Source: Candidatus Cacconaster stercorequi
Lineage (GTDB): Bacteria > Bacillota > Clostridia > Oscillospirales > Oscillospiraceae
Assembly (NCBI GenBank): GCA_018064925.1
Contig: JAGHUH010000001.1
Span: 1-54,855, forward strand
Direction of reading: 5' to 3'
DNA: 54,855 nt
Shown here: piece by piece, positions 1 to 54,855 of the stretch
Layout: each line of letters starts with the position of its first letter
Numbering within the stretch: the first letter of the stretch is position 1
Position numbers and translations under genes: made by a program
The notes under the pieces: model-generated
Told to the model about the DNA's origin: nothing
Seen by the model: only the letters and a program-made list of their open reading frames with translations
Database searches by the model: none

Positions 1-18
1 TTGAGCATAAAACGAATC

Positions 19-2157
19 TCAGTGTACATTTTTCAGCGCCTCCTCAATATCTTCCGGGGGAATAGGAATGGAATTAAACTGGGTACCCAGTGCACGCTCC
101 ACAGCGTCCACATAAGCGGCGGATGCGCCGTTGAACACCAGCTCGCCCATGCCCTTAGCACCGTAGGGACCCCAAGGATAGGGATTCTCCTGAATGTGAT
201 AAAACTGCTTGGGGAAGTCCATGGAAGTGGGAATCACATAGTCGGACATGCTCTTCTGCTTGAATCGGCCGTTCTTGACCTCCAGCTTTTCCATGGAGCC
301 ATAACCCAAGGACTGGAGGATACCACCGTTGATCTGTCCGTGGACGATCAGCTCGTCGATGGCCTTGCCGAATTCATGGGAGGACCACACGCCAACCGTC
401 TTAATCTCTCGGGTTAGCTTGTCCGCCTCGACCTCCACAATCACAGCACCCCAGCCGTAACCCAGATAGGCGTCGCCGCGGAAGGTGTTCTGATCCCAGG
501 GATAGCCCTCGGGGTGCTCATACTCCACCTCGGTGGTGAAATCGCCCTCGTTCCAGCGTTCCTTCATCTCCAACGCGGCACGCTCCACCAGACGGCCTAC
601 CACCATGGTGCTGCGGGATGCCGCAGTAGGACCGGAGTCCACCACCTTGGAGGTATCGGGGTCTTTGTATTCGATCTGTGCCATATCAACGCCCAGCGTG
701 GCGGCGCAGATCTTGCGCAGGGTGGTCTTGAAGCCCTGACCCATTTCGGTAGAACCCACCTCGATGGAAACCTGATCCCCGGTCTTGACCAGACGGGCGT
801 GGGCCTTGATGATCGCCTGCTCGCCGTTGCCGGTAAAAGCGCCGCCGTGGTTGTACATCGCCACGCCGATGCCTTTGCCGCAGCCGGGCTTGTACGCTTT
901 GGCCTTGCGCCAATAGTCGGACTCGCGGCAGATGACATCCAGCATCTCAGGCAGCTTCACTTCCTCAATGATGTGGCCGTTGGTGGTGGTCTCATCGCCC
1001 TTCTTGCAGATGTACTGCTGCTTGAATTCCAACGGATCCACGCCCAGATGATGCGCCAGATGATCCAGATGCGTTTCGATGGCGAAAATCGTCTGCGGTG
1101 CGCCGAATCCGCGGAAGGCGCAGGAGGGGAACATATTGGTGCCGATGCCCTCGCCCTTCAGGTAAGTATTGTCAAAGGTGTAAACGCCGTTGCCGTGGAA
1201 CACACCACGCTGCAGCACCACATAGGAAGATGACATATACGCGCCGCAATTGTAGTAAATATGCCCCCACACGCCGGTGATCCTGCCGTCCTTGATGGCA
1301 GTCTTATAGATACACTTGGAGGGATGACGCTTTACGGAAAACTGCGTGTCCTCCTGACGGTCAAAGACCATCTTGATGGGCTTATGGATCTTATTCTCTG
1401 CCACCAGCAGAGCGCCGCACAGCACATCGGGGAAATGCTCCTTGCCGCCGAAAGCACCGCCTGTGGTGCACTGACGGACGATGATATCCTCGGGAGAAAT
1501 ATCCAGAATGCCCGCAATGGACTTGCGGATATAGAACGGACACTGGGCGGAGGCATAGAACACAAACTTGCCATCCTCCATATCGGCAATGGCGCTGTTG
1601 GTCTCCAGATGGACATGCTCCTGATACGGCGTTTCGATGGTCTCCTCAAAGATCTCATCCGCCTCGGCAAACACCTCGTCCATAGGTCTTCCCTTTTCGC
1701 AGAACAACTCGCACATCACATTGCTGTTCTTCTCCGGAAACATGGGACCGCCTACGCAGTTGATGCCGTCGTCAATGGTGACGGCAGGCGTCTCCTCCTC
1801 ATAGTCGATCTGAATTTGTGCCTTCAGTTCCTTCAGCACATTGCGGTCAGGACCCACCACCAGACCGATGGTCTCGCCCACATACAGGACGTAATCCTCC
1901 GCAAAGCAGCGCCAATCCTTGGTAATCATCCACAGCTCGTTCTTGCCGGGGATGTCCTTGGCAGAAATAAAGTGGTAGTCCTCCGGAAAATCAGGCAGAT
2001 GGATTGCCTTGATCTTTCCTCTGGCAATGGTGGAACGCACCATGTAGGCATACTGCATATCCGGCAAAGTCATATCGCAGACATACTTTGCCTCGCCGCG
2101 TGCCTTTTGTACTGCATCGACACGAACAACTTTGTCGTCGATTTTCGTTACTGGCAT
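19..2157 (-). CDS. Xanthine dehydrogenase family molybdopterin-binding (large) subunit
   Basis: This 712-residue protein is the molybdenum-cofactor catalytic subunit of a purine or N-heterocycle hydroxylase. Family motifs appear in order: GGAFGGKE at about 233-240, FRGFGAPQ at about 348-355, and PYGAKGMGE near the end, whose Glu (about 672) matches the catalytic base of xanthine dehydrogenases. It has no N-terminal [2Fe-2S] domain, so it needs a separate iron-sulfur subunit. None lies upstream, and downstream is beyond the left edge, so partner FAD and Fe-S genes may lie just outside. The start ATG follows AGGAGG. It is divergent from mocA and lies 0.8 kb from a second, fused hydroxylase gene. 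The family is clear, but the substrate (xanthine, hypoxanthine, nicotinate or other) cannot be read from sequence. Confidence 0.9.
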   Translation of the reverse strand: MPVTKIDDKVVRVDAVQKARGEAKYVCDMTLPDMQYAYMVRSTIARGKIKAIHLPDFPEDYHFISAKDIPGKNELWMITKDWRCFAEDYVLYVGETIGLVVGPDRNVLKELKAQIQIDYEEETPAVTIDDGINCVGGPMFPEKNSNVMCELFCEKGRPMDEVFAEADEIFEETIETPYQEHVHLETNSAIADMEDGKFVFYASAQCPFYIRKSIAGILDISPEDIIVRQCTTGGAFGGKEHFPDVLCGALLVAENKIHKPIKMVFDRQEDTQFSVKRHPSKCIYKTAIKDGRITGVWGHIYYNCGAYMSSSYVVLQRGVFHGNGVYTFDNTYLKGEGIGTNMFPSCAFRGFGAPQTIFAIETHLDHLAHHLGVDPLEFKQQYICKKGDETTTNGHIIEEVKLPEMLDVICRESDYWRKAKAYKPGCGKGIGVAMYNHGGAFTGNGEQAIIKAHARLVKTGDQVSIEVGSTEMGQGFKTTLRKICAATLGVDMAQIEYKDPDTSKVVDSGPTAASRSTMVVGRLVERAALEMKERWNEGDFTTEVEYEHPEGYPWDQNTFRGDAYLGYGWGAVIVEVEADKLTREIKTVGVWSSHEFGKAIDELIVHGQINGGILQSLGYGSMEKLEVKNGRFKQKSMSDYVIPTSMDFPKQFYHIQENPYPWGPYGAKGMGELVFNGASAAYVDAVERALGTQFNSIPIPPEDIEEALKNVH

Positions 2158-2311
2158 CGTTGTTGTCCTCCTTACACTAACTTTTAATATCGCATAATTT
2201 TATTGTCTTATGTCACTCATATATTTAATTTATAATAGCATACTCCACGGTATTTGAAAAGAGCCGCCACCATCATAGCGTTATTTTAATTCAAAAATAG
2301 CCCACACAGGA

Positions 2312-2341
2312 TTGACATATTTTTATCTTTTTGGGTATACT
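2312..2341 (+). promoter_or_regulatory. Sigma-A-type promoter for mocA
   Basis: TTGACA (2312-2317), an 18-bp spacer and TATACT (2336-2341) put transcription start near 2348, just before the mocA ribosome site. An in-frame ATG overlaps the -35 box and so cannot be the real start, which supports the ATG at 2372. Confidence 0.75.
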
Positions 2342-2371
2342 ACCAAAAAGGACAGAGAAAGGCGGGATTTC

Positions 2372-2956
2372 ATGCGAAAACTGCGCATCGGATGTGTTGT
2401 GATGGCAGCCGGCAACGCCAGCCGGTTCGGTGCAAATAAACTGGCCGCCATCGTGGACGGCAAAACCCTTATCCAACGGTCGCTGGATGCGGTACCGACA
2501 GAGCAATTTGAACGCGTGGTGGTTGTCACTCAATACCCTGAGGTGGCCGAGCTTGCGCAAAGCCATGGTTTTTCCCCCGTGGAAAACCAGCATCCGGATT
2601 GGGGGATCAGCCACACCATCTCACTGGGACTGCAGGAGCTTTCCGATATGGACGCCATCCTCTTTCAGGTATCCGACCAGCCGCTGCTTTCACGGCAGAG
2701 CGTGGCCGGATTGGTTCGGTACTATCGGCAGCACCCGCACGCCATCGTAGCACTGGGACACAATGGAATTCGCGGCAACCCCTGTCTGTTCCCCAGCCGC
2801 TTCTTCCCGGAGCTGCTGGGGCTGCGGGAGGATCACGGTGGAAATACCGTGATCCGCCGACACGAAGAGGATCTGCTGCTCTATGAGGTTAGTGCCCAGC
2901 AGCTTACCGATGTGGATACCCCGGGAGCATTGGAACATTTAAATCAGGAACGATAG
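2372..2956 (+). CDS. mocA: Molybdenum cofactor nucleotidyltransferase (MocA-like)
   Basis: The 194-residue protein belongs to the MobA/MocA nucleotidyltransferase family, which attaches CMP (MocA) or GMP (MobA) to molybdopterin. Hydroxylases of the xanthine dehydrogenase family usually carry the cytosine form. The N-terminal NTP-binding loop AAGNASRFGANK (about 12-23) and the DQP motif (in VSDQPLLS) are present, and the length fits a stand-alone MocA. The start at 2372 has an AAAGGCGG ribosome site and lies downstream of a good promoter, whereas an earlier in-frame ATG lies in the -35 box. It sits between two hydroxylase genes on the opposite strand, so cofactor maturation for them is the natural role. 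CTP versus GTP preference is inferred from context. Confidence 0.88.
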   Translation: MRKLRIGCVVMAAGNASRFGANKLAAIVDGKTLIQRSLDAVPTEQFERVVVVTQYPEVAELAQSHGFSPVENQHPDWGISHTISLGLQELSDMDAILFQVSDQPLLSRQSVAGLVRYYRQHPHAIVALGHNGIRGNPCLFPSRFFPELLGLREDHGGNTVIRRHEEDLLLYEVSAQQLTDVDTPGALEHLNQER

Positions 2957-2958
2957 GC

Positions 2959-2994
2959 AAACCTGCGCAGAACTTCCCCTGCGCAGGTTTTTTT
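2959..2994 (+). terminator. Intrinsic terminator after mocA
   Basis: A perfect 12-bp stem (AAACCTGCGCAG with its complement, 8-nt loop) runs into a T-run. It separates mocA from the convergent hydroxylase gene whose stop is at 2996. Confidence 0.85.
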
Positions 2995-2995
2995 C

Positions 2996-5584
2996 TTACT
3001 TCTTCCGTGCGTAGGGCGTATTCTCCAGCGGCAGGGACAACCGGCGCTGACCGTCCAACCGGAAGTAGGCATCCGCAATAGCAGGTGCCGTGGGAATTGC
3101 GGTGATCTCGCCGATGCCGATGGCGCCGCCGGCCACATTCAGTCCCGGCTTCTCCACCACGATGGCCTCGATCTCCTCGGGAATCTGATTGGCACGGAAC
3201 AAACCCAGCATGCCGTATTTCGCGGTGGGTCGGCAATTCTCGTCAATGGGAAATCGCTCTGTCAGGGCATAGCCCAGCGACATGACCACGCCACCCTCGA
3301 TCTGCCCCTCGATACTCAGTGGATTGATGGCCTTGCCCACATCGTGCGCGGCCACCAGCTTTTTGACCTTGCCGGTCTGCTTGTCCAGCACACACATCTG
3401 CGTGGCGTAGCCGTAGGCCACATGGCTGATGGGATTGGGCACCTTGGAACCCAACGGATCGGTCTTTGCGTAGTATTCGCCGTAATACTCCGTCCCCTTC
3501 AGCTCCTCCAGCGTCTTCCCTTCCATGGCCTCCACCAGCTTTTTACAGGCACGGCGGCAGGCCTCACCGGTCACCAGCGTCTGGCGTGAGCCGGAGGTAT
3601 CGCCGGAATCGGGTGCGATCCATGTGTTGCTGCGCTCATAGACGATGTCGTCGCGCTTCAGTCCCGTGCAGGTCACCACGGTCTGCATCAGTACGGTGCC
3701 GAGACCCTGACCGATGCAGGATGCGCCGGTATGGATATGCACCTTACCGTCCTGCTCCACCAGCAGCTTGCAGCGTCCGTAGTCGGGCAGGCCAACGCCC
3801 ACGCCGGCATTCTTCATAGCGCAGGCAAGTCCCACCGGCTCACCGGCCGCCACTGCCGCATCGTAAACGGGCTTAATGGCCTCCAGCGTTTCCACAAGAC
3901 CCGTGGACTCGTCCACGATCTGTCCGTTGGGCAGCGTACCGCCGGGACGGATGGCATTGCGATAGCGGATCTCCCAGGGAGAGATCCCCACTTTATCCGC
4001 CATCATATTCAGCAGCGTTTCCATGCAGAAACAGGTCTGTGTCACGCCAAAGCCGCGGAACGCACCGGCAGGCGGATTGTTGGTATAGTAGGCGTGGCCC
4101 TCGATCTTGAAATTCTCATAGGCGTAGGGGCCCGCGGCATGGGTGCAGGCACGCTCCAGCACCGGGCCGCCCAGCGAGGCAAACGCACCGGTATCGGCTA
4201 CCACATCGGCGATCACACCCTGAATGATGCCGTTTTCATCGCATCCCAGTGTAAAGCTCATATCCATGGGATGGCGCTTGGGGTGCACCAGAATGGATTC
4301 CTGCCGGCTTAGCTTAAACTTGACCGGACGGCGCAGAATATAGCACAAAAGCGCCGCATGGTGCTGAACGGACATATCCTCCTTGCCGCCAAAGCCGCCG
4401 CCCACCAGCATATTCTGCACCTGGCAGTGGTCATAATCCACGCCCAGCATGGCCGAGCACTCATGCTGCGTGGTATGGGTACTCTGGTCGGTGGTCAGCA
4501 GACGGATGCCGCCATTGTCAATAGGAACGGCAACGCAGCACTCCGGCTCCAAAAAAGCGTGCTCCGTCCATGGCGTGTGGAAGGTTTCGGAAATCACATA
4601 TTTCGATCCGGCAATCGCGCCCTCGGCATCACCGCGGGAGATGCGGCGCACGGCCTGCACATTGTCCAGATCGTGTTCAAAGACCTTGGGCGCACCGGGT
4701 GCCATGGCCTCCTGCGGATTGTGCACAGGCGGCAGCGGCTCATACTCCACCTTGATGAGTGCCTTGGCCTTTTCCACGGTCTCCTGATCCTCTGCGCAGA
4801 TCAGCGCCACAGCCTCGCCCAGATAGTGGATCACCTCGCCGATCTCTGCCAGCGTGGGCTGATCCTTCTTGATATGACCAATATAATTCTGGCACGGCAC
4901 ATCCTTGGCCGTTGCAATGTAAATCACGCCGGGCAGCGCCATCGCTTCCCGCGTATCAATGGACAGCAAACGGGCGCGGGCATACGCGCTGCGCAGGGCA
5001 CCGCCGTAGACCATACCCTTGAGGTACACATCGTCGGGATACTGACCGTAGCCCTGTACCTTTTCCGCCACATCCAAACGATGCATCCGGCTGCCCACCT
5101 GCCAGTCATCAGCAGAAGGTGCGGGGATCTTGCCCTCACGGAAAATCTTCGCCGCCAAAAGAATGCCGTCGATGATCTTCACATAGCCGGTACAGCGGCA
5201 GATATTATTGCGGATGGCAAAGGCTGCCTCCTCACGGGTGGGATTGGGATTGGTGTCGATGAGTCCTTTGGCAGAAATTACCATGCCGGGAATGCAGAAA
5301 CCGCACTGCACCGCGCCTGCCTCACCAAAGGCAAAGGTAAAGACCTCTTTCTCCCAATCGCTGAGACCCTCTACGGTCAGGATCGTTTTTCCCTCCAGCT
5401 TATCGGTCTGTGGAACACATGCCTTGGTGGGCTTTCCGTCAATCAGCACATGGCAGGTGCCGCAGGCGCCTTCGCTGCAGCCATCCTTCACGGAGGTCAG
5501 ATGCAGCTCATCGCGCAAATAGCGCAGCAGCTTCTGATTTTTTTCCACCGTCACTGTTTTGTCGTTGACAATAAATGTTGCCAT
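2996..5584 (-). CDS. Selenium-dependent xanthine dehydrogenase type fusion ([2Fe-2S] plus Mo domains)
   Basis: The 862-residue protein fuses an N-terminal iron-sulfur unit to a molybdenum catalytic unit. A plant-type [2Fe-2S] site (Cys36, 41, 44, 56) is followed by an all-helical [2Fe-2S] site (Cys94, 97, 129, 131), then Mo-binding motifs GGGFGGKED and FRGFGVTQ, and GAIGIGEIT with the candidate catalytic Glu at about 826. No FAD domain is present. This architecture and length match the family annotated as selenium-dependent xanthine dehydrogenase (E. coli XdhD-like), in which selenium is a labile Mo ligand rather than selenocysteine; the frame has no in-frame TGA. The promoter TTGCAG-17-TATAAT and an AAGGAGAT ribosome site precede it. 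Its selenium dependence is inferred from the family and from yqeC, ssnA and ygfK nearby. Confidence 0.88.
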   Translation of the reverse strand: MATFIVNDKTVTVEKNQKLLRYLRDELHLTSVKDGCSEGACGTCHVLIDGKPTKACVPQTDKLEGKTILTVEGLSDWEKEVFTFAFGEAGAVQCGFCIPGMVISAKGLIDTNPNPTREEAAFAIRNNICRCTGYVKIIDGILLAAKIFREGKIPAPSADDWQVGSRMHRLDVAEKVQGYGQYPDDVYLKGMVYGGALRSAYARARLLSIDTREAMALPGVIYIATAKDVPCQNYIGHIKKDQPTLAEIGEVIHYLGEAVALICAEDQETVEKAKALIKVEYEPLPPVHNPQEAMAPGAPKVFEHDLDNVQAVRRISRGDAEGAIAGSKYVISETFHTPWTEHAFLEPECCVAVPIDNGGIRLLTTDQSTHTTQHECSAMLGVDYDHCQVQNMLVGGGFGGKEDMSVQHHAALLCYILRRPVKFKLSRQESILVHPKRHPMDMSFTLGCDENGIIQGVIADVVADTGAFASLGGPVLERACTHAAGPYAYENFKIEGHAYYTNNPPAGAFRGFGVTQTCFCMETLLNMMADKVGISPWEIRYRNAIRPGGTLPNGQIVDESTGLVETLEAIKPVYDAAVAAGEPVGLACAMKNAGVGVGLPDYGRCKLLVEQDGKVHIHTGASCIGQGLGTVLMQTVVTCTGLKRDDIVYERSNTWIAPDSGDTSGSRQTLVTGEACRRACKKLVEAMEGKTLEELKGTEYYGEYYAKTDPLGSKVPNPISHVAYGYATQMCVLDKQTGKVKKLVAAHDVGKAINPLSIEGQIEGGVVMSLGYALTERFPIDENCRPTAKYGMLGLFRANQIPEEIEAIVVEKPGLNVAGGAIGIGEITAIPTAPAIADAYFRLDGQRRLSLPLENTPYARKK

Positions 5585-5659
5585 AATACTCCATATCTCC
5601 TTCTGTACTGCTTTCCGGTGCGCAATCCGCTTATCTCATAACCTAAATTATTTTTAGCT

Positions 5660-5688
5660 ATTATACAATATTTTTTAGTCATCTGCAA
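5660..5688 (-). promoter_or_regulatory. Promoter for the fused hydroxylase gene
   Basis: On the minus strand, TTGCAG (5688-5683), a 17-bp spacer and TATAAT (5665-5660) lie about 75 bp upstream of the ATG at 5584. Confidence 0.75.
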
Positions 5689-5749
5689 GTTACGGGAAAC
5701 CATTTTTTCTTGTACTGATTTACCATATTTTCAAATATTTTTTAGTAAA

Positions 5750-5785
5750 AAACACGAACCTGCTTATTTCAGCAGGTTCGTGTTT
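5750..5785 (-). terminator. Terminator of the pyrH-polC operon
   Basis: A perfect 14-bp stem (AACACGAACCTGC core) with an 8-nt loop starts 3 bp after the polC stop. Downstream on the minus strand is a run of T followed by AT-rich sequence. Confidence 0.85.
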
Positions 5786-5787
5786 CG

Positions 5788-8700
5788 TTAAAATAGTGTA
5801 ATCTGGCTGGTATCCGCCATACCGGCAAACGCGCCCAAAGCACGCAGCTGCTCGATATGCGTCTTACTCAGCTTATTGCAGCAGGTGGAAAATTCCTCCA
5901 CGGAAATGAAAGTCTTCCCCTCCCGCTTTTTCACCGTGTCCAGTGCAGCCGCCTCACCCAGACCGTGTACCGATACGAAGGGCGGCAGCAGACCGTTCTC
6001 GGTGATGACGAATTTGGTGGCATCGGAGCGGTAGATGTCGATGGTGTCAAAGTGAAAACCCCGGAGATAGAATTCGTAGCACACCTCCAGCGTCACCATC
6101 AGGTTCTGCTCCACATCGCTGGCATCCTTGTTGTTTTCAATCTCCTTGATCTTCCGCTTCACCGCGTCAATACCGGCACAGCAGTACTCGGCATCAAATG
6201 CCTTGGCGCGAACGGAGAAGAAGGTGGCGTAGAACGCCAGCGGCTCATGCACCTTGAACCACGCAATGCGGAAGGCCATCATAACATATGCCACAGCGTG
6301 GGCCTTGGGGAACAGATATCCGATCTTTGCCAGCGATTCAATGTACCAGTCGGGTACATTGTGCTCGCGCATAGCGGCCTCCCAGCCATCCTGAAAACCG
6401 CCCTTTTTCACCTTGCCCTTACGCACGGCTTCCATGATCTTAAAGGACATCTTGGGCTCCAAGCCCATCTGGATCAGGTACAGCATGATATCGTCACGGC
6501 AGCCCACCGTTTCCAAAACGCTGGCGGTACCACTGACGATCAGCTCACGGGCATTGCCCAACCACACATCGGTACCGTGGGAGAAGCCGGACAGACGCAC
6601 CAGCGTGTTGAAGTCCTTTGGCTGGGTGTCCATCAGCATCCCGCGGGTAAAACGGGTGTTGAACTCCGGGATCGCCACAGCGCCGGTGGGGCCGAGAATC
6701 TCATCGTTTTCAAAGCCCAACACCTTGGACGAGGTAAAAATACTCATGGTATCCGGGTCATCCAACGGGATCTCCCGGGCGTTGACGCCGGTCAGACTCT
6801 CCAGCATACGGATCATGGTGGGGTCATCGTGTCCCAGCATATCCAGCTTCAGGAGGTTATCCTCCATGCAGTGATATTCAAAATGCGTGGTGCACTGGTC
6901 GGAATGCGGGTCATCCGCCGGATGCTGCACGGCCGTGAAATCCTCCACATCCATGTCGTCCGGCACCACAACCAGACCGCCGGGATGCTGCCCTGTGGTG
7001 CGGCGTACGCCGACACACCCCTGCGCCAGACGATTCAGCTCGGCGTTGCCGAACTCCATACCGTTTTCCTCTTTGTACTTCAGCACAAAGCCCTTGGCGG
7101 TCTTCTCCGCCAGCGTACCGATGGTACCGGCGCGGAACACCTGTGTCTCGCCGAACATTTCAATGGCGTGGCGATGGGCACGGGCCTGATACTCACCGGA
7201 AAAGTTCAGATCAATATCGGGTACCTTGCCGCCGCCGTAGCCCAGAAAGGTTTCAAACGGGATATCAAAGCCGTCCTTCCGGTACTTGGTGCCGCAAACG
7301 GGACACACCTTGTCCGGCATATCCGCGCCGCAGCCGTAGCTGCCGTCGGTAATAAACTCGGAATTTTTGCACTTGGGACAGCGATAGTGGGGCGGCAGCG
7401 AATTCACCTCGGTAATGCCGGACATATACGCCACCAGCGACGAGCCCACTGACCCTCGGGAACCCACCAAATAGCCGTTCTCCAGACTGCGCTGTACCAG
7501 CTTCTGGGCGGACATATACACCACATCGTACTTGCCCAGAATGCTCCCCAACTCCACATTCAAGCGGTCAACGATCAGCTGCGGTGGATTTTCGCCGTAC
7601 AACTCGTGGCATTTGTCCCACACGCGCTGATTCAGTTCCTGCTCGGAGTTCTCCAACCGTGGCGGGAACAACTGACCCGGCGGCAGCAGTTCGATCTCCT
7701 CCACCATATCGGCGATGTGTCGGGGATTGTCAATGACCACCTCGTGGGCTTTCTCTTCACCCAGATAGCTGAATTCCTCCAACATCTCGTCGGTGGTCTT
7801 GAAATAGATGGGCAGCGACGCGTTGGCGTCGGCAAACTTCTTGCTGGCCAACAGGATGTGACGGTATACCTCATCCTCCGGCTCCTGAAAATGGACATCG
7901 CCCGTGGCGCACACTGGCTTCCCCAGCTCCTCACCCAGCCGGACGATAGTGCGGTTAAACTCCCGCAGCTCCTCCTCCGACTTTACATCGCCGTTGCGGA
8001 GCATGAACATATTGTTGCAGATGGGTTGAATTTCCAGATAATCATAAAAAGAGGCAATCCGTTTCAGCTCTGCCCAGTCCTTATGGTCGGTCACCGCGCG
8101 GAACAACTCGCCGGCTTCGCAGGCCGAGCCGATGATCAGGCCCTCCCGATGGGCGATCAGTTCCGTCTTGGGGATGGTGGGCACGCGCTTGAAATATTTC
8201 AAATTGGATGCCGACACCAGTTGAAACAGATTTTTCAATCCCAGCTTGTTCTTGGCCAGAATGATGATGTGCTTCGGGAATCGGTTGGACTTGCTGCCCA
8301 ACGGGCGCAGCTTCAGCATCTCGTCATTGATCTGCTGAATATGATCGATACCCAGTTCCTTCTGCATTTTCTCGAAAAACGGGATCAGCATATAGCCCAC
8401 CATGGCCGCATCATCGGACGCCCGATGGTGGTTGAAGGCCGGCAAATCCAGATATTCTGCCACAATGTCCAACTTATACTTGTGCAGCTCCGGCAGCAGA
8501 TTCTGCGCCAAAATCAGCGAGTCGATATAGGTGGGCTCAAACGGCAGTCCCACCTTTTGACAGCCCTTGCGAATGAAGCTGATATCGAATTCCGCATTAT
8601 GCGCCGCCAGAGGACGGCCATCCACAAACTCCAAAAAGGCCGTCAGCGCCTCCTTCAGCTGTGGGGCATCCTTCAGCATGGCATCGGTGATGCCGGTCAG

Positions 8701-9732
8701 CCCGATGATCTCCGGTGTCAGGCGGCGGTTGGGGTTAACGAAGGTCTGAAAGCGCTCCGTAATCTCACCGTTGCGGAGTACCACGGCGCCGATCTCCGTG
8801 ATGGCCTCCGTGGCTACCTTCAATCCGGTGGTTTCGATATCGAAGCATACCACTTCGTCTGCGAACGGCTGATCCTGCGGGCCATGAACGGCAATGCGGT
8901 CGTCTAAATTGTTGACATAGTAGCCCTCAACGCCGTAAAGTATTTTTATTTTACCCCCTGCTGTATGCCACGCATCCGGGAATGACTGGCACACGCCGTG
9001 GTCGGTAATGGCGATGGCAGGATGTCCCCATGAGATGGCCTGCTTGATAACGCTTTTCGTGTTGGTCAGGGCGTCCATATTGGACATCTGCGTATGCAGA
9101 TGCAACTCCACGCGCTTTTCAGGCGAGGTATCTTTTCGGCTCTCATGGCCGATTTTCATGATATTGAATGGTCGGATCTGGATATCCTTGCCGTCGCGGG
9201 TCAGCTCCACCAGCCCCTGCACCCGCAGCCACATTCCCGGGGAAATCGCGCTTTGCAGCGGCTTAATCTCCCCCTCATCGGCATATTTGCGCACGGTAAC
9301 GGAGCTGTGATTGTCCGTCATGTCAAAGGTCATGCACCACAGTCCCGGACGGCGAGTCTCATAGACCTCTGCGGCAAATACCTTGCCCTCCAGCACCACA
9401 TTGCCCATCTTGGGATTCAGACCCTCCATGCTGACGGGCTTCCCTTTGATCTCCTTGCCCAGCAGCACATCGCCTCCGCCTTTTTCCGCTCTGGCGGGCG
9501 TGTGAAAGCGCAGATGGACTTGGTGCAAGTCATACTGACGGCTCAGCATTTGCTGCAGCGCAGACACGGCAGCCTCCGGGAGTTCTTCTCCGGACTCCAC
9601 CTCCAGCTCCAGCGTCCGCGCCGCTCTGTCCAGCACGCCGCCCACAATCTGCGCATCATGCAGCAGCAGACGCATCTCCCGCGGTGGGACAAAGCTCTCA
9701 AAAAATGTAAAAAACGGTATCTTCTCTGACAT
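5788..9732 (-). CDS. polC: DNA polymerase III alpha subunit, PolC type
   Basis: This is the replicative polymerase of Gram-positive bacteria with built-in 3'-5' exonuclease. Visible parts, in order: an OB-fold region (about 110-195), a split PHP domain starting HLHTQMSN at about 211, a DEDDh exonuclease with FDIETTG at about 297, the rest of PHP, a four-Cys zinc finger (CPKC...CPVC, about 770-820), and palm and finger motifs such as VPDIDLNFSGEYQ and TTGQHPGG. The last residues, QITLF, fit the sliding-clamp binding motif (QLSLF in Bacillus subtilis). At 1314 residues it is roughly 100 shorter than usual, and the shortfall is in the N-terminal domain. It is the last gene of the operon, 15 bp after ispG. 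Confidence 0.97.
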   Translation of the reverse strand: MSEKIPFFTFFESFVPPREMRLLLHDAQIVGGVLDRAARTLELEVESGEELPEAAVSALQQMLSRQYDLHQVHLRFHTPARAEKGGGDVLLGKEIKGKPVSMEGLNPKMGNVVLEGKVFAAEVYETRRPGLWCMTFDMTDNHSSVTVRKYADEGEIKPLQSAISPGMWLRVQGLVELTRDGKDIQIRPFNIMKIGHESRKDTSPEKRVELHLHTQMSNMDALTNTKSVIKQAISWGHPAIAITDHGVCQSFPDAWHTAGGKIKILYGVEGYYVNNLDDRIAVHGPQDQPFADEVVCFDIETTGLKVATEAITEIGAVVLRNGEITERFQTFVNPNRRLTPEIIGLTGITDAMLKDAPQLKEALTAFLEFVDGRPLAAHNAEFDISFIRKGCQKVGLPFEPTYIDSLILAQNLLPELHKYKLDIVAEYLDLPAFNHHRASDDAAMVGYMLIPFFEKMQKELGIDHIQQINDEMLKLRPLGSKSNRFPKHIIILAKNKLGLKNLFQLVSASNLKYFKRVPTIPKTELIAHREGLIIGSACEAGELFRAVTDHKDWAELKRIASFYDYLEIQPICNNMFMLRNGDVKSEEELREFNRTIVRLGEELGKPVCATGDVHFQEPEDEVYRHILLASKKFADANASLPIYFKTTDEMLEEFSYLGEEKAHEVVIDNPRHIADMVEEIELLPPGQLFPPRLENSEQELNQRVWDKCHELYGENPPQLIVDRLNVELGSILGKYDVVYMSAQKLVQRSLENGYLVGSRGSVGSSLVAYMSGITEVNSLPPHYRCPKCKNSEFITDGSYGCGADMPDKVCPVCGTKYRKDGFDIPFETFLGYGGGKVPDIDLNFSGEYQARAHRHAIEMFGETQVFRAGTIGTLAEKTAKGFVLKYKEENGMEFGNAELNRLAQGCVGVRRTTGQHPGGLVVVPDDMDVEDFTAVQHPADDPHSDQCTTHFEYHCMEDNLLKLDMLGHDDPTMIRMLESLTGVNAREIPLDDPDTMSIFTSSKVLGFENDEILGPTGAVAIPEFNTRFTRGMLMDTQPKDFNTLVRLSGFSHGTDVWLGNARELIVSGTASVLETVGCRDDIMLYLIQMGLEPKMSFKIMEAVRKGKVKKGGFQDGWEAAMREHNVPDWYIESLAKIGYLFPKAHAVAYVMMAFRIAWFKVHEPLAFYATFFSVRAKAFDAEYCCAGIDAVKRKIKEIENNKDASDVEQNLMVTLEVCYEFYLRGFHFDTIDIYRSDATKFVITENGLLPPFVSVHGLGEAAALDTVKKREGKTFISVEEFSTCCNKLSKTHIEQLRALGAFAGMADTSQITLF

Positions 9733-9747
9733 AGCGCATCTCTTATC

Positions 9748-10785
9748 TTACAGTTTCTCGATTTCTTCCATCAATGCATCTACAAGGCGCTCCTGCGGCA
9801 CTTTGTAAAGTGTTTTTCCTTTTCGGAAAACCAGTCCCTCGCCTTGCCCGCCGGCAATGCCGACATCGGCGGCACTGGCTTCGCCGGGGCCGTTGACCAC
9901 GCAGCCCATCACCGCCACGGTAATGGGTTTGGTGCAGTCACGCAGGCGACGCTCCACTTCCTCAGCAATGGGGATCATGTCGTATTTTGTGCGCCCGCAG
10001 GTGGGGCATGAAATCAAATTCGGTCCCGTCTGACGAATTCCGGCGGCGGCCAAAATCCGCTTGGCGGCGTAGACCTCCTCCACCGGGTCGGCGGTGAGGC
10101 TCACCCGCATGGTATCGCCAATGCCCTGACACAGCAAGCCGCCGATGCCGATGGCGGATTTCAGCACGCCCATAGACGGCGTGCCCGCCTCGGTCACGCC
10201 AAGATGCAGGGGGTAATCTGTCTGCGCATTTAGCATCTGATAGGCCTTCATATTTACAGGCACCCGGGAGCACTTCACCGAGATGCAGATGTTATCAAAA
10301 TTACAATCGTTCAGCAGATGAACATGGCCCATGGCGCTCTCTACCAACGCCTCTGCCGTAACGCCGCCATATTTGCGCAACAGCTCCTTTTCCAGCGATC
10401 CGCCGTTGACACCGATGCGGATGGGAATGCCACGCTCTGCACAGGCATCTGCCACGGCGCGTACCTTCTCCTGCGAGCCGATATTGCCGGGATTGATGCG
10501 AATCTTGTCGATGCCCTGCTCGGCACAGCGCAAAGCCAGCTTATAGTCAAAGTGGATATCCGCCACCAGCGGAATATGAATTTCCCGGCGGATGGCGGCA
10601 ATGGCATCTGCCGCCGCCATATTCGGCACCGCCACGCGGATGATCTCACAGCCCGCCTGCTCCAGCGCGTGGATCTGCTGAACCGTGGCAGCAACATCCT
10701 CCGTCCGGGTATTGCACATGGACTGAATGCTTACCGGCGCCCCGCCGCCTACGGCAACGGCACCCACCTGTATTTTCCTGCTCAT
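9748..10785 (-). CDS. ispG: 4-hydroxy-3-methylbut-2-enyl diphosphate synthase (flavodoxin)
   Basis: IspG converts methylerythritol cyclodiphosphate to HMBPP in the MEP isoprenoid pathway and uses a [4Fe-4S] cluster. The 345-residue protein begins with the substrate-binding TIM barrel (VAVGGGAPVSIQSMCNTRT) and ends with the cluster-binding cysteines in ISCPTCGRTKYD and GCVVNGPGEA. It lies between rseP and polC, with dxr two genes upstream, so two steps of the same pathway share an operon. Length and motifs are those of a full, functional enzyme. Confidence 0.97.
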   Translation of the reverse strand: MSRKIQVGAVAVGGGAPVSIQSMCNTRTEDVAATVQQIHALEQAGCEIIRVAVPNMAAADAIAAIRREIHIPLVADIHFDYKLALRCAEQGIDKIRINPGNIGSQEKVRAVADACAERGIPIRIGVNGGSLEKELLRKYGGVTAEALVESAMGHVHLLNDCNFDNICISVKCSRVPVNMKAYQMLNAQTDYPLHLGVTEAGTPSMGVLKSAIGIGGLLCQGIGDTMRVSLTADPVEEVYAAKRILAAAGIRQTGPNLISCPTCGRTKYDMIPIAEEVERRLRDCTKPITVAVMGCVVNGPGEASAADVGIAGGQGEGLVFRKGKTLYKVPQERLVDALMEEIEKL

Positions 10786-10799
10786 TTTCCTTCACCCTC

Positions 10800-11864
10800 T
10801 CAGGTAAATAATTTCCACACATCGTGGAATGTGATCACCACCATCAGGCCCAACAGTAAAATAAGACCTGCAAAGTGGATATAGTTTTCGTATTTTGTCG
10901 GAATCTGCTTCCGGATCACCAGCATACTCAAGGCGTTCAACACCAGAAAGAAGATCTTGCCGCCATCCAGTGCAGGCAGAGGCAGCAAATTCATTACCGC
11001 CAGATTGACCGCGATCAATGCAGCCAAATAGGCAATATTGTCCACCGCGTCCCGCACCGAGGCCGCCTGCTCTCCCACCTCGGTCATGGTGCTGACGATC
11101 CCCACCGGGCCGCTCATATCTTTTATTCCCGCGTCGCCCCGGAAAATCATCTGTAAACTCATGCGCACAAGCCGCACAAAGTCAATGGCATTGTTCCAGC
11201 TATAGCGCAATCGGTCGCCCACGGTGGCTTCTTCCTTACCGAAGTTTAATCCGTAGCCGACATAGGTTCCGCCATCCGTGGAGGGATACTCCGCCTGCTC
11301 CATCGGAAAGTCGTTCAGCGTCACCTTTTCCCCGCCGCGACGCACCACCAGATCGAATTTGCCGGTGGTATTCTGCGAGAGCAGCATTCCCAGATCGTTG
11401 TAAATATAGATACGCTCCCCATCAACGGAAAGCACCTCATCTCCAACCTGTAAACCACTTTCGCTTTCCAGCGGGCATCCTTCAGCAAAGCCCGCAATTT
11501 TGGCGGTATAGAGCTCCTTTACCCCGGCATAAAGGAGCAAAATAATCAATAGTCCCGTCAGGAAATTCATAATGGCACCGGCGGCAAAAATCAGCAGCTT
11601 CTGCCAGAATCCCTGATTGTTCAGCGCAGCCGGATCATCGGAGTCCTCCTCCTCGCCCTCCATGGCGCAGTAGCCGCCCACAGGAAACAGACGCCACGCG
11701 TACAGGGTATCCCCCTTCTGCTTCTGCCAGAGCGCCGGCCCCATGCCGATGGAAAACTCATTGACCCGTACGCCGCAGGCGCGGGCCGCCAGAAAATGAC
11801 CCAACTCATGAACAGCGATCAGCACGCCGAACACAAGAATGGCCGCTAAAATATAGATGATCAT
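10800..11864 (-). CDS. rseP: RIP (site-2) zinc metalloprotease RseP
   Basis: This membrane-embedded protease cleaves anti-sigma factors and residual signal peptides within the membrane. The zinc site HELGH is at residues 19-23 in the first membrane segment, a PDZ-like region lies in the middle (about 115-210), and the second active-site motif (NLLPLPALDGGKI) is near the C-terminus, with a final hydrophobic helix. At 354 residues it is close to Bacillus RasP in size. The start ATG follows GAGAGGG, and it lies between dxr and ispG with 15-bp gaps, in the order usual for Firmicutes. Confidence 0.95.
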   Translation of the reverse strand: MIIYILAAILVFGVLIAVHELGHFLAARACGVRVNEFSIGMGPALWQKQKGDTLYAWRLFPVGGYCAMEGEEEDSDDPAALNNQGFWQKLLIFAAGAIMNFLTGLLIILLLYAGVKELYTAKIAGFAEGCPLESESGLQVGDEVLSVDGERIYIYNDLGMLLSQNTTGKFDLVVRRGGEKVTLNDFPMEQAEYPSTDGGTYVGYGLNFGKEEATVGDRLRYSWNNAIDFVRLVRMSLQMIFRGDAGIKDMSGPVGIVSTMTEVGEQAASVRDAVDNIAYLAALIAVNLAVMNLLPLPALDGGKIFFLVLNALSMLVIRKQIPTKYENYIHFAGLILLLGLMVVITFHDVWKLFT

Positions 11865-11879
11865 CGCAACCCTCTCCGT

Positions 11880-13022
11880 TTACCGATTCAGTACAGCCAT
11901 TCGCGCCAGACTGTCTGCTTCCAGTATATCCTCAAGGCATGGCTGATATTTCACCTCCACCGCGGAAAGTGCATCTTCTACTCGGCGGTGAATATCGTTA
12001 AAGCCGATCTCGCGGCGTAAAAACGCCAACACGGCCTCCTCATTGGCGGCGTTCATAATGGCACAGCTCGTGCCGCCCACCTCGGCGCACTCCCGCGCGA
12101 TTTTCAGACAGCGAAACGCTTCCATGTCCGGCGCATGGAAGGTCAGGTCGCCGCAGGTCAGCAAGTTAAGCCGCCTGTCCGGCGTTTCGGCGCGATACGG
12201 CCAGGTAAAGGCATAGCGGATGGGCAGCTTCATATCCGGTGTACCCAGTTGGGCAATCATGGCACCGTCACGGTACTCCACCAGAGAATGCACAATGCTC
12301 TGGCGGTGAATCACCGCGTCTACCTTGGATACCGGCAGATGATACAGCCGCATGGCCTCGATGATCTCCAGACCCTTGTTCATCAGGGTGGCCGAGTCAA
12401 TGGTGATCTTGGCGCCCATCGACCAGTTGGGATGCTTCAGCGCATTCTCCGGTTTCATATGCTCCAGTTCCTCGTAGGACATTCCGAAGAACGGCCCACC
12501 GGAGCAGGTCAGAATCAGACGGTGCACCTCACCGCGATCCCGACAGCCCTGCAAGCTCTGGAAAATGGCGGAATGCTCACTGTCCACCGGTACGATCTCC
12601 GCGCCACAGCGCTCTGCCGCCGCCATTACCAATTCGCCGGCACACACCAGCGTCTCTTTATTGGCCAGCGCAATGCGTTTCTTTTTTTCAATAGCCGCCA
12701 GCGTCGGGCGCAGACCCACGCTGCCCACCACAGCCGTGACCACAGTATCGGCCTGCGGCAACTGTGCGGCCTCCATGAGACCCTCTGCCCCCGCCATGAC
12801 GCGGATGGGCAAGTCAGACAAACGGCCGCGCAGCTCTTTTGCCGCACCGCCGTCCATCATCACCACCAACTCCGGGCAAAACTCCCGCGCCTGCTGCTCC
12901 ATCAGATCAATCTGCGTGTTAGCTGTCAATGCCGCCACACGCAAGCCAAGCTCACGGGCCACCTGCAAGGTCTGCCTGCCGATGGAACCCGTGGAGCCCA
13001 ATAATGCAATCGTTTTTGTCAT
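11880..13022 (-). CDS. dxr: 1-deoxy-D-xylulose 5-phosphate reductoisomerase
   Basis: Dxr makes 2-C-methyl-D-erythritol 4-phosphate, the first committed step of the MEP pathway, using NADPH and a divalent metal. The NADPH-binding loop LLGSTGSIGRQTL is at the N-terminus. The metal and substrate signature VPVDSEHSAIFQ and the substrate-loop motif HPNWSMGAKITIDSATLMNK are intact. The length of 380 residues is normal. It is 10 bp downstream of cdsA. Confidence 0.97.
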   Translation of the reverse strand: MTKTIALLGSTGSIGRQTLQVARELGLRVAALTANTQIDLMEQQAREFCPELVVMMDGGAAKELRGRLSDLPIRVMAGAEGLMEAAQLPQADTVVTAVVGSVGLRPTLAAIEKKKRIALANKETLVCAGELVMAAAERCGAEIVPVDSEHSAIFQSLQGCRDRGEVHRLILTCSGGPFFGMSYEELEHMKPENALKHPNWSMGAKITIDSATLMNKGLEIIEAMRLYHLPVSKVDAVIHRQSIVHSLVEYRDGAMIAQLGTPDMKLPIRYAFTWPYRAETPDRRLNLLTCGDLTFHAPDMEAFRCLKIARECAEVGGTSCAIMNAANEEAVLAFLRREIGFNDIHRRVEDALSAVEVKYQPCLEDILEADSLARMAVLNR

Positions 13023-13032
13023 GGTTCTTTCC

Positions 13033-13869
13033 TCAATACAGCTTGATGCAGCTGACCATCAGCCATACCACCGGCGCGGTGAAAATCACGCTGTCAAACC
13101 GATCCAGCACACCGCCGTGTCCCGGCAGCAGCTTGCCATAATCCTTGATGCCGTATTCCCGCTTGATAATGGAAAAGCTCAAATCACCCAACTGGCCCAT
13201 GGCCGCGCCAAGCAATCCGATGACAAGGCACCAGATCACAGACAGCGGCTGCTTCGTGAGCAGGAGAAACACAAAGCGGAAAATCAGCATACCCACCATG
13301 CCGCCTAAAAGGCCGCCCATGGCGCCTTCCACCGTTTTCTTGGGGCTTGCCAGCGGCGCCAGCTTGTGCTTTCCAAATGCCATACCCGCGAACAGAGCCA
13401 TGGTATCCGAGCAGAACGCCGCCACCAGCGGTATCATTACCAGACCGCCGCCATAAGGCATCATCCGTAAACGGAGCAGGCAGGACAGCGCCAGCGGAAT
13501 GGCAATGCCGGAGAACAGCACCGTACAAATATCAACGAATGTAAAGGCCTTTTCCTTGCCATATCTGATGACTGCCAACACGAACAACTCTATCACAAAA
13601 GCCGCCAGAAAGATCCGGAAAAAGGCGCTGCTCCAGGTGATGCCTTCTCCCTCTGCCAATACACAGCCGATGACGAAGATGGCCATGCACCCGGCCAGTC
13701 CCCAGCACCACGCAGCTGTTTCCTTCTTCATCACTGCGCTGCACAGCTCATGGGCACCGATGACGCTCAATGCCGCCAACAAGGCCGCCGTGGCCCAGGC
13801 AGGACACCAGCACAGCACAAACAACAAAAACGGCACGCCGACCACGGCGACTAAAACTCTCTGTTTCAT
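13033..13869 (-). CDS. cdsA: Phosphatidate cytidylyltransferase
   Basis: CdsA makes CDP-diacylglycerol from phosphatidate and CTP, feeding all phospholipid synthesis. The 278-residue protein has about seven hydrophobic segments. The family signature is split between SPKKTVEGAMGG and the C-terminal QLGDLSFSIIKREYGIKDYG followed by LLPGHGGVLDRFDS. It follows uppS by 20 bp in the conserved operon. Confidence 0.95.
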   Translation of the reverse strand: MKQRVLVAVVGVPFLLFVLCWCPAWATAALLAALSVIGAHELCSAVMKKETAAWCWGLAGCMAIFVIGCVLAEGEGITWSSAFFRIFLAAFVIELFVLAVIRYGKEKAFTFVDICTVLFSGIAIPLALSCLLRLRMMPYGGGLVMIPLVAAFCSDTMALFAGMAFGKHKLAPLASPKKTVEGAMGGLLGGMVGMLIFRFVFLLLTKQPLSVIWCLVIGLLGAAMGQLGDLSFSIIKREYGIKDYGKLLPGHGGVLDRFDSVIFTAPVVWLMVSCIKLY

Positions 13870-13889
13870 GGAACTCCCTCCATGTTCTT

Positions 13890-14621
13890 TTACTTCACAC
13901 CACCGAAACGGCGATCGCGCCTCTGATAGTCGATGATGGCCGCATCCAGCGTCTTTTCATCGAAATCAGGCCACAGGGTATCGCAGAAATAAAACTCGCT
14001 GTATGCGCACTGCCACAGCAGAAAATTGCTCAAGCGGATCTCACCGCTTGGACGGATAATCAACTCCGGGTCGGGAATGCCGGCGGAATAGAGATGCTTC
14101 CCGAAGTTTTCCTCCGTCAGCTCCTCCCCTGCTGCAATGCAGCCCTTTGCCGCGTGGAGAATTTCGTCCCGACCACCGTAATTCAGGCAGATATTGGCCT
14201 GAAAACCATCGATATGAGAGGAGATCTCATTGGTGCGCTCCACCAACTCCTGTAATTCCTGAGAGATGGCGCTGAGGTCGCCGAAGAATTTCAGCCGAAT
14301 CTGGTCGCGCTCCATAGAGTCGATTGCCTCCAGCATATATTTCTTCAAAAGGCCCATGATGGTGTCCACTTCCTCCTTGGGCCGCTTCCAATTCTCTGTG
14401 GAGAATGCGTATACAGTCAGATATTCCACGCCAAGATCCTTGCAGTATGTGGCGATCTTGCGGAATACCTCGGCGCCTACCTTATGTCCGGCAGTACGAG
14501 GAAGCCCGCGCTTCTTCGCCCAACGACCGTTGCCGTCCATAATAATAGCGATATGGCGGGGAAGGCGGCTCATGTCCACCTGCCCCGCCGGATTGGAGTC
14601 ACTGCGGTTAAAAATGCCCAT
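13890..14621 (-). CDS. uppS: Isoprenyl transferase (undecaprenyl diphosphate synthase)
   Basis: UppS is a cis-prenyltransferase making the C55 lipid carrier for peptidoglycan. Motifs IIMDGNGRWAKKRGLPRTAG, LNYGGRDEI and the C-terminal IIRPSGEIRLSNFLLWQ are present. The catalytic Asp is in MDGNGRW. The 243-residue length is typical. Its first base coincides with the last base of the upstream frr, so the two are probably translationally coupled. Confidence 0.96.
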   Translation of the reverse strand: MGIFNRSDSNPAGQVDMSRLPRHIAIIMDGNGRWAKKRGLPRTAGHKVGAEVFRKIATYCKDLGVEYLTVYAFSTENWKRPKEEVDTIMGLLKKYMLEAIDSMERDQIRLKFFGDLSAISQELQELVERTNEISSHIDGFQANICLNYGGRDEILHAAKGCIAAGEELTEENFGKHLYSAGIPDPELIIRPSGEIRLSNFLLWQCAYSEFYFCDTLWPDFDEKTLDAAIIDYQRRDRRFGGVK

Positions 14622-15178
14622 TAGACGGACATCAGTTCCTTTTCCTTGTTCTCCAGAAGCTTATCCAGCTCCTTGCAGTTGTCGTCGGTCATCTTCTGCA
14701 GATCTTTTTCCACGATCTTCATCTCGTCCTCGGTGATCTCGGAGGCTTTCTGCTGTTTCTTGAAGTTATCCATGGCATCGCGGCGGATATTGCGAATGGC
14801 GACCTTGCCGCCCTCGGTGTACTTATGGATCTGCTTAACCAGCTCCTTACGACGCTCCTCAGTCAGCTGGGGGAAACCCAGACGGATGCACTTGCCGTCG
14901 TTCTGGGGATTGATGCCCAGATCGGACTCCTGAATGGCCTTCTCGATCTTCTTCAGCGCGGTGACATCCCAGGGGGTGATGACCAGCGTGCGGGGATCGG
15001 GAGAGCCAATGGAAGCGATCTGCTGGATGGGGGTGGGGGTGCCATAATAATCCACACTGATGCGGTTCAGCACGGAGGCATTGGCACGACCTGCACGAAC
15101 AGCGGCGAAATCGTTGACAACAGACTCGATGCTCTTCTTCATTTTTTCCTCATAAACTTTGTATTCGTCTTTCAACAT
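14621..15178 (-). CDS. frr: Ribosome recycling factor
   Basis: Frr splits post-termination ribosomes together with EF-G. The 185-residue protein is full length, with the characteristic VRAGRANASVLNRISVDYYG segment and the later LTEERRKELVKQ and IRRDAMDNFKK motifs of the three-helix bundle. It is 51 bp downstream of pyrH and overlaps uppS by one base. Confidence 0.97.
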   Translation of the reverse strand: MLKDEYKVYEEKMKKSIESVVNDFAAVRAGRANASVLNRISVDYYGTPTPIQQIASIGSPDPRTLVITPWDVTALKKIEKAIQESDLGINPQNDGKCIRLGFPQLTEERRKELVKQIHKYTEGGKVAIRNIRRDAMDNFKKQQKASEITEDEMKIVEKDLQKMTDDNCKELDKLLENKEKELMSV

Positions 15179-15229
15179 GGCAATAAACAGTCCTTTCTGA
15201 ATTTTATATGAAAATATGATTGACGGTTG

Positions 15230-15949
15230 TTATTTCTCACCAACAATGGTGCCGATCTTCTCGCCCTTCAGCACGCGGACGATATTGTAGGGGTCCTTCA
15301 GTGCAAACACCAGCACGGGGATGTGGTTATCCATGGACAGGCTGGTGGCCGTGGTATCCATGACAGCCAGATGCTGTGCCAGCACATCGTCATAGGTGAT
15401 GGAGTCAAACTTGACGGCGTCAGCGTTCTTCATAGGATCGCTGTCATACACGCCGTCGATGTTCTTGGCCAGCAGAATGACATCGGCGTTGATCTCAGCT
15501 GCGCGCAGCACAGCGGCGGTATCCGTGGAAAAGAACGGACTGCCGATGCCGCAGCCGAAGATGACCACGCGGCCCTTTTCCAGATGACGGATGGCACGGG
15601 CACGGATATAGGGCTCTGCCACTTCGCGGATCTCCAATGCAGTCATCACACGGACATCCACATCCTTCTGCTCCAGCACATCTGCCATAGCCATGCAATT
15701 CATGGCTGTGGCCAGCATGCCCATGTGGTCGGCGCGGGTACGCTCAATATAGCCCTCGCCGTTTTTGACGCCGCGCCAAAAGTTACCGCCGCCGATGACC
15801 ACGCCCACCTGAACGCCCATAGCAACGCATTCCTTGATGACATCGGCTACCTTGCCCATGACATCGAAGTCCAGGCCAAAATGCTTCTCACCTGCCAGCG
15901 CTTCGCCGCTGATCTTCAGCAGCACACGCTTATATTTCGCCTCCTGCAT
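15230..15949 (-). CDS. pyrH: UMP kinase
   Basis: PyrH phosphorylates UMP to UDP and belongs to the amino acid kinase fold. Motifs [12 protein letters not shown] (N-terminal phosphate loop), [11 protein letters not shown] and [13 protein letters not shown] are present over 239 residues. The start ATG has a GGGAGG ribosome site. It is the first gene of the eight-gene minus-strand operon seen here. The rpsB-tsf pair that often precedes pyrH is absent, and the upstream neighbour is divergent. Confidence 0.97.
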
Positions 15950-16068
15950 AAATTGCCTCCCGAATTTTATTGAATTTCACACTGTATTGTATTTTACCTT
16001 ATTTTTCATCTTTTGCATAGGGGTTAATTGAAAATTTTCCGTGTATTTTATCTCCTGCCTCCTGCGCC

Positions 16069-16096
16069 TTGCATTTTTCCCACCGCAGTGTATAAT
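16069..16096 (+). promoter_or_regulatory. Promoter of the metallo-hydrolase gene
   Basis: TTGCAT (16069-16074), a 16-bp spacer and TATAAT (16091-16096) are followed by AAGGAGG at 16120-16126 and the ATG at 16133. Confidence 0.75.
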
Positions 16097-16132
16097 AAAA
16101 ACAATATGGAATTTTTACCAAGGAGGCCGCTT

Positions 16133-17035
16133 ATGGAACTTCGACATATTTTCGGAAACACCTATGTGGCGGAGGGAAAAACCGCCCTGATTCCCGTATA
16201 CAAGCTGAATGAAGCCGATATCGTACTGCTGGATACCGGCTACGCCAAGCTGGACCGCAGCGCGCTGGTCAATCTGATCGAAGACAATCACTTTACCCTG
16301 CGCGGCATCATCTGCACCCATGCTCATTTCGACCACACCGGTAATGTGCGTTATCTGCAGCAGCGCTACGGCTGTCTGGCGGCGGCACAGATCATCGAGG
16401 CGGGTATTTCCGTCAACCCCGATGCCTATCGCGCCAACTATGTGGCATTGACCTATGGCAAGAGCCGGGAATTCTTTCTGGAGGAGTGCTTCATTGCCGA
16501 CACCATCATCAGTTCCGACGCCGCATATCTGGACTTCTGCGGTGCACGATTCGGCATTCTTCAGCTCCCCGGTCACAGCGCCGGACACATCGGCATCGTG
16601 ACACCGGACAATGTGGCATATTTGGGCGACTGTCTCATCAGCCAGCATGAGATCGACAGTGCCAAGCTGCCCACCTCCATGTTCATCGCCCGGGATCTGG
16701 AGAGCAAAGCCGCGCTCCGCGATCTCGACTGCCGCGCCTACATCGTTGCGCACAAGGAAGTACTCACCGACATCCATGACCTCATCGAGCGGAATATCTC
16801 CTTCGTCCGGAAAAAGGAGCAGGAGGTGCTGGATTGTCTGCAAGACGGCATGACCTTCTCCGACTGGATCTACACCTTCTGCAAGCGCGAAAATATCCGC
16901 ACTCACAACGAACTGAAATTCAGCATCGTGGAGCGCAACTTTTCCAACTATGTGGCCTATCTGACCGACACCGGCAAAATTGAGATCCGCCGGGAATTCT
17001 GCGCCAAGAAATACTATCACTCCACCGCAACATAA
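16133..17035 (+). CDS. Metallo-beta-lactamase fold hydrolase
   Basis: The 300-residue protein has the HAHFDH zinc motif (in CTHAHFDHTGN) and later metal ligands in LPGHSAGH and LGDCLIS, as in glyoxalase II-like hydrolases. The C-terminal third (about 210-300) is not part of the core fold and resembles the helical tail of many MBL hydrolases. An in-frame ATG at 16028 is upstream of the promoter, so I chose 16133, which has a perfect AAGGAGG. It is monocistronic between pyrH (divergent) and rodA (convergent). The substrate is unknown. Confidence 0.85.
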   Translation: MELRHIFGNTYVAEGKTALIPVYKLNEADIVLLDTGYAKLDRSALVNLIEDNHFTLRGIICTHAHFDHTGNVRYLQQRYGCLAAAQIIEAGISVNPDAYRANYVALTYGKSREFFLEECFIADTIISSDAAYLDFCGARFGILQLPGHSAGHIGIVTPDNVAYLGDCLISQHEIDSAKLPTSMFIARDLESKAALRDLDCRAYIVAHKEVLTDIHDLIERNISFVRKKEQEVLDCLQDGMTFSDWIYTFCKRENIRTHNELKFSIVERNFSNYVAYLTDTGKIEIRREFCAKKYYHSTAT

Positions 17036-17036
17036 C

Positions 17037-17067
17037 AAAAAGAGTGCGCCGCAGCGCACTCTTTTTT
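17037..17067. terminator. Bidirectional terminator between the MBL gene and rodA
   Basis: The stem AGAGTGCGC/GCGCACTCT with a 4-nt loop is flanked by A5 on the left and T7 on the right, so it can serve both convergent genes. Confidence 0.88.
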
Positions 17068-17075
17068 TACTTCTG

Positions 17076-18230
17076 TCACTCTCTCAGCCACTCCGGGCGC
17101 GATCGTTTCTGGATACCGGACACCATGCCCATGGCCAGAAACAGCGTCACGATGGACGAGCCGCCATAGCTGAAAAACGGCAGCGTCAGGCCGATGACCG
17201 GCATCACAAACATACACATCCCCGTGTTGATGACCAGCTGGAATGCCAGCATGGCCGCCATGCCGACGCAGATATAGGTCTCCAGCGGTGTCTTGGCGCT
17301 GTTGGCCACCACCAGACAGCGGATAATGATGGCCACGATCAAACCGATGGCTGCAAGGCACCCAATCAGCCCCAACTCCTCGCCGATGACCGAGAAGATG
17401 AAGTCCGTCTGACGGAACGGCAGACTGCCGCTGTAAGGACTCTGGGTCTGGGTGCCGTGGAACAGACCCTGTCCCGTCACACCGCCGCCGCCCAACGCCA
17501 GCAGGCTGCGGGTCTGATGCCAACCTACGCCCCGCACATCGTAGCTGTGGTCAAACAGCACGGTGAAGCGTGCTTTCATATAATCGGGGATCAGATCCTC
17601 CTCCCACAGCAGGAAAAAGCCGATGCCTGCCGCCGCACCGCCCAAAATAAACCAACGAGCTGCTACACCTGCCACAAATGCCATACAAGCAAAGATGAAC
17701 ACATACACCAGTGCGCTGCCCATATCACCGGATACCTTATAATATAGGCCGATGATCACCAGCAGGTGCACACCCAAAAACGCGATGGAGCGGATAGACT
17801 TGAGATCCCAGTTCTTTTTCAGCCACGCCAGTTGCCACGCCAACACGATGGTAAAGGTCAGCTTGACGATTTCAGCCGGCTGCACATTCACCGGAAAGCC
17901 CGGAAAATGGAGCCATGCACGGTTACCGTTGGATTCCATGCCCAGCGGCGTGACCAACAACAGGATAAAACCGATGTTAAATACCGTCAGCCATTTCCAC
18001 TTCTGCGCCAGCTCGTTCAGATCCACCATGGAAACCACAAAATAAAGTCCGATGCCCAGAATTGCGGCGCAGGTCTGAACGATCACCAGCTTCCATGTGT
18101 CCATATAACGCGTGGCACTGGAGATCATCACAATGCCAAATCCGGTAGCAGCGCAGCAAAGCGCCAGCAGAACCAGATCGGCCTGTTGCATGATATCCAC
18201 AATAAATTCTTTCGTACGGCGCAGCTTCAT
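17076..18230 (-). CDS. rodA: Peptidoglycan glycosyltransferase RodA (SEDS family)
   Basis: RodA polymerises glycan strands during elongation with a class B penicillin-binding protein. The 384-residue protein has about ten membrane segments and the SEDS signatures VQPAEIVKL, the SLPFRQTDFIFSVIGEELGL loop and the C-terminal GLTLPFFSYGGSS. The motif context is typical of RodA, but FtsW is closely related and cannot be fully excluded. It stands alone, convergent with the MBL gene and divergent from tsaE. The ribosome site is AGAGGAA. Confidence 0.9.
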   Translation of the reverse strand: MKLRRTKEFIVDIMQQADLVLLALCCAATGFGIVMISSATRYMDTWKLVIVQTCAAILGIGLYFVVSMVDLNELAQKWKWLTVFNIGFILLLVTPLGMESNGNRAWLHFPGFPVNVQPAEIVKLTFTIVLAWQLAWLKKNWDLKSIRSIAFLGVHLLVIIGLYYKVSGDMGSALVYVFIFACMAFVAGVAARWFILGGAAAGIGFFLLWEEDLIPDYMKARFTVLFDHSYDVRGVGWHQTRSLLALGGGGVTGQGLFHGTQTQSPYSGSLPFRQTDFIFSVIGEELGLIGCLAAIGLIVAIIIRCLVVANSAKTPLETYICVGMAAMLAFQLVINTGMCMFVMPVIGLTLPFFSYGGSSIVTLFLAMGMVSGIQKRSRPEWLRE

Positions 18231-18370
18231 AGCAATTCCTCTGCCTGTTTTTTATAGTTCATATCAGTTTACCACAAGAACTTTTCTCTGTAAACCGGAC
18301 TTTGTCCCTTTTCTTTTGTTTTTTTCTGTGGTAGAATATGTTGATTTTGAAAGTACGCGAGGTGAATGCG

Positions 18371-18799
18371 GTGGAATACATCTCTCACAGCCCATTGGAA
18401 ACCGAGGAGATCGGTGCCCGGCTGGGTGCCGGATTGCACGCCGGCACGGTGGTGGCCTATCAGGGCGGATTGGGCATGGGCAAAACAGCCTTTACCCGCG
18501 GTCTTGCCCGGGGTCTGGGCTGCCGCGGTCGGGTGACCAGCCCCACCTTTACCATCGTCAACGAGTACGAGGGGCGTCTGCCGCTGTTCCACTTTGATAT
18601 GTACCGTCTGCCGGACAGCGATGCGCTGTTTGACATCGGCTGGGACGATTATCTGGAGCGCGGCGGCGTATGTGCTGTGGAGTGGAGCGAAAATGTTGAT
18701 GACGCTCTCCCCCCTGACACCATCCGCGTTACCATTTCCCGTCATGACACCCACGATGACTGGCGCATCATTACCATTACAGGAGGCGATACCCTATGA
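18371..18799 (+). CDS. tsaE: tRNA N6-adenosine threonylcarbamoyltransferase ATPase TsaE
   Basis: TsaE is the P-loop ATPase of the t6A tRNA modification complex with TsaB and TsaD. The Walker A motif GGLGMGKT is at about 32-39, followed by TSPTFTIVNEYEG and HFDMYRL, and a conserved Trp-Ser-Glu (VEWSEN). I chose GTG at 18371 because GAGGTG precedes it by 6 nt. The in-frame ATG at 18338 directly abuts a possible -10 (TAGAAT, 18332-18337) and has no ribosome site. The gene overlaps tsaB by 4 bp (ATGA). TsaD is not in the window. Confidence 0.92.
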   Translation: MEYISHSPLETEEIGARLGAGLHAGTVVAYQGGLGMGKTAFTRGLARGLGCRGRVTSPTFTIVNEYEGRLPLFHFDMYRLPDSDALFDIGWDDYLERGGVCAVEWSENVDDALPPDTIRVTISRHDTHDDWRIITITGGDTL

Positions 18800-19509
18800 A
18801 AATTCTGGCACTGGAAACCTCGGCCAAAAGCGTATCTGCCGCCGTGGTGGAAAACGGTGTGCCGCTGGCCTATACCTATCAGAATACCGGTCTGACCCAC
18901 AGCCGTACCCTGATGCCTCTGGTGGATGCCATGCTGTCCTCCGCTGAATTGAAGCTGGAGGATATGGATCTGCTGGCTGTATCCGCCGGGCCCGGCAGCT
19001 TCACGGGGCTGCGCATCGGTGTGTCCGCATTGAAGGGACTTGCCTGGGCACAGGATTTGCCCTGCTGCGGCGTGTCCACGCTGGAGGCCATGGCCCAGAA
19101 TATGCGCCACCTGGACACCGATATCATCTGCGCCATGGATGCCCGGCGCAATCAGGTCTATAATGCCGTGTTCCACGCCTGCGGCGGACAACTTACCCGC
19201 CTGACACCGGATCGAGCCATTTCCCTTGCAGAGCTGGCAGAGAAAATAAAAGACAGCAAAAACACAAAAATAATTGTTGGCGACGGCGCGCAACTGTGCT
19301 ATACTTATCTGTTAGAGCAAGGCATCCCCTGCCACATCGCCCCGCCTCATCTGGTGATGCAGAACGCCGTGGGCGTGGCTCTGGCAGCGCAGGAGATGGC
19401 TGATGCCGGACAAACCACCACGGCCCGGGATCTGGTTCCCGTTTACCTGCGCCTTTCTCAGGCAGAGCGTGAACGGCTGGCCCGTGGATTGAAAATTACT
19501 GTAGATTAA
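18796..19509 (+). CDS. tsaB: t6A modification protein TsaB
   Basis: TsaB is the inactive paralogue and scaffold of TsaD in t6A37 synthesis. The 237-residue protein starts [19 protein letters not shown] and has [19 protein letters not shown] and [12 protein letters not shown], all standard for the family, while the metal-binding His pair of TsaD is absent. It overlaps tsaE by 4 bp and precedes upp by 31 bp. Confidence 0.94.
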
Positions 19510-19540
19510 CGAAAATTTTGAGATAACGGAGGAATATACC

Positions 19541-20182
19541 ATGAGCACTACTTATCCTACCCTGCATGTTGTCGATCATCCTCTGGTGCAGCATAAGCTG
19601 ACCGAAATGCGTGACAAGAACACCAGCGTCAAAGAATTCCGTACTCTGGTGGGCGAGATCGCCATGCTTCTGACTTATGAGGCCACCCGTGATCTGCCCC
19701 TGACCACCAAGCCCATCGAAACACCCCTGTGCGCCATGGACGCCCCCACTCTGGCAGGCAAGAAAATGGCCATTGTTCCCATTCTGCGCGCCGGTCTGGG
19801 CTTTGAGGACGGCATTCTGAATCTGATTCCCTCCGCCCGCGTGGCACACATCGGTATGTACCGCGATGAGGAGACGCTGGAGCCCCAGTTCTACTTCCTG
19901 AAGCATCCCAAGGATATCGCCGAGCGCGATGTGCTGATTGTTGACCCCATGCTGGCTACCGGCGGCAGCGCCGACATGGCCATCACCAAGATGAAGGAAC
20001 TGGGCTGCACCAACATTAAGCTGATGATTCTGGTGGCCGCTCCCGAGGGCGTGAAGTTCATCTATGACCGTCATCCCGATGTGCAGATCTACTGTGCCGC
20101 TCTGGACGATCATCTGAACGAAAACGGCTACATCGTACCCGGTCTGGGTGATGCCGGTGACCGCATCTTCGGCACCAAATAA
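19541..20182 (+). CDS. upp: Uracil phosphoribosyltransferase
   Basis: Upp salvages uracil to UMP with PRPP. The 213-residue length is standard. Motifs include [13 protein letters not shown] and the PRPP-binding loop [17 protein letters not shown], and the uracil-recognition C-terminus [14 protein letters not shown] is intact. The ribosome site is CGGAGG. It is the last gene of the tsaE-tsaB-upp transcript and is followed by a strong terminator. Confidence 0.97.
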
Positions 20183-20194
20183 GCTCATATCCTC

Positions 20195-20224
20195 AAACCG
20201 ACCGCCTGAAGGCGGTCGGTTTTT
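20195..20224 (+). terminator. Terminator after upp
   Basis: The 12-bp perfect stem AAACCGACCGCC with TGAA loop is followed by a T-run, 13 bp after the upp stop. It closes the housekeeping block before the purine island. Confidence 0.9.
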
Positions 20225-20286
20225 GATATCCTGTGCATTTTTCATCAAAATCCATATATATTTTTATGGCGAGATATAATTTCCTG

Positions 20287-20315
20287 TTGCTTTTTATCAG
20301 AAATTCCTGTAAAAT
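20287..20315 (+). promoter_or_regulatory. Promoter of the ssnA-ygfK transcript
   Basis: TTGCTT (20287-20292), a 17-bp spacer and TAAAAT (20310-20315) predict a start near 20322. That leaves about 165 nt of leader before the ssnA ATG. Confidence 0.65.
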
Positions 20316-20320
20316 ACTTT

Positions 20321-20431
20321 ATAACAATCCAAGATTGGTAGCTGTAAGGAAGTGCTTCGCGCACGGGCTGCAACTATCACTCGGCTCCGCGCTTGAGTGT
20401 TTCAAACCAACATGGTTTGAAACATTTTTTC
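20321..20431 (+). promoter_or_regulatory. Structured leader with terminator before ssnA (candidate riboswitch or attenuator)
   Basis: The leader folds by eye into consecutive elements. The first is a long stem 20336-20345/20370-20379 (one mismatch, two wobbles) enclosing GTGC-TTCGC-GCAC at 20352-20364. The second stem, CACTC/GAGTG at 20378-20382/20395-20399, shares two bases with the first. The third is a perfect 11-bp terminator hairpin GTTTCAAACCA/TGGTTTGAAAC (20399-20423), followed by T6 at 20425-20430. The neighbouring stems share bases, so alternative folds are possible. TTGGT at 20335-20339 could also pair with ACCAA in the terminator arm. The 20183-20488 gap contains no convincing gene. 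I do not recognise a known riboswitch class. Confidence 0.55.
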
Positions 20432-20488
20432 ATTATCGGGGCAAATTGATAGAAAATCTTGAGAACAATTCGAAAGGAGATTTTTATC

Positions 20489-21832
20489 ATGTATCTGGTT
20501 ACCAACGGTCGTCTGATCACCCGTGACAGCGAGGGCAAGGGTTATTATGAGCACGGCGCCGTGGCCTTCGAGGGCACCAAGATCGTGGAGGTCGGCGAGG
20601 AAGCCGCCCTGCGTACAAAATACGCTGACGCCGAGATCATCGACGCCAAGGGCGGCGTGATCATGCCCGCCTTTATCAACGCCCACACCCATATCTACTC
20701 CGCTTTGGCACGCGGCCTGTCCATCGTAGGCAACAATCCCACCAATTTCTATGAGGTGCTGGACGGTACCTGGTGGGCCATGGATCGTAAGCTGACGCTG
20801 GAGGGCTCCCGCCGCAGCGCTGATGCGCTGTATATGGACTGCATCAAGCAGGGTGTGACCACCATCTTCGACCACCACGCCGCCTATGCCGAAATCCCCG
20901 GCTCCCTGTTCCAGATCGGCGAGAGCGCCAAGAAGTTCGGCATCCGCTCCTGCCTGTGCTACGAGGTTTCTGACCGCGACGGCGAGGAGAAGTGCCTGCA
21001 GGCTATCAAGGAGAACGCCGACTGGATCACCTACTGTGAGCAGCAGAAGGATCCCATGCTGGCTGCTATGTTCGGTGGCCACGCGCTGTTCACCATATCT
21101 GATAAGACCTTTGACCGCATGGTGGAGGCCAACAACGGCCGTACCGGCTATCACATTCATGTGTCCGAGGGCATGAACGATGTGTATGACTCCCTGCAGA
21201 ACTACGGCCGCCGTCCCGTGCAGCGTTTGCAGGATCACGGCATTCTGGGCGATAAGACCATCCTGGGCCACTGCATCCATGTGAACACCGCCGAGATGGA
21301 CATCATCCGTGAGACCAACACCATGGTGGTCAACAACCCCGAATCCAACATGGGCAACGCCATCGGCATCTGCCCCGTGCTGCAGCTTTATAAGCGCGGC
21401 ATCCTGCTGGGTATGGGTACCGACGCCTACACCAACGATATGCTGGAGTCCCTGAAGGTGGCCCTGTGCTCCCAGCGCAGCCAGAACTGCCTGCCCAATG
21501 TGGCATGGTGCGAGGTCACCGATATGCTGTTCAAGAACAATGCCAAGATCGGCGAGAAGTACTTCCCCACCCAGCTGGGCGTGCTGAAGGCCGGCGCTTC
21601 CGCCGACATCATCGTCATGGACTACAAGACGTTCACTCCCTTCTCCGACGAGAACATTGACGGGCACATGATCTTCGGTATGACCGGCCGGCAGGTGGAG
21701 ACCACCATCGGTAACGGTAAGATTCTGATGAAGGATCGCGAGCTGGTGGGCATCGACGAAGAAGCTGAGAACGCTCACATCCTCGAGTACGCCAAGAAGT
21801 TCTGGGGCAGCCTGAATAACCGCGAATATTAA
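20489..21832 (+). CDS. ssnA: Putative aminohydrolase SsnA
   Basis: SsnA is an amidohydrolase-superfamily protein tied to selenium-dependent purine catabolism, with a proposed deaminase or ring-opening role on a reduced purine. Metal ligands are visible in INAHTHIYS, HIHVSEG, GHCIHV and GTDAYTND over 447 residues. I chose the ATG at 20489, which has AAAGGAGA at a good distance; an earlier in-frame ATG at 20459 has no ribosome site. It is followed 26 bp later by ygfK, its usual partner, and preceded by a terminator-bearing leader. The family assignment is strong, but the exact reaction is inferred. Confidence 0.9.
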   Translation: MYLVTNGRLITRDSEGKGYYEHGAVAFEGTKIVEVGEEAALRTKYADAEIIDAKGGVIMPAFINAHTHIYSALARGLSIVGNNPTNFYEVLDGTWWAMDRKLTLEGSRRSADALYMDCIKQGVTTIFDHHAAYAEIPGSLFQIGESAKKFGIRSCLCYEVSDRDGEEKCLQAIKENADWITYCEQQKDPMLAAMFGGHALFTISDKTFDRMVEANNGRTGYHIHVSEGMNDVYDSLQNYGRRPVQRLQDHGILGDKTILGHCIHVNTAEMDIIRETNTMVVNNPESNMGNAIGICPVLQLYKRGILLGMGTDAYTNDMLESLKVALCSQRSQNCLPNVAWCEVTDMLFKNNAKIGEKYFPTQLGVLKAGASADIIVMDYKTFTPFSDENIDGHMIFGMTGRQVETTIGNGKILMKDRELVGIDEEAENAHILEYAKKFWGSLNNREY

Positions 21833-21858
21833 GAATTCCACACGAAAGGAGTATTCCC

Positions 21859-24810
21859 ATGTCTGAAAAAATGGTTCCCATTCCCTTTAAGTCTTTGATG
21901 AACTGGGTGGTCACCGAATACGCCAACAGCGGCGAGATCTTCGGCATCCACAAGACCTATAAGGCATCCGGAAAGTCTCTGCCCATCTTCGGTGAGCGCA
22001 TTGAGACTCCCTTCGGCCCCGCCGCAGGCCCCAACAGCCAGTTGGCGCAGAACATCATTGCCGCCTATGTGGCCGGTGCCCGCTTCTTCGAGGTCAAGAC
22101 CGTACAGAAGATGGACGGCGCCGATCTGGCTGCCTGTGTCCCTCGCCCCTGCATTCTGGCCGCTGATGAGGGCTACAACCAGGAGTGGTCCACCGAGCTG
22201 ACCGTTCCGCAGGCCATGAACGAATATATCAAGGCATGGTGCGCCCTGAAGGTCATGTCCAAGGTCTACGGCCTGGGCGATCCCAACGGCTTCGTGTTCA
22301 ATATGTCCGTGGGTTATGATCTGGAGGGCATCAAGGGCGAAAAGGTCAACACCTATCTTGACGGCATGATGGATGCCACCAAGACCGAGATCTGGGGCGA
22401 GTGCCTGTCCGTTCTGAAGGAGCTGTTCCCCCAGGAGAGCGACTATATTGACGCCATCTCCCCCCGTGTGTCCGGCAGCGTCACCGTTTCCACCCTGCAC
22501 GGCTGTCCTCCCGATGAGATCGAGCGTATCGCGTCCTATCTGATCTCCGAAAAGCACCTGCACACCTTTGTGAAGTGCAACCCCACCATTCTGGGTTACG
22601 AAACCGCACGCAAGACCTTGGATTCCATGGGCTATGACTACATCGTGTTCGACGAGCACCACTTCAACGAGGATCTGCAGTGGGCCGATGCCGTTCCCAT
22701 GTTTGAGCGCCTCCAGGCACTGGCTGACAAGAACGGTCTGGAGTTCGGTCTGAAGCTTAGTAACACCTTCCCCGTTGATACCACCCGCGGCGAGCTGCCC
22801 AATGACGAGATGTATATGTCCGGCCGCTCCCTGTTCCCCCTGACCATTGAGATGTGCCACCGCATCTCCCGCCAGTTCAAGGGCAAGATGCGGATCTCCT
22901 TCGCCGGCGGCGCCGAGTATTTCAATTGCGACAAGCTGTTTGCCGCCGGCATCTGGCCCATTACCATGGCCACCACCATCCTCAAGCCCGGCGGATACAA
23001 CCGGATGCTGCAAATGGTGGAAAAGGTGGAGTCCATGCCCTACAAGGCATTCTGCGGCACCGACACCGAGGCCATCTGCGCCCTGTCCACCGCTTCTCAC
23101 ACCGATTATCACCATGTCAAGCCCATCAAGCCTCTGCCCTCCCGCAAGAGTGACAAGCAGGTGCCTTGGATCGACTGCTTCTCCGCTCCCTGTCAGGGCG
23201 GCTGCCCCATTGAGCAGGATATCCCCGAATACATGGAGCTGGTGCGCAAGGGACTCTATGGCCCTGCTCTGAAGCTGATCACCGAAAAAAATCCTCTGCC
23301 TTTCCTGACCGGCACCATCTGCGCACATCGCTGCCAGAACAAGTGCTCCCGCAACTTCTATGAGGAGTCCGTTCAGATTCGCGACACCAAGCTGGTGGCA
23401 GCCAAAAACGGCTACAATGCGCTGATGGCCTCCATCAAGATGCCCGAAAAGGTCGAGGGCAAGAAGGCCGCCATCATCGGCGGCGGCCCCACCGGTATTG
23501 CTGCTGCCTATTTCCTGGGCCGCGCCGGCATCGAGACCACCATTTTCGAGCGCGAGGCCTGCCTGGGTGGCGTGCCCCGTCATGTGATCCCCTCTTTCCG
23601 TATTGCCAACGAGACCATCGAGAAGGATATCGCTCTGATGCAGAAGTACGGTGTCGAGGTCAAGTGCGGTGCACCTGCCCCCTCCGTTGACGAACTGAAG
23701 AAGATGGGTTATACCCACATCCTGTTTGCCGTTGGTGCCTGGAAGCCCGGCAAACTGGATATCGAAGGCAACATCGCCGGTGCCATTGCGTGGATGAAGG
23801 GCGTTAAGGCCGGTGAGATCAAGGCCGACGGCAATGTGGTTGTCGTTGGCGGCGGCAACACCGCCATGGACGCTGCCCGCCTTGCCAAGCGCAGCGGTGC
23901 CGAGAGCGTAACCATTGTCTATCGCCGCACCAAGAAGTATATGCCCGCTGACGAGCATGAGCTGGCTCTGGCCATCGCTGACGGCGTTGCCTTTGCTGAA
24001 CTGGCTGCTCCCGTGAAGCAGGCTGACGGCAAGCTGGTTTGCGAGAAGATGGTTCTGGGTGAGGCTGACGCTTCCGGTCGCCGCAGCCCCGTCGCTACCG
24101 GCGAGATGTTCGAGATCCCCTGCGATCTGGTGATCTCCGCTGTGGGCGAGCAGGTGGACGATGCCCTGATGGCCGCCAACGGCATTGAGGTGGACAAGAA
24201 GGGTCGTCCCTCCTTTAAGACCAACATCGAGGGCGTATACGCCGCCGGCGACGCCAAGCGCGGTCCCGCCACCGTGGTGGAGGGCATTGCCGATGCCACC
24301 GCCTTTGCCGCAGAAGTGATCGGCGAGTCCTATGTCTACGATATTCCCGCCGAGGCCTACATCACTACCGCAGACGCCATTGCCAAGAAGGGCATCCTGA
24401 AGATGTCCGAGTGCGCCTGCTGCGAGGGTGATCGCTGCCTGCAGTGCTCCACCGTTTGCGAAAACTGCGTGGATTCCTGCCCCAACCGCGCCAATGTGGC
24501 CATCAAGCTGGCGGACGGCAGTCACCAGATCGTCCATGTGGACAAGATGTGCAACGAGTGCGGCAACTGCACCCAGTTCTGCCCCTATGCCTCCGAGCCC
24601 TGCCACGACAAGTTCACCCTGTTCCAGACCGCTGAGGACATGGTGGATTCCAACAACGCCGGCGTTCTGTTCCTGGGCGGCAATATGGTGCGCGTCCGCA
24701 CCTTCGGTGAGCCCAAGGATTACGATCTGAGCAAGGATAACGATCTCCCCTCCGAGCTGGAGACCCTGATCGTCACCATTCGCGACAAGTACAGCTACCT
24801 ATACGAATAA
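21859..24810 (+). CDS. ygfK: YgfK-type flavin and iron-sulfur oxidoreductase
   Basis: The 983-residue protein, once annotated as putative selenate reductase, combines three parts. An N-terminal dihydroorotate-dehydrogenase-like half (about 1-430) is followed by a glutamate-synthase small-subunit-like half with a Cys-rich entry region (CFSAPCQGGCP...CAHRCQNKC). That half also has an FAD loop AAIIGGGPTGIAAAYFLGRA and an NAD(P) loop VVVVGGGNTAMDAARLAKRS. A C-terminal ferredoxin-like tail (CLQCSTVCENC..., CNECGNCTQFCPYA) could hold [4Fe-4S] clusters. This resembles dihydropyrimidine dehydrogenase organisation and fits reduction of an oxidised purine ring. It follows ssnA by 26 bp and ends at a strong terminator. 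Confidence 0.92.
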   Translation: MSEKMVPIPFKSLMNWVVTEYANSGEIFGIHKTYKASGKSLPIFGERIETPFGPAAGPNSQLAQNIIAAYVAGARFFEVKTVQKMDGADLAACVPRPCILAADEGYNQEWSTELTVPQAMNEYIKAWCALKVMSKVYGLGDPNGFVFNMSVGYDLEGIKGEKVNTYLDGMMDATKTEIWGECLSVLKELFPQESDYIDAISPRVSGSVTVSTLHGCPPDEIERIASYLISEKHLHTFVKCNPTILGYETARKTLDSMGYDYIVFDEHHFNEDLQWADAVPMFERLQALADKNGLEFGLKLSNTFPVDTTRGELPNDEMYMSGRSLFPLTIEMCHRISRQFKGKMRISFAGGAEYFNCDKLFAAGIWPITMATTILKPGGYNRMLQMVEKVESMPYKAFCGTDTEAICALSTASHTDYHHVKPIKPLPSRKSDKQVPWIDCFSAPCQGGCPIEQDIPEYMELVRKGLYGPALKLITEKNPLPFLTGTICAHRCQNKCSRNFYEESVQIRDTKLVAAKNGYNALMASIKMPEKVEGKKAAIIGGGPTGIAAAYFLGRAGIETTIFEREACLGGVPRHVIPSFRIANETIEKDIALMQKYGVEVKCGAPAPSVDELKKMGYTHILFAVGAWKPGKLDIEGNIAGAIAWMKGVKAGEIKADGNVVVVGGGNTAMDAARLAKRSGAESVTIVYRRTKKYMPADEHELALAIADGVAFAELAAPVKQADGKLVCEKMVLGEADASGRRSPVATGEMFEIPCDLVISAVGEQVDDALMAANGIEVDKKGRPSFKTNIEGVYAAGDAKRGPATVVEGIADATAFAAEVIGESYVYDIPAEAYITTADAIAKKGILKMSECACCEGDRCLQCSTVCENCVDSCPNRANVAIKLADGSHQIVHVDKMCNECGNCTQFCPYASEPCHDKFTLFQTAEDMVDSNNAGVLFLGGNMVRVRTFGEPKDYDLSKDNDLPSELETLIVTIRDKYSYLYE

Positions 24811-24824
24811 TTTATTCCGCGACT

Positions 24825-24857
24825 AAAAAGAGGAGGGCCTCGGCCTTCCTCTTTTTT
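24825..24857 (+). terminator. Terminator after ygfK
   Basis: A stem of about 12 bp, AAAGAGGAGGGC/GCCTTCCTCTTT with one wobble, is followed by a T-run. It ends the ssnA-ygfK transcript. Confidence 0.85.
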
Positions 24858-24968
24858 CATGTGATTTTCACCGATATCGCCGCTGGCGACACGGAAAGCT
24901 TGTGTCACAACATTCCTGCCATATTTTTTTCTTCCATGGCAAATCGTGGTGGATTTTTGCTAATTATG

Positions 24969-25038
24969 TGGTATAATATGCTTGTTAAGTTATATTCATT
25001 GGTACGGACTTCGGGCAATACCCAACTTGACCCGTATC
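24969..25038 (+). promoter_or_regulatory. Extended -10 promoter and small leader stem before hydA
   Basis: TGG-TATAAT at 24969-24977 is an extended -10 without an obvious -35. The leader holds a 7-bp stem (GGTACGG 25001-25007 with CCGTATC 25032-25038) enclosing GGG/CCC. A second TATAAT at 25040-25045 could be an alternative -10. Confidence 0.45.
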
Positions 25039-25080
25039 GTATAATACATATTTTATCCTTTCCGAAACGGAGGTTATCCC

Positions 25081-26454
25081 ATGAAACGACTGTTCCGCGG
25101 CGGTACGGTGGTATCCGGCAAGGGTACCCGCCGAGCTGATGTGCTCATTGAAGACGAAAAGATCATCAAAGTCGGCCGCAACATTATGGATCCTGCGGCT
25201 CAAATCATTGATGTGACCGGTATGCTCCTGATGCCCGGCTTCATCGACGCACACACCCATTTCGATCTGGATGTCTGCAACACCACCACCGCCGATGATT
25301 TCACCACCGGCTCCCGTGCGGCGCTGCGAGGCGGCACCACTACCGTAATCGACTTTGCCTGCCCCAACAAGGGAGAAACGCTGCACGACGGTCTGAAGCT
25401 GTGGCACGAAAAGGCCGATGGCAAGACCTACTGCGACTATGGTTTCCACATGACCATCGACGATTGGAACGAGACCATTGCGCGCGAGATCGACGATATG
25501 TACGCCGAGGGAATTTCCTCTTTCAAGATGTACATGACCTATCCGGCCATGATGATCGGCGACGAGTTGATGTACCATGCCCTGAAAAAGCTGAAGGAAA
25601 AGGGCGGCATCTGCGGCGTACACTGCGAAAACAGTGGCGTCATTGATGCGCTGGTATCCGAAAAGAAGGCGCAAAATCAGATGGGCGTTTCCTCCCATCC
25701 CGAAACCCGTCCGGACTATCTGGAGGCCGAGGCCGTCAGCCGTTTGCTGCGTATCGCCCAGGCCGTGGATATTCCCGTAGTGATCGTGCATCTGACCAAT
25801 GCCGCCGCTTTGAAAGAGGTGGAGGCCGCCCGCAAACGCGGTCAGAAAGTCTATGTGGAGACCTGCCCCCAGTATCTGGTGCTGGACAACACCGTCTATT
25901 ACAATGAGGATTATCTGGAGGCCGCCAAATTCGTCTGCTCTCCCCCCATCCGCACCCCCGCTGACCAGAAGGCTCTGTGGTCCGGTCTGCGCCGCGGCGA
26001 GATTCAGACCATCTCCACCGATCACTGCTCCTTTACGCTGGCGCAGAAGGAGGCCGGGCGCGGCGATTTTACCAAGATCCCCGGCGGTATTCCCGGCGTA
26101 GAGACCCGCGGCGAACTGATCTATACCGCCGGCGTCACCACCCGCAAGATCAGTCTGGCCACCATGTGCAAGGCACTCAGTGAGAACCCCGCCAAGCTCT
26201 ACGGTATGTATCCACGCAAGGGCATCATCGCAAAGGGTGCCGACGCCGATATTGTAATCTATGATCCCCAGGCCGACCATGTGATCCGCGCGGAGGACAT
26301 GGTGGCCAATGTAGATTACAACCCCTACGAGGGTTTCATCACCCGCGGCAGTATCGCCCAGGTGTGGCTGCGCGGCAATCTGGCTGTGGATCACGGCACC
26401 GTGGTGGCAGCGTGTAACGGTCAATATATCGCCCGCGGCAAAAACGCTCTCTAA
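25081..26454 (+). CDS. hydA: Dihydropyrimidinase/hydantoinase family hydrolase
   Basis: The 457-residue cyclic amidohydrolase opens hydantoin or dihydropyrimidine-like rings. The binuclear metal site is visible: IDAHTHFDLD, the carboxylated-lysine context SSFKMYMTY, a His in GVHCEN, a His in VIVHLTN and the Asp in ISTDHCSF. The ATG at 25081 has CGGAGG. In the island this would be the HyuA/HydA step acting on an imidazolone- or hydantoin-like purine product. It has its own promoter region, and 33 bp separate it from the next gene. Confidence 0.93.
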   Translation: MKRLFRGGTVVSGKGTRRADVLIEDEKIIKVGRNIMDPAAQIIDVTGMLLMPGFIDAHTHFDLDVCNTTTADDFTTGSRAALRGGTTTVIDFACPNKGETLHDGLKLWHEKADGKTYCDYGFHMTIDDWNETIAREIDDMYAEGISSFKMYMTYPAMMIGDELMYHALKKLKEKGGICGVHCENSGVIDALVSEKKAQNQMGVSSHPETRPDYLEAEAVSRLLRIAQAVDIPVVIVHLTNAAALKEVEAARKRGQKVYVETCPQYLVLDNTVYYNEDYLEAAKFVCSPPIRTPADQKALWSGLRRGEIQTISTDHCSFTLAQKEAGRGDFTKIPGGIPGVETRGELIYTAGVTTRKISLATMCKALSENPAKLYGMYPRKGIIAKGADADIVIYDPQADHVIRAEDMVANVDYNPYEGFITRGSIAQVWLRGNLAVDHGTVVAACNGQYIARGKNAL

Positions 26455-26486
26455 TTTCCCATACCAATATCAGGAGGCTGAACCAA

Positions 26487-27017
26487 ATGAAATTCACCTT
26501 TGAGTATATTCTCTATTGTCAGTCCCCCGCCCTGTTTCTGGCGGCACTGCTTTTGCTGATCTGCTATCTGATCCGCAAGCGCAATCAGCATGTGCGGGCT
26601 GTATTAGACCTGATTGTCTGCATTCTCTGCGTGGCGGCGGGTATCGCTCTGTACTATCTCGCCATGCTGCATGAGGTCTTTACCATCAAGGATTTCTGGC
26701 AAATTCGTGTGCCCGGTTGGGTAGGATTGATTATTGTGGCCGCGATTTCCGTTTTCCTGATGTGCCGCGCCTTCAAGCGGGTCTCCGACAAGCGTCAGGC
26801 ACAAAAGAATGCCAACCGCGCCGAAAATGCCCGCCGTCAGGAAATGGAGGAAATCCGTCAGCAGGCCTACGCCTCCGGCATGGCTGATGCCATGGCAGCG
26901 GAAACCCCCAAACCCATCGCTCCTGAAACCCCCATCGCGGAAGCCGCCACCGCCGAAATGGCCACCGAGGCGGCGAAACCGATTACTCTGACCACGGATG
27001 CACCAGACGATCTTTAA
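26487..27017 (+). CDS. Unrecognised membrane protein
   Basis: I do not recognise this 176-residue protein. Three hydrophobic segments (about 13-30, 42-62 and 77-94) are followed by a charged, probably coiled-coil stretch rich in Arg, Gln and Glu (about 96-128). The C-terminal tail is rich in Ala, Pro, Thr and Glu and looks disordered. The ribosome site is AGGAGG. It starts 33 bp after hydA with no visible terminator between them, so co-transcription with hydA is likely. Its size and tail argue against a transporter; a membrane anchor or scaffold is possible. Confidence 0.7.
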   Translation: MKFTFEYILYCQSPALFLAALLLLICYLIRKRNQHVRAVLDLIVCILCVAAGIALYYLAMLHEVFTIKDFWQIRVPGWVGLIIVAAISVFLMCRAFKRVSDKRQAQKNANRAENARRQEMEEIRQQAYASGMADAMAAETPKPIAPETPIAEAATAEMATEAAKPITLTTDAPDDL

Positions 27018-27094
27018 AAAATATCGCACGGGGAGTCGGATGCTCCCCGTGTATTGTTATTGCGTTACGAAGATGATAAAACGGAGGATCAATC

Positions 27095-27703
27095 ATGCAT
27101 ATTCCCCATGGCTCTACGCAAGAGCTGGAGCTGGAGCTTTTTGAACCGGCACTTCAGCAGGCGCTGTGTCCGTCGGAGTCCTACGATGTGTCCCGCTGGC
27201 TGTATGTGCCCAACGCATACTCTGAATACCGATACATCCTTGGCACACGCGGCGAAAATCCCCTGATCTGCATCGGGATCAATCCCTCCACTGCTGCCCC
27301 GGACGCGTTGGATCCTACACTGCAATCCGTGCAGCGCATTGCGCTGCATAACGGCTATGATAGCTTCTTAATGTTCAATGTCTATGCCCAGCGCGCTACC
27401 CGCCCCGATGATATGGAGAAAAGCTGCAATGCGGCACTTCACGAGGAAAACCGCAAGGCGTTCCGCTATCTTCTCTCTCTTTCTTCCCAACCGGCAATCT
27501 GGGCCGCTTGGGGGAACATCATCGACAAGCGAAAATACTTAACAGATTGTATGCGTGATTTTGCCGCCGACGGAGCCGCTGTCGGTGCCCGCTGGTACAC
27601 CGCAGGCCCCCTGCTGAAATCCGGTCACCCGCACCACCCGCTGTATCTCAGGCGCGACACCAAACTATTGGATTTCGACATTGTGACATATCTGAACAAA
27701 TAA
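27095..27703 (+). CDS. DUF1643 domain protein
   Basis: The 202-residue protein matches the DUF1643 family by the block LICIGINPSTAAPDALDPTL followed by VQRIALHNGYDSFLMFNVYAQRA and the later AAWGN. These conserved Asn and Asp residues look enzymatic, but no activity is established as far as I know. The ribosome site is CGGAGG. It is 78 bp downstream of the membrane gene and ends at a bidirectional terminator. Its relevance to the island is unclear. Confidence 0.75.
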   Translation: MHIPHGSTQELELELFEPALQQALCPSESYDVSRWLYVPNAYSEYRYILGTRGENPLICIGINPSTAAPDALDPTLQSVQRIALHNGYDSFLMFNVYAQRATRPDDMEKSCNAALHEENRKAFRYLLSLSSQPAIWAAWGNIIDKRKYLTDCMRDFAADGAAVGARWYTAGPLLKSGHPHHPLYLRRDTKLLDFDIVTYLNK

Positions 27704-27743
27704 AAAAACGGAGGAAACCCGTGTGGGGTTTCCTCCGTTTTTT
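27703..27743. terminator. Bidirectional terminator
   Basis: A long perfect stem (ACGGAGGAAACCC core) is flanked by A7 on the left and T6 on the right, between the DUF1643 gene and the convergent PLP gene. Confidence 0.9.
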
Positions 27744-27754
27744 ATCTCGTTTGC

Positions 27755-28996
27755 TTATTCCACGGTCACGCCGCGCTGGGCAAAGCCCTTCACCATCAAG
27801 TCGAGATCCGGCTCGATATGCAATGGCTCACCGGCGGATTTGATGGCATTTGCCACATCCTTCAAACCGTTGCCGGTCACCACGGAAACCACGGTAGCGT
27901 CCTTCTCGATCAGACCCTCTTCGCAGGCCTTCTTCAGAGCAGCAGTACCGGTGACACCGGCAGGCTCACCAAACACGCCGCAGGTGCGTCCCAGCAGACG
28001 CTGGGCGGCCAGAATCTCCTCGTCGGTGACATTCACGGCAATGCCGCCCGACTCACGAATGGCCATCAGCGCCTTATCGGCGTTGCGGGGCACGCCCACG
28101 GAGATGGAATCGGCGATGGTATTCTCCTCCATGGGATACCAGTCCTCACCCGTCTGGATGGCGCGGTTCAGCGGATAGCAGCCATAGGACTGGGCGGAGA
28201 TCAGACGGGGCAGCTTGTCAATGAAGCCGATAGCGTACAGATCCTTGAAGCCCTTCCACACGCCGGCAATGGTGCAGCCGTCACCCACGGAAATGGCCAG
28301 ATAGTCGGGCATCTCCCAATTCAACTGCTCGGCGATCTCCAGCGCCACGGTCTTTTTGCCCTCGGACAAATAGGGATTGATGGCCGCGTTGCGATTGTAC
28401 CAGCCGTACTTCTCAATGGCGGCGGCAGACATTTTGAAGGTCTCCTCGTAGTTGCCCTTGACGGAGATCACATTGGCGCCGAAGATCATTAGCTGCGCCA
28501 CCTTGCCCTTGGGGGCGCGGTCGGGGACAAAGATATAGGTCTTCAGTCCGGCGGCAGCGGCGTTGCCCGCCAGAGAAGATGCGGCATTGCCGGTAGAGGA
28601 ACAGGCGATGGTCTTGGCACCCGCCTCCATTGCCTTCGCCACGGCCATGGCGCTGGCGCGATCCTTCAGGGATGCGGTAGGATTCTGTCCGTCATCCTTC
28701 ACCCACAGCTTGCGGATACCCAGCATCTCAGCCAGACGGGGCTCCTCGTACAGGGGGCTCCAGCCCACACGCAGAGGGGTATCGGGCGTGGTTTCTTCCA
28801 CAGGCAGCAGCTCGCGGTAACGCCACATGGAACGGTTTTCCCGCGCCGCCAACTTTTCCTTGGTCAGGACGGTCTTGATATAGTCATAATCGTAAACGAT
28901 ATCCAGAATACCACCGCATTCGCAGTTGGTCAGGTCGGGAGTAGCCTCATAGGTCTTGCCGCACTTGACACACTTGCCGTATTTGACATTCTTCAT
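27755..28996 (-). CDS. Threonine synthase-like PLP enzyme (fold type II)
   Basis: The 413-residue protein has an N-terminal zinc-ribbon-like four-Cys motif (CVKCG, CECGG), then a fold-type II PLP core. The Schiff-base lysine is in NPTASLKDRAS, a substrate loop in CSSTGNAASSLAG and a phosphate loop near SVGDGCTIAG. By family it is annotated as threonine synthase. Here it is the last gene of a three-gene operon with a regulator and a second PLP enzyme, inside a purine island. It may therefore act as a beta-elimination or replacement enzyme on a diamino or hydroxy amino acid rather than in threonine biosynthesis. That alternative is inference. Confidence 0.82.
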   Translation of the reverse strand: MKNVKYGKCVKCGKTYEATPDLTNCECGGILDIVYDYDYIKTVLTKEKLAARENRSMWRYRELLPVEETTPDTPLRVGWSPLYEEPRLAEMLGIRKLWVKDDGQNPTASLKDRASAMAVAKAMEAGAKTIACSSTGNAASSLAGNAAAAGLKTYIFVPDRAPKGKVAQLMIFGANVISVKGNYEETFKMSAAAIEKYGWYNRNAAINPYLSEGKKTVALEIAEQLNWEMPDYLAISVGDGCTIAGVWKGFKDLYAIGFIDKLPRLISAQSYGCYPLNRAIQTGEDWYPMEENTIADSISVGVPRNADKALMAIRESGGIAVNVTDEEILAAQRLLGRTCGVFGEPAGVTGTAALKKACEEGLIEKDATVVSVVTGNGLKDVANAIKSAGEPLHIEPDLDLMVKGFAQRGVTVE

Positions 28997-29019
28997 AATG
29001 GTTCTCCTTATTACAAAAC

Positions 29020-29045
29020 AAGGGCGGGGCTATGGCCCCGCCCTT
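29020..29045 (-). terminator. Intergenic hairpin between the two PLP genes
   Basis: An 11-bp perfect GC-rich stem (AAGGGCGGGGC with 4-nt loop) lies between the genes. It is followed on the minus strand by only a short T-rich stretch (GTTTTGT), so it may be a weak terminator or an RNA-stabilising hairpin that lowers thrC-like expression. Confidence 0.55.
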
Positions 29046-29066
29046 GAGGCGATTTGGTGTGATTTC

Positions 29067-30548
29067 TTACAGGTTCTTCAGCAGACCGGTAGCCTCGTTG
29101 AACTCGCAGATCAGCTCATCCAGCTCCTTGGCCTGCGCATGAACGGCATCCCAGGTGTTCTCGGTATCGTACCACTGGGCGTTCAGATCCTCCACGCACA
29201 TACCCTGCTGCTCAACCCAGGTGTAGTACTTCAGGTTGTGGACGCGCTTGCGGTCAGCGTAGGTCAGCTCGATCAGGTTGTCGGTCTTCAGACCCAGCAT
29301 ATGCAGCGCATGATCCTTGGCAGCTTCGATGGGGCTGTATGCACCGTGCATCTCGTTGAGCTCCTCAATACGGGACTTGTACATCACGGCGGAGTCGGTC
29401 AGAACGGTACCGATCACATCATTCTCGGTGAACTCATAGTACTTGGCCATCTTGATGCAGCACAGCACATTGGCGATGCCGGAGATACCCAGCCAGCTCA
29501 GCTTCTCAATAAGCTCGTCATCCAGACCCAGTTCTTCCTTCATATACTTCTTGCCGTCGGCGGTGTTGAACAGGCGCAGCAGACGCTGGGAGTCTTCATC
29601 GTCGATGGCAATGGCCATGTCGGTGTTCTTCACATTGTGGATCCAGGGGATGTGCTTATCGCCGATACCCTCGATGCGGTGGCCGCCGAAGCCGTTGTCC
29701 AGAATGGTGGGGCACTGCAGGGCCTCGCCCACTGCCAGCTTCAGGTGGGGATAGCGCTCCTTCAGCAGGTCGCCTGCGCTCATGGTACCGGCGGAGCCGG
29801 AGGTAAAGCAGGCACCGGCAAAGTTCTGACCGGGCTTTTTCACAGCCTCGAACAGGTCAGCCAGCGCATAACCGGTGACATTGTAGTGCCACAGAGGGTT
29901 GCCCATCTCGGCAAACTGGTTGAAGATCATCATGGTGGGATCCTGCTTCAGCTCCCAGGTCTTGTCAAAGATCTCCTTGACATTGGACTCGCAGCCGGGG
30001 GTGGCGATGATCTGGCCGGCGATGGACTTCAGCCAGTCAAAACGCTCCTTGGACATATCCTGGGGCAGGATCGCCACGGACTCACAGGCCAGCAGCTTGG
30101 AGTTGAAGGCGCCGCCGCGGCAGTAGTTGCCGGTGGAGGGCCACACAGCGTGATGATAGGTTGCATCGAACTGACCGGTCACCAGACGGGGTGCCAGACA
30201 GCCAAAGGAGGCACCGACCTTATGGCAGCCGGTGGGGAACCACTTGCCTGCCATGGCGATGATGCGGCAGGGTACGCCGGACAGGCTGGAGGGAATCTCC
30301 ACATAGTTGGGCGTATTCTGGAACAGACCGCCGGTTTCCTTGGCCTCGTTCTTCCAGGAAATACGGAACAGGTTGACGGGATCCACATCCCACAGACCGG
30401 TATGGCTGAGCTTATCCTTGATCTTCTCCGGGATCAGATCGGGATTCTGCATCTGTGCAATAGTGGGGATGATGATGTTGTTTTCCTTGGCCTTCTGGAT
30501 GTTATGCTCCAGACCAACTTTGTTGATGCTAAGATCAATTTTACCCAT
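29067..30548 (-). CDS. Unassigned PLP-dependent fold-type II enzyme
   Basis: The protein is 493 residues from the chosen start. Fold-type II marks are KWFPTGCHKVGASFG (likely Schiff-base Lys), STGNYCRGGAFNSKLLA (substrate-binding Asn loop) and GSAGTMSAGD (phosphate loop). The N- and C-terminal extensions make it longer than cysteine synthases or threonine synthases. I chose the ATG at 30548, which has AGGAGG; it overlaps the upstream regulator by 8 bp. Proteins of this kind are usually annotated only as PLP-dependent enzymes. Its place next to ygeY suggests a role like the diaminopropionate ammonia-lyase YgeX, which is missing here. Confidence 0.8.
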   Translation of the reverse strand: MGKIDLSINKVGLEHNIQKAKENNIIIPTIAQMQNPDLIPEKIKDKLSHTGLWDVDPVNLFRISWKNEAKETGGLFQNTPNYVEIPSSLSGVPCRIIAMAGKWFPTGCHKVGASFGCLAPRLVTGQFDATYHHAVWPSTGNYCRGGAFNSKLLACESVAILPQDMSKERFDWLKSIAGQIIATPGCESNVKEIFDKTWELKQDPTMMIFNQFAEMGNPLWHYNVTGYALADLFEAVKKPGQNFAGACFTSGSAGTMSAGDLLKERYPHLKLAVGEALQCPTILDNGFGGHRIEGIGDKHIPWIHNVKNTDMAIAIDDEDSQRLLRLFNTADGKKYMKEELGLDDELIEKLSWLGISGIANVLCCIKMAKYYEFTENDVIGTVLTDSAVMYKSRIEELNEMHGAYSPIEAAKDHALHMLGLKTDNLIELTYADRKRVHNLKYYTWVEQQGMCVEDLNAQWYDTENTWDAVHAQAKELDELICEFNEATGLLKNL

Positions 30549-31197
30549 GTTTCTTTTCCTCCTGTTGCTTATTTGAATCAATATAAGAATACAATGTATA
30601 TTTGGAAATACCGAAGTATTTTGCCACCTTATCACCGGATTTTGTCACCAAAAAGGCGCCGCTCTGGTTCAAAAACTGAATAGCGCGCACTTTATCTTCC
30701 TTGTTCATCAGTGCCACCGGCTTGCCCACCAGCGCAACAGACTGCTCGATCAGCTCATCCAGAACATTGTTGACATTGATGATCTTTTCCGGCTCACTCT
30801 GCGTCTTGTCGCGGGTGTCCAGTATCGCGCCCAGCTCCTGCTGCATCATCATCAGGCCGGAAACATCGTAGTTGATTGAAAAGATTGCAACGACATTTCC
30901 GCGGTTGTTGCGGATATAAAGGGACGATGATTTCAGAATTTTGCCGTCACGGGTCCGGGTAAGATAGCACAGGTGATCCTGCGGCTGCTTATCCTGGTGC
31001 ATCAACTGATCCAATACGATCTGCGACGCGCCGTCTCCTACCTTTCGGCCGGATACATGACCGTTTTCGATATGTACAATGGAGTGGTCCGAGTGACTGC
31101 TGTTCACCTCGTGAATCACGACCTCACACTTGCTGCCGAACTGCGCGGCAATGCCGGCTGCCAGCTGCTTCAGGGTCTCCAGTTTTTTGGCCTCCAT
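30541..31197 (-). CDS. YheO/DauR-type transcriptional regulator
   Basis: The 218-residue protein has an N-terminal YheO-like PAS domain (motifs EVVIHEVNSSHSDHSIVHIENG and NNRGNVVAIFSINYDVSG) and a C-terminal helix-turn-helix (VAKYFGISKYTLYSYI). This is the DauR-like architecture, known to respond to amino-acid-type ligands. The start at 31197 is preceded by GAGAGGTGG; an upstream in-frame ATG lacks a ribosome site. It is the first gene of the minus operon and is divergent from ygeY, so it probably controls both directions. The intervening region contains promoters and a palindrome. Confidence 0.88.
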   Translation of the reverse strand: MEAKKLETLKQLAAGIAAQFGSKCEVVIHEVNSSHSDHSIVHIENGHVSGRKVGDGASQIVLDQLMHQDKQPQDHLCYLTRTRDGKILKSSSLYIRNNRGNVVAIFSINYDVSGLMMMQQELGAILDTRDKTQSEPEKIINVNNVLDELIEQSVALVGKPVALMNKEDKVRAIQFLNQSGAFLVTKSGDKVAKYFGISKYTLYSYIDSNKQQEEKKHG

Positions 31198-31245
31198 AAC
31201 CCACCTCTCTGAAGTTTTCAAGTTTTCATTGCTTCGTATATTAGC

Positions 31246-31273
31246 ATCATACCACATTTTTTTTATAAATCAA
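31246..31273 (-). promoter_or_regulatory. Promoter of the regulator-PLP operon
   Basis: On the minus strand, TTGATT (31273-31268), a 16-bp spacer and TGG-TATGAT (-10 at 31251-31246) lie about 50 bp upstream of the regulator start. Confidence 0.65.
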
Positions 31274-31314
31274 TGATTTTCCCAGAAAAATTTTTAGTAT
31301 TCAATAAATTTTGT

Positions 31315-31342
31315 TTGACATCTGTTTTCTCTGTGCTATGAT
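31315..31342 (+). promoter_or_regulatory. Promoter of ygeY
   Basis: A consensus TTGACA (31315-31320), a 16-bp spacer and TATGAT (31337-31342) preceded by TGC give a strong, extended -10 promoter with start near 31349. Confidence 0.8.
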
Positions 31343-31357
31343 AGTGGTATAGGAAAT

Positions 31358-31373
31358 ATTCTCATATGAGAAT
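31358..31373. promoter_or_regulatory. Perfect 16-bp palindrome, candidate operator
   Basis: ATTCTCATATGAGAAT is a perfect dyad just downstream of the predicted ygeY start, with flanking AAA/TTT partly extending it. The position suits a repressor; the neighbouring YheO-type regulator is the obvious candidate. Confidence 0.6.
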
Positions 31374-31408
31374 TTTGTTTGTATATCGAGTGATTATGGA
31401 GGTACACT

Positions 31409-32806
31409 ATGGATTTTGAAGCGATTAAAAAAGCTGCTGAGGGTTATCGCCCCGCTATGGCAAAGTTCCTGCGTGACATGATTGCCATCCCTTCCGAGTC
31501 CTGCGAAGAGGAGCTGGTGGTCAAGCGCATCGCTCAGGAGCTGACCGCTCTGGGCTACGACAAGGTCGAGTTCGACAAGCTGGGCAATGTGATCGGCTGG
31601 ATGGGCAACGGTGACAAGATCATCGCCATTGACTCTCATATTGATACCGTCGGCATCGGCAACATTGAAAACTGGACTGCCGATCCTTATAAGGGTTACG
31701 AAGAAGACGAGATCATCTACGGCCGCGGCGGCTCCGATCAGGAGGGCGGTATGGCTTCCGCAGCTTACGGCGTAAAGATCATGAAGGATCTGAACCTGAT
31801 CCCCGAGGGCTACAAGATGATGGTCGTCGGCTCCGTGCAGGAGGAGGACTGCGACGGTATGTGCTGGCAGTCCATCGTCAACGAGTACTTCAATGGTCCC
31901 GAGGATGCCCGCAGCAAGATCGAGTTTGTCATCTCCACCGAGCCCACCGACGGCGGTATCTATCGCGGTCACCGCGGCCGTATGGAGATCCGCGTGGATG
32001 TCCACGGTGTTTCCTGCCACGGCTCCGCCCCCGAGCGCGGCGACAACGCCATTCACAAGATGGCTGAGATCATTGAGAATGTCCGCGACCTGAACGAAAA
32101 TCCCGCTGATGGTTCCACCGAGATCAACGGTCTGGTGAAGATGCTGGATCCTAAGTTCAACCCCGAGCATTGGGAAGATGCCCGCTTCCTGGGCCGCGGT
32201 ACCTGCACTACCTCCCAGATTTTCTATACCTCCCCTTCCCGCTGCGCTGTGGCTGACAGCTGCGCCATCTCCATCGACCGCCGCATGACCGCCGGCGAGA
32301 CCTATCTGTCCTGCCTGAAGGAGATCGAGGAGCTGCCCGCCTGCAAGAAATACGCCAAGGATGTCAAGGTTTCCATGTACATGTATGACCGTCCTGCATG
32401 GACCGGTCATGTCTACGAGACCGAATGCTTCTTCCCCACTTGGATCAACAAAGAGTCCGCCCCCCATGTGCAGGCTCTGATCGACGCCCATCACGCTCTG
32501 TGGGGTGACGAGCGCCTGTACGCTGATGACATTGCCAAGGAAAAGCGCATCGGTCGTCCTCTGACCGATAAGTGGACCTTCTCCACCAACGGCGTGTCCA
32601 TCCAGGGCCGCTACGGCATCCCCTGCGTCGGCTTCGGCCCCGGTGCCGAGTCTCAGGCACACGCTCCCAACGAGATCACATGGAAAAAGGATCTGGTGAC
32701 CTGCGCCGCTCTGTACGCCGCTGTTCCCATGCTGTACAAGCCCGAGAACAAGGACGGCTCCGCTACCTCCTTCCGTCAGGAGCTGACCGGCAACGATATC
32801 AAGTAA
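31409..32806 (+). CDS. ygeY: YgeY family M20-type hydrolase
   Basis: The 465-residue M20 metallopeptidase-family protein has the metal motifs [11 protein letters not shown] and [10 protein letters not shown], with the catalytic Glu in [11 protein letters not shown] and the [19 protein letters not shown] dimerisation region. It belongs to the YgeY group named for its linkage to selenium metabolism. It is thought to hydrolyse an amide or acyl bond of an open purine product. The ATG follows GGAGGT. It is the first gene after the strong promoter and palindrome, and 102 bp before ygeW. Confidence 0.92.
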
Positions 32807-32825
32807 AAAATACTTTTGAATCACG

Positions 32826-32862
32826 CTGTGAGACTTCCTGTTTACCGCAGGAAGTCTCACAG
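32826..32862 (+). repeat. 15-bp perfect inverted repeat between ygeY and ygeW
   Basis: Arms CTGTGAGACTTCCTG and CAGGAAGTCTCACAG enclose a 7-nt loop. No T-run follows, so it is more likely an mRNA-stabilising or processing hairpin than a terminator. Confidence 0.75.
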
Positions 32863-32908
32863 TGATCCCTGCTATTTCTGAATAATTTACATAAGGAGAT
32901 TTACTGCT

Positions 32909-34102
32909 ATGAGCAAGACTGTTGAACTGGCCCGTCATCTGAGCACGCTGAACATCAACAATATGTATAAGACCGATTTCTATTGGACCTGGGACAAGAC
33001 CGATGACGAAATCGACGCCGTTTTCACCGTGGCTGATGCGCTGCGCGATTTGCGTGAGCGCAACAAGTCCACCCGCGTGTTCGACAGCGGCCTGGGCATC
33101 TCCATCTTCCGTGATAACTCCACCCGTACCCGTTTCTCCTTCGCTTCCGCCTGCAACCTGCTGGGTCTGGAGGTACAGGATCTGGACGAGAAGAAGTCCC
33201 AGATCGCTCACGGCGAGACCGTGCGTGAAACTGCAAACATGGTGTCCTTCATGGCCGATGTCATCGGTATCCGCGATGATATGTTCATCGGCGAGGGCCA
33301 CAAGTATCAGAAGACCTTCATGGACGCTACCCGTGAGGGTTACCGCGAGGGTATTCTGGAGCAGCAGCCCACTCTGGTCAACCTGCAGTGCGATGTGGAT
33401 CACCCCACCCAGTGCATGGCTGATATGCTGCATGTTATCCATTACTTCGGCGGTGTGGAGAACCTGAAGGGCAAGAAGGTCGCTATGACCTGGGCCTATT
33501 CTCCCTCCTATGGCAAGCCCCTGTCCGTGCCTCAGGGCGTGATCGGCCTGTTCACCCGCTTCGGCATGGATGTCACGCTGGCTCATCCCGAGGGCTACGA
33601 TGTGATGCCCGAGGTGGAAGAGGTCGCCCGCAAGAACTGCGAGAAGTACGGTTCCACCTTTACCAAGACCAACGACATGAAGGAAGCTTTCAAGGACGCC
33701 GATATCGTGTATCCCAAGTCCTGGGCCTCTTTTGCCGCCATGGAAGAGCGCACCAAGCTGTACGCTGCCGGTGATCAGGCCGGTATCGACGCTCTGGAGC
33801 AGCGCCTGCTGGCTCAGAACGCCCAGCACAAGGATTGGGCCTGCACCGAAGAAATGATGAAGCTGACGCGCGACGGCAAGGCTCTGTATCTGCACTGCCT
33901 GCCCGCCGACATCACTGGTCTGAGCTGCGCCGAGGGCGAAGTGGACAACTCCGTGTTCGACCGTTACATCGTTCCCCTGTACAAGCAGGCATCCTTCAAG
34001 CCCTACATCATCGCTGCCATGATCTTCCTGGCTCAGGTCAAGGATCCCGTCAAGGCCCTGATGGAGATGGACGCTTCCAACGATACCCGCAAGGTATTCT
34101 GA
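32909..34102 (+). CDS. ygeW: Knotted carbamoyltransferase YgeW
   Basis: The 397-residue transcarbamylase-family protein has the carbamoyl phosphate loop DNSTRTRFSFASA, the HPTQCMADML motif and the C-terminal LHCLPAD, as in ornithine-type carbamoyltransferases. The YgeW group has a deep trefoil knot. Here it would transfer the carbamoyl group of a ureido intermediate to phosphate, releasing a small diamino acid and carbamoyl phosphate. The ribosome site is AAGGAG. An intrinsic terminator separates it from arcC, which would use the carbamoyl phosphate. Confidence 0.93.
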   Translation: MSKTVELARHLSTLNINNMYKTDFYWTWDKTDDEIDAVFTVADALRDLRERNKSTRVFDSGLGISIFRDNSTRTRFSFASACNLLGLEVQDLDEKKSQIAHGETVRETANMVSFMADVIGIRDDMFIGEGHKYQKTFMDATREGYREGILEQQPTLVNLQCDVDHPTQCMADMLHVIHYFGGVENLKGKKVAMTWAYSPSYGKPLSVPQGVIGLFTRFGMDVTLAHPEGYDVMPEVEEVARKNCEKYGSTFTKTNDMKEAFKDADIVYPKSWASFAAMEERTKLYAAGDQAGIDALEQRLLAQNAQHKDWACTEEMMKLTRDGKALYLHCLPADITGLSCAEGEVDNSVFDRYIVPLYKQASFKPYIIAAMIFLAQVKDPVKALMEMDASNDTRKVF

Positions 34103-34131
34103 AAACACACCTGTTCCCTTTCAACAATTTC

Positions 34132-34163
34132 GCAGCGGCGGTAAACGCCGCCGCTGCTTTTTT
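34132..34163 (+). terminator. Intrinsic terminator between ygeW and arcC
   Basis: A 10-bp GC stem GCAGCGGCGG/CCGCCGCTGC, 6-nt loop, then T6. No new promoter before arcC was obvious, so partial read-through may set the arcC level. Confidence 0.85.
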
Positions 34164-34189
34164 CTATCACTTTACTGAGGTAATGCAAT

Positions 34190-35125
34190 ATGAGTAAAAG
34201 AATTGTCATCGCTCTGGGCGGCAATGCGCTGGGCACCACGCTGGAAGAGCAATTCAACGCTGTGCAGGTCACTTCCAAGGCCATCGTCGACCTGATCGAA
34301 GAGGGCAATGATGTGGTCATCGTTCACGGAAACGGCCCTCAAGTTGGCATCATCAACAATGCCATGGTGTCTCTGACCCATGAGGATCCCACTCAGGGCT
34401 TTACCCCCCTGTCTGTCTGCGGCGCCATGAGCGAAGCCTATATCGGCTATGACCTGCAAAACGCTATCCGCGAGGAGCTTCTGAATCGCGGCATGAGCAA
34501 GCCCGTTGCCACCGTTGTCACCCAGACGGTGGTGGATCAGACCGATCCCGCTTTCCAGAATCCCACTAAACCCATCGGCAAGTTTGTCACAGCAGAAGAT
34601 GCCAAAGAGATAGCCGCCAAGACCGGCTATCTGATGAAGGAGGATGCCGGCCGCGGTTGGCGCCGTTATGTGGCGTCCCCCAAGCCCATCTCCATTGTGG
34701 AGTGGCCCGCCATCAAGATTTTGTCCGAAAACGGTGCCGTGGTGATCGCCTGCGGCGGCGGCGGTATTCCCGTAACGGCAGAGGGCAATCATCTGCACGG
34801 TGCCGCAGCCGTGATCGACAAGGACTTTGCCGCAGAGCTGCTGGCAGAGCTGCTGGAGGCCGATATGCTGATCATTCTGACCGCTGTGGAGAAGGTTTCC
34901 ATCAACTACAAAAAGCCCAATCAGGCGGATTTGTCCGAGCTGACCCCCGCCGATGCCGCAAAGTATATTGCCGAAGGTCAGTTTGCCCCCGGCTCCATGC
35001 TGCCCAAGGTAGAGGCCGCTGTGAAGTTCGCTCAGTCCAGATCTGACCGCACCGCGCTGATCACCCTGTTGAGCAAGGCCAAGGACGGCATCGCCGGTAA
35101 GACCGGAACCCATGTTCACCAGTAA
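34190..35125 (+). CDS. arcC: Carbamate kinase
   Basis: ArcC converts carbamoyl phosphate and ADP to ATP, ammonia and CO2. The 311-residue protein has the family block VIALGGNALG, VIVHGNGPQVGI and VIACGGGGIPV. This gives the island its substrate-level phosphorylation step after YgeW. It follows a terminator and ends 73 bp before a very long hairpin. E. coli has a paralogous carbamate kinase, yqeA, in the equivalent cluster. Confidence 0.96.
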   Translation: MSKRIVIALGGNALGTTLEEQFNAVQVTSKAIVDLIEEGNDVVIVHGNGPQVGIINNAMVSLTHEDPTQGFTPLSVCGAMSEAYIGYDLQNAIREELLNRGMSKPVATVVTQTVVDQTDPAFQNPTKPIGKFVTAEDAKEIAAKTGYLMKEDAGRGWRRYVASPKPISIVEWPAIKILSENGAVVIACGGGGIPVTAEGNHLHGAAAVIDKDFAAELLAELLEADMLIILTAVEKVSINYKKPNQADLSELTPADAAKYIAEGQFAPGSMLPKVEAAVKFAQSRSDRTALITLLSKAKDGIAGKTGTHVHQ

Positions 35126-35198
35126 TCGGATTTTTTAGAGCTTACGCTGCCCGCATTTACTGCGGCATCAGCGGCAAAATGTCCGTATCTCTCAAATC

Positions 35199-35250
35199 GC
35201 AACAAACAAAGGCCGGAGGCAGATGTCTGCCTCCGGCCTTTGTTTGTTGC
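35199..35250. repeat. 25-bp perfect hairpin after arcC
   Basis: Arms 35199-35223 and 35226-35250 are perfect complements around a 2-nt loop. It is much longer than a usual terminator, is GC-rich only in the middle, and lacks a clear T-run on either strand. It separates arcC from the transporter operon. Confidence 0.85.
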
Positions 35251-35287
35251 TGAATCCATAAACTTTTTTCACTTTCTGCATTTTTAG

Positions 35288-35316
35288 TTGAAATCGGTTA
35301 AATTATCCTGTATAAT
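35288..35316 (+). promoter_or_regulatory. Promoter of the transporter gene
   Basis: TTGAAA (35288-35293), a 17-bp spacer and TATAAT (35311-35316). The leader of about 95 nt holds a weak stem (CACGCGAT at 35354-35361 with ATCGTGTG at 35383-35390) followed by a T-rich run at 35394-35401. Confidence 0.75.
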
Positions 35317-35417
35317 ATGAGCTATGAATTTTTGGAATACCCAATTATTCAGGCACGCGATAAATTTTAATCCTTACTTTCAATCGTGTGTCATATTTTT
35401 TAAAGGAGGAAATTTGA

Positions 35418-36701
35418 ATGAAAAAGTTTCTGGCTTTGATCCTCACTCTGGTCATGGCACTGTCTCTGGTCGCCTGCGGCGCCAGCAACGATGCCGATGC
35501 CGAAGGCGGCGATGGTGATGCTGCAAGCATCAAGATCGGTTACGTCTATATCGGCGATGAGAACGAGGGTTACACCGCTGCCCACATGGATGGCATCCAC
35601 GCTGCCATGGAAAAGCTGGGCATCTCCAAGGACGCTATTGTCGAGTACACCGTCATTCCCGAAGATGAGACCTGCTACGACAAGTGCTGCGATCTTGCTG
35701 AGGCCGGCTGCAATGTAATCTTCACCAACAGCTATGGTCACCAGACCTACTGCGCTCAGGCCGCTGCCGAGTATCCCGAGATCCAGTTCGTCTCCATGAC
35801 CGGCGACTTCGCTGCTATCTCCGGTCTGGACAACTTCTGCAACGCATTCCCCCACACCTATGAGTCCCGCTATGTATCCGGCGTTGTTGCCGGTATGAAG
35901 CTGGCTGAGCTCATCAAGGACAACAAGATCCCCGCCGACGGCTTTGACAAGGACGGCAATGTGAAGATCGGCTATGTCGGTGCTTTCCCCTATGCCGAAG
36001 TGAAGTCCGGTTACACCGCTTTCTATCTGGGTGTCAAGTCCATCGTTGAGAACGTTGTCATGGATGTTCAGTTCACCAACTCCTGGTTCGATCAGACCAA
36101 GGAAGGCGAGACTGCCAAGTTCCTGATGTCCCGCGGCTGCGTCATCATCGGCCAGCACGCTGACTCCACCGGCGCTCCCGCTGCCGTTCAGGAAGCTCAG
36201 AACAAGGAAGGCAAGGTCGCATACTCCGTCGGCTACAATGTCGACATGCTGCAGGTGGCTCCCACCGCTGCTCTGACCTCCTCTCAGAACAATTGGGAAG
36301 CTTACTATGAATATGCTCTGTCTAAGGTTCTGGCCCGCGAGAAGATCGACACCAACTGGTCCGAAGGCTATGCCAAGGATGCTGTTATGATTTCCGCTCT
36401 GGGCGAATCCTGCGCTGAGGGTACGCAGGCCAAGGTCGACGAAGTCATCGCCGGCATCAAGGACGGCTCTGTCAAGGTCTTCGATACCGCTAACTTCACC
36501 GTCGGCGGTAAGACTCTGGAATCCGCTCCTGTTGACCTGAGCTACGGTAGCTGGGATTCCAACGGCAACTTCAACGAGATCTATCACGGTGACACCGTGG
36601 AAGCTATCGTGGACGGCGCTTTCGCTGAGTCCGTGTTCCGCTCCGCTCCTTACTTCCAGCTCGACATCGACGGCATCAACCTGCTGACCAACGAGGGCTG
36701 A
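35418..36701 (+). CDS. BMP family nucleoside-binding lipoprotein
   Basis: The 427-residue protein is the periplasmic-type substrate-binding component of an ABC importer. It starts with a lipoprotein signal peptide ending in the lipobox LVAC (lipidated Cys about 20), followed by an acidic linker. The BMP/PnrA-like core begins IKIGYVYIGDENEGYTAAH. Relatives bind purine nucleosides, so purine nucleoside uptake is a sound guess in this island. The start follows AAAGGAGG. It is followed by a terminator and a second promoter before the ATPase gene, so the binding protein can be made in excess over the membrane parts. Confidence 0.9.
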   Translation: MKKFLALILTLVMALSLVACGASNDADAEGGDGDAASIKIGYVYIGDENEGYTAAHMDGIHAAMEKLGISKDAIVEYTVIPEDETCYDKCCDLAEAGCNVIFTNSYGHQTYCAQAAAEYPEIQFVSMTGDFAAISGLDNFCNAFPHTYESRYVSGVVAGMKLAELIKDNKIPADGFDKDGNVKIGYVGAFPYAEVKSGYTAFYLGVKSIVENVVMDVQFTNSWFDQTKEGETAKFLMSRGCVIIGQHADSTGAPAAVQEAQNKEGKVAYSVGYNVDMLQVAPTAALTSSQNNWEAYYEYALSKVLAREKIDTNWSEGYAKDAVMISALGESCAEGTQAKVDEVIAGIKDGSVKVFDTANFTVGGKTLESAPVDLSYGSWDSNGNFNEIYHGDTVEAIVDGAFAESVFRSAPYFQLDIDGINLLTNEG

Positions 36702-36720
36702 TAAGTAATACTTTTCACTA

Positions 36721-36754
36721 AAATAGAGTCGCCTTATGGCGGCTCTATTTTTTT
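36721..36754 (+). terminator. Terminator after the BMP gene
   Basis: A 13-bp stem AAATAGAGTCGCC/GGCGGCTCTATTT with one wobble and TTAT loop is followed by T7. Confidence 0.88.
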
Positions 36755-36843
36755 CCTTTGTTTAATCTCACAAAAATGTATTATAAATCTTGTGAAATCT
36801 AACTTTTTTTGTTGGAAACTGAAAAAAAATTTGTTATTTTTGA

Positions 36844-36872
36844 TTTACAAGGATTGCGTCTTATGATAAAAT
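36844..36872 (+). promoter_or_regulatory. Promoter of the ATPase-permease operon
   Basis: TTTACA (36844-36849), a 17-bp spacer and TAAAAT (36867-36872) lie about 60 bp upstream of the ATPase start. Confidence 0.65.
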
Positions 36873-36930
36873 ACAACTGGTAAAATTTCAGGAAGAGGCT
36901 TTCCATTTTCACTCTTCCCGCAAAGAAAGG

Positions 36931-38478
36931 ATGACCGCCTTGGAATCTGTATGCGCTATTAAAATGGAGAATATCACCAAGCGCTTCGGCAGTATTGTTG
37001 CCAACAAGGGCATCAATCTGGAGTTGCGCGAAGGCGAGATTTTGTCCCTGCTGGGTGAAAACGGCAGCGGCAAAACGACCCTGATGAATATGCTCTCCGG
37101 CATCTATTTCCCCGATGAGGGACAAATCTATGTTCACGGAAAGCCCGTGACCATCGCCTCCCCCAAGGACGCCTTTGACAATGGCATCGGTATGATCCAC
37201 CAGCACTTCAAGCTGGTCGATGTCTTTACCGCCACTGAAAATATCGTTCTGGGTCTGGAGGACGAAGGAAAGCTTGACCTGAAAGCCGCCAGCCGCAAGG
37301 TCAAGGAGATCTGCGATAAGTACGGCTTCGACATTGACCCCGATCAGAAAATCTATGACATGTCTGTTTCCCAGAAGCAGACCGTGGAGATCGTTAAGGT
37401 GCTGTATCGTGGCGCCGACATTCTGATTCTGGACGAGCCCACCGCCGTGCTGACCCCGCAGGAAACTGACAAGCTGTTTGCCATCATGCGCGCCATGAAG
37501 GCAGACGGAAAATCTCTGATCATCATTACCCATAAGCTGCACGAGGTGCTGGATGTGTCTGACCGCGTGGCTATCCTCCGCAAGGGTGAGTACATCGGCG
37601 ATGTGGCCACCAAGGATGCCAACCAGCAGTCTCTGACGGACATGATGGTGGGCCGCAGCGTCTCCCTGAATATCGACCGTCCCACGCCCGTGAATGTCAA
37701 GCCCCGTCTGGTCATTGAAAATGTGACCGCGTACGATGAGCTGGGCGTGAAGCGTCTGGACGATGTCAGCTTTACCATCAATGCCGGCGAGGTATTGGGT
37801 ATTGCCGGTGTGGCCGGCTCCGGTCAGAAGGAGCTGCTGGAATCCATTGCGGGTCTATACCCCGTGGCCAGCGGCAAGATCACCTATTTCGGACCGGAAA
37901 ATGACAAGCCCAGAGAACTGGTGGGACTGGATCCCATGAGCATCCGCAAAAACGGCATCTGTATGTCCTTTGTCCCCGAGGATCGTCTGGGCATGGGTTT
38001 GGTGGGTACCATGGGTATGACCGGCAACATGATGCTGCGCTCCTGGCGCAAAGGCAAGGGCCTCTTCGTGAACAGAAAAGAGCCCGAGGAACTGGCCAAT
38101 CGCATTTGGAAGGATCTGGAGGTCGTTACACCCAGCACCAACTTCCCTGTTCGCCGTATGTCCGGCGGTAATGTGCAGAAGGTGCTGGTGGGCCGTGAGA
38201 TCGCACAGGCACCCTCCGTATTGATGACTGCTTACGCCGTCCGCGGTCTGGACATTAATACTTCCTACACGATTTATAATCTGCTGACCGAACAGAAGAT
38301 GAAGGGCGTCGCTGTCGTTTATGTCGGCGAGGATCTGGATGTTCTGCTGGAGCTGTGTGACCGTCTGGTGATTCTGTGCGGCGGTCAGGTTTCCGGTGTG
38401 GTGGACGCCCGTGCCATCACCAAGGAGGAAGTCGGTCTGCTGATGACCCAGCACAGAAAGGAGGATGCCGCAGAATGA
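36931..38478 (+). CDS. Nucleoside ABC transporter ATP-binding protein (two domains)
   Basis: The 515-residue protein has two ATP-binding domains, as in sugar and BMP-type nucleoside importers. The first is canonical: Walker A GENGSGKTT, signature MSVSQKQTVE and Walker B ILILDEPTAV. The second is degenerate: P-loop region GVAGSGQKELL, signature MSGGNVQKVLVGREI, and AYAVRGLD where relatives usually have a Gln-Pro-Thr-Arg-Gly-Leu-Asp motif. The start is uncertain: ATG 36931 abuts AAAGG, and the in-frame TTG at 36940 is at a better distance. The stop overlaps the permease ATG. Confidence 0.9.
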   Translation: MTALESVCAIKMENITKRFGSIVANKGINLELREGEILSLLGENGSGKTTLMNMLSGIYFPDEGQIYVHGKPVTIASPKDAFDNGIGMIHQHFKLVDVFTATENIVLGLEDEGKLDLKAASRKVKEICDKYGFDIDPDQKIYDMSVSQKQTVEIVKVLYRGADILILDEPTAVLTPQETDKLFAIMRAMKADGKSLIIITHKLHEVLDVSDRVAILRKGEYIGDVATKDANQQSLTDMMVGRSVSLNIDRPTPVNVKPRLVIENVTAYDELGVKRLDDVSFTINAGEVLGIAGVAGSGQKELLESIAGLYPVASGKITYFGPENDKPRELVGLDPMSIRKNGICMSFVPEDRLGMGLVGTMGMTGNMMLRSWRKGKGLFVNRKEPEELANRIWKDLEVVTPSTNFPVRRMSGGNVQKVLVGREIAQAPSVLMTAYAVRGLDINTSYTIYNLLTEQKMKGVAVVYVGEDLDVLLELCDRLVILCGGQVSGVVDARAITKEEVGLLMTQHRKEDAAE

Positions 38479-39590
38479 GCACTGTCACTACTACCCGCGA
38501 ACCCCTGATCCGTATCTCCAAGCGCGGCGGTGTGCTGCCGGCCTGGAAATCCTGGGGCATTCGCCTGATTGGTCTTGCATTGAGTCTTGTGGTCTGCGGT
38601 CTTTTGATCGTGGCCCTGATCGGTATCAATCCCCTGAAGGTCTACGGCACCATTATTGACGGTGCTTTGGGTACCTCCAAGCGTACCTGGGTCACCATCC
38701 GCGATTCCATGACCATGCTGTGTATCGCCGTTGGCCTTGCACCCGCATTTAAGATGCGCTTCTGGAATATCGGCGCCGAGGGTCAGATCCTGGTTGGTGG
38801 CATCGCTACCGCCGCCTGCATGATCTACCTCAAGAGTCTGCCCACCTTCCTGCTGCTGATCATCATGATCGCAGTCAGCCTGCTGGCCGGTGCCGTCTGG
38901 GGTTTTCTGCCCGGCTTCTTTAAGGCCAAGTGGAACACCAATGAAACGCTGTTCACCCTGATGATGAACTACATCGCACTGCAGCTCACCAGCTTCTTTG
39001 TGGCCAAGTGGGAAACGCCCTACGGCTCCAATAAGGTCGGCATGATCAACGCCACCGGCCACGAAGGTTGGCTGCCCAACCTGTTCAGCGATGGCTTCAA
39101 CAAGGATTTCGGTTGGAATGTCGTTATCGTTCTGGCTGTTACGCTGTTCATGTATCTCTACATGAACAAGTCCAAGCACGGCTACGAGATCGCCGTCATC
39201 GGTGACTCCGAAAACACCGCACGCTATGCCGGTATCCGCGTCAACAAAGCATATGTCCGCACCATCGTCCTGTCCGGCGCTATCTGCGGTCTGGCCGGTT
39301 TTATCGCCGTATCCGGCGCATCCCACACCATCTCCACCTCCACGGCCGGTGGCCGCGGCTTCACTGCCATCATCGTGGCGTGGCTGGCCCAGTTCAACAG
39401 CGTGGTTATGATCATCTTCTCCTTCCTGCTGATTATTCTGGAAAAGGGTGCGCAGGCCATCGCTTCCCAGTACGGTCTGAGCCAGGAGGTCTCCGAAATG
39501 ATCACCGGCATCATTCTGTTCTTCATTCTGGGCAGTGAGTTCTTTGTCAACTATACGCTCCGTTTCCGTGGAAAGAAGGTGACCAAGTAA
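38475..39590 (+). CDS. Nucleoside ABC transporter permease 1
   Basis: The 371-residue permease has about ten hydrophobic segments and the BMP-permease signature RFWNIGAEGQILVGGIATAA. It overlaps the ATPase gene (ATGA) and the second permease gene by 1 bp (TAATG), showing translational coupling. It pairs with permease 2 to form the membrane channel of the nucleoside importer. Confidence 0.93.
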   Translation: MSTVTTTREPLIRISKRGGVLPAWKSWGIRLIGLALSLVVCGLLIVALIGINPLKVYGTIIDGALGTSKRTWVTIRDSMTMLCIAVGLAPAFKMRFWNIGAEGQILVGGIATAACMIYLKSLPTFLLLIIMIAVSLLAGAVWGFLPGFFKAKWNTNETLFTLMMNYIALQLTSFFVAKWETPYGSNKVGMINATGHEGWLPNLFSDGFNKDFGWNVVIVLAVTLFMYLYMNKSKHGYEIAVIGDSENTARYAGIRVNKAYVRTIVLSGAICGLAGFIAVSGASHTISTSTAGGRGFTAIIVAWLAQFNSVVMIIFSFLLIILEKGAQAIASQYGLSQEVSEMITGIILFFILGSEFFVNYTLRFRGKKVTK

Positions 39591-40570
39591 TGACACAACT
39601 GATCTCTCTGTTTACTTCTGCCGTTACCTTTGGTACCATCATCATGTTCGGCGCTCTGGGTGAGATCCTCACCGAGAAAGTCGGTCACCTGAATCTGGGT
39701 GTTCCCGGCATCATGTACATGGGCGGCATCAGCGGCCTGCTGGCGGCCTTCTTCTATCAGAATGCCGGCGGTACCTCCCCCATTTTGGGCTTGATTTTAA
39801 GCTTGCTGGCCTGCTTCCTGGGTGCAGCTCTGGGCGGCTTGATCTACGCATTTCTGACCATCACCCTGCGCGCCAACCAGAATGTGACCGGTCTGACGCT
39901 GACCATCTTCGGCGGCGGCGTGGCCAACTTCTTCGGCGGCAGCCTGAACGCCCTGTCCGGCGGTGTAGGCCAGATCTCCGTTGCTCTGACGGCACAGGCC
40001 TACCGCGTTCGCATCCCTGTTTTGTCCGATGCAGGTGTTATTGGCAAGCTGTTCTTCTCCTACGGCTTCATGGCTTATCTGGCCATCATCATGGCTGTCG
40101 TTATGAGCTATTTTCTGAACCGTACCCGTCCCGGTCTGCACCTTCGTGCTGTGGGTGAAAACCCCGGTACCGCCGATGCCGCCGGTATCAATGTCACCAA
40201 GTACAAGTACCTAACTACCTGTATCGGCGCCGGTATCTCCGGCCTCGGCGGCGTATTCTATGTCATGGACTACATTAAGGGCACCTGGGCCAACGACGGT
40301 ATTCTGGAGGGTCTGGGCTGGCTGGCTGTGGCACTGGTCATCTTTGCCACCTGGAAGCCCCTGCGTGCCATCTGGGCCTCCTACCTGTTCGGCTTGGTCT
40401 ACTGGGCCTATATGTACATCCCCGGTCTGGGACGCAGCTCCCAGGAAATCTTCAAGATGCTGCCCTATGTGGTCACGCTGGTGGTGCTGATCATCGTATC
40501 CCTGCGCAAGAAGCGCGAAAATCAGCCCCCTGCCGCATTGGGTTTGAGCTACTTCCGCGAAGAACGCTGA
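39590..40570 (+). CDS. Nucleoside ABC transporter permease 2
   Basis: The 326-residue protein has about nine hydrophobic segments. It has the marks of the smaller BMP permease, GALGEILTEKVGHLNLGVPG and LHLRAVGENPGTADAAGINV. It is the last gene of the ATPase-permease operon and is followed by a terminator. Confidence 0.93.
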   Translation: MTQLISLFTSAVTFGTIIMFGALGEILTEKVGHLNLGVPGIMYMGGISGLLAAFFYQNAGGTSPILGLILSLLACFLGAALGGLIYAFLTITLRANQNVTGLTLTIFGGGVANFFGGSLNALSGGVGQISVALTAQAYRVRIPVLSDAGVIGKLFFSYGFMAYLAIIMAVVMSYFLNRTRPGLHLRAVGENPGTADAAGINVTKYKYLTTCIGAGISGLGGVFYVMDYIKGTWANDGILEGLGWLAVALVIFATWKPLRAIWASYLFGLVYWAYMYIPGLGRSSQEIFKMLPYVVTLVVLIIVSLRKKRENQPPAALGLSYFREER

Positions 40571-40625
40571 CAACACAATCCGTTCCTCCCTCTCCCCTAC
40601 TTCCGTGAGGAACCAACCAATTGGC

Positions 40626-40659
40626 AAAAGAGTGGGTCCTCTCCGGACCCGCTCTTTTT
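40626..40659 (+). terminator. Terminator after permease 2
   Basis: A 14-bp stem (AAAAGAGTGGGTCC with one wobble) is followed by a T-run. Confidence 0.85.
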
Positions 40660-40684
40660 CTGTTCTCATGAAAGGAGTTTTACC

Positions 40685-42040
40685 ATGTCTACTCTACTCA
40701 TCAAAAATATCGCGCAGCTCGTCACCTGCGATGACAGCGACCGGGTACTTACCAACGCTGACATCTACTGTCAGGATGGCTTTATCAAACGCATCGGTCA
40801 GGGTCTGGATGTTGCCGCCGACGAAGTCATTGATGCCAGCCATATGCTCTGCTATCCGGGTCTTGTCAATACGCACCATCATCTCTATCAGGTGTTTTCC
40901 CGCAATCTACCGCAGGTGCAGAACATGGAGCTGTTCGACTGGCTGAAAACGCTGTATGAGATTTGGAAAAATCTGGATCAGGATGTCATCCGTCTCAGCA
41001 GTCTCACCGGCATGGGCGAGCTGATGAAGCACGGCTGTACCACCTGCTTTGACCACCACTATGTTTTCCCCGCCAACGCCGGTGACCTGATCGGCACACA
41101 GTTTGCCGCCGCCGATGAGCTGGGCATTCGGATGTATTGCAGCCGCGGCAGCATGGACCTCAGCGTCAAGGACGGCGGTCTGCCTCCGGACAGCGTGGTG
41201 CAGACGGTGGACGAGATCATGCGCGACTCCGCCCGCTGCATTGAAACCTATCACGATTCCTCCTACGGTGCCATGCACCGCGTGGCGCTGGCTCCCTGTT
41301 CTCCCTTCTCCGTGTCCGCCGATCTGCTGCGCCAAAGTGCCGTGCTGGCTCGTCAGTATGGCGTGCGCCTACACACTCATCTGTGCGAGACCAAGGATGA
41401 GGAACGGTTTATGCTGGAGCGTGAGGGCATCCGGCCTCTGGAATATATGGAGCGGTTGGGCTGGATCGGCGACGATGTGTGGTACGCCCACGGCATCCAC
41501 TTCAACGATGAGGAACTGCGGGTGCTGGCCAAAACCGGCACCGGTGTGGCCCACTGCCCCATCAGCAATATGAAGCTCTCTAGCGGCATTGCCCGCATCC
41601 CGGAAATGTTGGAGCTGGGCGTTCCCGTGGGTCTTGCGGTAGACGGCAGTGCTTCCAATGACGGTTCCTCGCTGATGGAGGAGCTGCGGGTGGCCTATCT
41701 GCTGCACCGTCTGAATTCCAGCCGTCAGGCACCCTCCGGCTATGATATTCTGAAGCTGGCCACCCGGGGCAGCGCCCGTCTGTTGGGCCGCGACGACATC
41801 GGGCAGCTCGCCGTGGGCAAGTGCGCCGACCTCTTTATGATCGACTCCCGCCGGCTGGAACTGGTGGGCTCCTGTATCGACGCCAAATCCGTGCTGGGCA
41901 CCGTGGGCGTCCGCGGCGCCGTGGATTATACCGTGATACACGGCCGTGTCACCGTTAAGAATGGTCATCTAACTACCGTGGACGAAGAAAAGGTGGCATT
42001 TGACGCCAACCGCAAGTGTATGGAATATTTGAATCAGTAA
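40685..42040 (+). CDS. 8-oxoguanine deaminase-type amidohydrolase
   Basis: The 451-residue amidohydrolase closely resembles bacterial 8-oxoguanine deaminases of the SsnA/AtzA relatives. Shared blocks are VNTHHHLYQ, HGCTTCFDHHYVFP, SRGSMDLSVKDGGLPPDSV, ALAPCSPFSVS, LHTHLCET, YAHGIHFN and AVDGSASNDGSS. The enzyme would make urate from 8-oxoguanine, an entry substrate for the island. It has the AAAGGAG ribosome site and lies between a terminator and another hairpin, so it is probably its own transcript. Isoguanine or another aminopurine is also possible. Confidence 0.88.
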   Translation: MSTLLIKNIAQLVTCDDSDRVLTNADIYCQDGFIKRIGQGLDVAADEVIDASHMLCYPGLVNTHHHLYQVFSRNLPQVQNMELFDWLKTLYEIWKNLDQDVIRLSSLTGMGELMKHGCTTCFDHHYVFPANAGDLIGTQFAAADELGIRMYCSRGSMDLSVKDGGLPPDSVVQTVDEIMRDSARCIETYHDSSYGAMHRVALAPCSPFSVSADLLRQSAVLARQYGVRLHTHLCETKDEERFMLEREGIRPLEYMERLGWIGDDVWYAHGIHFNDEELRVLAKTGTGVAHCPISNMKLSSGIARIPEMLELGVPVGLAVDGSASNDGSSLMEELRVAYLLHRLNSSRQAPSGYDILKLATRGSARLLGRDDIGQLAVGKCADLFMIDSRRLELVGSCIDAKSVLGTVGVRGAVDYTVIHGRVTVKNGHLTTVDEEKVAFDANRKCMEYLNQ

Positions 42041-42063
42041 GGCAGATCATTGCAGCATGGCAA

Positions 42064-42095
42064 AAGAACGCCCCGACATCTGTCGGGGCGTTCTT
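42064..42095 (+). terminator. Hairpin after the deaminase gene
   Basis: A perfect 15-bp stem AAGAACGCCCCGACA with a 2-nt loop is followed by GTTTG. It is shared by the convergent DUF362 gene whose stop is 26 bp further. Confidence 0.8.
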
Positions 42096-42120
42096 GTTTG
42101 AAGCGTTACATCCTTTTACC

Positions 42121-43230
42121 TTAAATCTTGATCAGCTCATATTCTCTTGTACCGATGCCGATTTTCTCTGCGTGCTCCAGACAACTCATCCAGCTGGTTT
42201 CCGGATGGATACGATGGAAGTGGTCATGGTCGTTCTCGTCACCCTCCGCCAGAGCCGTGCCTGCAATGACGGGCTGCGCATTCACCGCGTCGGCACAGGC
42301 CATATCCAGTGCCACCGGATCAAAGCTGGCAAACATACCCACATTGGGCACCACGGCAGCATCGTTCTCGCTGTGGCAGTCGCAGTTGGGGGACACATCA
42401 ATGACAATGGAGATATGGAAATTGGGACGGCCGTCAATCACCGCCTTGCTGTACTCCGCGATCTTGCGGTTCAGATCGTCAAAGCTCTCGTCATTGGCGG
42501 GGGTAATTGCATCACGAGGGCAAATGGCAATGCAGCGGCCACAGCCCACGCACTTATCGTGATCGATAGACGCCTTGCCATCGGTAACAGACGGGGCGTC
42601 ATGGGCGCAGATCTTGATGCACTGACCGCAGCCGATGCAGCGCTTCTGCTTGACAAAGGGCTTGCCGGCGCTGTGCTGCTCCATCTTACCGGCGCGGCTG
42701 CCGCAGCCCATGCCGATATTCTTCAGCGCACCGCCGAAGCCGGCTTCCTCGTGGCCTTTGAAGTGGCTCAGTGAGATAAACACATCGGCGTCCATCACGG
42801 CGCGGCCAATCTTGGCCTCCTTCACCAGCTCACCATCCCTGACAGGCACATACACCTCATCGTTGCCCTTGATGCCGTCAGCAATAATGATCTGGCATCC
42901 GGTGGACAGCGGAGAAAAGCCGTTTTCCATGGCGGCATCCAGATGATCCAGTCCATTCTTGCGTCCGCCTACATACAGCGTATTGCAGTCGGTCAAAAAC
43001 GGCTTGCCGCCGCAATCCTTGACAAAATCTGCCACGGTCTTTGCCCAGTTAGGGCGCAGGAAAGCCAGATTGCCCGGCTCTCCGAAATGCATCTTGATCG
43101 CTACATATTTGTTATCGAAATCAATATCACCCATTCCCGCCGTTTTCATCAGACGGTAGAGCTTCTGCTGCAAATTCTCATGGAAGTCCGCCCGCAGGTC
43201 GGCAAAATACACCTTTGATGCCACTGTCAT
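42121..43230 (-). CDS. DUF362 protein with two ferredoxin clusters
   Basis: The protein is about 370 residues. It has a DUF362 domain (AIKMHFGEPGNLAFLRP, LTDCNTLYVGGRKNG) with an inserted 2x[4Fe-4S] ferredoxin, CIGCGQCIKICAHD and CVGCGRCIAICPRD. DUF362 proteins have no settled function. The start is uncertain: two adjacent ATG codons (43233, 43230) sit immediately after GAAAGGA; I used the second. It is convergent with the deaminase gene. An electron-transfer role with the hydroxylases or YgfK is only a guess. Confidence 0.82.
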   Translation of the reverse strand: MTVASKVYFADLRADFHENLQQKLYRLMKTAGMGDIDFDNKYVAIKMHFGEPGNLAFLRPNWAKTVADFVKDCGGKPFLTDCNTLYVGGRKNGLDHLDAAMENGFSPLSTGCQIIIADGIKGNDEVYVPVRDGELVKEAKIGRAVMDADVFISLSHFKGHEEAGFGGALKNIGMGCGSRAGKMEQHSAGKPFVKQKRCIGCGQCIKICAHDAPSVTDGKASIDHDKCVGCGRCIAICPRDAITPANDESFDDLNRKIAEYSKAVIDGRPNFHISIVIDVSPNCDCHSENDAAVVPNVGMFASFDPVALDMACADAVNAQPVIAGTALAEGDENDHDHFHRIHPETSWMSCLEHAEKIGIGTREYELIKI

Positions 43231-43326
43231 CATTCCTTTCGGTAAATTTGAAAATAGTTTACCACATTCCCGCAAAATATGCTACAATATTTTATCATAC
43301 AATTCTGCGAAAGGAGAATTACGGCA

Positions 43327-44229
43327 ATGGGACTTCTGTCACTGACAGTCACGCCGGAACAAGTCGGCGTGACTGTAAAGCATATAGTGCGTTCCCATTG
43401 GCACCTGTCCTCCACCCTGCTGAAATCTCTGAAATGGCAGGGTGCTATCCGCGTCAACGGTGCGCCGGTAACGGTGGCCTACAAACTCCAAGCGGGCGAT
43501 GTGCTGACGGTGGATATCACCGATACCGGCAGGGAAAGTTCCCATATCCTGCCGGTGGATTTTCCGCTGGATATCCTCTATGAGGACGAGGATCTGCTGA
43601 TTATCAACAAGCCCGCCGGCATCGCCGTTCACTCCGCTGCACTCACCGAGGAAACCGTGACCGTAGCCGGCGCCGTGTCCCATTATCTGGGCGGCGCGGT
43701 GTTTCATCCCGTAAACCGTCTGGATCGCGGCACCACCGGTATCATGGCGGTGGCCAAAAACGGCTATATGCACGCCCGGTGCATGGCCATTCTCCATACG
43801 GACGCCTTCCGCCGAGAATATCGCGGCATTTGCGAGGGAATCCCCTCACCCCGGTGTGGCACCATTGACCTGCCCATCGGACGGGACGACGCCTCATTGC
43901 TGCGGCGGAAGATCGCATCCGACGGACTTCCCTCCCAATCGGAGTACGAGGTTTTACAAACCGGCAATGACCGTGCGCTGCTGCGTCTGCGCCCCCTCAC
44001 CGGGCGCACCCATCAGCTCCGCGTCCACCTGTCCGCCATCGGTCATCCGCTGGTGGGTGACTGGCTTTACGGCACAGAGAACCGCGCACTGATCGCCCGG
44101 CCCGCTCTGCACTCATATGAGCTGTGGCTGATGCATCCCCTGCAGGAGCGTGTACTGCATCTGAAGGCACCGATACCGGAGGATATGGAGACGCTCTTGT
44201 CATCATCCGAGGCAGGACATCCGCTTTAA
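43327..44229 (+). CDS. RluA-type pseudouridine synthase
   Basis: The 300-residue protein has an N-terminal S4-like segment (WQGAIRVNGAPV) and the catalytic block HPVNRLDRGTTGIMAVAKN, with the active-site Asp in RLDRGTTG. TGRTHQLRVHLSAIGHPLVGD is in the C-terminal half. It isomerises uridines in rRNA or tRNA; the position cannot be assigned. I chose ATG 43327, which has AAAGGAGA 9 nt upstream. A perfect 12-bp inverted repeat lies within its first 50 bases. Confidence 0.92.
   Translation: MGLLSLTVTPEQVGVTVKHIVRSHWHLSSTLLKSLKWQGAIRVNGAPVTVAYKLQAGDVLTVDITDTGRESSHILPVDFPLDILYEDEDLLIINKPAGIAVHSAALTEETVTVAGAVSHYLGGAVFHPVNRLDRGTTGIMAVAKNGYMHARCMAILHTDAFRREYRGICEGIPSPRCGTIDLPIGRDDASLLRRKIASDGLPSQSEYEVLQTGNDRALLRLRPLTGRTHQLRVHLSAIGHPLVGDWLYGTENRALIARPALHSYELWLMHPLQERVLHLKAPIPEDMETLLSSSEAGHPL
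43345..43376 (+). repeat. Perfect 12-bp inverted repeat in the 5' end of the pseudouridine synthase gene
   Basis: ACAGTCACGCCG (43345-43356) and CGGCGTGACTGT (43365-43376) enclose 8 nt. It starts 18 bases after the A of the ATG, where a stable RNA hairpin can slow early translation. Confidence 0.7.
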
Positions 44230-44268
44230 CGGCAGCACGGCAGACTCTTCTATTTTTCGAGTTGCCGG

Positions 44269-44297
44269 TTGTTTCGCCGTTGGAATTATGCTATACT
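44269..44297 (+). promoter_or_regulatory. Promoter of rsmA
   Basis: TTGTTT (44269-44274), a 17-bp spacer and TATACT (44292-44297) are followed by AAGGAGG and the ATG at 44327. Confidence 0.6.
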
Positions 44298-44326
44298 GCC
44301 ATCATTAACGATAAGGAGGTCACGGT

Positions 44327-45184
44327 ATGAATCTGTGTGACCGCAACGATATACAGGCCCTGCTGGGGCGGCACGGCTTCCGCTTCGCCAAGTCGCTGGG
44401 GCAGAACTTTCTCATTGAAGATTGGGTACCCCGGGACATTGCCGATGCCTGCGACGCCGATGCGCAGACCGGTGTACTGGAAATCGGCCCCGGTATTGGC
44501 CCGCTGACGCAGCAATTGGCGCAGCGCGCCGCCAAGGTGGTGTCTGTGGAGCTGGATCAGCGGCTGTATCCTGTTCTGGCGGAAACCATGGCGGGTTTTG
44601 ATAACTTCACCTTGGTGCCCGGTGACATCATGAAATGCGACCTGAACGCTTTAGTTGCAGAGCATTTTGACGGCCTGCGGCCCATTCTCTGCGCCAATCT
44701 GCCCTATAACATCACCACCCCGGTACTGACGGCCTGCGTGGAAAGCGGCTGCTTTGAAAGCCTGACGGTACTCATTCAAAAGGAAGTGGCGCAGCGCATT
44801 TGCGCCAAGCCCGGCACCTCCGATTACGGCGCATTCACCCTTTTGATGCAGTATTACACCGAGCCGGAGCTGCTGTTTACCGTGCCCAATACCTGCTTCC
44901 TGCCTGCGCCTAAGGTCACCTCTGCGGTGATCCATTGCCCGGTACGGAAAGCGCCGCCGGTGGATGTGGTGTCGGAGGATGCTTTGTGGCGTACTGTGCG
45001 CGCCGGCTTTGCCCTGCGGCGCAAAACGCTGGTCAATTCCCTGCAAACCGGTTATCCGCTCCCCAAGGAGCAACTGATCCGTATCGTCACCGATTGCGGC
45101 TTCGACGCCAATGTCCGCGGTGAAAAGCTGAGTCTGCAGGAGTATGCCCGGCTGACCAACGCGCTGGCCGCTGCGCTTTCATAA
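44327..45184 (+). CDS. rsmA: 16S rRNA dimethyladenosine transferase
   Basis: RsmA (KsgA) dimethylates two adenosines near the 3' end of 16S rRNA. The 285-residue protein has FAKSLGQNFLIED, the SAM-binding EIGPGIGPLTQ, and the NLPY motif in CANLPYNITTP. The start has AAGGAGG and a plausible promoter. It ends at a bidirectional hairpin before convergent yqeC. Confidence 0.96.
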   Translation: MNLCDRNDIQALLGRHGFRFAKSLGQNFLIEDWVPRDIADACDADAQTGVLEIGPGIGPLTQQLAQRAAKVVSVELDQRLYPVLAETMAGFDNFTLVPGDIMKCDLNALVAEHFDGLRPILCANLPYNITTPVLTACVESGCFESLTVLIQKEVAQRICAKPGTSDYGAFTLLMQYYTEPELLFTVPNTCFLPAPKVTSAVIHCPVRKAPPVDVVSEDALWRTVRAGFALRRKTLVNSLQTGYPLPKEQLIRIVTDCGFDANVRGEKLSLQEYARLTNALAAALS

Positions 45185-45198
45185 GATAGACGACAAAT

Positions 45199-45232
45199 GC
45201 CCTGCCAAACGATGTTCGGCAGGGCGTTTACT
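45199..45232. terminator. Hairpin between rsmA and yqeC
   Basis: GCCCTGCC/GGCAGGGC (45199-45206/45218-45225) with an 11-nt loop is followed by a T-rich run on the plus side, and its other side faces the yqeC stop. It can serve both convergent genes. Confidence 0.7.
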
Positions 45233-45889
45233 TTATTTAATGCTTTCCCAGTATTTGTTCTGCAGCGCCCCGGCCACCACGGGGCAATCAACTTTTTCGG
45301 CAAATTCCCGTACCAGCGGCCATTCCTCTTCCCGATCCACCTGGTTAATGAAGATCCGGTCATGGAATTTCTCGCGGTTTATTACCTTGGCTGCTATGGC
45401 GGGCGTGATGGATTGGCTCTCCATCACCCCTGCCAAACGCGCGTACAGCATGGGGCGATGCGCCATTTTGCTGATCGCCTTGCCAAAGCCGTCGGCGCCC
45501 AGCACCAAAATGGTGTTGTTTCGTTCCTTCGGCAAAACCGGCTCATGGATGTCGTGCGCCTTAAACGGCCGTCCCGCTGCACCGTCGGCTTCTACCAGAA
45601 CATAATCTGCCGCGTTCGCCCACGGGAAGTTCGGCTCTGCCAGCTTCCCCTGCTCGGTGGGTGTTCCGGCACAGGCCACGCCGTTGTCCCGCAGCATTTT
45701 CCGCAGCGTATCCGAATCCTGCGCCACGGAATACTGCGCAGGCGGCCAGATTTTGGTGGTGGTGCACACCAGAACAGTCCCCTGCCGGCGCAATTCCTCC
45801 GCCAGATGATACAGCAGCGTCGTTTTTCCGCCGCCGCCGATCAGTGCCGTCACACCGGGCTGAATTTTCAACATCTCCGCCAGCTTCAT
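45233..45889 (-). CDS. yqeC: Selenium-dependent hydroxylase accessory protein YqeC
   Basis: The 218-residue protein matches the YqeC group, a putative nucleotide-binding accessory factor of selenium-dependent molybdenum hydroxylases. The P-loop-like ALIGGGGKTTLLYHLAEEL is near the N-terminus, followed by CTTTKIWPP and VLVEADGAAGRP. I chose the ATG at 45889, which overlaps the upstream gene stop (ATGA); a longer start at 45904 would overlap it by 18 bp. Its presence supports a selenium-bearing cofactor for the hydroxylase. It is 40 kb from those genes and co-transcribed with a lysine methylase gene. Confidence 0.88.
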   Translation of the reverse strand: MKLAEMLKIQPGVTALIGGGGKTTLLYHLAEELRRQGTVLVCTTTKIWPPAQYSVAQDSDTLRKMLRDNGVACAGTPTEQGKLAEPNFPWANAADYVLVEADGAAGRPFKAHDIHEPVLPKERNNTILVLGADGFGKAISKMAHRPMLYARLAGVMESQSITPAIAAKVINREKFHDRIFINQVDREEEWPLVREFAEKVDCPVVAGALQNKYWESIK

Positions 45890-46878
45890 TTGATCTTCTC
45901 CCACGCTTTCAGCAGTCCCGCCACGCTGTATCGCCCGCTATGACGGCACAGCACGCGATACAATGCGTCTACATTTTCTGTATTATGCTCTATTTCTTTG
46001 CTGTAAAGCCTAATTACTTCACAGAATTCTTCTCTTGTTTCACAGTCTGCTGCCAGCGCAAACGCCGAAATACAGCTCCAAACCGCCAATTTTGCCCACG
46101 GCAGTACCTTTCCACTGTACACGCCTCGCAACCAGAAGCGGAAGACATAGTAAATCAACAGCCGTTCGCCCACCGTTTCCCGCCAGGGTTGAGGAACTGA
46201 CGGATGGGAACGCTGCAGCAGCTCGCGCCACTGCGGCGTCAAAATTTCCAACTGACGCAATTTGCGGATATACGCCGACAGTACGCTTTGCGGCACATCC
46301 CCCCGCTCGGATACACCATCCGTCGCCTCGGCCAGTGCAAGCAGTGCATCTATTCGTTTGTCCAACGGTATACTGCGATCCTGCAGCAGATCAAATGCTT
46401 TCTCCCGGGCCTTTTTCAGCCTGTAAAACAGTGAAGCGTCAATTTCATTATAGGCCGGGAGCTCATCACTTTCCTCTGTAATAAATGTAACCTTCTCATC
46501 AGACATCAAATACAACTCCGCCCACGCCGGGCAGGAGAGTCCCGGCATGATCTCCCGCAATCCGCCATACTCGGCCACAAACCGCGGATGAAGATGACAG
46601 GTGCGGCACAGGGCGTCTATGCCGCAGGCAGCGTACAGCTCGCACAGATTGCGTTCATTCAGCAGCACACAGCGACCGTGATGCCGCTTTAGCTGGCGCT
46701 CTCCGCTGCTCCATTCTGTGGCTTCCACCATCCGATCCCGCCATTCCGGCGGCAGCTTTTGCCATCGCGCCGCGCTCTCCTCATCCACCGGGATCTCCCA
46801 CCCGGCACAGCAGGTATCCGGACAGCCGTCTGCCAGACAGCGAAACACCATATCTTGTACCGGCCGACATATTTTCAT
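45886..46878 (-). CDS. FliB-like lysine-N-methylase
   Basis: The 330-residue protein is of the flagellin lysine-N-methylase (FliB) family, recognised by a Cys-rich N-terminus (CLADGCPDTCCAGWEIPVD) and a CxxC cluster (YAACGIDALCRTCHLHP), which likely binds an Fe-S cluster. FliB-like proteins are common in non-motile Firmicutes, and no flagellar gene is in the window, so the methylated protein is unknown. I chose ATG 46878, which has GGGAGG; an upstream in-frame ATG has no ribosome site. Confidence 0.85.
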   Translation of the reverse strand: MKICRPVQDMVFRCLADGCPDTCCAGWEIPVDEESAARWQKLPPEWRDRMVEATEWSSGERQLKRHHGRCVLLNERNLCELYAACGIDALCRTCHLHPRFVAEYGGLREIMPGLSCPAWAELYLMSDEKVTFITEESDELPAYNEIDASLFYRLKKAREKAFDLLQDRSIPLDKRIDALLALAEATDGVSERGDVPQSVLSAYIRKLRQLEILTPQWRELLQRSHPSVPQPWRETVGERLLIYYVFRFWLRGVYSGKVLPWAKLAVWSCISAFALAADCETREEFCEVIRLYSKEIEHNTENVDALYRVLCRHSGRYSVAGLLKAWEKIK

Positions 46879-47017
46879 CGTACTGCCCTCCCTTGTCTCT
46901 GTTTTTTTATCATAGCACAGTTTTCTGCGGATTTCGACTAAAAACAGCTTTTTCGCCCTAAAATCTGGCAATTATTGACCGTTTCCTGTTCTATTCTGAT
47001 TCGCTTTCATGCATATA

Positions 47018-47033
47018 ACACTATATATGGTGT
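47018..47033. promoter_or_regulatory. NrdR box 1
   Basis: ACACTATATATGGTGT matches the NrdR consensus acaCwATATaTwGtgt at all but one position. Confidence 0.75.
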
Positions 47034-47051
47034 TGATTACCGTGGCACACC

Positions 47052-47067
47052 CTACTATATCTTGTTC
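47052..47067. promoter_or_regulatory. Degenerate NrdR-like box
   Basis: CTACTATATCTTGTTC keeps most core positions of the NrdR box. Its start is 34 bp from box 1, slightly more than the usual three-turn pairing. Confidence 0.45.
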
Positions 47068-47140
47068 TGTTTTGTACAGTTTTCACAAAAATCTTCCTTA
47101 CTTTTCGTTGTTCATTTTTCAATATTTTGGTTTTGTTGTC

Positions 47141-47169
47141 TTGCAATGCCACAATATATAGTATATCAT
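47141..47169 (+). promoter_or_regulatory. nrdD promoter with NrdR box 2 inside
   Basis: TTGCAA (47141-47146), a 17-bp spacer and TATCAT (47164-47169). A third NrdR-like box, CCACAATATATAGTAT (47149-47164), covers the spacer, so NrdR bound there would block RNA polymerase. The 378-bp stretch upstream of nrdD holds no gene but these sites. Confidence 0.7.
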
Positions 47170-47256
47170 AGTTTTAATCGTGTTTAACAGCTATCTTCCT
47201 CATTCAGGAAGACTACATATTCTTGACGGAAAACACAACAGAAAGGGAGCTATATC

Positions 47257-49455
47257 ATGAAAATTATCAAGCGCAACGGCTCAGAAGTTATTTTTGACAT
47301 TACAAAAATCATTGTTGCCATCTCCAAGGCCAACGACACTGTGGAAGAAGTGGATCGCATGACACCGATGCAGATCCAGCGTATTGCCGAATCCGTGGAG
47401 CTGCAGTGCCAGAAGATGAATCGCGCTCCCACCGTGGAGGAAATTCAGGATATGGTGGAGCACCACATCATGGCGCACGGCGCTTTTGAGGTGGCCAAAC
47501 ACTACATCACCTATCGTTACACCCGCTCTCTGGTGCGTAAATCCAACACCACCGACGACAAGATCCTCTCCCTCATCGAGTGCAACAACGAGGAGGCCAA
47601 GCAGGAGAACTCCAACAAGAACCCTGTGGTGAACTCCACACAGCGTGACTATATGGCCGGAGAGGTCAGCCGCGATATCACCAACCGTATTCTCCTGCCC
47701 CAAGAGATTGTGGACGCTCACAACGAAGGTCTGATCCATTTCCACGATACCGATTACTATGCCCAGCATATGCACAACTGCGATCTGGTCAATCTGGAGG
47801 ATATGCTGCAGAACGGCACCGTTATCACCGGCACCATGATCGAAAAGCCCCACTCTTTTGCCACCGCCTGCAACATTGCCACCCAGATCGTGGCACAGGT
47901 GGCCAGCAACCAGTACGGCGGCCAGTCCATCAGCCTGACTCATCTGGCTCCCTTTGTCCAGATCAGCCGCGAAAAGCTCCGCGCTACCGTCCGCGATGAG
48001 TTCGATGCCGTGGGCATTGCCGCTGACAGCGATAAGATCAACGCCGTGGCCGAAAAGCGCCTGCGTGAGGAAATCCGCCGCGGCGTACAGACCATCCAGT
48101 ATCAGGTCGTTACGCTGCTGACCACCAACGGTCAGGCACCTTTCATCACCGTGTTCATGTATCTGGGCGAGGCTCGCAATCAGCAGGAAAAGGACGACTT
48201 GGCTCTGATTATCGAAGAAATGCTGCTGCAGCGTTATCAGGGCGTAAAGAATGAAAAGGGCGTGTGGGTCACCCCTGCCTTCCCCAAGCTGATCTATGTG
48301 CTGGAGGAGGACAACATCACCGAGGACAGCAAATATTGGTATCTGACCCAGCTGGCCGCCAAGTGCACCGCCAAGCGCATGGTACCCGACTACATCAGCG
48401 CCAAAATGATGAAGGAGCTCAAGGGCGATGTCTACACCTGCATGGGTTGCCGCAGCTTCCTGACTCCCGACCGCTTTACCGCCGCCGGCATCGGCAATAT
48501 CGCCAACGCCGGCAACTATGAGCCGGGTAAGCGCAAGTATTATGGCCGCTTCAATCAGGGCGTTGTCACCATCAATCTGCCCGATGTGGCTCTCTCCTCC
48601 GGCGGCAATATCGAGAAGTTCTGGAAGATTTTTGACGAGCGTCTGGAGCTGTGTCACCGTGCCCTGCTGTGCCGCCACGAGCGTCTGAAGGGTACGCTGT
48701 CCGACGCCGCGCCCATCCTGTGGCAGTATGGCGCCTGCGCCCGTCTGCCCAAGGGACAGCCCATTGACGAGCTGCTGTTCAATGGCTACTCCACCATCTC
48801 TCTGGGCTACGCCGGACTGTACGAGTGTGTCAAATATATGACCGGCAAGAGTCACACCGATCCCTCTGCCACGCCCTTTGCGCTGGATGTGATGAACAAG
48901 ATGAACGATTCCTGCCGCAAGTGGAAGGAGCAGCACAACATCGACTTCTCCCTGTACGGCACACCGCTGGAATCCACTACCTATAAGTTCGCCAAGGCAC
49001 TGCAGAAGCGTTTCGGCATCATCGAAGGGATTACCGACAAGGGATATGTCACCAACAGCTACCATGTCCATGTGACCGAACCCATCGACGCTTTCAAGAA
49101 GCTGGAGTTCGAGGCACAGTTCCAGCACCTGTCCCCCGGCGGCGCCATCAGCTATGTGGAAGTGCCCGATATGCAGAACAATCTGGACGCTGTGCTGGAG
49201 GTCATGAAGTTCATCTACGATCACATCATCTACGCCGAGCTGAACACCAAGAGCGACTATTGCCAGGTCTGCGGCTGGGACGGTGAGATTGAGATCGTGG
49301 AGGAAGAAGGTAAGCTGATCTGGAAGTGCCCCCAGTGCGGCAACACCGATCAGGATAAGATGAATGTGGCACGCCGTACCTGCGGCTATATCGGCACCCA
49401 GTTCTGGAATCAGGGTCGTACGCAAGAGATCAAGGATCGCGTACTGCACCTGTAA
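47257..49455 (+). CDS. nrdD: Anaerobic ribonucleoside-triphosphate reductase
   Basis: NrdD makes dNTPs from NTPs with a glycyl radical under strict anaerobiosis. The 732-residue protein has an N-terminal ATP-cone (about 1-95, starting MKIIKRNGSEVIFD), the catalytic barrel, a zinc-ribbon four-Cys site (CQVCGWDGE, CPQCGN) and the C-terminal RRTCGYIGTQ, with the radical-bearing Gly at about 710. The ribosome site is AAGGGAG. It is followed 65 bp later by nrdG and lies behind NrdR boxes, so it is probably repressed when dNTPs are high. Confidence 0.97.
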   Translation: MKIIKRNGSEVIFDITKIIVAISKANDTVEEVDRMTPMQIQRIAESVELQCQKMNRAPTVEEIQDMVEHHIMAHGAFEVAKHYITYRYTRSLVRKSNTTDDKILSLIECNNEEAKQENSNKNPVVNSTQRDYMAGEVSRDITNRILLPQEIVDAHNEGLIHFHDTDYYAQHMHNCDLVNLEDMLQNGTVITGTMIEKPHSFATACNIATQIVAQVASNQYGGQSISLTHLAPFVQISREKLRATVRDEFDAVGIAADSDKINAVAEKRLREEIRRGVQTIQYQVVTLLTTNGQAPFITVFMYLGEARNQQEKDDLALIIEEMLLQRYQGVKNEKGVWVTPAFPKLIYVLEEDNITEDSKYWYLTQLAAKCTAKRMVPDYISAKMMKELKGDVYTCMGCRSFLTPDRFTAAGIGNIANAGNYEPGKRKYYGRFNQGVVTINLPDVALSSGGNIEKFWKIFDERLELCHRALLCRHERLKGTLSDAAPILWQYGACARLPKGQPIDELLFNGYSTISLGYAGLYECVKYMTGKSHTDPSATPFALDVMNKMNDSCRKWKEQHNIDFSLYGTPLESTTYKFAKALQKRFGIIEGITDKGYVTNSYHVHVTEPIDAFKKLEFEAQFQHLSPGGAISYVEVPDMQNNLDAVLEVMKFIYDHIIYAELNTKSDYCQVCGWDGEIEIVEEEGKLIWKCPQCGNTDQDKMNVARRTCGYIGTQFWNQGRTQEIKDRVLHL

Positions 49456-49474
49456 TTATCTGAAAATAACCATT

Positions 49475-49503
49475 ATGGGCGGACTTCTGTCCGCCCATTT
49501 TCC
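49475..49503 (+). terminator. Hairpin between nrdD and nrdG
   Basis: A perfect 10-bp stem ATGGGCGGAC with a TTCT loop is followed by only a short T-run, so it is a likely attenuator giving less nrdG than nrdD. Confidence 0.6.
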
Positions 49504-49520
49504 CCAAAAAGGAGATTACC

Positions 49521-50054
49521 ATGTACTACGGTGAATTAAAAAAATGTGATATCGCCAACGGCATCGGCGTGCGCGTCACGCTGTTCGTGTCCGGCTGCAC
49601 CAACCACTGCCCCGATTGCTTCCAGCCCCAGACATGGGATTTTTGCTACGGAAAGCCCTACACCGCCGACACCGAGGCGGAGATCTTCGCCGAGCTGGAC
49701 AAGTCCTATGTACAGGGACTTACCGTCCTGGGCGGTGAGCCATTCGAGCCGGAAAATCAGCGCGAGCTGGTAAAACTACTGAAAAAAGTAAAGGAACACT
49801 ATCCCGACAAGACCGTCTGGGTCTTTTCCGGCTTCACGCTGGATCGTGAGCTGCTGGTGGATGGCTCCCATCCCCGCTGCGAGGTGACCGATGAGATGCT
49901 GTCTTACATTGATGTGCTGGTAGACGGGCGGTTTGTGAAGGAGCTGAAGGATATCTCCCTGCAGTTCCGCGGCAGCCGCAATCAGCGCGTCATTGACATG
50001 AATAAAACTCGTGAAACCGGTGAGATCACCATCTGGGAAAAACTGCGCCGGTAA
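49521..50054 (+). CDS. nrdG: Anaerobic ribonucleotide reductase activase
   Basis: NrdG is the radical SAM enzyme that installs the glycyl radical on NrdD. The 177-residue protein has the cluster motif Cys26-x3-Cys30-x2-Cys33 (SGCTNHCPDCF) and the conserved VLGGEPFEPEN. The ribosome site is AAGGAG. It follows nrdD and is followed by a GC-rich hairpin. Confidence 0.96.
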   Translation: MYYGELKKCDIANGIGVRVTLFVSGCTNHCPDCFQPQTWDFCYGKPYTADTEAEIFAELDKSYVQGLTVLGGEPFEPENQRELVKLLKKVKEHYPDKTVWVFSGFTLDRELLVDGSHPRCEVTDEMLSYIDVLVDGRFVKELKDISLQFRGSRNQRVIDMNKTRETGEITIWEKLRR

Positions 50055-50114
50055 ACTCGTTTCTCTGACAAAAAGACACATTATATAAACACGGCTTTGC
50101 CCGTCAAATTAAAA

Positions 50115-50133
50115 CCCCCGGCTACGCCGGGGG
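50115..50133. terminator. Short GC hairpin after nrdG
   Basis: The stem CCCCCGGC/GCCGGGGG with a TAC loop lies between nrdG and the convergent sortase gene. The T-run is poor, so termination is likely but not certain. Confidence 0.6.
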
Positions 50134-50179
50134 ATATTTATTGCGTCTTTATCTTATTTTTCTTCCAGCGCTGACACGC

Positions 50180-50908
50180 CTAATCATCAATGGGGATCAA
50201 CTGGCCCAGAACCACAAAGCGCGCGTTGTCATACTCATAGGAACAGGTAGACAGCGTGACAAGCCGATATGCATCGGAATACTCTGCCTTCGCGGTAAAA
50301 TCGGAATCTGCCATATACGCCTCTACCGTGTCTGCCGACAGATCAAAACTGTAAATATCGGCATCATCATTCACTACGCAGCCTGCCAGCAGATCCACGC
50401 GGTAGGTCTGCTCCGGCGTCATCAGATACAGATAAGGATGTGCCTTGTAATAGGCAGGATCCTTATAATCCGTCAGCCGACCGAACATATTGCCCGAGCG
50501 CATATTATGCCCGTATATCAATGTATTGGGCATTGAAAAATCAGCACTGCATTCGCAATCCATAAACAGTGTACCGTTGTCATTAACACTGCCGTCCAGC
50601 AGACGATGCAGATAGTATTCATTGTCACTGCCCTGCACAATGGGATAGTCCAGTCCGGTATCGGCACCGTAGAGCCAAGCAACAATATCCGAATTAGCTT
50701 CGCGCAGTGCATCAAAGTCCACTTTGATCCGCTCCGGCTCGCCCTTCTCCCGCGTTCCCTCATCAACAGCAGTTGTATACTGCATCACATCTTCGGTGAC
50801 CTTCACGCTTTTGTTCTTTTCCATCATATAATGGCCAACCTGATACGCTGAAAAGGCAAAAATGCCGATCAGCACAATCAGAATGCCGTAATAGAGACCT
50901 CGTTTCAA
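50180..50908 (-). CDS. srtB: Class B sortase
   Basis: Sortases attach surface proteins to peptidoglycan. The 242-residue protein has an N-terminal membrane anchor (about 5-24), the catalytic His at about 134 (TLIYGHNM), the TLSTC motif with Cys at about 222, and Arg at about 230. The long spacing and these motifs fit class B. No partner substrate with a sorting signal is in the window. It is divergent from the threonine aldolase gene. Confidence 0.92.
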   Translation of the reverse strand: MKRGLYYGILIVLIGIFAFSAYQVGHYMMEKNKSVKVTEDVMQYTTAVDEGTREKGEPERIKVDFDALREANSDIVAWLYGADTGLDYPIVQGSDNEYYLHRLLDGSVNDNGTLFMDCECSADFSMPNTLIYGHNMRSGNMFGRLTDYKDPAYYKAHPYLYLMTPEQTYRVDLLAGCVVNDDADIYSFDLSADTVEAYMADSDFTAKAEYSDAYRLVTLSTCSYEYDNARFVVLGQLIPIDD

Positions 50909-50986
50909 ACAATCCCCTCCTCAAATCTTTCAGATGTGCGCATTATAGCAGATATCCTAATTTTTCGCAAGAGACGGCCACAGCCC

Positions 50987-51015
50987 TTTACTTTCACTCC
51001 GTTCTGCGGTAGAAT
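50987..51015 (+). promoter_or_regulatory. Promoter of the threonine aldolase gene
   Basis: TTTACT (50987-50992), a 17-bp spacer and TAGAAT (51010-51015) are followed by AGGAGG and the ATG at 51043. Confidence 0.6.
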
Positions 51016-51042
51016 GAAAAAAATCCTGTGAGGAGGACTTTT

Positions 51043-52083
51043 ATGATTTACTTTAACTGTGACTATCTGGAGGGTGCCCATCCCGCCATTATGAAAAAGC
51101 TGATGGAAACCAATCTGGAGCAGACGATTGGTTACAGTGCTGATCCCTATTGTGCAGCGGCACGCGAAAAAATCAAAGCCGCCTGTCAGGCACCTGATGC
51201 CGATGTTCACTTTCTGGTGGGCGGCACACAGACCAACACCACGGTGATCGCCTCCATCCTGCGTCCCTATCAGGGTGTGCTGGCCGCCGCATCCGGACAC
51301 ATTAATGTACACGAAACCGGCGCCATCGAATCCACCGGACACAAGGTGCTGACCATTCCCACAACTGACGGAAAGATTACCGCCCAACAGATCGACGAAA
51401 ATTGCTATGCCCTTGCCCATGACGACAACTATGAGCACATCGTTCAGCCGGGCATGGTCTATCTCTCCCATCCCACAGAGTACGGTACGCTCTACACCAA
51501 GGATGAGCTGACCGCCATCTCCGAGGTATGCCGCAAGTGGCAGATCCCGCTGTTTCTGGATGGTGCCCGTCTGGGCTACGGCCTTATGAGCGATGTCTCC
51601 GACTTGACGCTGCCGGAGCTGGCACACCTGTGTGATGTCTTCTATATCGGCGGCACCAAGGTGGGTGCGCTGTTCGGCGAGGCAGTGGTCATCATGAACG
51701 ACGCGTTGAAGCGCGACTTCCGCAACATGATGAAGCGGCACGGTGGTATGCTGGCCAAGGGGCGTCTGTTGGGCATCCAGTTTGAAACGCTGTTCACCGA
51801 CGATCTCTATTTTACCATTTCCCGCCACGCCATTGATATGGCCATGCAGATCCGCGATATTTTCGTTTCTGCCGGCTATCCCCTGCTGTTTGATTCTCCC
51901 ACCAATCAGCAGTATCCCATTCTGCCGGATGAGGATTTTGCCGCGCTGCGTAAGGATTTCGGCTTTGAGTTCTGGGAGCGTGTGGATGAAACACATTCCG
52001 GCACCCGTTTCTGTGCCAGCTGGGCCACCACGCAGGAAAATGTGGATGCCCTGCGCCAAGCCGTGCAGGCGCTGAAAAAATAA
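51043..52083 (+). CDS. Low-specificity L-threonine aldolase family enzyme
   Basis: The 346-residue fold-type I PLP enzyme begins NCDYLEGAHPAIMKKL and has HINVHETGAIESTGHKV, the metal/PLP Asp in LFLDGARLGYG and the Schiff-base Lys in IGGTKVGALFGE. Such enzymes cleave threonine or allo-threonine to glycine and acetaldehyde, and some act on other beta-hydroxy amino acids. I chose ATG 51043, which has AGGAGG. It is convergent with the small unknown gene and shares a terminator with it. Confidence 0.9.
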   Translation: MIYFNCDYLEGAHPAIMKKLMETNLEQTIGYSADPYCAAAREKIKAACQAPDADVHFLVGGTQTNTTVIASILRPYQGVLAAASGHINVHETGAIESTGHKVLTIPTTDGKITAQQIDENCYALAHDDNYEHIVQPGMVYLSHPTEYGTLYTKDELTAISEVCRKWQIPLFLDGARLGYGLMSDVSDLTLPELAHLCDVFYIGGTKVGALFGEAVVIMNDALKRDFRNMMKRHGGMLAKGRLLGIQFETLFTDDLYFTISRHAIDMAMQIRDIFVSAGYPLLFDSPTNQQYPILPDEDFAALRKDFGFEFWERVDETHSGTRFCASWATTQENVDALRQAVQALKK

Positions 52084-52095
52084 TATTCGATCCGT

Positions 52096-52135
52096 AAAAT
52101 AATGCGTCCGAAAAAATTTCGGACGCATTATTTTT
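52096..52135. terminator. Bidirectional terminator
   Basis: A perfect stem of about 16-18 bp (AATGCGTCCGAAA core) with a 3-nt loop has T-runs in both directions. It ends the aldolase gene and the convergent small gene. Confidence 0.85.
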
Positions 52136-52442
52136 AATACTTTTTGGCGGAAATACTGCAAATCTTCGCTTTGATTCCCTTGTTTGCCATAGCTTCACCG
52201 ATTTTGCTTTTCAGCAGATTGCGCTTCTTGTTGATCAGATCCACGACCAATTCATTTTTCTTATCCTGACTCATTTTACCCAGCACCTTCCGGGCCGTGT
52301 TGGCGGCAAATTCCTTTTTACTGCCCACCAGCTTGCCCATCAAACCGCCCTTGGCTTCCAGATTTTCCGCAACCATGGGCACCAGCAACTCGGCCACGCT
52401 GTCATAATCAACCGAATCTACCAATATTCTGACTTCGATCAT
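52134..52442 (-). CDS. Small conserved-looking protein of unknown function
   Basis: This 102-residue protein starts MIEVRILVDSVDYDSVAELL and is Lys-rich and basic in the second half, with no signal peptide or membrane segment. I do not recognise a domain. The ribosome site is AAAGGAGG. It lies 90 bp after the pckA stop, behind a terminator, and has no visible own promoter. Codon use looks like its neighbours. Function is unknown. Confidence 0.75.
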   Translation of the reverse strand: MIEVRILVDSVDYDSVAELLVPMVAENLEAKGGLMGKLVGSKKEFAANTARKVLGKMSQDKKNELVVDLINKKRNLLKSKIGEAMANKGIKAKICSISAKKY

Positions 52443-52468
52443 TTTTCGATCCTCCTTTTACATGGAAA

Positions 52469-52494
52469 AAGGCACCGGAAAATTCCGGTGCCTT
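52469..52494 (-). terminator. Terminator after pckA
   Basis: The perfect stem AAGGCACCGGAA/TTCCGGTGCCTT with a 2-nt loop is followed on the minus strand by a T-run, about 38 bp past the pckA stop and just before the small gene ribosome site. Confidence 0.8.
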
Positions 52495-52532
52495 CAATAT
52501 ACCACAAAATTCCCAAAAATGGTACTTCTTTT

Positions 52533-54137
52533 TTACAGCTGGGGGCCTGCTTCCACCAGTGCCTTGCCGGCCTCGTTGGTTTCGTACTTGGCAAAGTTCT
52601 TCACAAAGCGGCCGGCCAGATCCTTTGCCTTGGCCTCCCATTCGCTGCTATCTGCATAGGTGTCGCGGGGATCCAGAATGGCGGGATCCACACCGGGCAG
52701 AGCCGTGGGCACCTCAAAGTTGAAGTAAGGAATCATCTTGGTGGGGGCGGACTTAATGGAACCGTCCAAAATAGCATCAATGATGCCGCGGGTATCCTTG
52801 ATGGAGATACGCTTTCCGGTGCCGTTCCAGCCGGTATTGACCAGATAGGCCTTGGCGCCGCTCATCTTCATGCGCTTCACCAGTTCTTCGGCATACTTGG
52901 TGGGATGCAGCTCCAGGAATGCCTGACCGAAGCAGGCGGAGAAAGTGGGCGTGGGCTCGGTGATGCCGCGCTCGGTACCGGCCAGCTTGGCGGTGAAGCC
53001 GGACAGGAAGTAATACTGGGTCTGCTCCGGGGTCAGGATGGACACGGGAGGCAGCACGCCAAAGGCATCAGCCGAGAGGAAAATCACATTCTTGGCAGCA
53101 GGAGCGGCGGAGATGGGACGCACGATCTTCTCAATATGGTCGATGGGATAGCTGACGCGGGTATTCTCGGTCACGGACTTATCGGCAAAGTCGATCTTGC
53201 CATTCTCATCCACGGTGACATTCTCCAGCAGCGCATTGCGGCGGATGGCGTTATAAATGTCGGGCTCGGACTCCTTGTCCAGATTGATGACCTTGGCATA
53301 GCAACCGCCCTCGAAGTTGAACACGCCCTTGTCGTCCCAGCCGTGCTCGTCATCGCCGATGAGCAGGCGCTTGGGGTCGGTGGACAGCGTGGTCTTGCCG
53401 GTACCGGAAAGGCCGAAGAAGATGGCGGTATTCTCGCCGTTCATGTCGGTGTTGGCGGAGCAGTGCATGGCAGCAATGCCCTTCAGGGGCAGATAGTAGT
53501 TCATCATGGAGAACATACCCTTTTTCATCTCGCCGCCGTACCAGGTGTTGATGATGACCTGCTCGCGGGAGGTGATGTTGAAGGCCACACAGGTCTCGGA
53601 GTTCAGGCCCAGCTCCTGATAATTCTCCACCTTTGCCTTGGAGGCGGTATAGACCACGAAGTCGGGCTCGAAGCTCTTCAGTTCCTCCTCGGTGGGCTTG
53701 ATAAACATATTGCGGACAAAGTGTGCCTGCCATGCCACTTCCATAATAAAGCGAATGGCCATGCGGGTATCCTTGTTGGCACCACAGAACGCATCCACCA
53801 CAAACAGACGCTTGCCGCACAGTTCGTTGACAGCGATATTCTTCACCGTATGCCAAACATCCTCGCTCATGGGATGATTATCATTCTTATACGCATCGGA
53901 AGTCCACCAAACGGTGTCCTTGGCGTTTTCATCCATGACAATGTACTTGTCCTTGGGGGAACGGCCGGTATAGATGCCGGTCATCACATTCACGGCGTCC
54001 AACTCGGTCATCTGACCGACTTCATAGCCGTCCAGACCTTCCTTGGTCTCCTCGTCAAAGAGGACCTCATAGGACGGGTTATAAATAATTTCTGTGGTAT
54101 CGGAGATGCCATACTTCTTCAGATCAATCGCAGCCAT
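52533..54137 (-). CDS. pckA: Phosphoenolpyruvate carboxykinase (ATP)
   Basis: PckA interconverts oxaloacetate and PEP. In anaerobes it often runs in the CO2-fixing direction and makes ATP. The 534-residue protein has the P-loop [11 protein letters not shown], the metal-binding [20 protein letters not shown] and the [10 protein letters not shown] entry motif. I chose ATG 54137, which has AAAAGGAGA; an upstream in-frame ATG lacks one. It is followed by a terminator and then the small unknown gene. Confidence 0.96.
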
Positions 54138-54293
54138 AAGATATTCTCCTTTTATATTTGGATACGCTCCAATTTGATTTCCATATTCCCCCATGATAGA
54201 GGTTACCTGTATTATACCACGCCATTTTTCAAAAAGCTATCACTGGCATACATCATTTTTCACAATTTTATAAGCCGGTCCGATAAAAAATCA

Positions 54294-54339
54294 GGCCACC
54301 TTGGGGCACCCTCCGTAAGGAAGGTGCCCCAAGGCGGCC
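54294..54339 (-). terminator. Long hairpin downstream of the recombinase remnant
   Basis: GGCC-A-CCTTGGGGCACC pairs with GGTGCCCCAAGG-C-GGCC in a stem of about 16 bp, extended by an inner 3-bp stem. On the minus strand it is followed by T6, so it terminates leftward transcription. It could also be a small interspersed repeat. Confidence 0.55.
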
Positions 54340-54391
54340 TTTGTATCTAAATTAAATGTCGTTTTTTTGTGAGACGGTGTAACCTTTGTGG

Positions 54392-54664
54392 TTATGCCGT
54401 TTTTGTTTGTTCTGCTTTCAAGCGCTTTTGGAAAGCTTCTTCCATTTCCTCCGGCGTCATTTCACGCATGATGCCGACACCGCTGAAATAGATGTCAAGA
54501 AGCTATACCCGCTTCCCGTCAATGTATCTCGGCGCGTGTACCTCAATCTTTTCGACATATTCGTGTACGATCTCCGGAGTAAGCTCGGTAAATTCGGTAA
54601 GCCGTTTTACCTTCTCGATGAATTTCTGCAAGCCGACGGATTTGTCCGTTTCACCCGAAAGGAA
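54392..54664 (-). pseudogene. Remnant of a serine site-specific recombinase C-terminus
   Basis: On the minus strand a 91-codon frame reads like the extreme C-terminus of a transposon-type large serine recombinase (DUF4368 region): FTELTPEIVHEYVEKIEVHA, then a stop, then LLDIYFSGVG and ending EEMEEAFQKRLKAEQTK. A single in-frame TAG at 54503-54505 breaks it, where relatives typically have Gln (CAG). An in-frame TGA at 54665-54667 ends the homology upstream and no catalytic domain remains. This is the trace of a past integrative element. The call rests on recalled family sequence. Confidence 0.6.
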
Positions 54665-54677
54665 TCACCCAGTCATC

Positions 54678-54706
54678 TTGCAAACATCCTGATATTCGGA
54701 TATAAT
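54678..54706 (+). promoter_or_regulatory. Promoter for the terminal helix-turn-helix gene
   Basis: TTGCAA (54678-54683), a 17-bp spacer and TATAAT (54701-54706) sit directly at the edge of the recombinase remnant. Confidence 0.7.
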
Positions 54707-54742
54707 ATATCTTGTAGAATTGTATTTATTGGAGGTGTGCCA

Positions 54743-54855
54743 ATGGAGGGATATATGTCAGCGCGGGAAGCGTCCTACAAATGGGGCGTGTCAGAGAGCC
54801 GCGTACATAAGCTCTGTCAGGCGGGACGTATTCCCGGCGTGAGCCGGTTCGGCAG
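54743..54855 (+). CDS. Helix-turn-helix protein, truncated by the window edge
   Basis: Only 37 codons are visible. They begin MEGYMSAREASYKWGVSESR and continue VHKLCQAGRIPGVSRFG, a pattern typical of excisionase- or MerR-like DNA-binding domains that precede Fic or nucleotidyltransferase partners. GGAGG is 7 nt upstream and a good promoter precedes it. The gene lies next to a recombinase remnant, so it may belong to a mobile or accessory region continuing to the right. The rest cannot be judged. Confidence 0.7.
   Translation, partial: MEGYMSAREASYKWGVSESRVHKLCQAGRIPGVSRFG

Follow-up and report, generated by a model that had tools for sequence, protein, structure and literature searches.

The leader in front of ssnA and ygfK in the DNA analysed here (the window: 54,855 nucleotides of Candidatus Cacconaster stercorequi, assembly GCA_018064925.1) is identified by its sequence as an ssnA RNA, a member of the already catalogued Rfam family RF03031. 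We consider it fairly probable that this leader is an ON riboswitch which controls anaerobic uric acid breakdown by transcription attenuation, with uric acid or yanthine as the likeliest ligand. The family itself was known, and the expression platform, the sign of regulation, the regulon and the ligand proposal are added here as predictions. Within positions 20287-20488, a promoter is followed by a short structured RNA, two hairpins and an intrinsic terminator, all located 5' of ssnA:

20287-20315, + strand: promoter, with -35 TTGCTT (20287-20292), a 17-nt spacer and -10 TAAAAT (20310-20315), read from the sequence
20332-20379, + strand: ssnA RNA (RF03031), predicted aptamer; cmscan 71.7 bits, gathering threshold 37.3, E 4e-18
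20333-20341/20374-20382, + strand: P0, with one U-C mismatch (20335/20380)
20339-20343/20366-20370, + strand: P1 (UAGCU/GGCUG), in the Rfam consensus and part of the predicted ligand-bound fold
20352-20355/20361-20364, + strand: P2 hairpin, in the Rfam consensus
20378-20384/20393-20399, + strand: P3, predicted antiterminator (CACUCGG/UUGAGUG)
20395-20430, + strand: intrinsic terminator, stem 20395-20409/20413-20427 and U tract to 20430; its 5' arm shares GAGUG with P3
20472-20480, + strand: Shine-Dalgarno stretch of ssnA, read from the sequence
20489-21832, + strand: ssnA (putative aminohydrolase SsnA); NF005540 612.6 bits, cut-off 444

An earlier note on this DNA had described the same promoter, a long stem enclosing a hairpin (which fits P0 around P2), a second stem sharing bases with the first (which fits P3) and a perfect 11-bp stem with a T run ahead of the ATG (which lies inside the terminator). 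Its view that expression would need read-through is supported. The note had called the element an unclassified riboswitch or attenuator; the riboswitch or attenuator layout stands, and "unclassified" gives way to RF03031, which was returned by the Rfam search that the note had proposed.

The RF03031 alignment spans all 48 model positions with zero non-standard pairs, its score exceeds the gathering threshold, and no other Rfam family reached that threshold anywhere in the window. The GCUGNAA.G.A internal loop and the CACGGGCUG 3' half are present together with P1 and P2, and the RNA is positioned upstream of ssnA, so that sequence, P1/P2 fold, cis-regulatory type and gene neighbour all match the Rfam model. 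The model differs in that it stops at position 48 and has P1 and P2 as its only helices, whereas P0, P3, the terminator, their competition and the predicted ON sign are features of the present analysis. The ssnA motif was reportedly first listed among the candidate RNAs of Weinberg et al. 2017. It is an orphan family for which we know of no published ligand, and a literature search on ssnA RNA, RF03031 and a urate or yanthine riboswitch returned no relevant paper, although such papers may exist elsewhere.

Purine riboswitches (the guanine, adenine and xanthine variants) are leader RNAs that sense purines, some of them through a terminator/antiterminator exchange, and their aptamer is a three-way junction. 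The window leader is predicted to resemble them in sensing a purine from a leader RNA and in the exchange, but it lacks the three-way junction and its core sequence is unrelated by inspection. The earlier impression that the fold is unlike the purine riboswitch agrees with Rfam, where the purine riboswitch model was matched neither at gathering across the window nor in 20250-20520 when E values up to 1 were allowed. The NMT1 xanthine riboswitch, whose model we assumed to be present in Rfam 15, also gave no match at either threshold. According to PMC7373994, NMT1 shares with the present RNA an association with purine-catabolism genes and has xanthine and uric acid as ligands, but it is proteobacterial, OFF and likely to act on translation.

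Conservation was assessed in leaders collected from 192 loci, those from the pattern scan being among the matches listed. The core was found in 188 of the loci (L032, L033, L051 and L052 were left out), giving 159 unique leaders and then 156 after three chance pattern matches outside Bacillota were dropped (L127, L136 and L164, in a gammaproteobacterium, a gemmatimonadete and an Opitutae record). All the numbers below count leaders and not independent events. A leader was considered as window type if CUAUC occurs no more than 16 nt past the core, as it does in 92 of the 156.

Transcription would start near 20322. The position of the -10 is conserved among leaders of the same type: counted from the core GCTG, a TATAAT-like hexamer starts at -30 or -29 in 72/92 and a -10-like hexamer at -32 to -28 in 82/92, with the window's own at -31. 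A promoter scan which required at least four of six matches in each hexamer omitted the ssnA promoter, where the -35 matches three of six. The ATG of ssnA is located 109 nt past the end of the RF03031 match. Folding of 20324-20432 gave -35.9 kcal/mol (z -3.4), an energy equalled by none of 200 dinucleotide shuffles and mostly owed to the terminator. The aptamer half (20324-20400) was observed to be no better than its shuffles (z -0.13, with 88 of 200 as good), and its reality therefore rests on the covariance-model match and on conservation.

The hairpin could also be read as the plain terminator of the upstream gene upp, followed by an unrelated downstream promoter, since upp is encoded on the same strand and ends about 150 nt before the RNA. 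The earlier note had itself listed an ordinary terminator of an upstream gene as grounds for rejecting its proposal. This reading is extremely improbable, as a separate GC-rich hairpin with a T run follows upp at 20195-20225, ahead of the promoter (located by eye and absent from the terminator scan), and upp lies upstream in just 20 of the 141 leaders with enough sequence, while ssnA starts within 500 nt 3' of the motif in 148 of the 159 unique leaders. The 11 leaders lacking an ssnA call comprise the three chance matches outside Bacillota, four with too little sequence and four that precede other genes.

The attenuation helices themselves were found to be conserved. P1 is short and its core pairs are near-invariant, with pairs 10-37, 11-36 and 12-35 fixed by the search pattern in pattern-derived loci, and its variable pairs 9-38 and 8-39 provide modest support for the helix. 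Pair 9-38 is formed in all 155 leaders that could be scored (A-U in 118, G-U in 35 and G-C in 2; one of the 156 is too short) and pair 8-39 in 126, where the remainder includes 15 A-G and 9 U-U. An outward extension of P1 is not claimed, as pairs 7-40 (73/155) and 6-41 (60/155) are formed in a minority. The closing pair of P2 was observed to be C-G in 141 leaders, U-A in nine, U-G in four and G-C in one (n=155). A terminator with an alternative stem is also the classic layout of trp-type attenuation by a leader peptide, but this explanation is very unlikely here. The conserved core is 29 or 30 nt long (30 in 20/156), a variation by one base that would shift any reading frame, and it is the paired and loop bases that are conserved, not codons.

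P0 shares 20339-20341 with P1 and 20378-20382 with P3 and therefore excludes both. Since CUAUC is the selection rule, it dictates the 3' side of P0 pairs 1-5, and the information lies in the 5' side: TGRTA is located directly 5' of GCTG in 86 of the 92 leaders with CTATC versus 2 of the 63 without. Pairs 1-5 are formed in 92/92 and pair 6 in 90/92, with pair 4 being G-U or A-U and U-A predominating at pair 6, where G-U occurs three times. At pair 7, A-U or G-C was found in 30 leaders and a mismatch in 62, the window included, of which the U-C mismatch accounts for 42 of the 92. Over pairs 4-8, 389 of 460 cells are paired, whereas 1000 re-dealt sets averaged 371 and did not exceed 379.

For P3 and the terminator, counts refer to 86 leaders as the terminator was not located in six of the 92. 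The 3' strand of P3 overlaps the 5' arm of the terminator by at least 2 nt in 85/86 and its 5' strand overlaps the 3' strand of P0 by at least 3 nt in 82/86, while the best helix is not of the P3 type in four. P3 changes as a unit, for example from CACUC/GAGUG to CACUGGG/CCCAGUG, and to CACCUAUC/GAUAGGUG in Oscillibacter-type leaders. The median P3 score was reached by 4.7% of letter-shuffled 3' segments. In the window, P3 displaces only the lower terminator pairs and about ten A-U-rich pairs remain. In the terminator listing, the "direct" rows of the window-type leaders L005, L008 and L133 are over-extended hairpins, and weak terminators are listed for L109 (-3.3) and L120 (-6.5). P1, P0, P3 and the terminator thus form a chain in the 92 window-type leaders in which each helix excludes its neighbour. 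The mutually exclusive structures tied to an expression signal that are expected of a riboswitch were found here at the level of sequence and computed folds.

A different antiterminator, between TTGGT near the 5' end and the terminator arm, had been suggested in the earlier note. This pairing (TTGGT:ACCAA) is not conserved: the equivalent 5-mer can pair somewhere in the terminator in 17/86 leaders (10 of them at the window's place) versus 49% of shuffled terminators. The conserved antiterminator is P3, through CACUC/GAGUG.

Nearest-neighbour energies, which are estimates for the ligand-free RNA, give a balance of the kind expected of a ligand-tipped switch. Before the terminator closes, the P1 state was calculated at a median of +0.6 kcal/mol relative to the P0 state (quartiles -1.3 and 1.7) and is the lower in 28/86 leaders; unconstrained folds at this stage show P0 in 48 and P1 in 19 of the 86. 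After the terminator, P0 with the terminator is favoured over P1 with P3 in 86/86 by a median of 6.7 kcal/mol, and the unconstrained lowest-energy fold contains P0 and the terminator in 71/86 and P1 in one. The window leader is not among the 71, as its own unconstrained fold has the terminator and neither P0 nor P1, with an alternative 5' pairing that beats P0 plus the terminator by 1.1 kcal/mol.

In the proposed mechanism, P0 (GAUUGGUAG/CUAUCACUC) would form first when the ligand is absent and sequester CUAUCACUC. This would leave the stretch beginning with GAGUGUUUC free to form the terminator, and RNA polymerase would stop about 58 nt before ssnA. With the ligand present, the aptamer (P1 and P2) would be stabilised and P1 would take UAG away from P0, which would free CACUC to pair with GAGUG and form P3. 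P3 would in turn take apart the lower end of the terminator stem, allowing the polymerase to read through into ssnA-ygfK. We infer direct binding of a small molecule by the RNA, most likely uric acid or yanthine (2,8-dioxopurine), the reduction product of uric acid and substrate of YgfK and SsnA.

The ON sign is also suggested by leaders of other types. A hairpin scan of the 64 non-window-type leaders gave 28 terminators built in part from the final conserved bases of the aptamer, and 25 after doubtful cases were removed (L151, which is spurious, and L117 and L125, where only outer pairs reach the motif). In these approximately 25, the 5' arm of the terminator takes in the conserved 3' half of the aptamer. 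Another 32 have a terminator further down or merely abutting P1, and four are without one strong enough. The 25 leaders together with L041, which shares three core bases, made up a thermodynamic test set of 26, in which the terminator formed with the native motif was stronger than that with any of 15 motif shuffles in 21 (counted by eye; the others are L047, L048, L134, L144 and L169, the last without overlap), and the best hairpin at the same T run without the motif was weaker than -8 kcal/mol in 21/26. A contiguous-helix test of direct overlap gave a weak result, with 10/63 leaders versus 5.3% in shuffles, and 1/92 of the window type versus 3.1%. In the approximately 25 leaders with shared bases, folding of the aptamer and formation of the terminator exclude each other, which predicts ON. 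The window-type relay is predicted to have this sign too, provided that P1 is part of the bound state as it is in Rfam. Among the 32 leaders with a distal or abutting terminator, 15 have an antiterminator of the type GGAUGGAC/GUCCAUUC that begins at G39; no consistent P0 was seen there, and no sign is predicted for them. A P0-like helix of the Flavonifractor type (UCCAU/AUGGA) was seen by eye in a few leaders, is absent from others such as L118, and was dropped.

The opposite sign would result if P0 stacked below the ligand-bound aptamer and hid CACUC from P3, so that the ligand would cause termination as a product feedback. Such a layout is usual for many OFF riboswitches and the outer P0 pairs (20333-20338) could coexist with P1, but an OFF switch is rather improbable here. 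The inner pairs UAG/CUA clash with P1 yet are formed in 92/92, the CUA side being fixed by the type selection, and in the leaders that share bases between aptamer and terminator a bound aptamer would prevent termination. Moreover, ssnA, ygfK, ygeW, ygeX and ygeY are reported in PMC12990295 (citing Liu 2023) to be induced by urate in distant gut bacteria by RNA-seq.

A switch responding to a compound of urate breakdown is consistent with the genes downstream. YgfK is encoded next in 40 of the 42 loci having more than 4.6 kb downstream, and NCBI models label ssnA as a putative selenium-metabolism protein or aminohydrolase. The following genes were identified in the window besides ssnA:

21859-24810, + strand: ygfK; TIGR03315 1279.6 bits, cut-off 835.3
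25081-26454, + strand: hyuA-like D-hydantoinase/dihydropyrimidinase; TIGR02033 567.3 bits, cut-off 393
31409-32806, + strand: ygeY; NF009555 590.3 bits, cut-off 321
32909-34102, + strand: ygeW; TIGR03316 768.5 bits, cut-off 500
34190-35125, + strand: carbamate kinase; TIGR00746 379.2 bits, cut-off 358
2996-5584, - strand: selenium-dependent xanthine dehydrogenase, outside the control of this RNA; TIGR03311 1237.7 bits, cut-off 830
40685-42040: 8-oxoguanine deaminase, 3' of a Bmp-type ABC transporter; PRK08203 577.4 bits, cut-off 532

This gene set agrees with the reductive route of uric acid breakdown that was reported in 2025. According to PMC12507026, XdhD reduces urate to yanthine, YgfK and SsnA convert yanthine to ureidomethyl-hydantoin, and HyuA, YgeW and YgeY perform later steps. 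Two xanthine-dehydrogenase-type proteins, one of them above the selenium-dependent cut-off, are encoded about 15 kb away on the opposite strand. YgeX was not identified in the window, where a PALP-type gene (27755-28996) scores as threonine synthase. The 8-oxoguanine deaminase would channel 8-oxoguanine into urate.

The earlier suggestion of a purine breakdown product as the likely signal is supported. With the pathway now worked out (PMC12507026), the list of ligands is reduced to a handful of compounds, among which yanthine is favoured because the only RNA copy in the window genome precedes the steps after the xanthine-dehydrogenase-type reductase. As a tentative proposal, to which we give slightly less than even weight, ssnA RNA would be the first class of riboswitches specific for uric acid or yanthine, acting as an ON switch that gates anaerobic urate breakdown in gut Oscillospiraceae. 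If right, it would explain how many gut bacteria switch on urate removal, with a bearing on gout and on urate biosensors.

Further copies of the RNA point to other targets. Two Intestinimonas genomes carry three (G624) and two (G625) matches, located before ssnA, before hyuA (G624) and before an NfnAB-like pair (both), and in two further genomes (G626 and G627) the sole match sits before a DUF6198 membrane protein:

L112:2283-4519 and L208 1510-3049, - strand: NfnAB-like pair with ssnA RNA upstream, two Intestinimonas genomes
L177:2928-3566, + strand, and L155 near 6250, - strand: DUF6198 target, with an open frame in L177

In G625, the first gene of the pair is a sulfide/dihydroorotate dehydrogenase-like FAD/NAD protein (393.7 bits, cut-off 220) and the second is the NADPH-dependent glutamate synthase GltA (588 bits, cut-off 472). 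The G624 match ahead of the pair scores 36.8 bits, slightly below the RNA cut-off of 37.3. A MocA-like cytidylyltransferase, scoring below its NCBIfam cut-off, is encoded about 770 nt beyond hyuA in G624. The DUF6198 protein (Pfam 62.9 bits, cut-off 27) is YczE-like, yet far below the YczE cut-off; no long open frame was seen at its position in L155, and a divergent ssnA is located about 1.8 and 3.1 kb away in G626 and G627.

Such targets may indicate missing parts of the pathway, for example the electron donor of its first enzyme, which is named as undiscovered in PMC12990295. The NfnAB-like pair is a candidate electron-supply module and the DUF6198 protein a possible membrane component of the urate pathway; if ssnA RNA responds to uric acid or yanthine, the former would be the missing electron supply and the latter a transport component. 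The extra targets are explained better by a pathway-wide signal than by a gene-specific one. The signal could also reach the leader through a protein, either an antiterminator or a repressor, or the fold could sense a general cue such as Mg2+ or the speed of RNA polymerase. A small and near-invariant core, here of about 30 nt, is also typical of protein-binding RNA hairpins, and conservation by itself cannot separate the two. One RNA family placed before separate urate-pathway genes in one genome resembles a metabolite riboswitch, although a protein could do likewise, and we regard a protein or general cue as unlikely while giving it real weight.

Direct binding of uric acid or yanthine remains our preferred reading. 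RF03031 is matched once in the window's own genome, and, with that genome included, in 26/32 genomes of the genus, in 49/200 of the family (45 above cut-off) and in 4/398 of a phylum sample (two above cut-off). A pattern scan of named genomes gave at least 118 stretches, and among the matches listed most are Oscillospiraceae, Clostridia or Bacillota records, many from animal guts. Carriers include Flavonifractor plautii ATCC 29863, Oscillibacter valericigenes, Pseudoflavonifractor, Intestinimonas and Gemmiger. SsnA scores above its cut-off in 59 of the 200 same-family genomes, and by a cross-count made by eye the RNA is present in 46 of these 59 and absent from 13, while 46 of the 49 RNA-carrying genomes have a full SsnA. 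Of the other three, two have a piece of SsnA directly 3' of the RNA at a contig end and the remaining match (23 bits) is probably due to chance. Two window-type leaders, L031 and L168 (the latter from Bacillota UR.bin92), were observed to have a longer spacer before the terminator. The genome with L031 belongs to a different family within the phylum, and joint transfer of leader and operon is possible.
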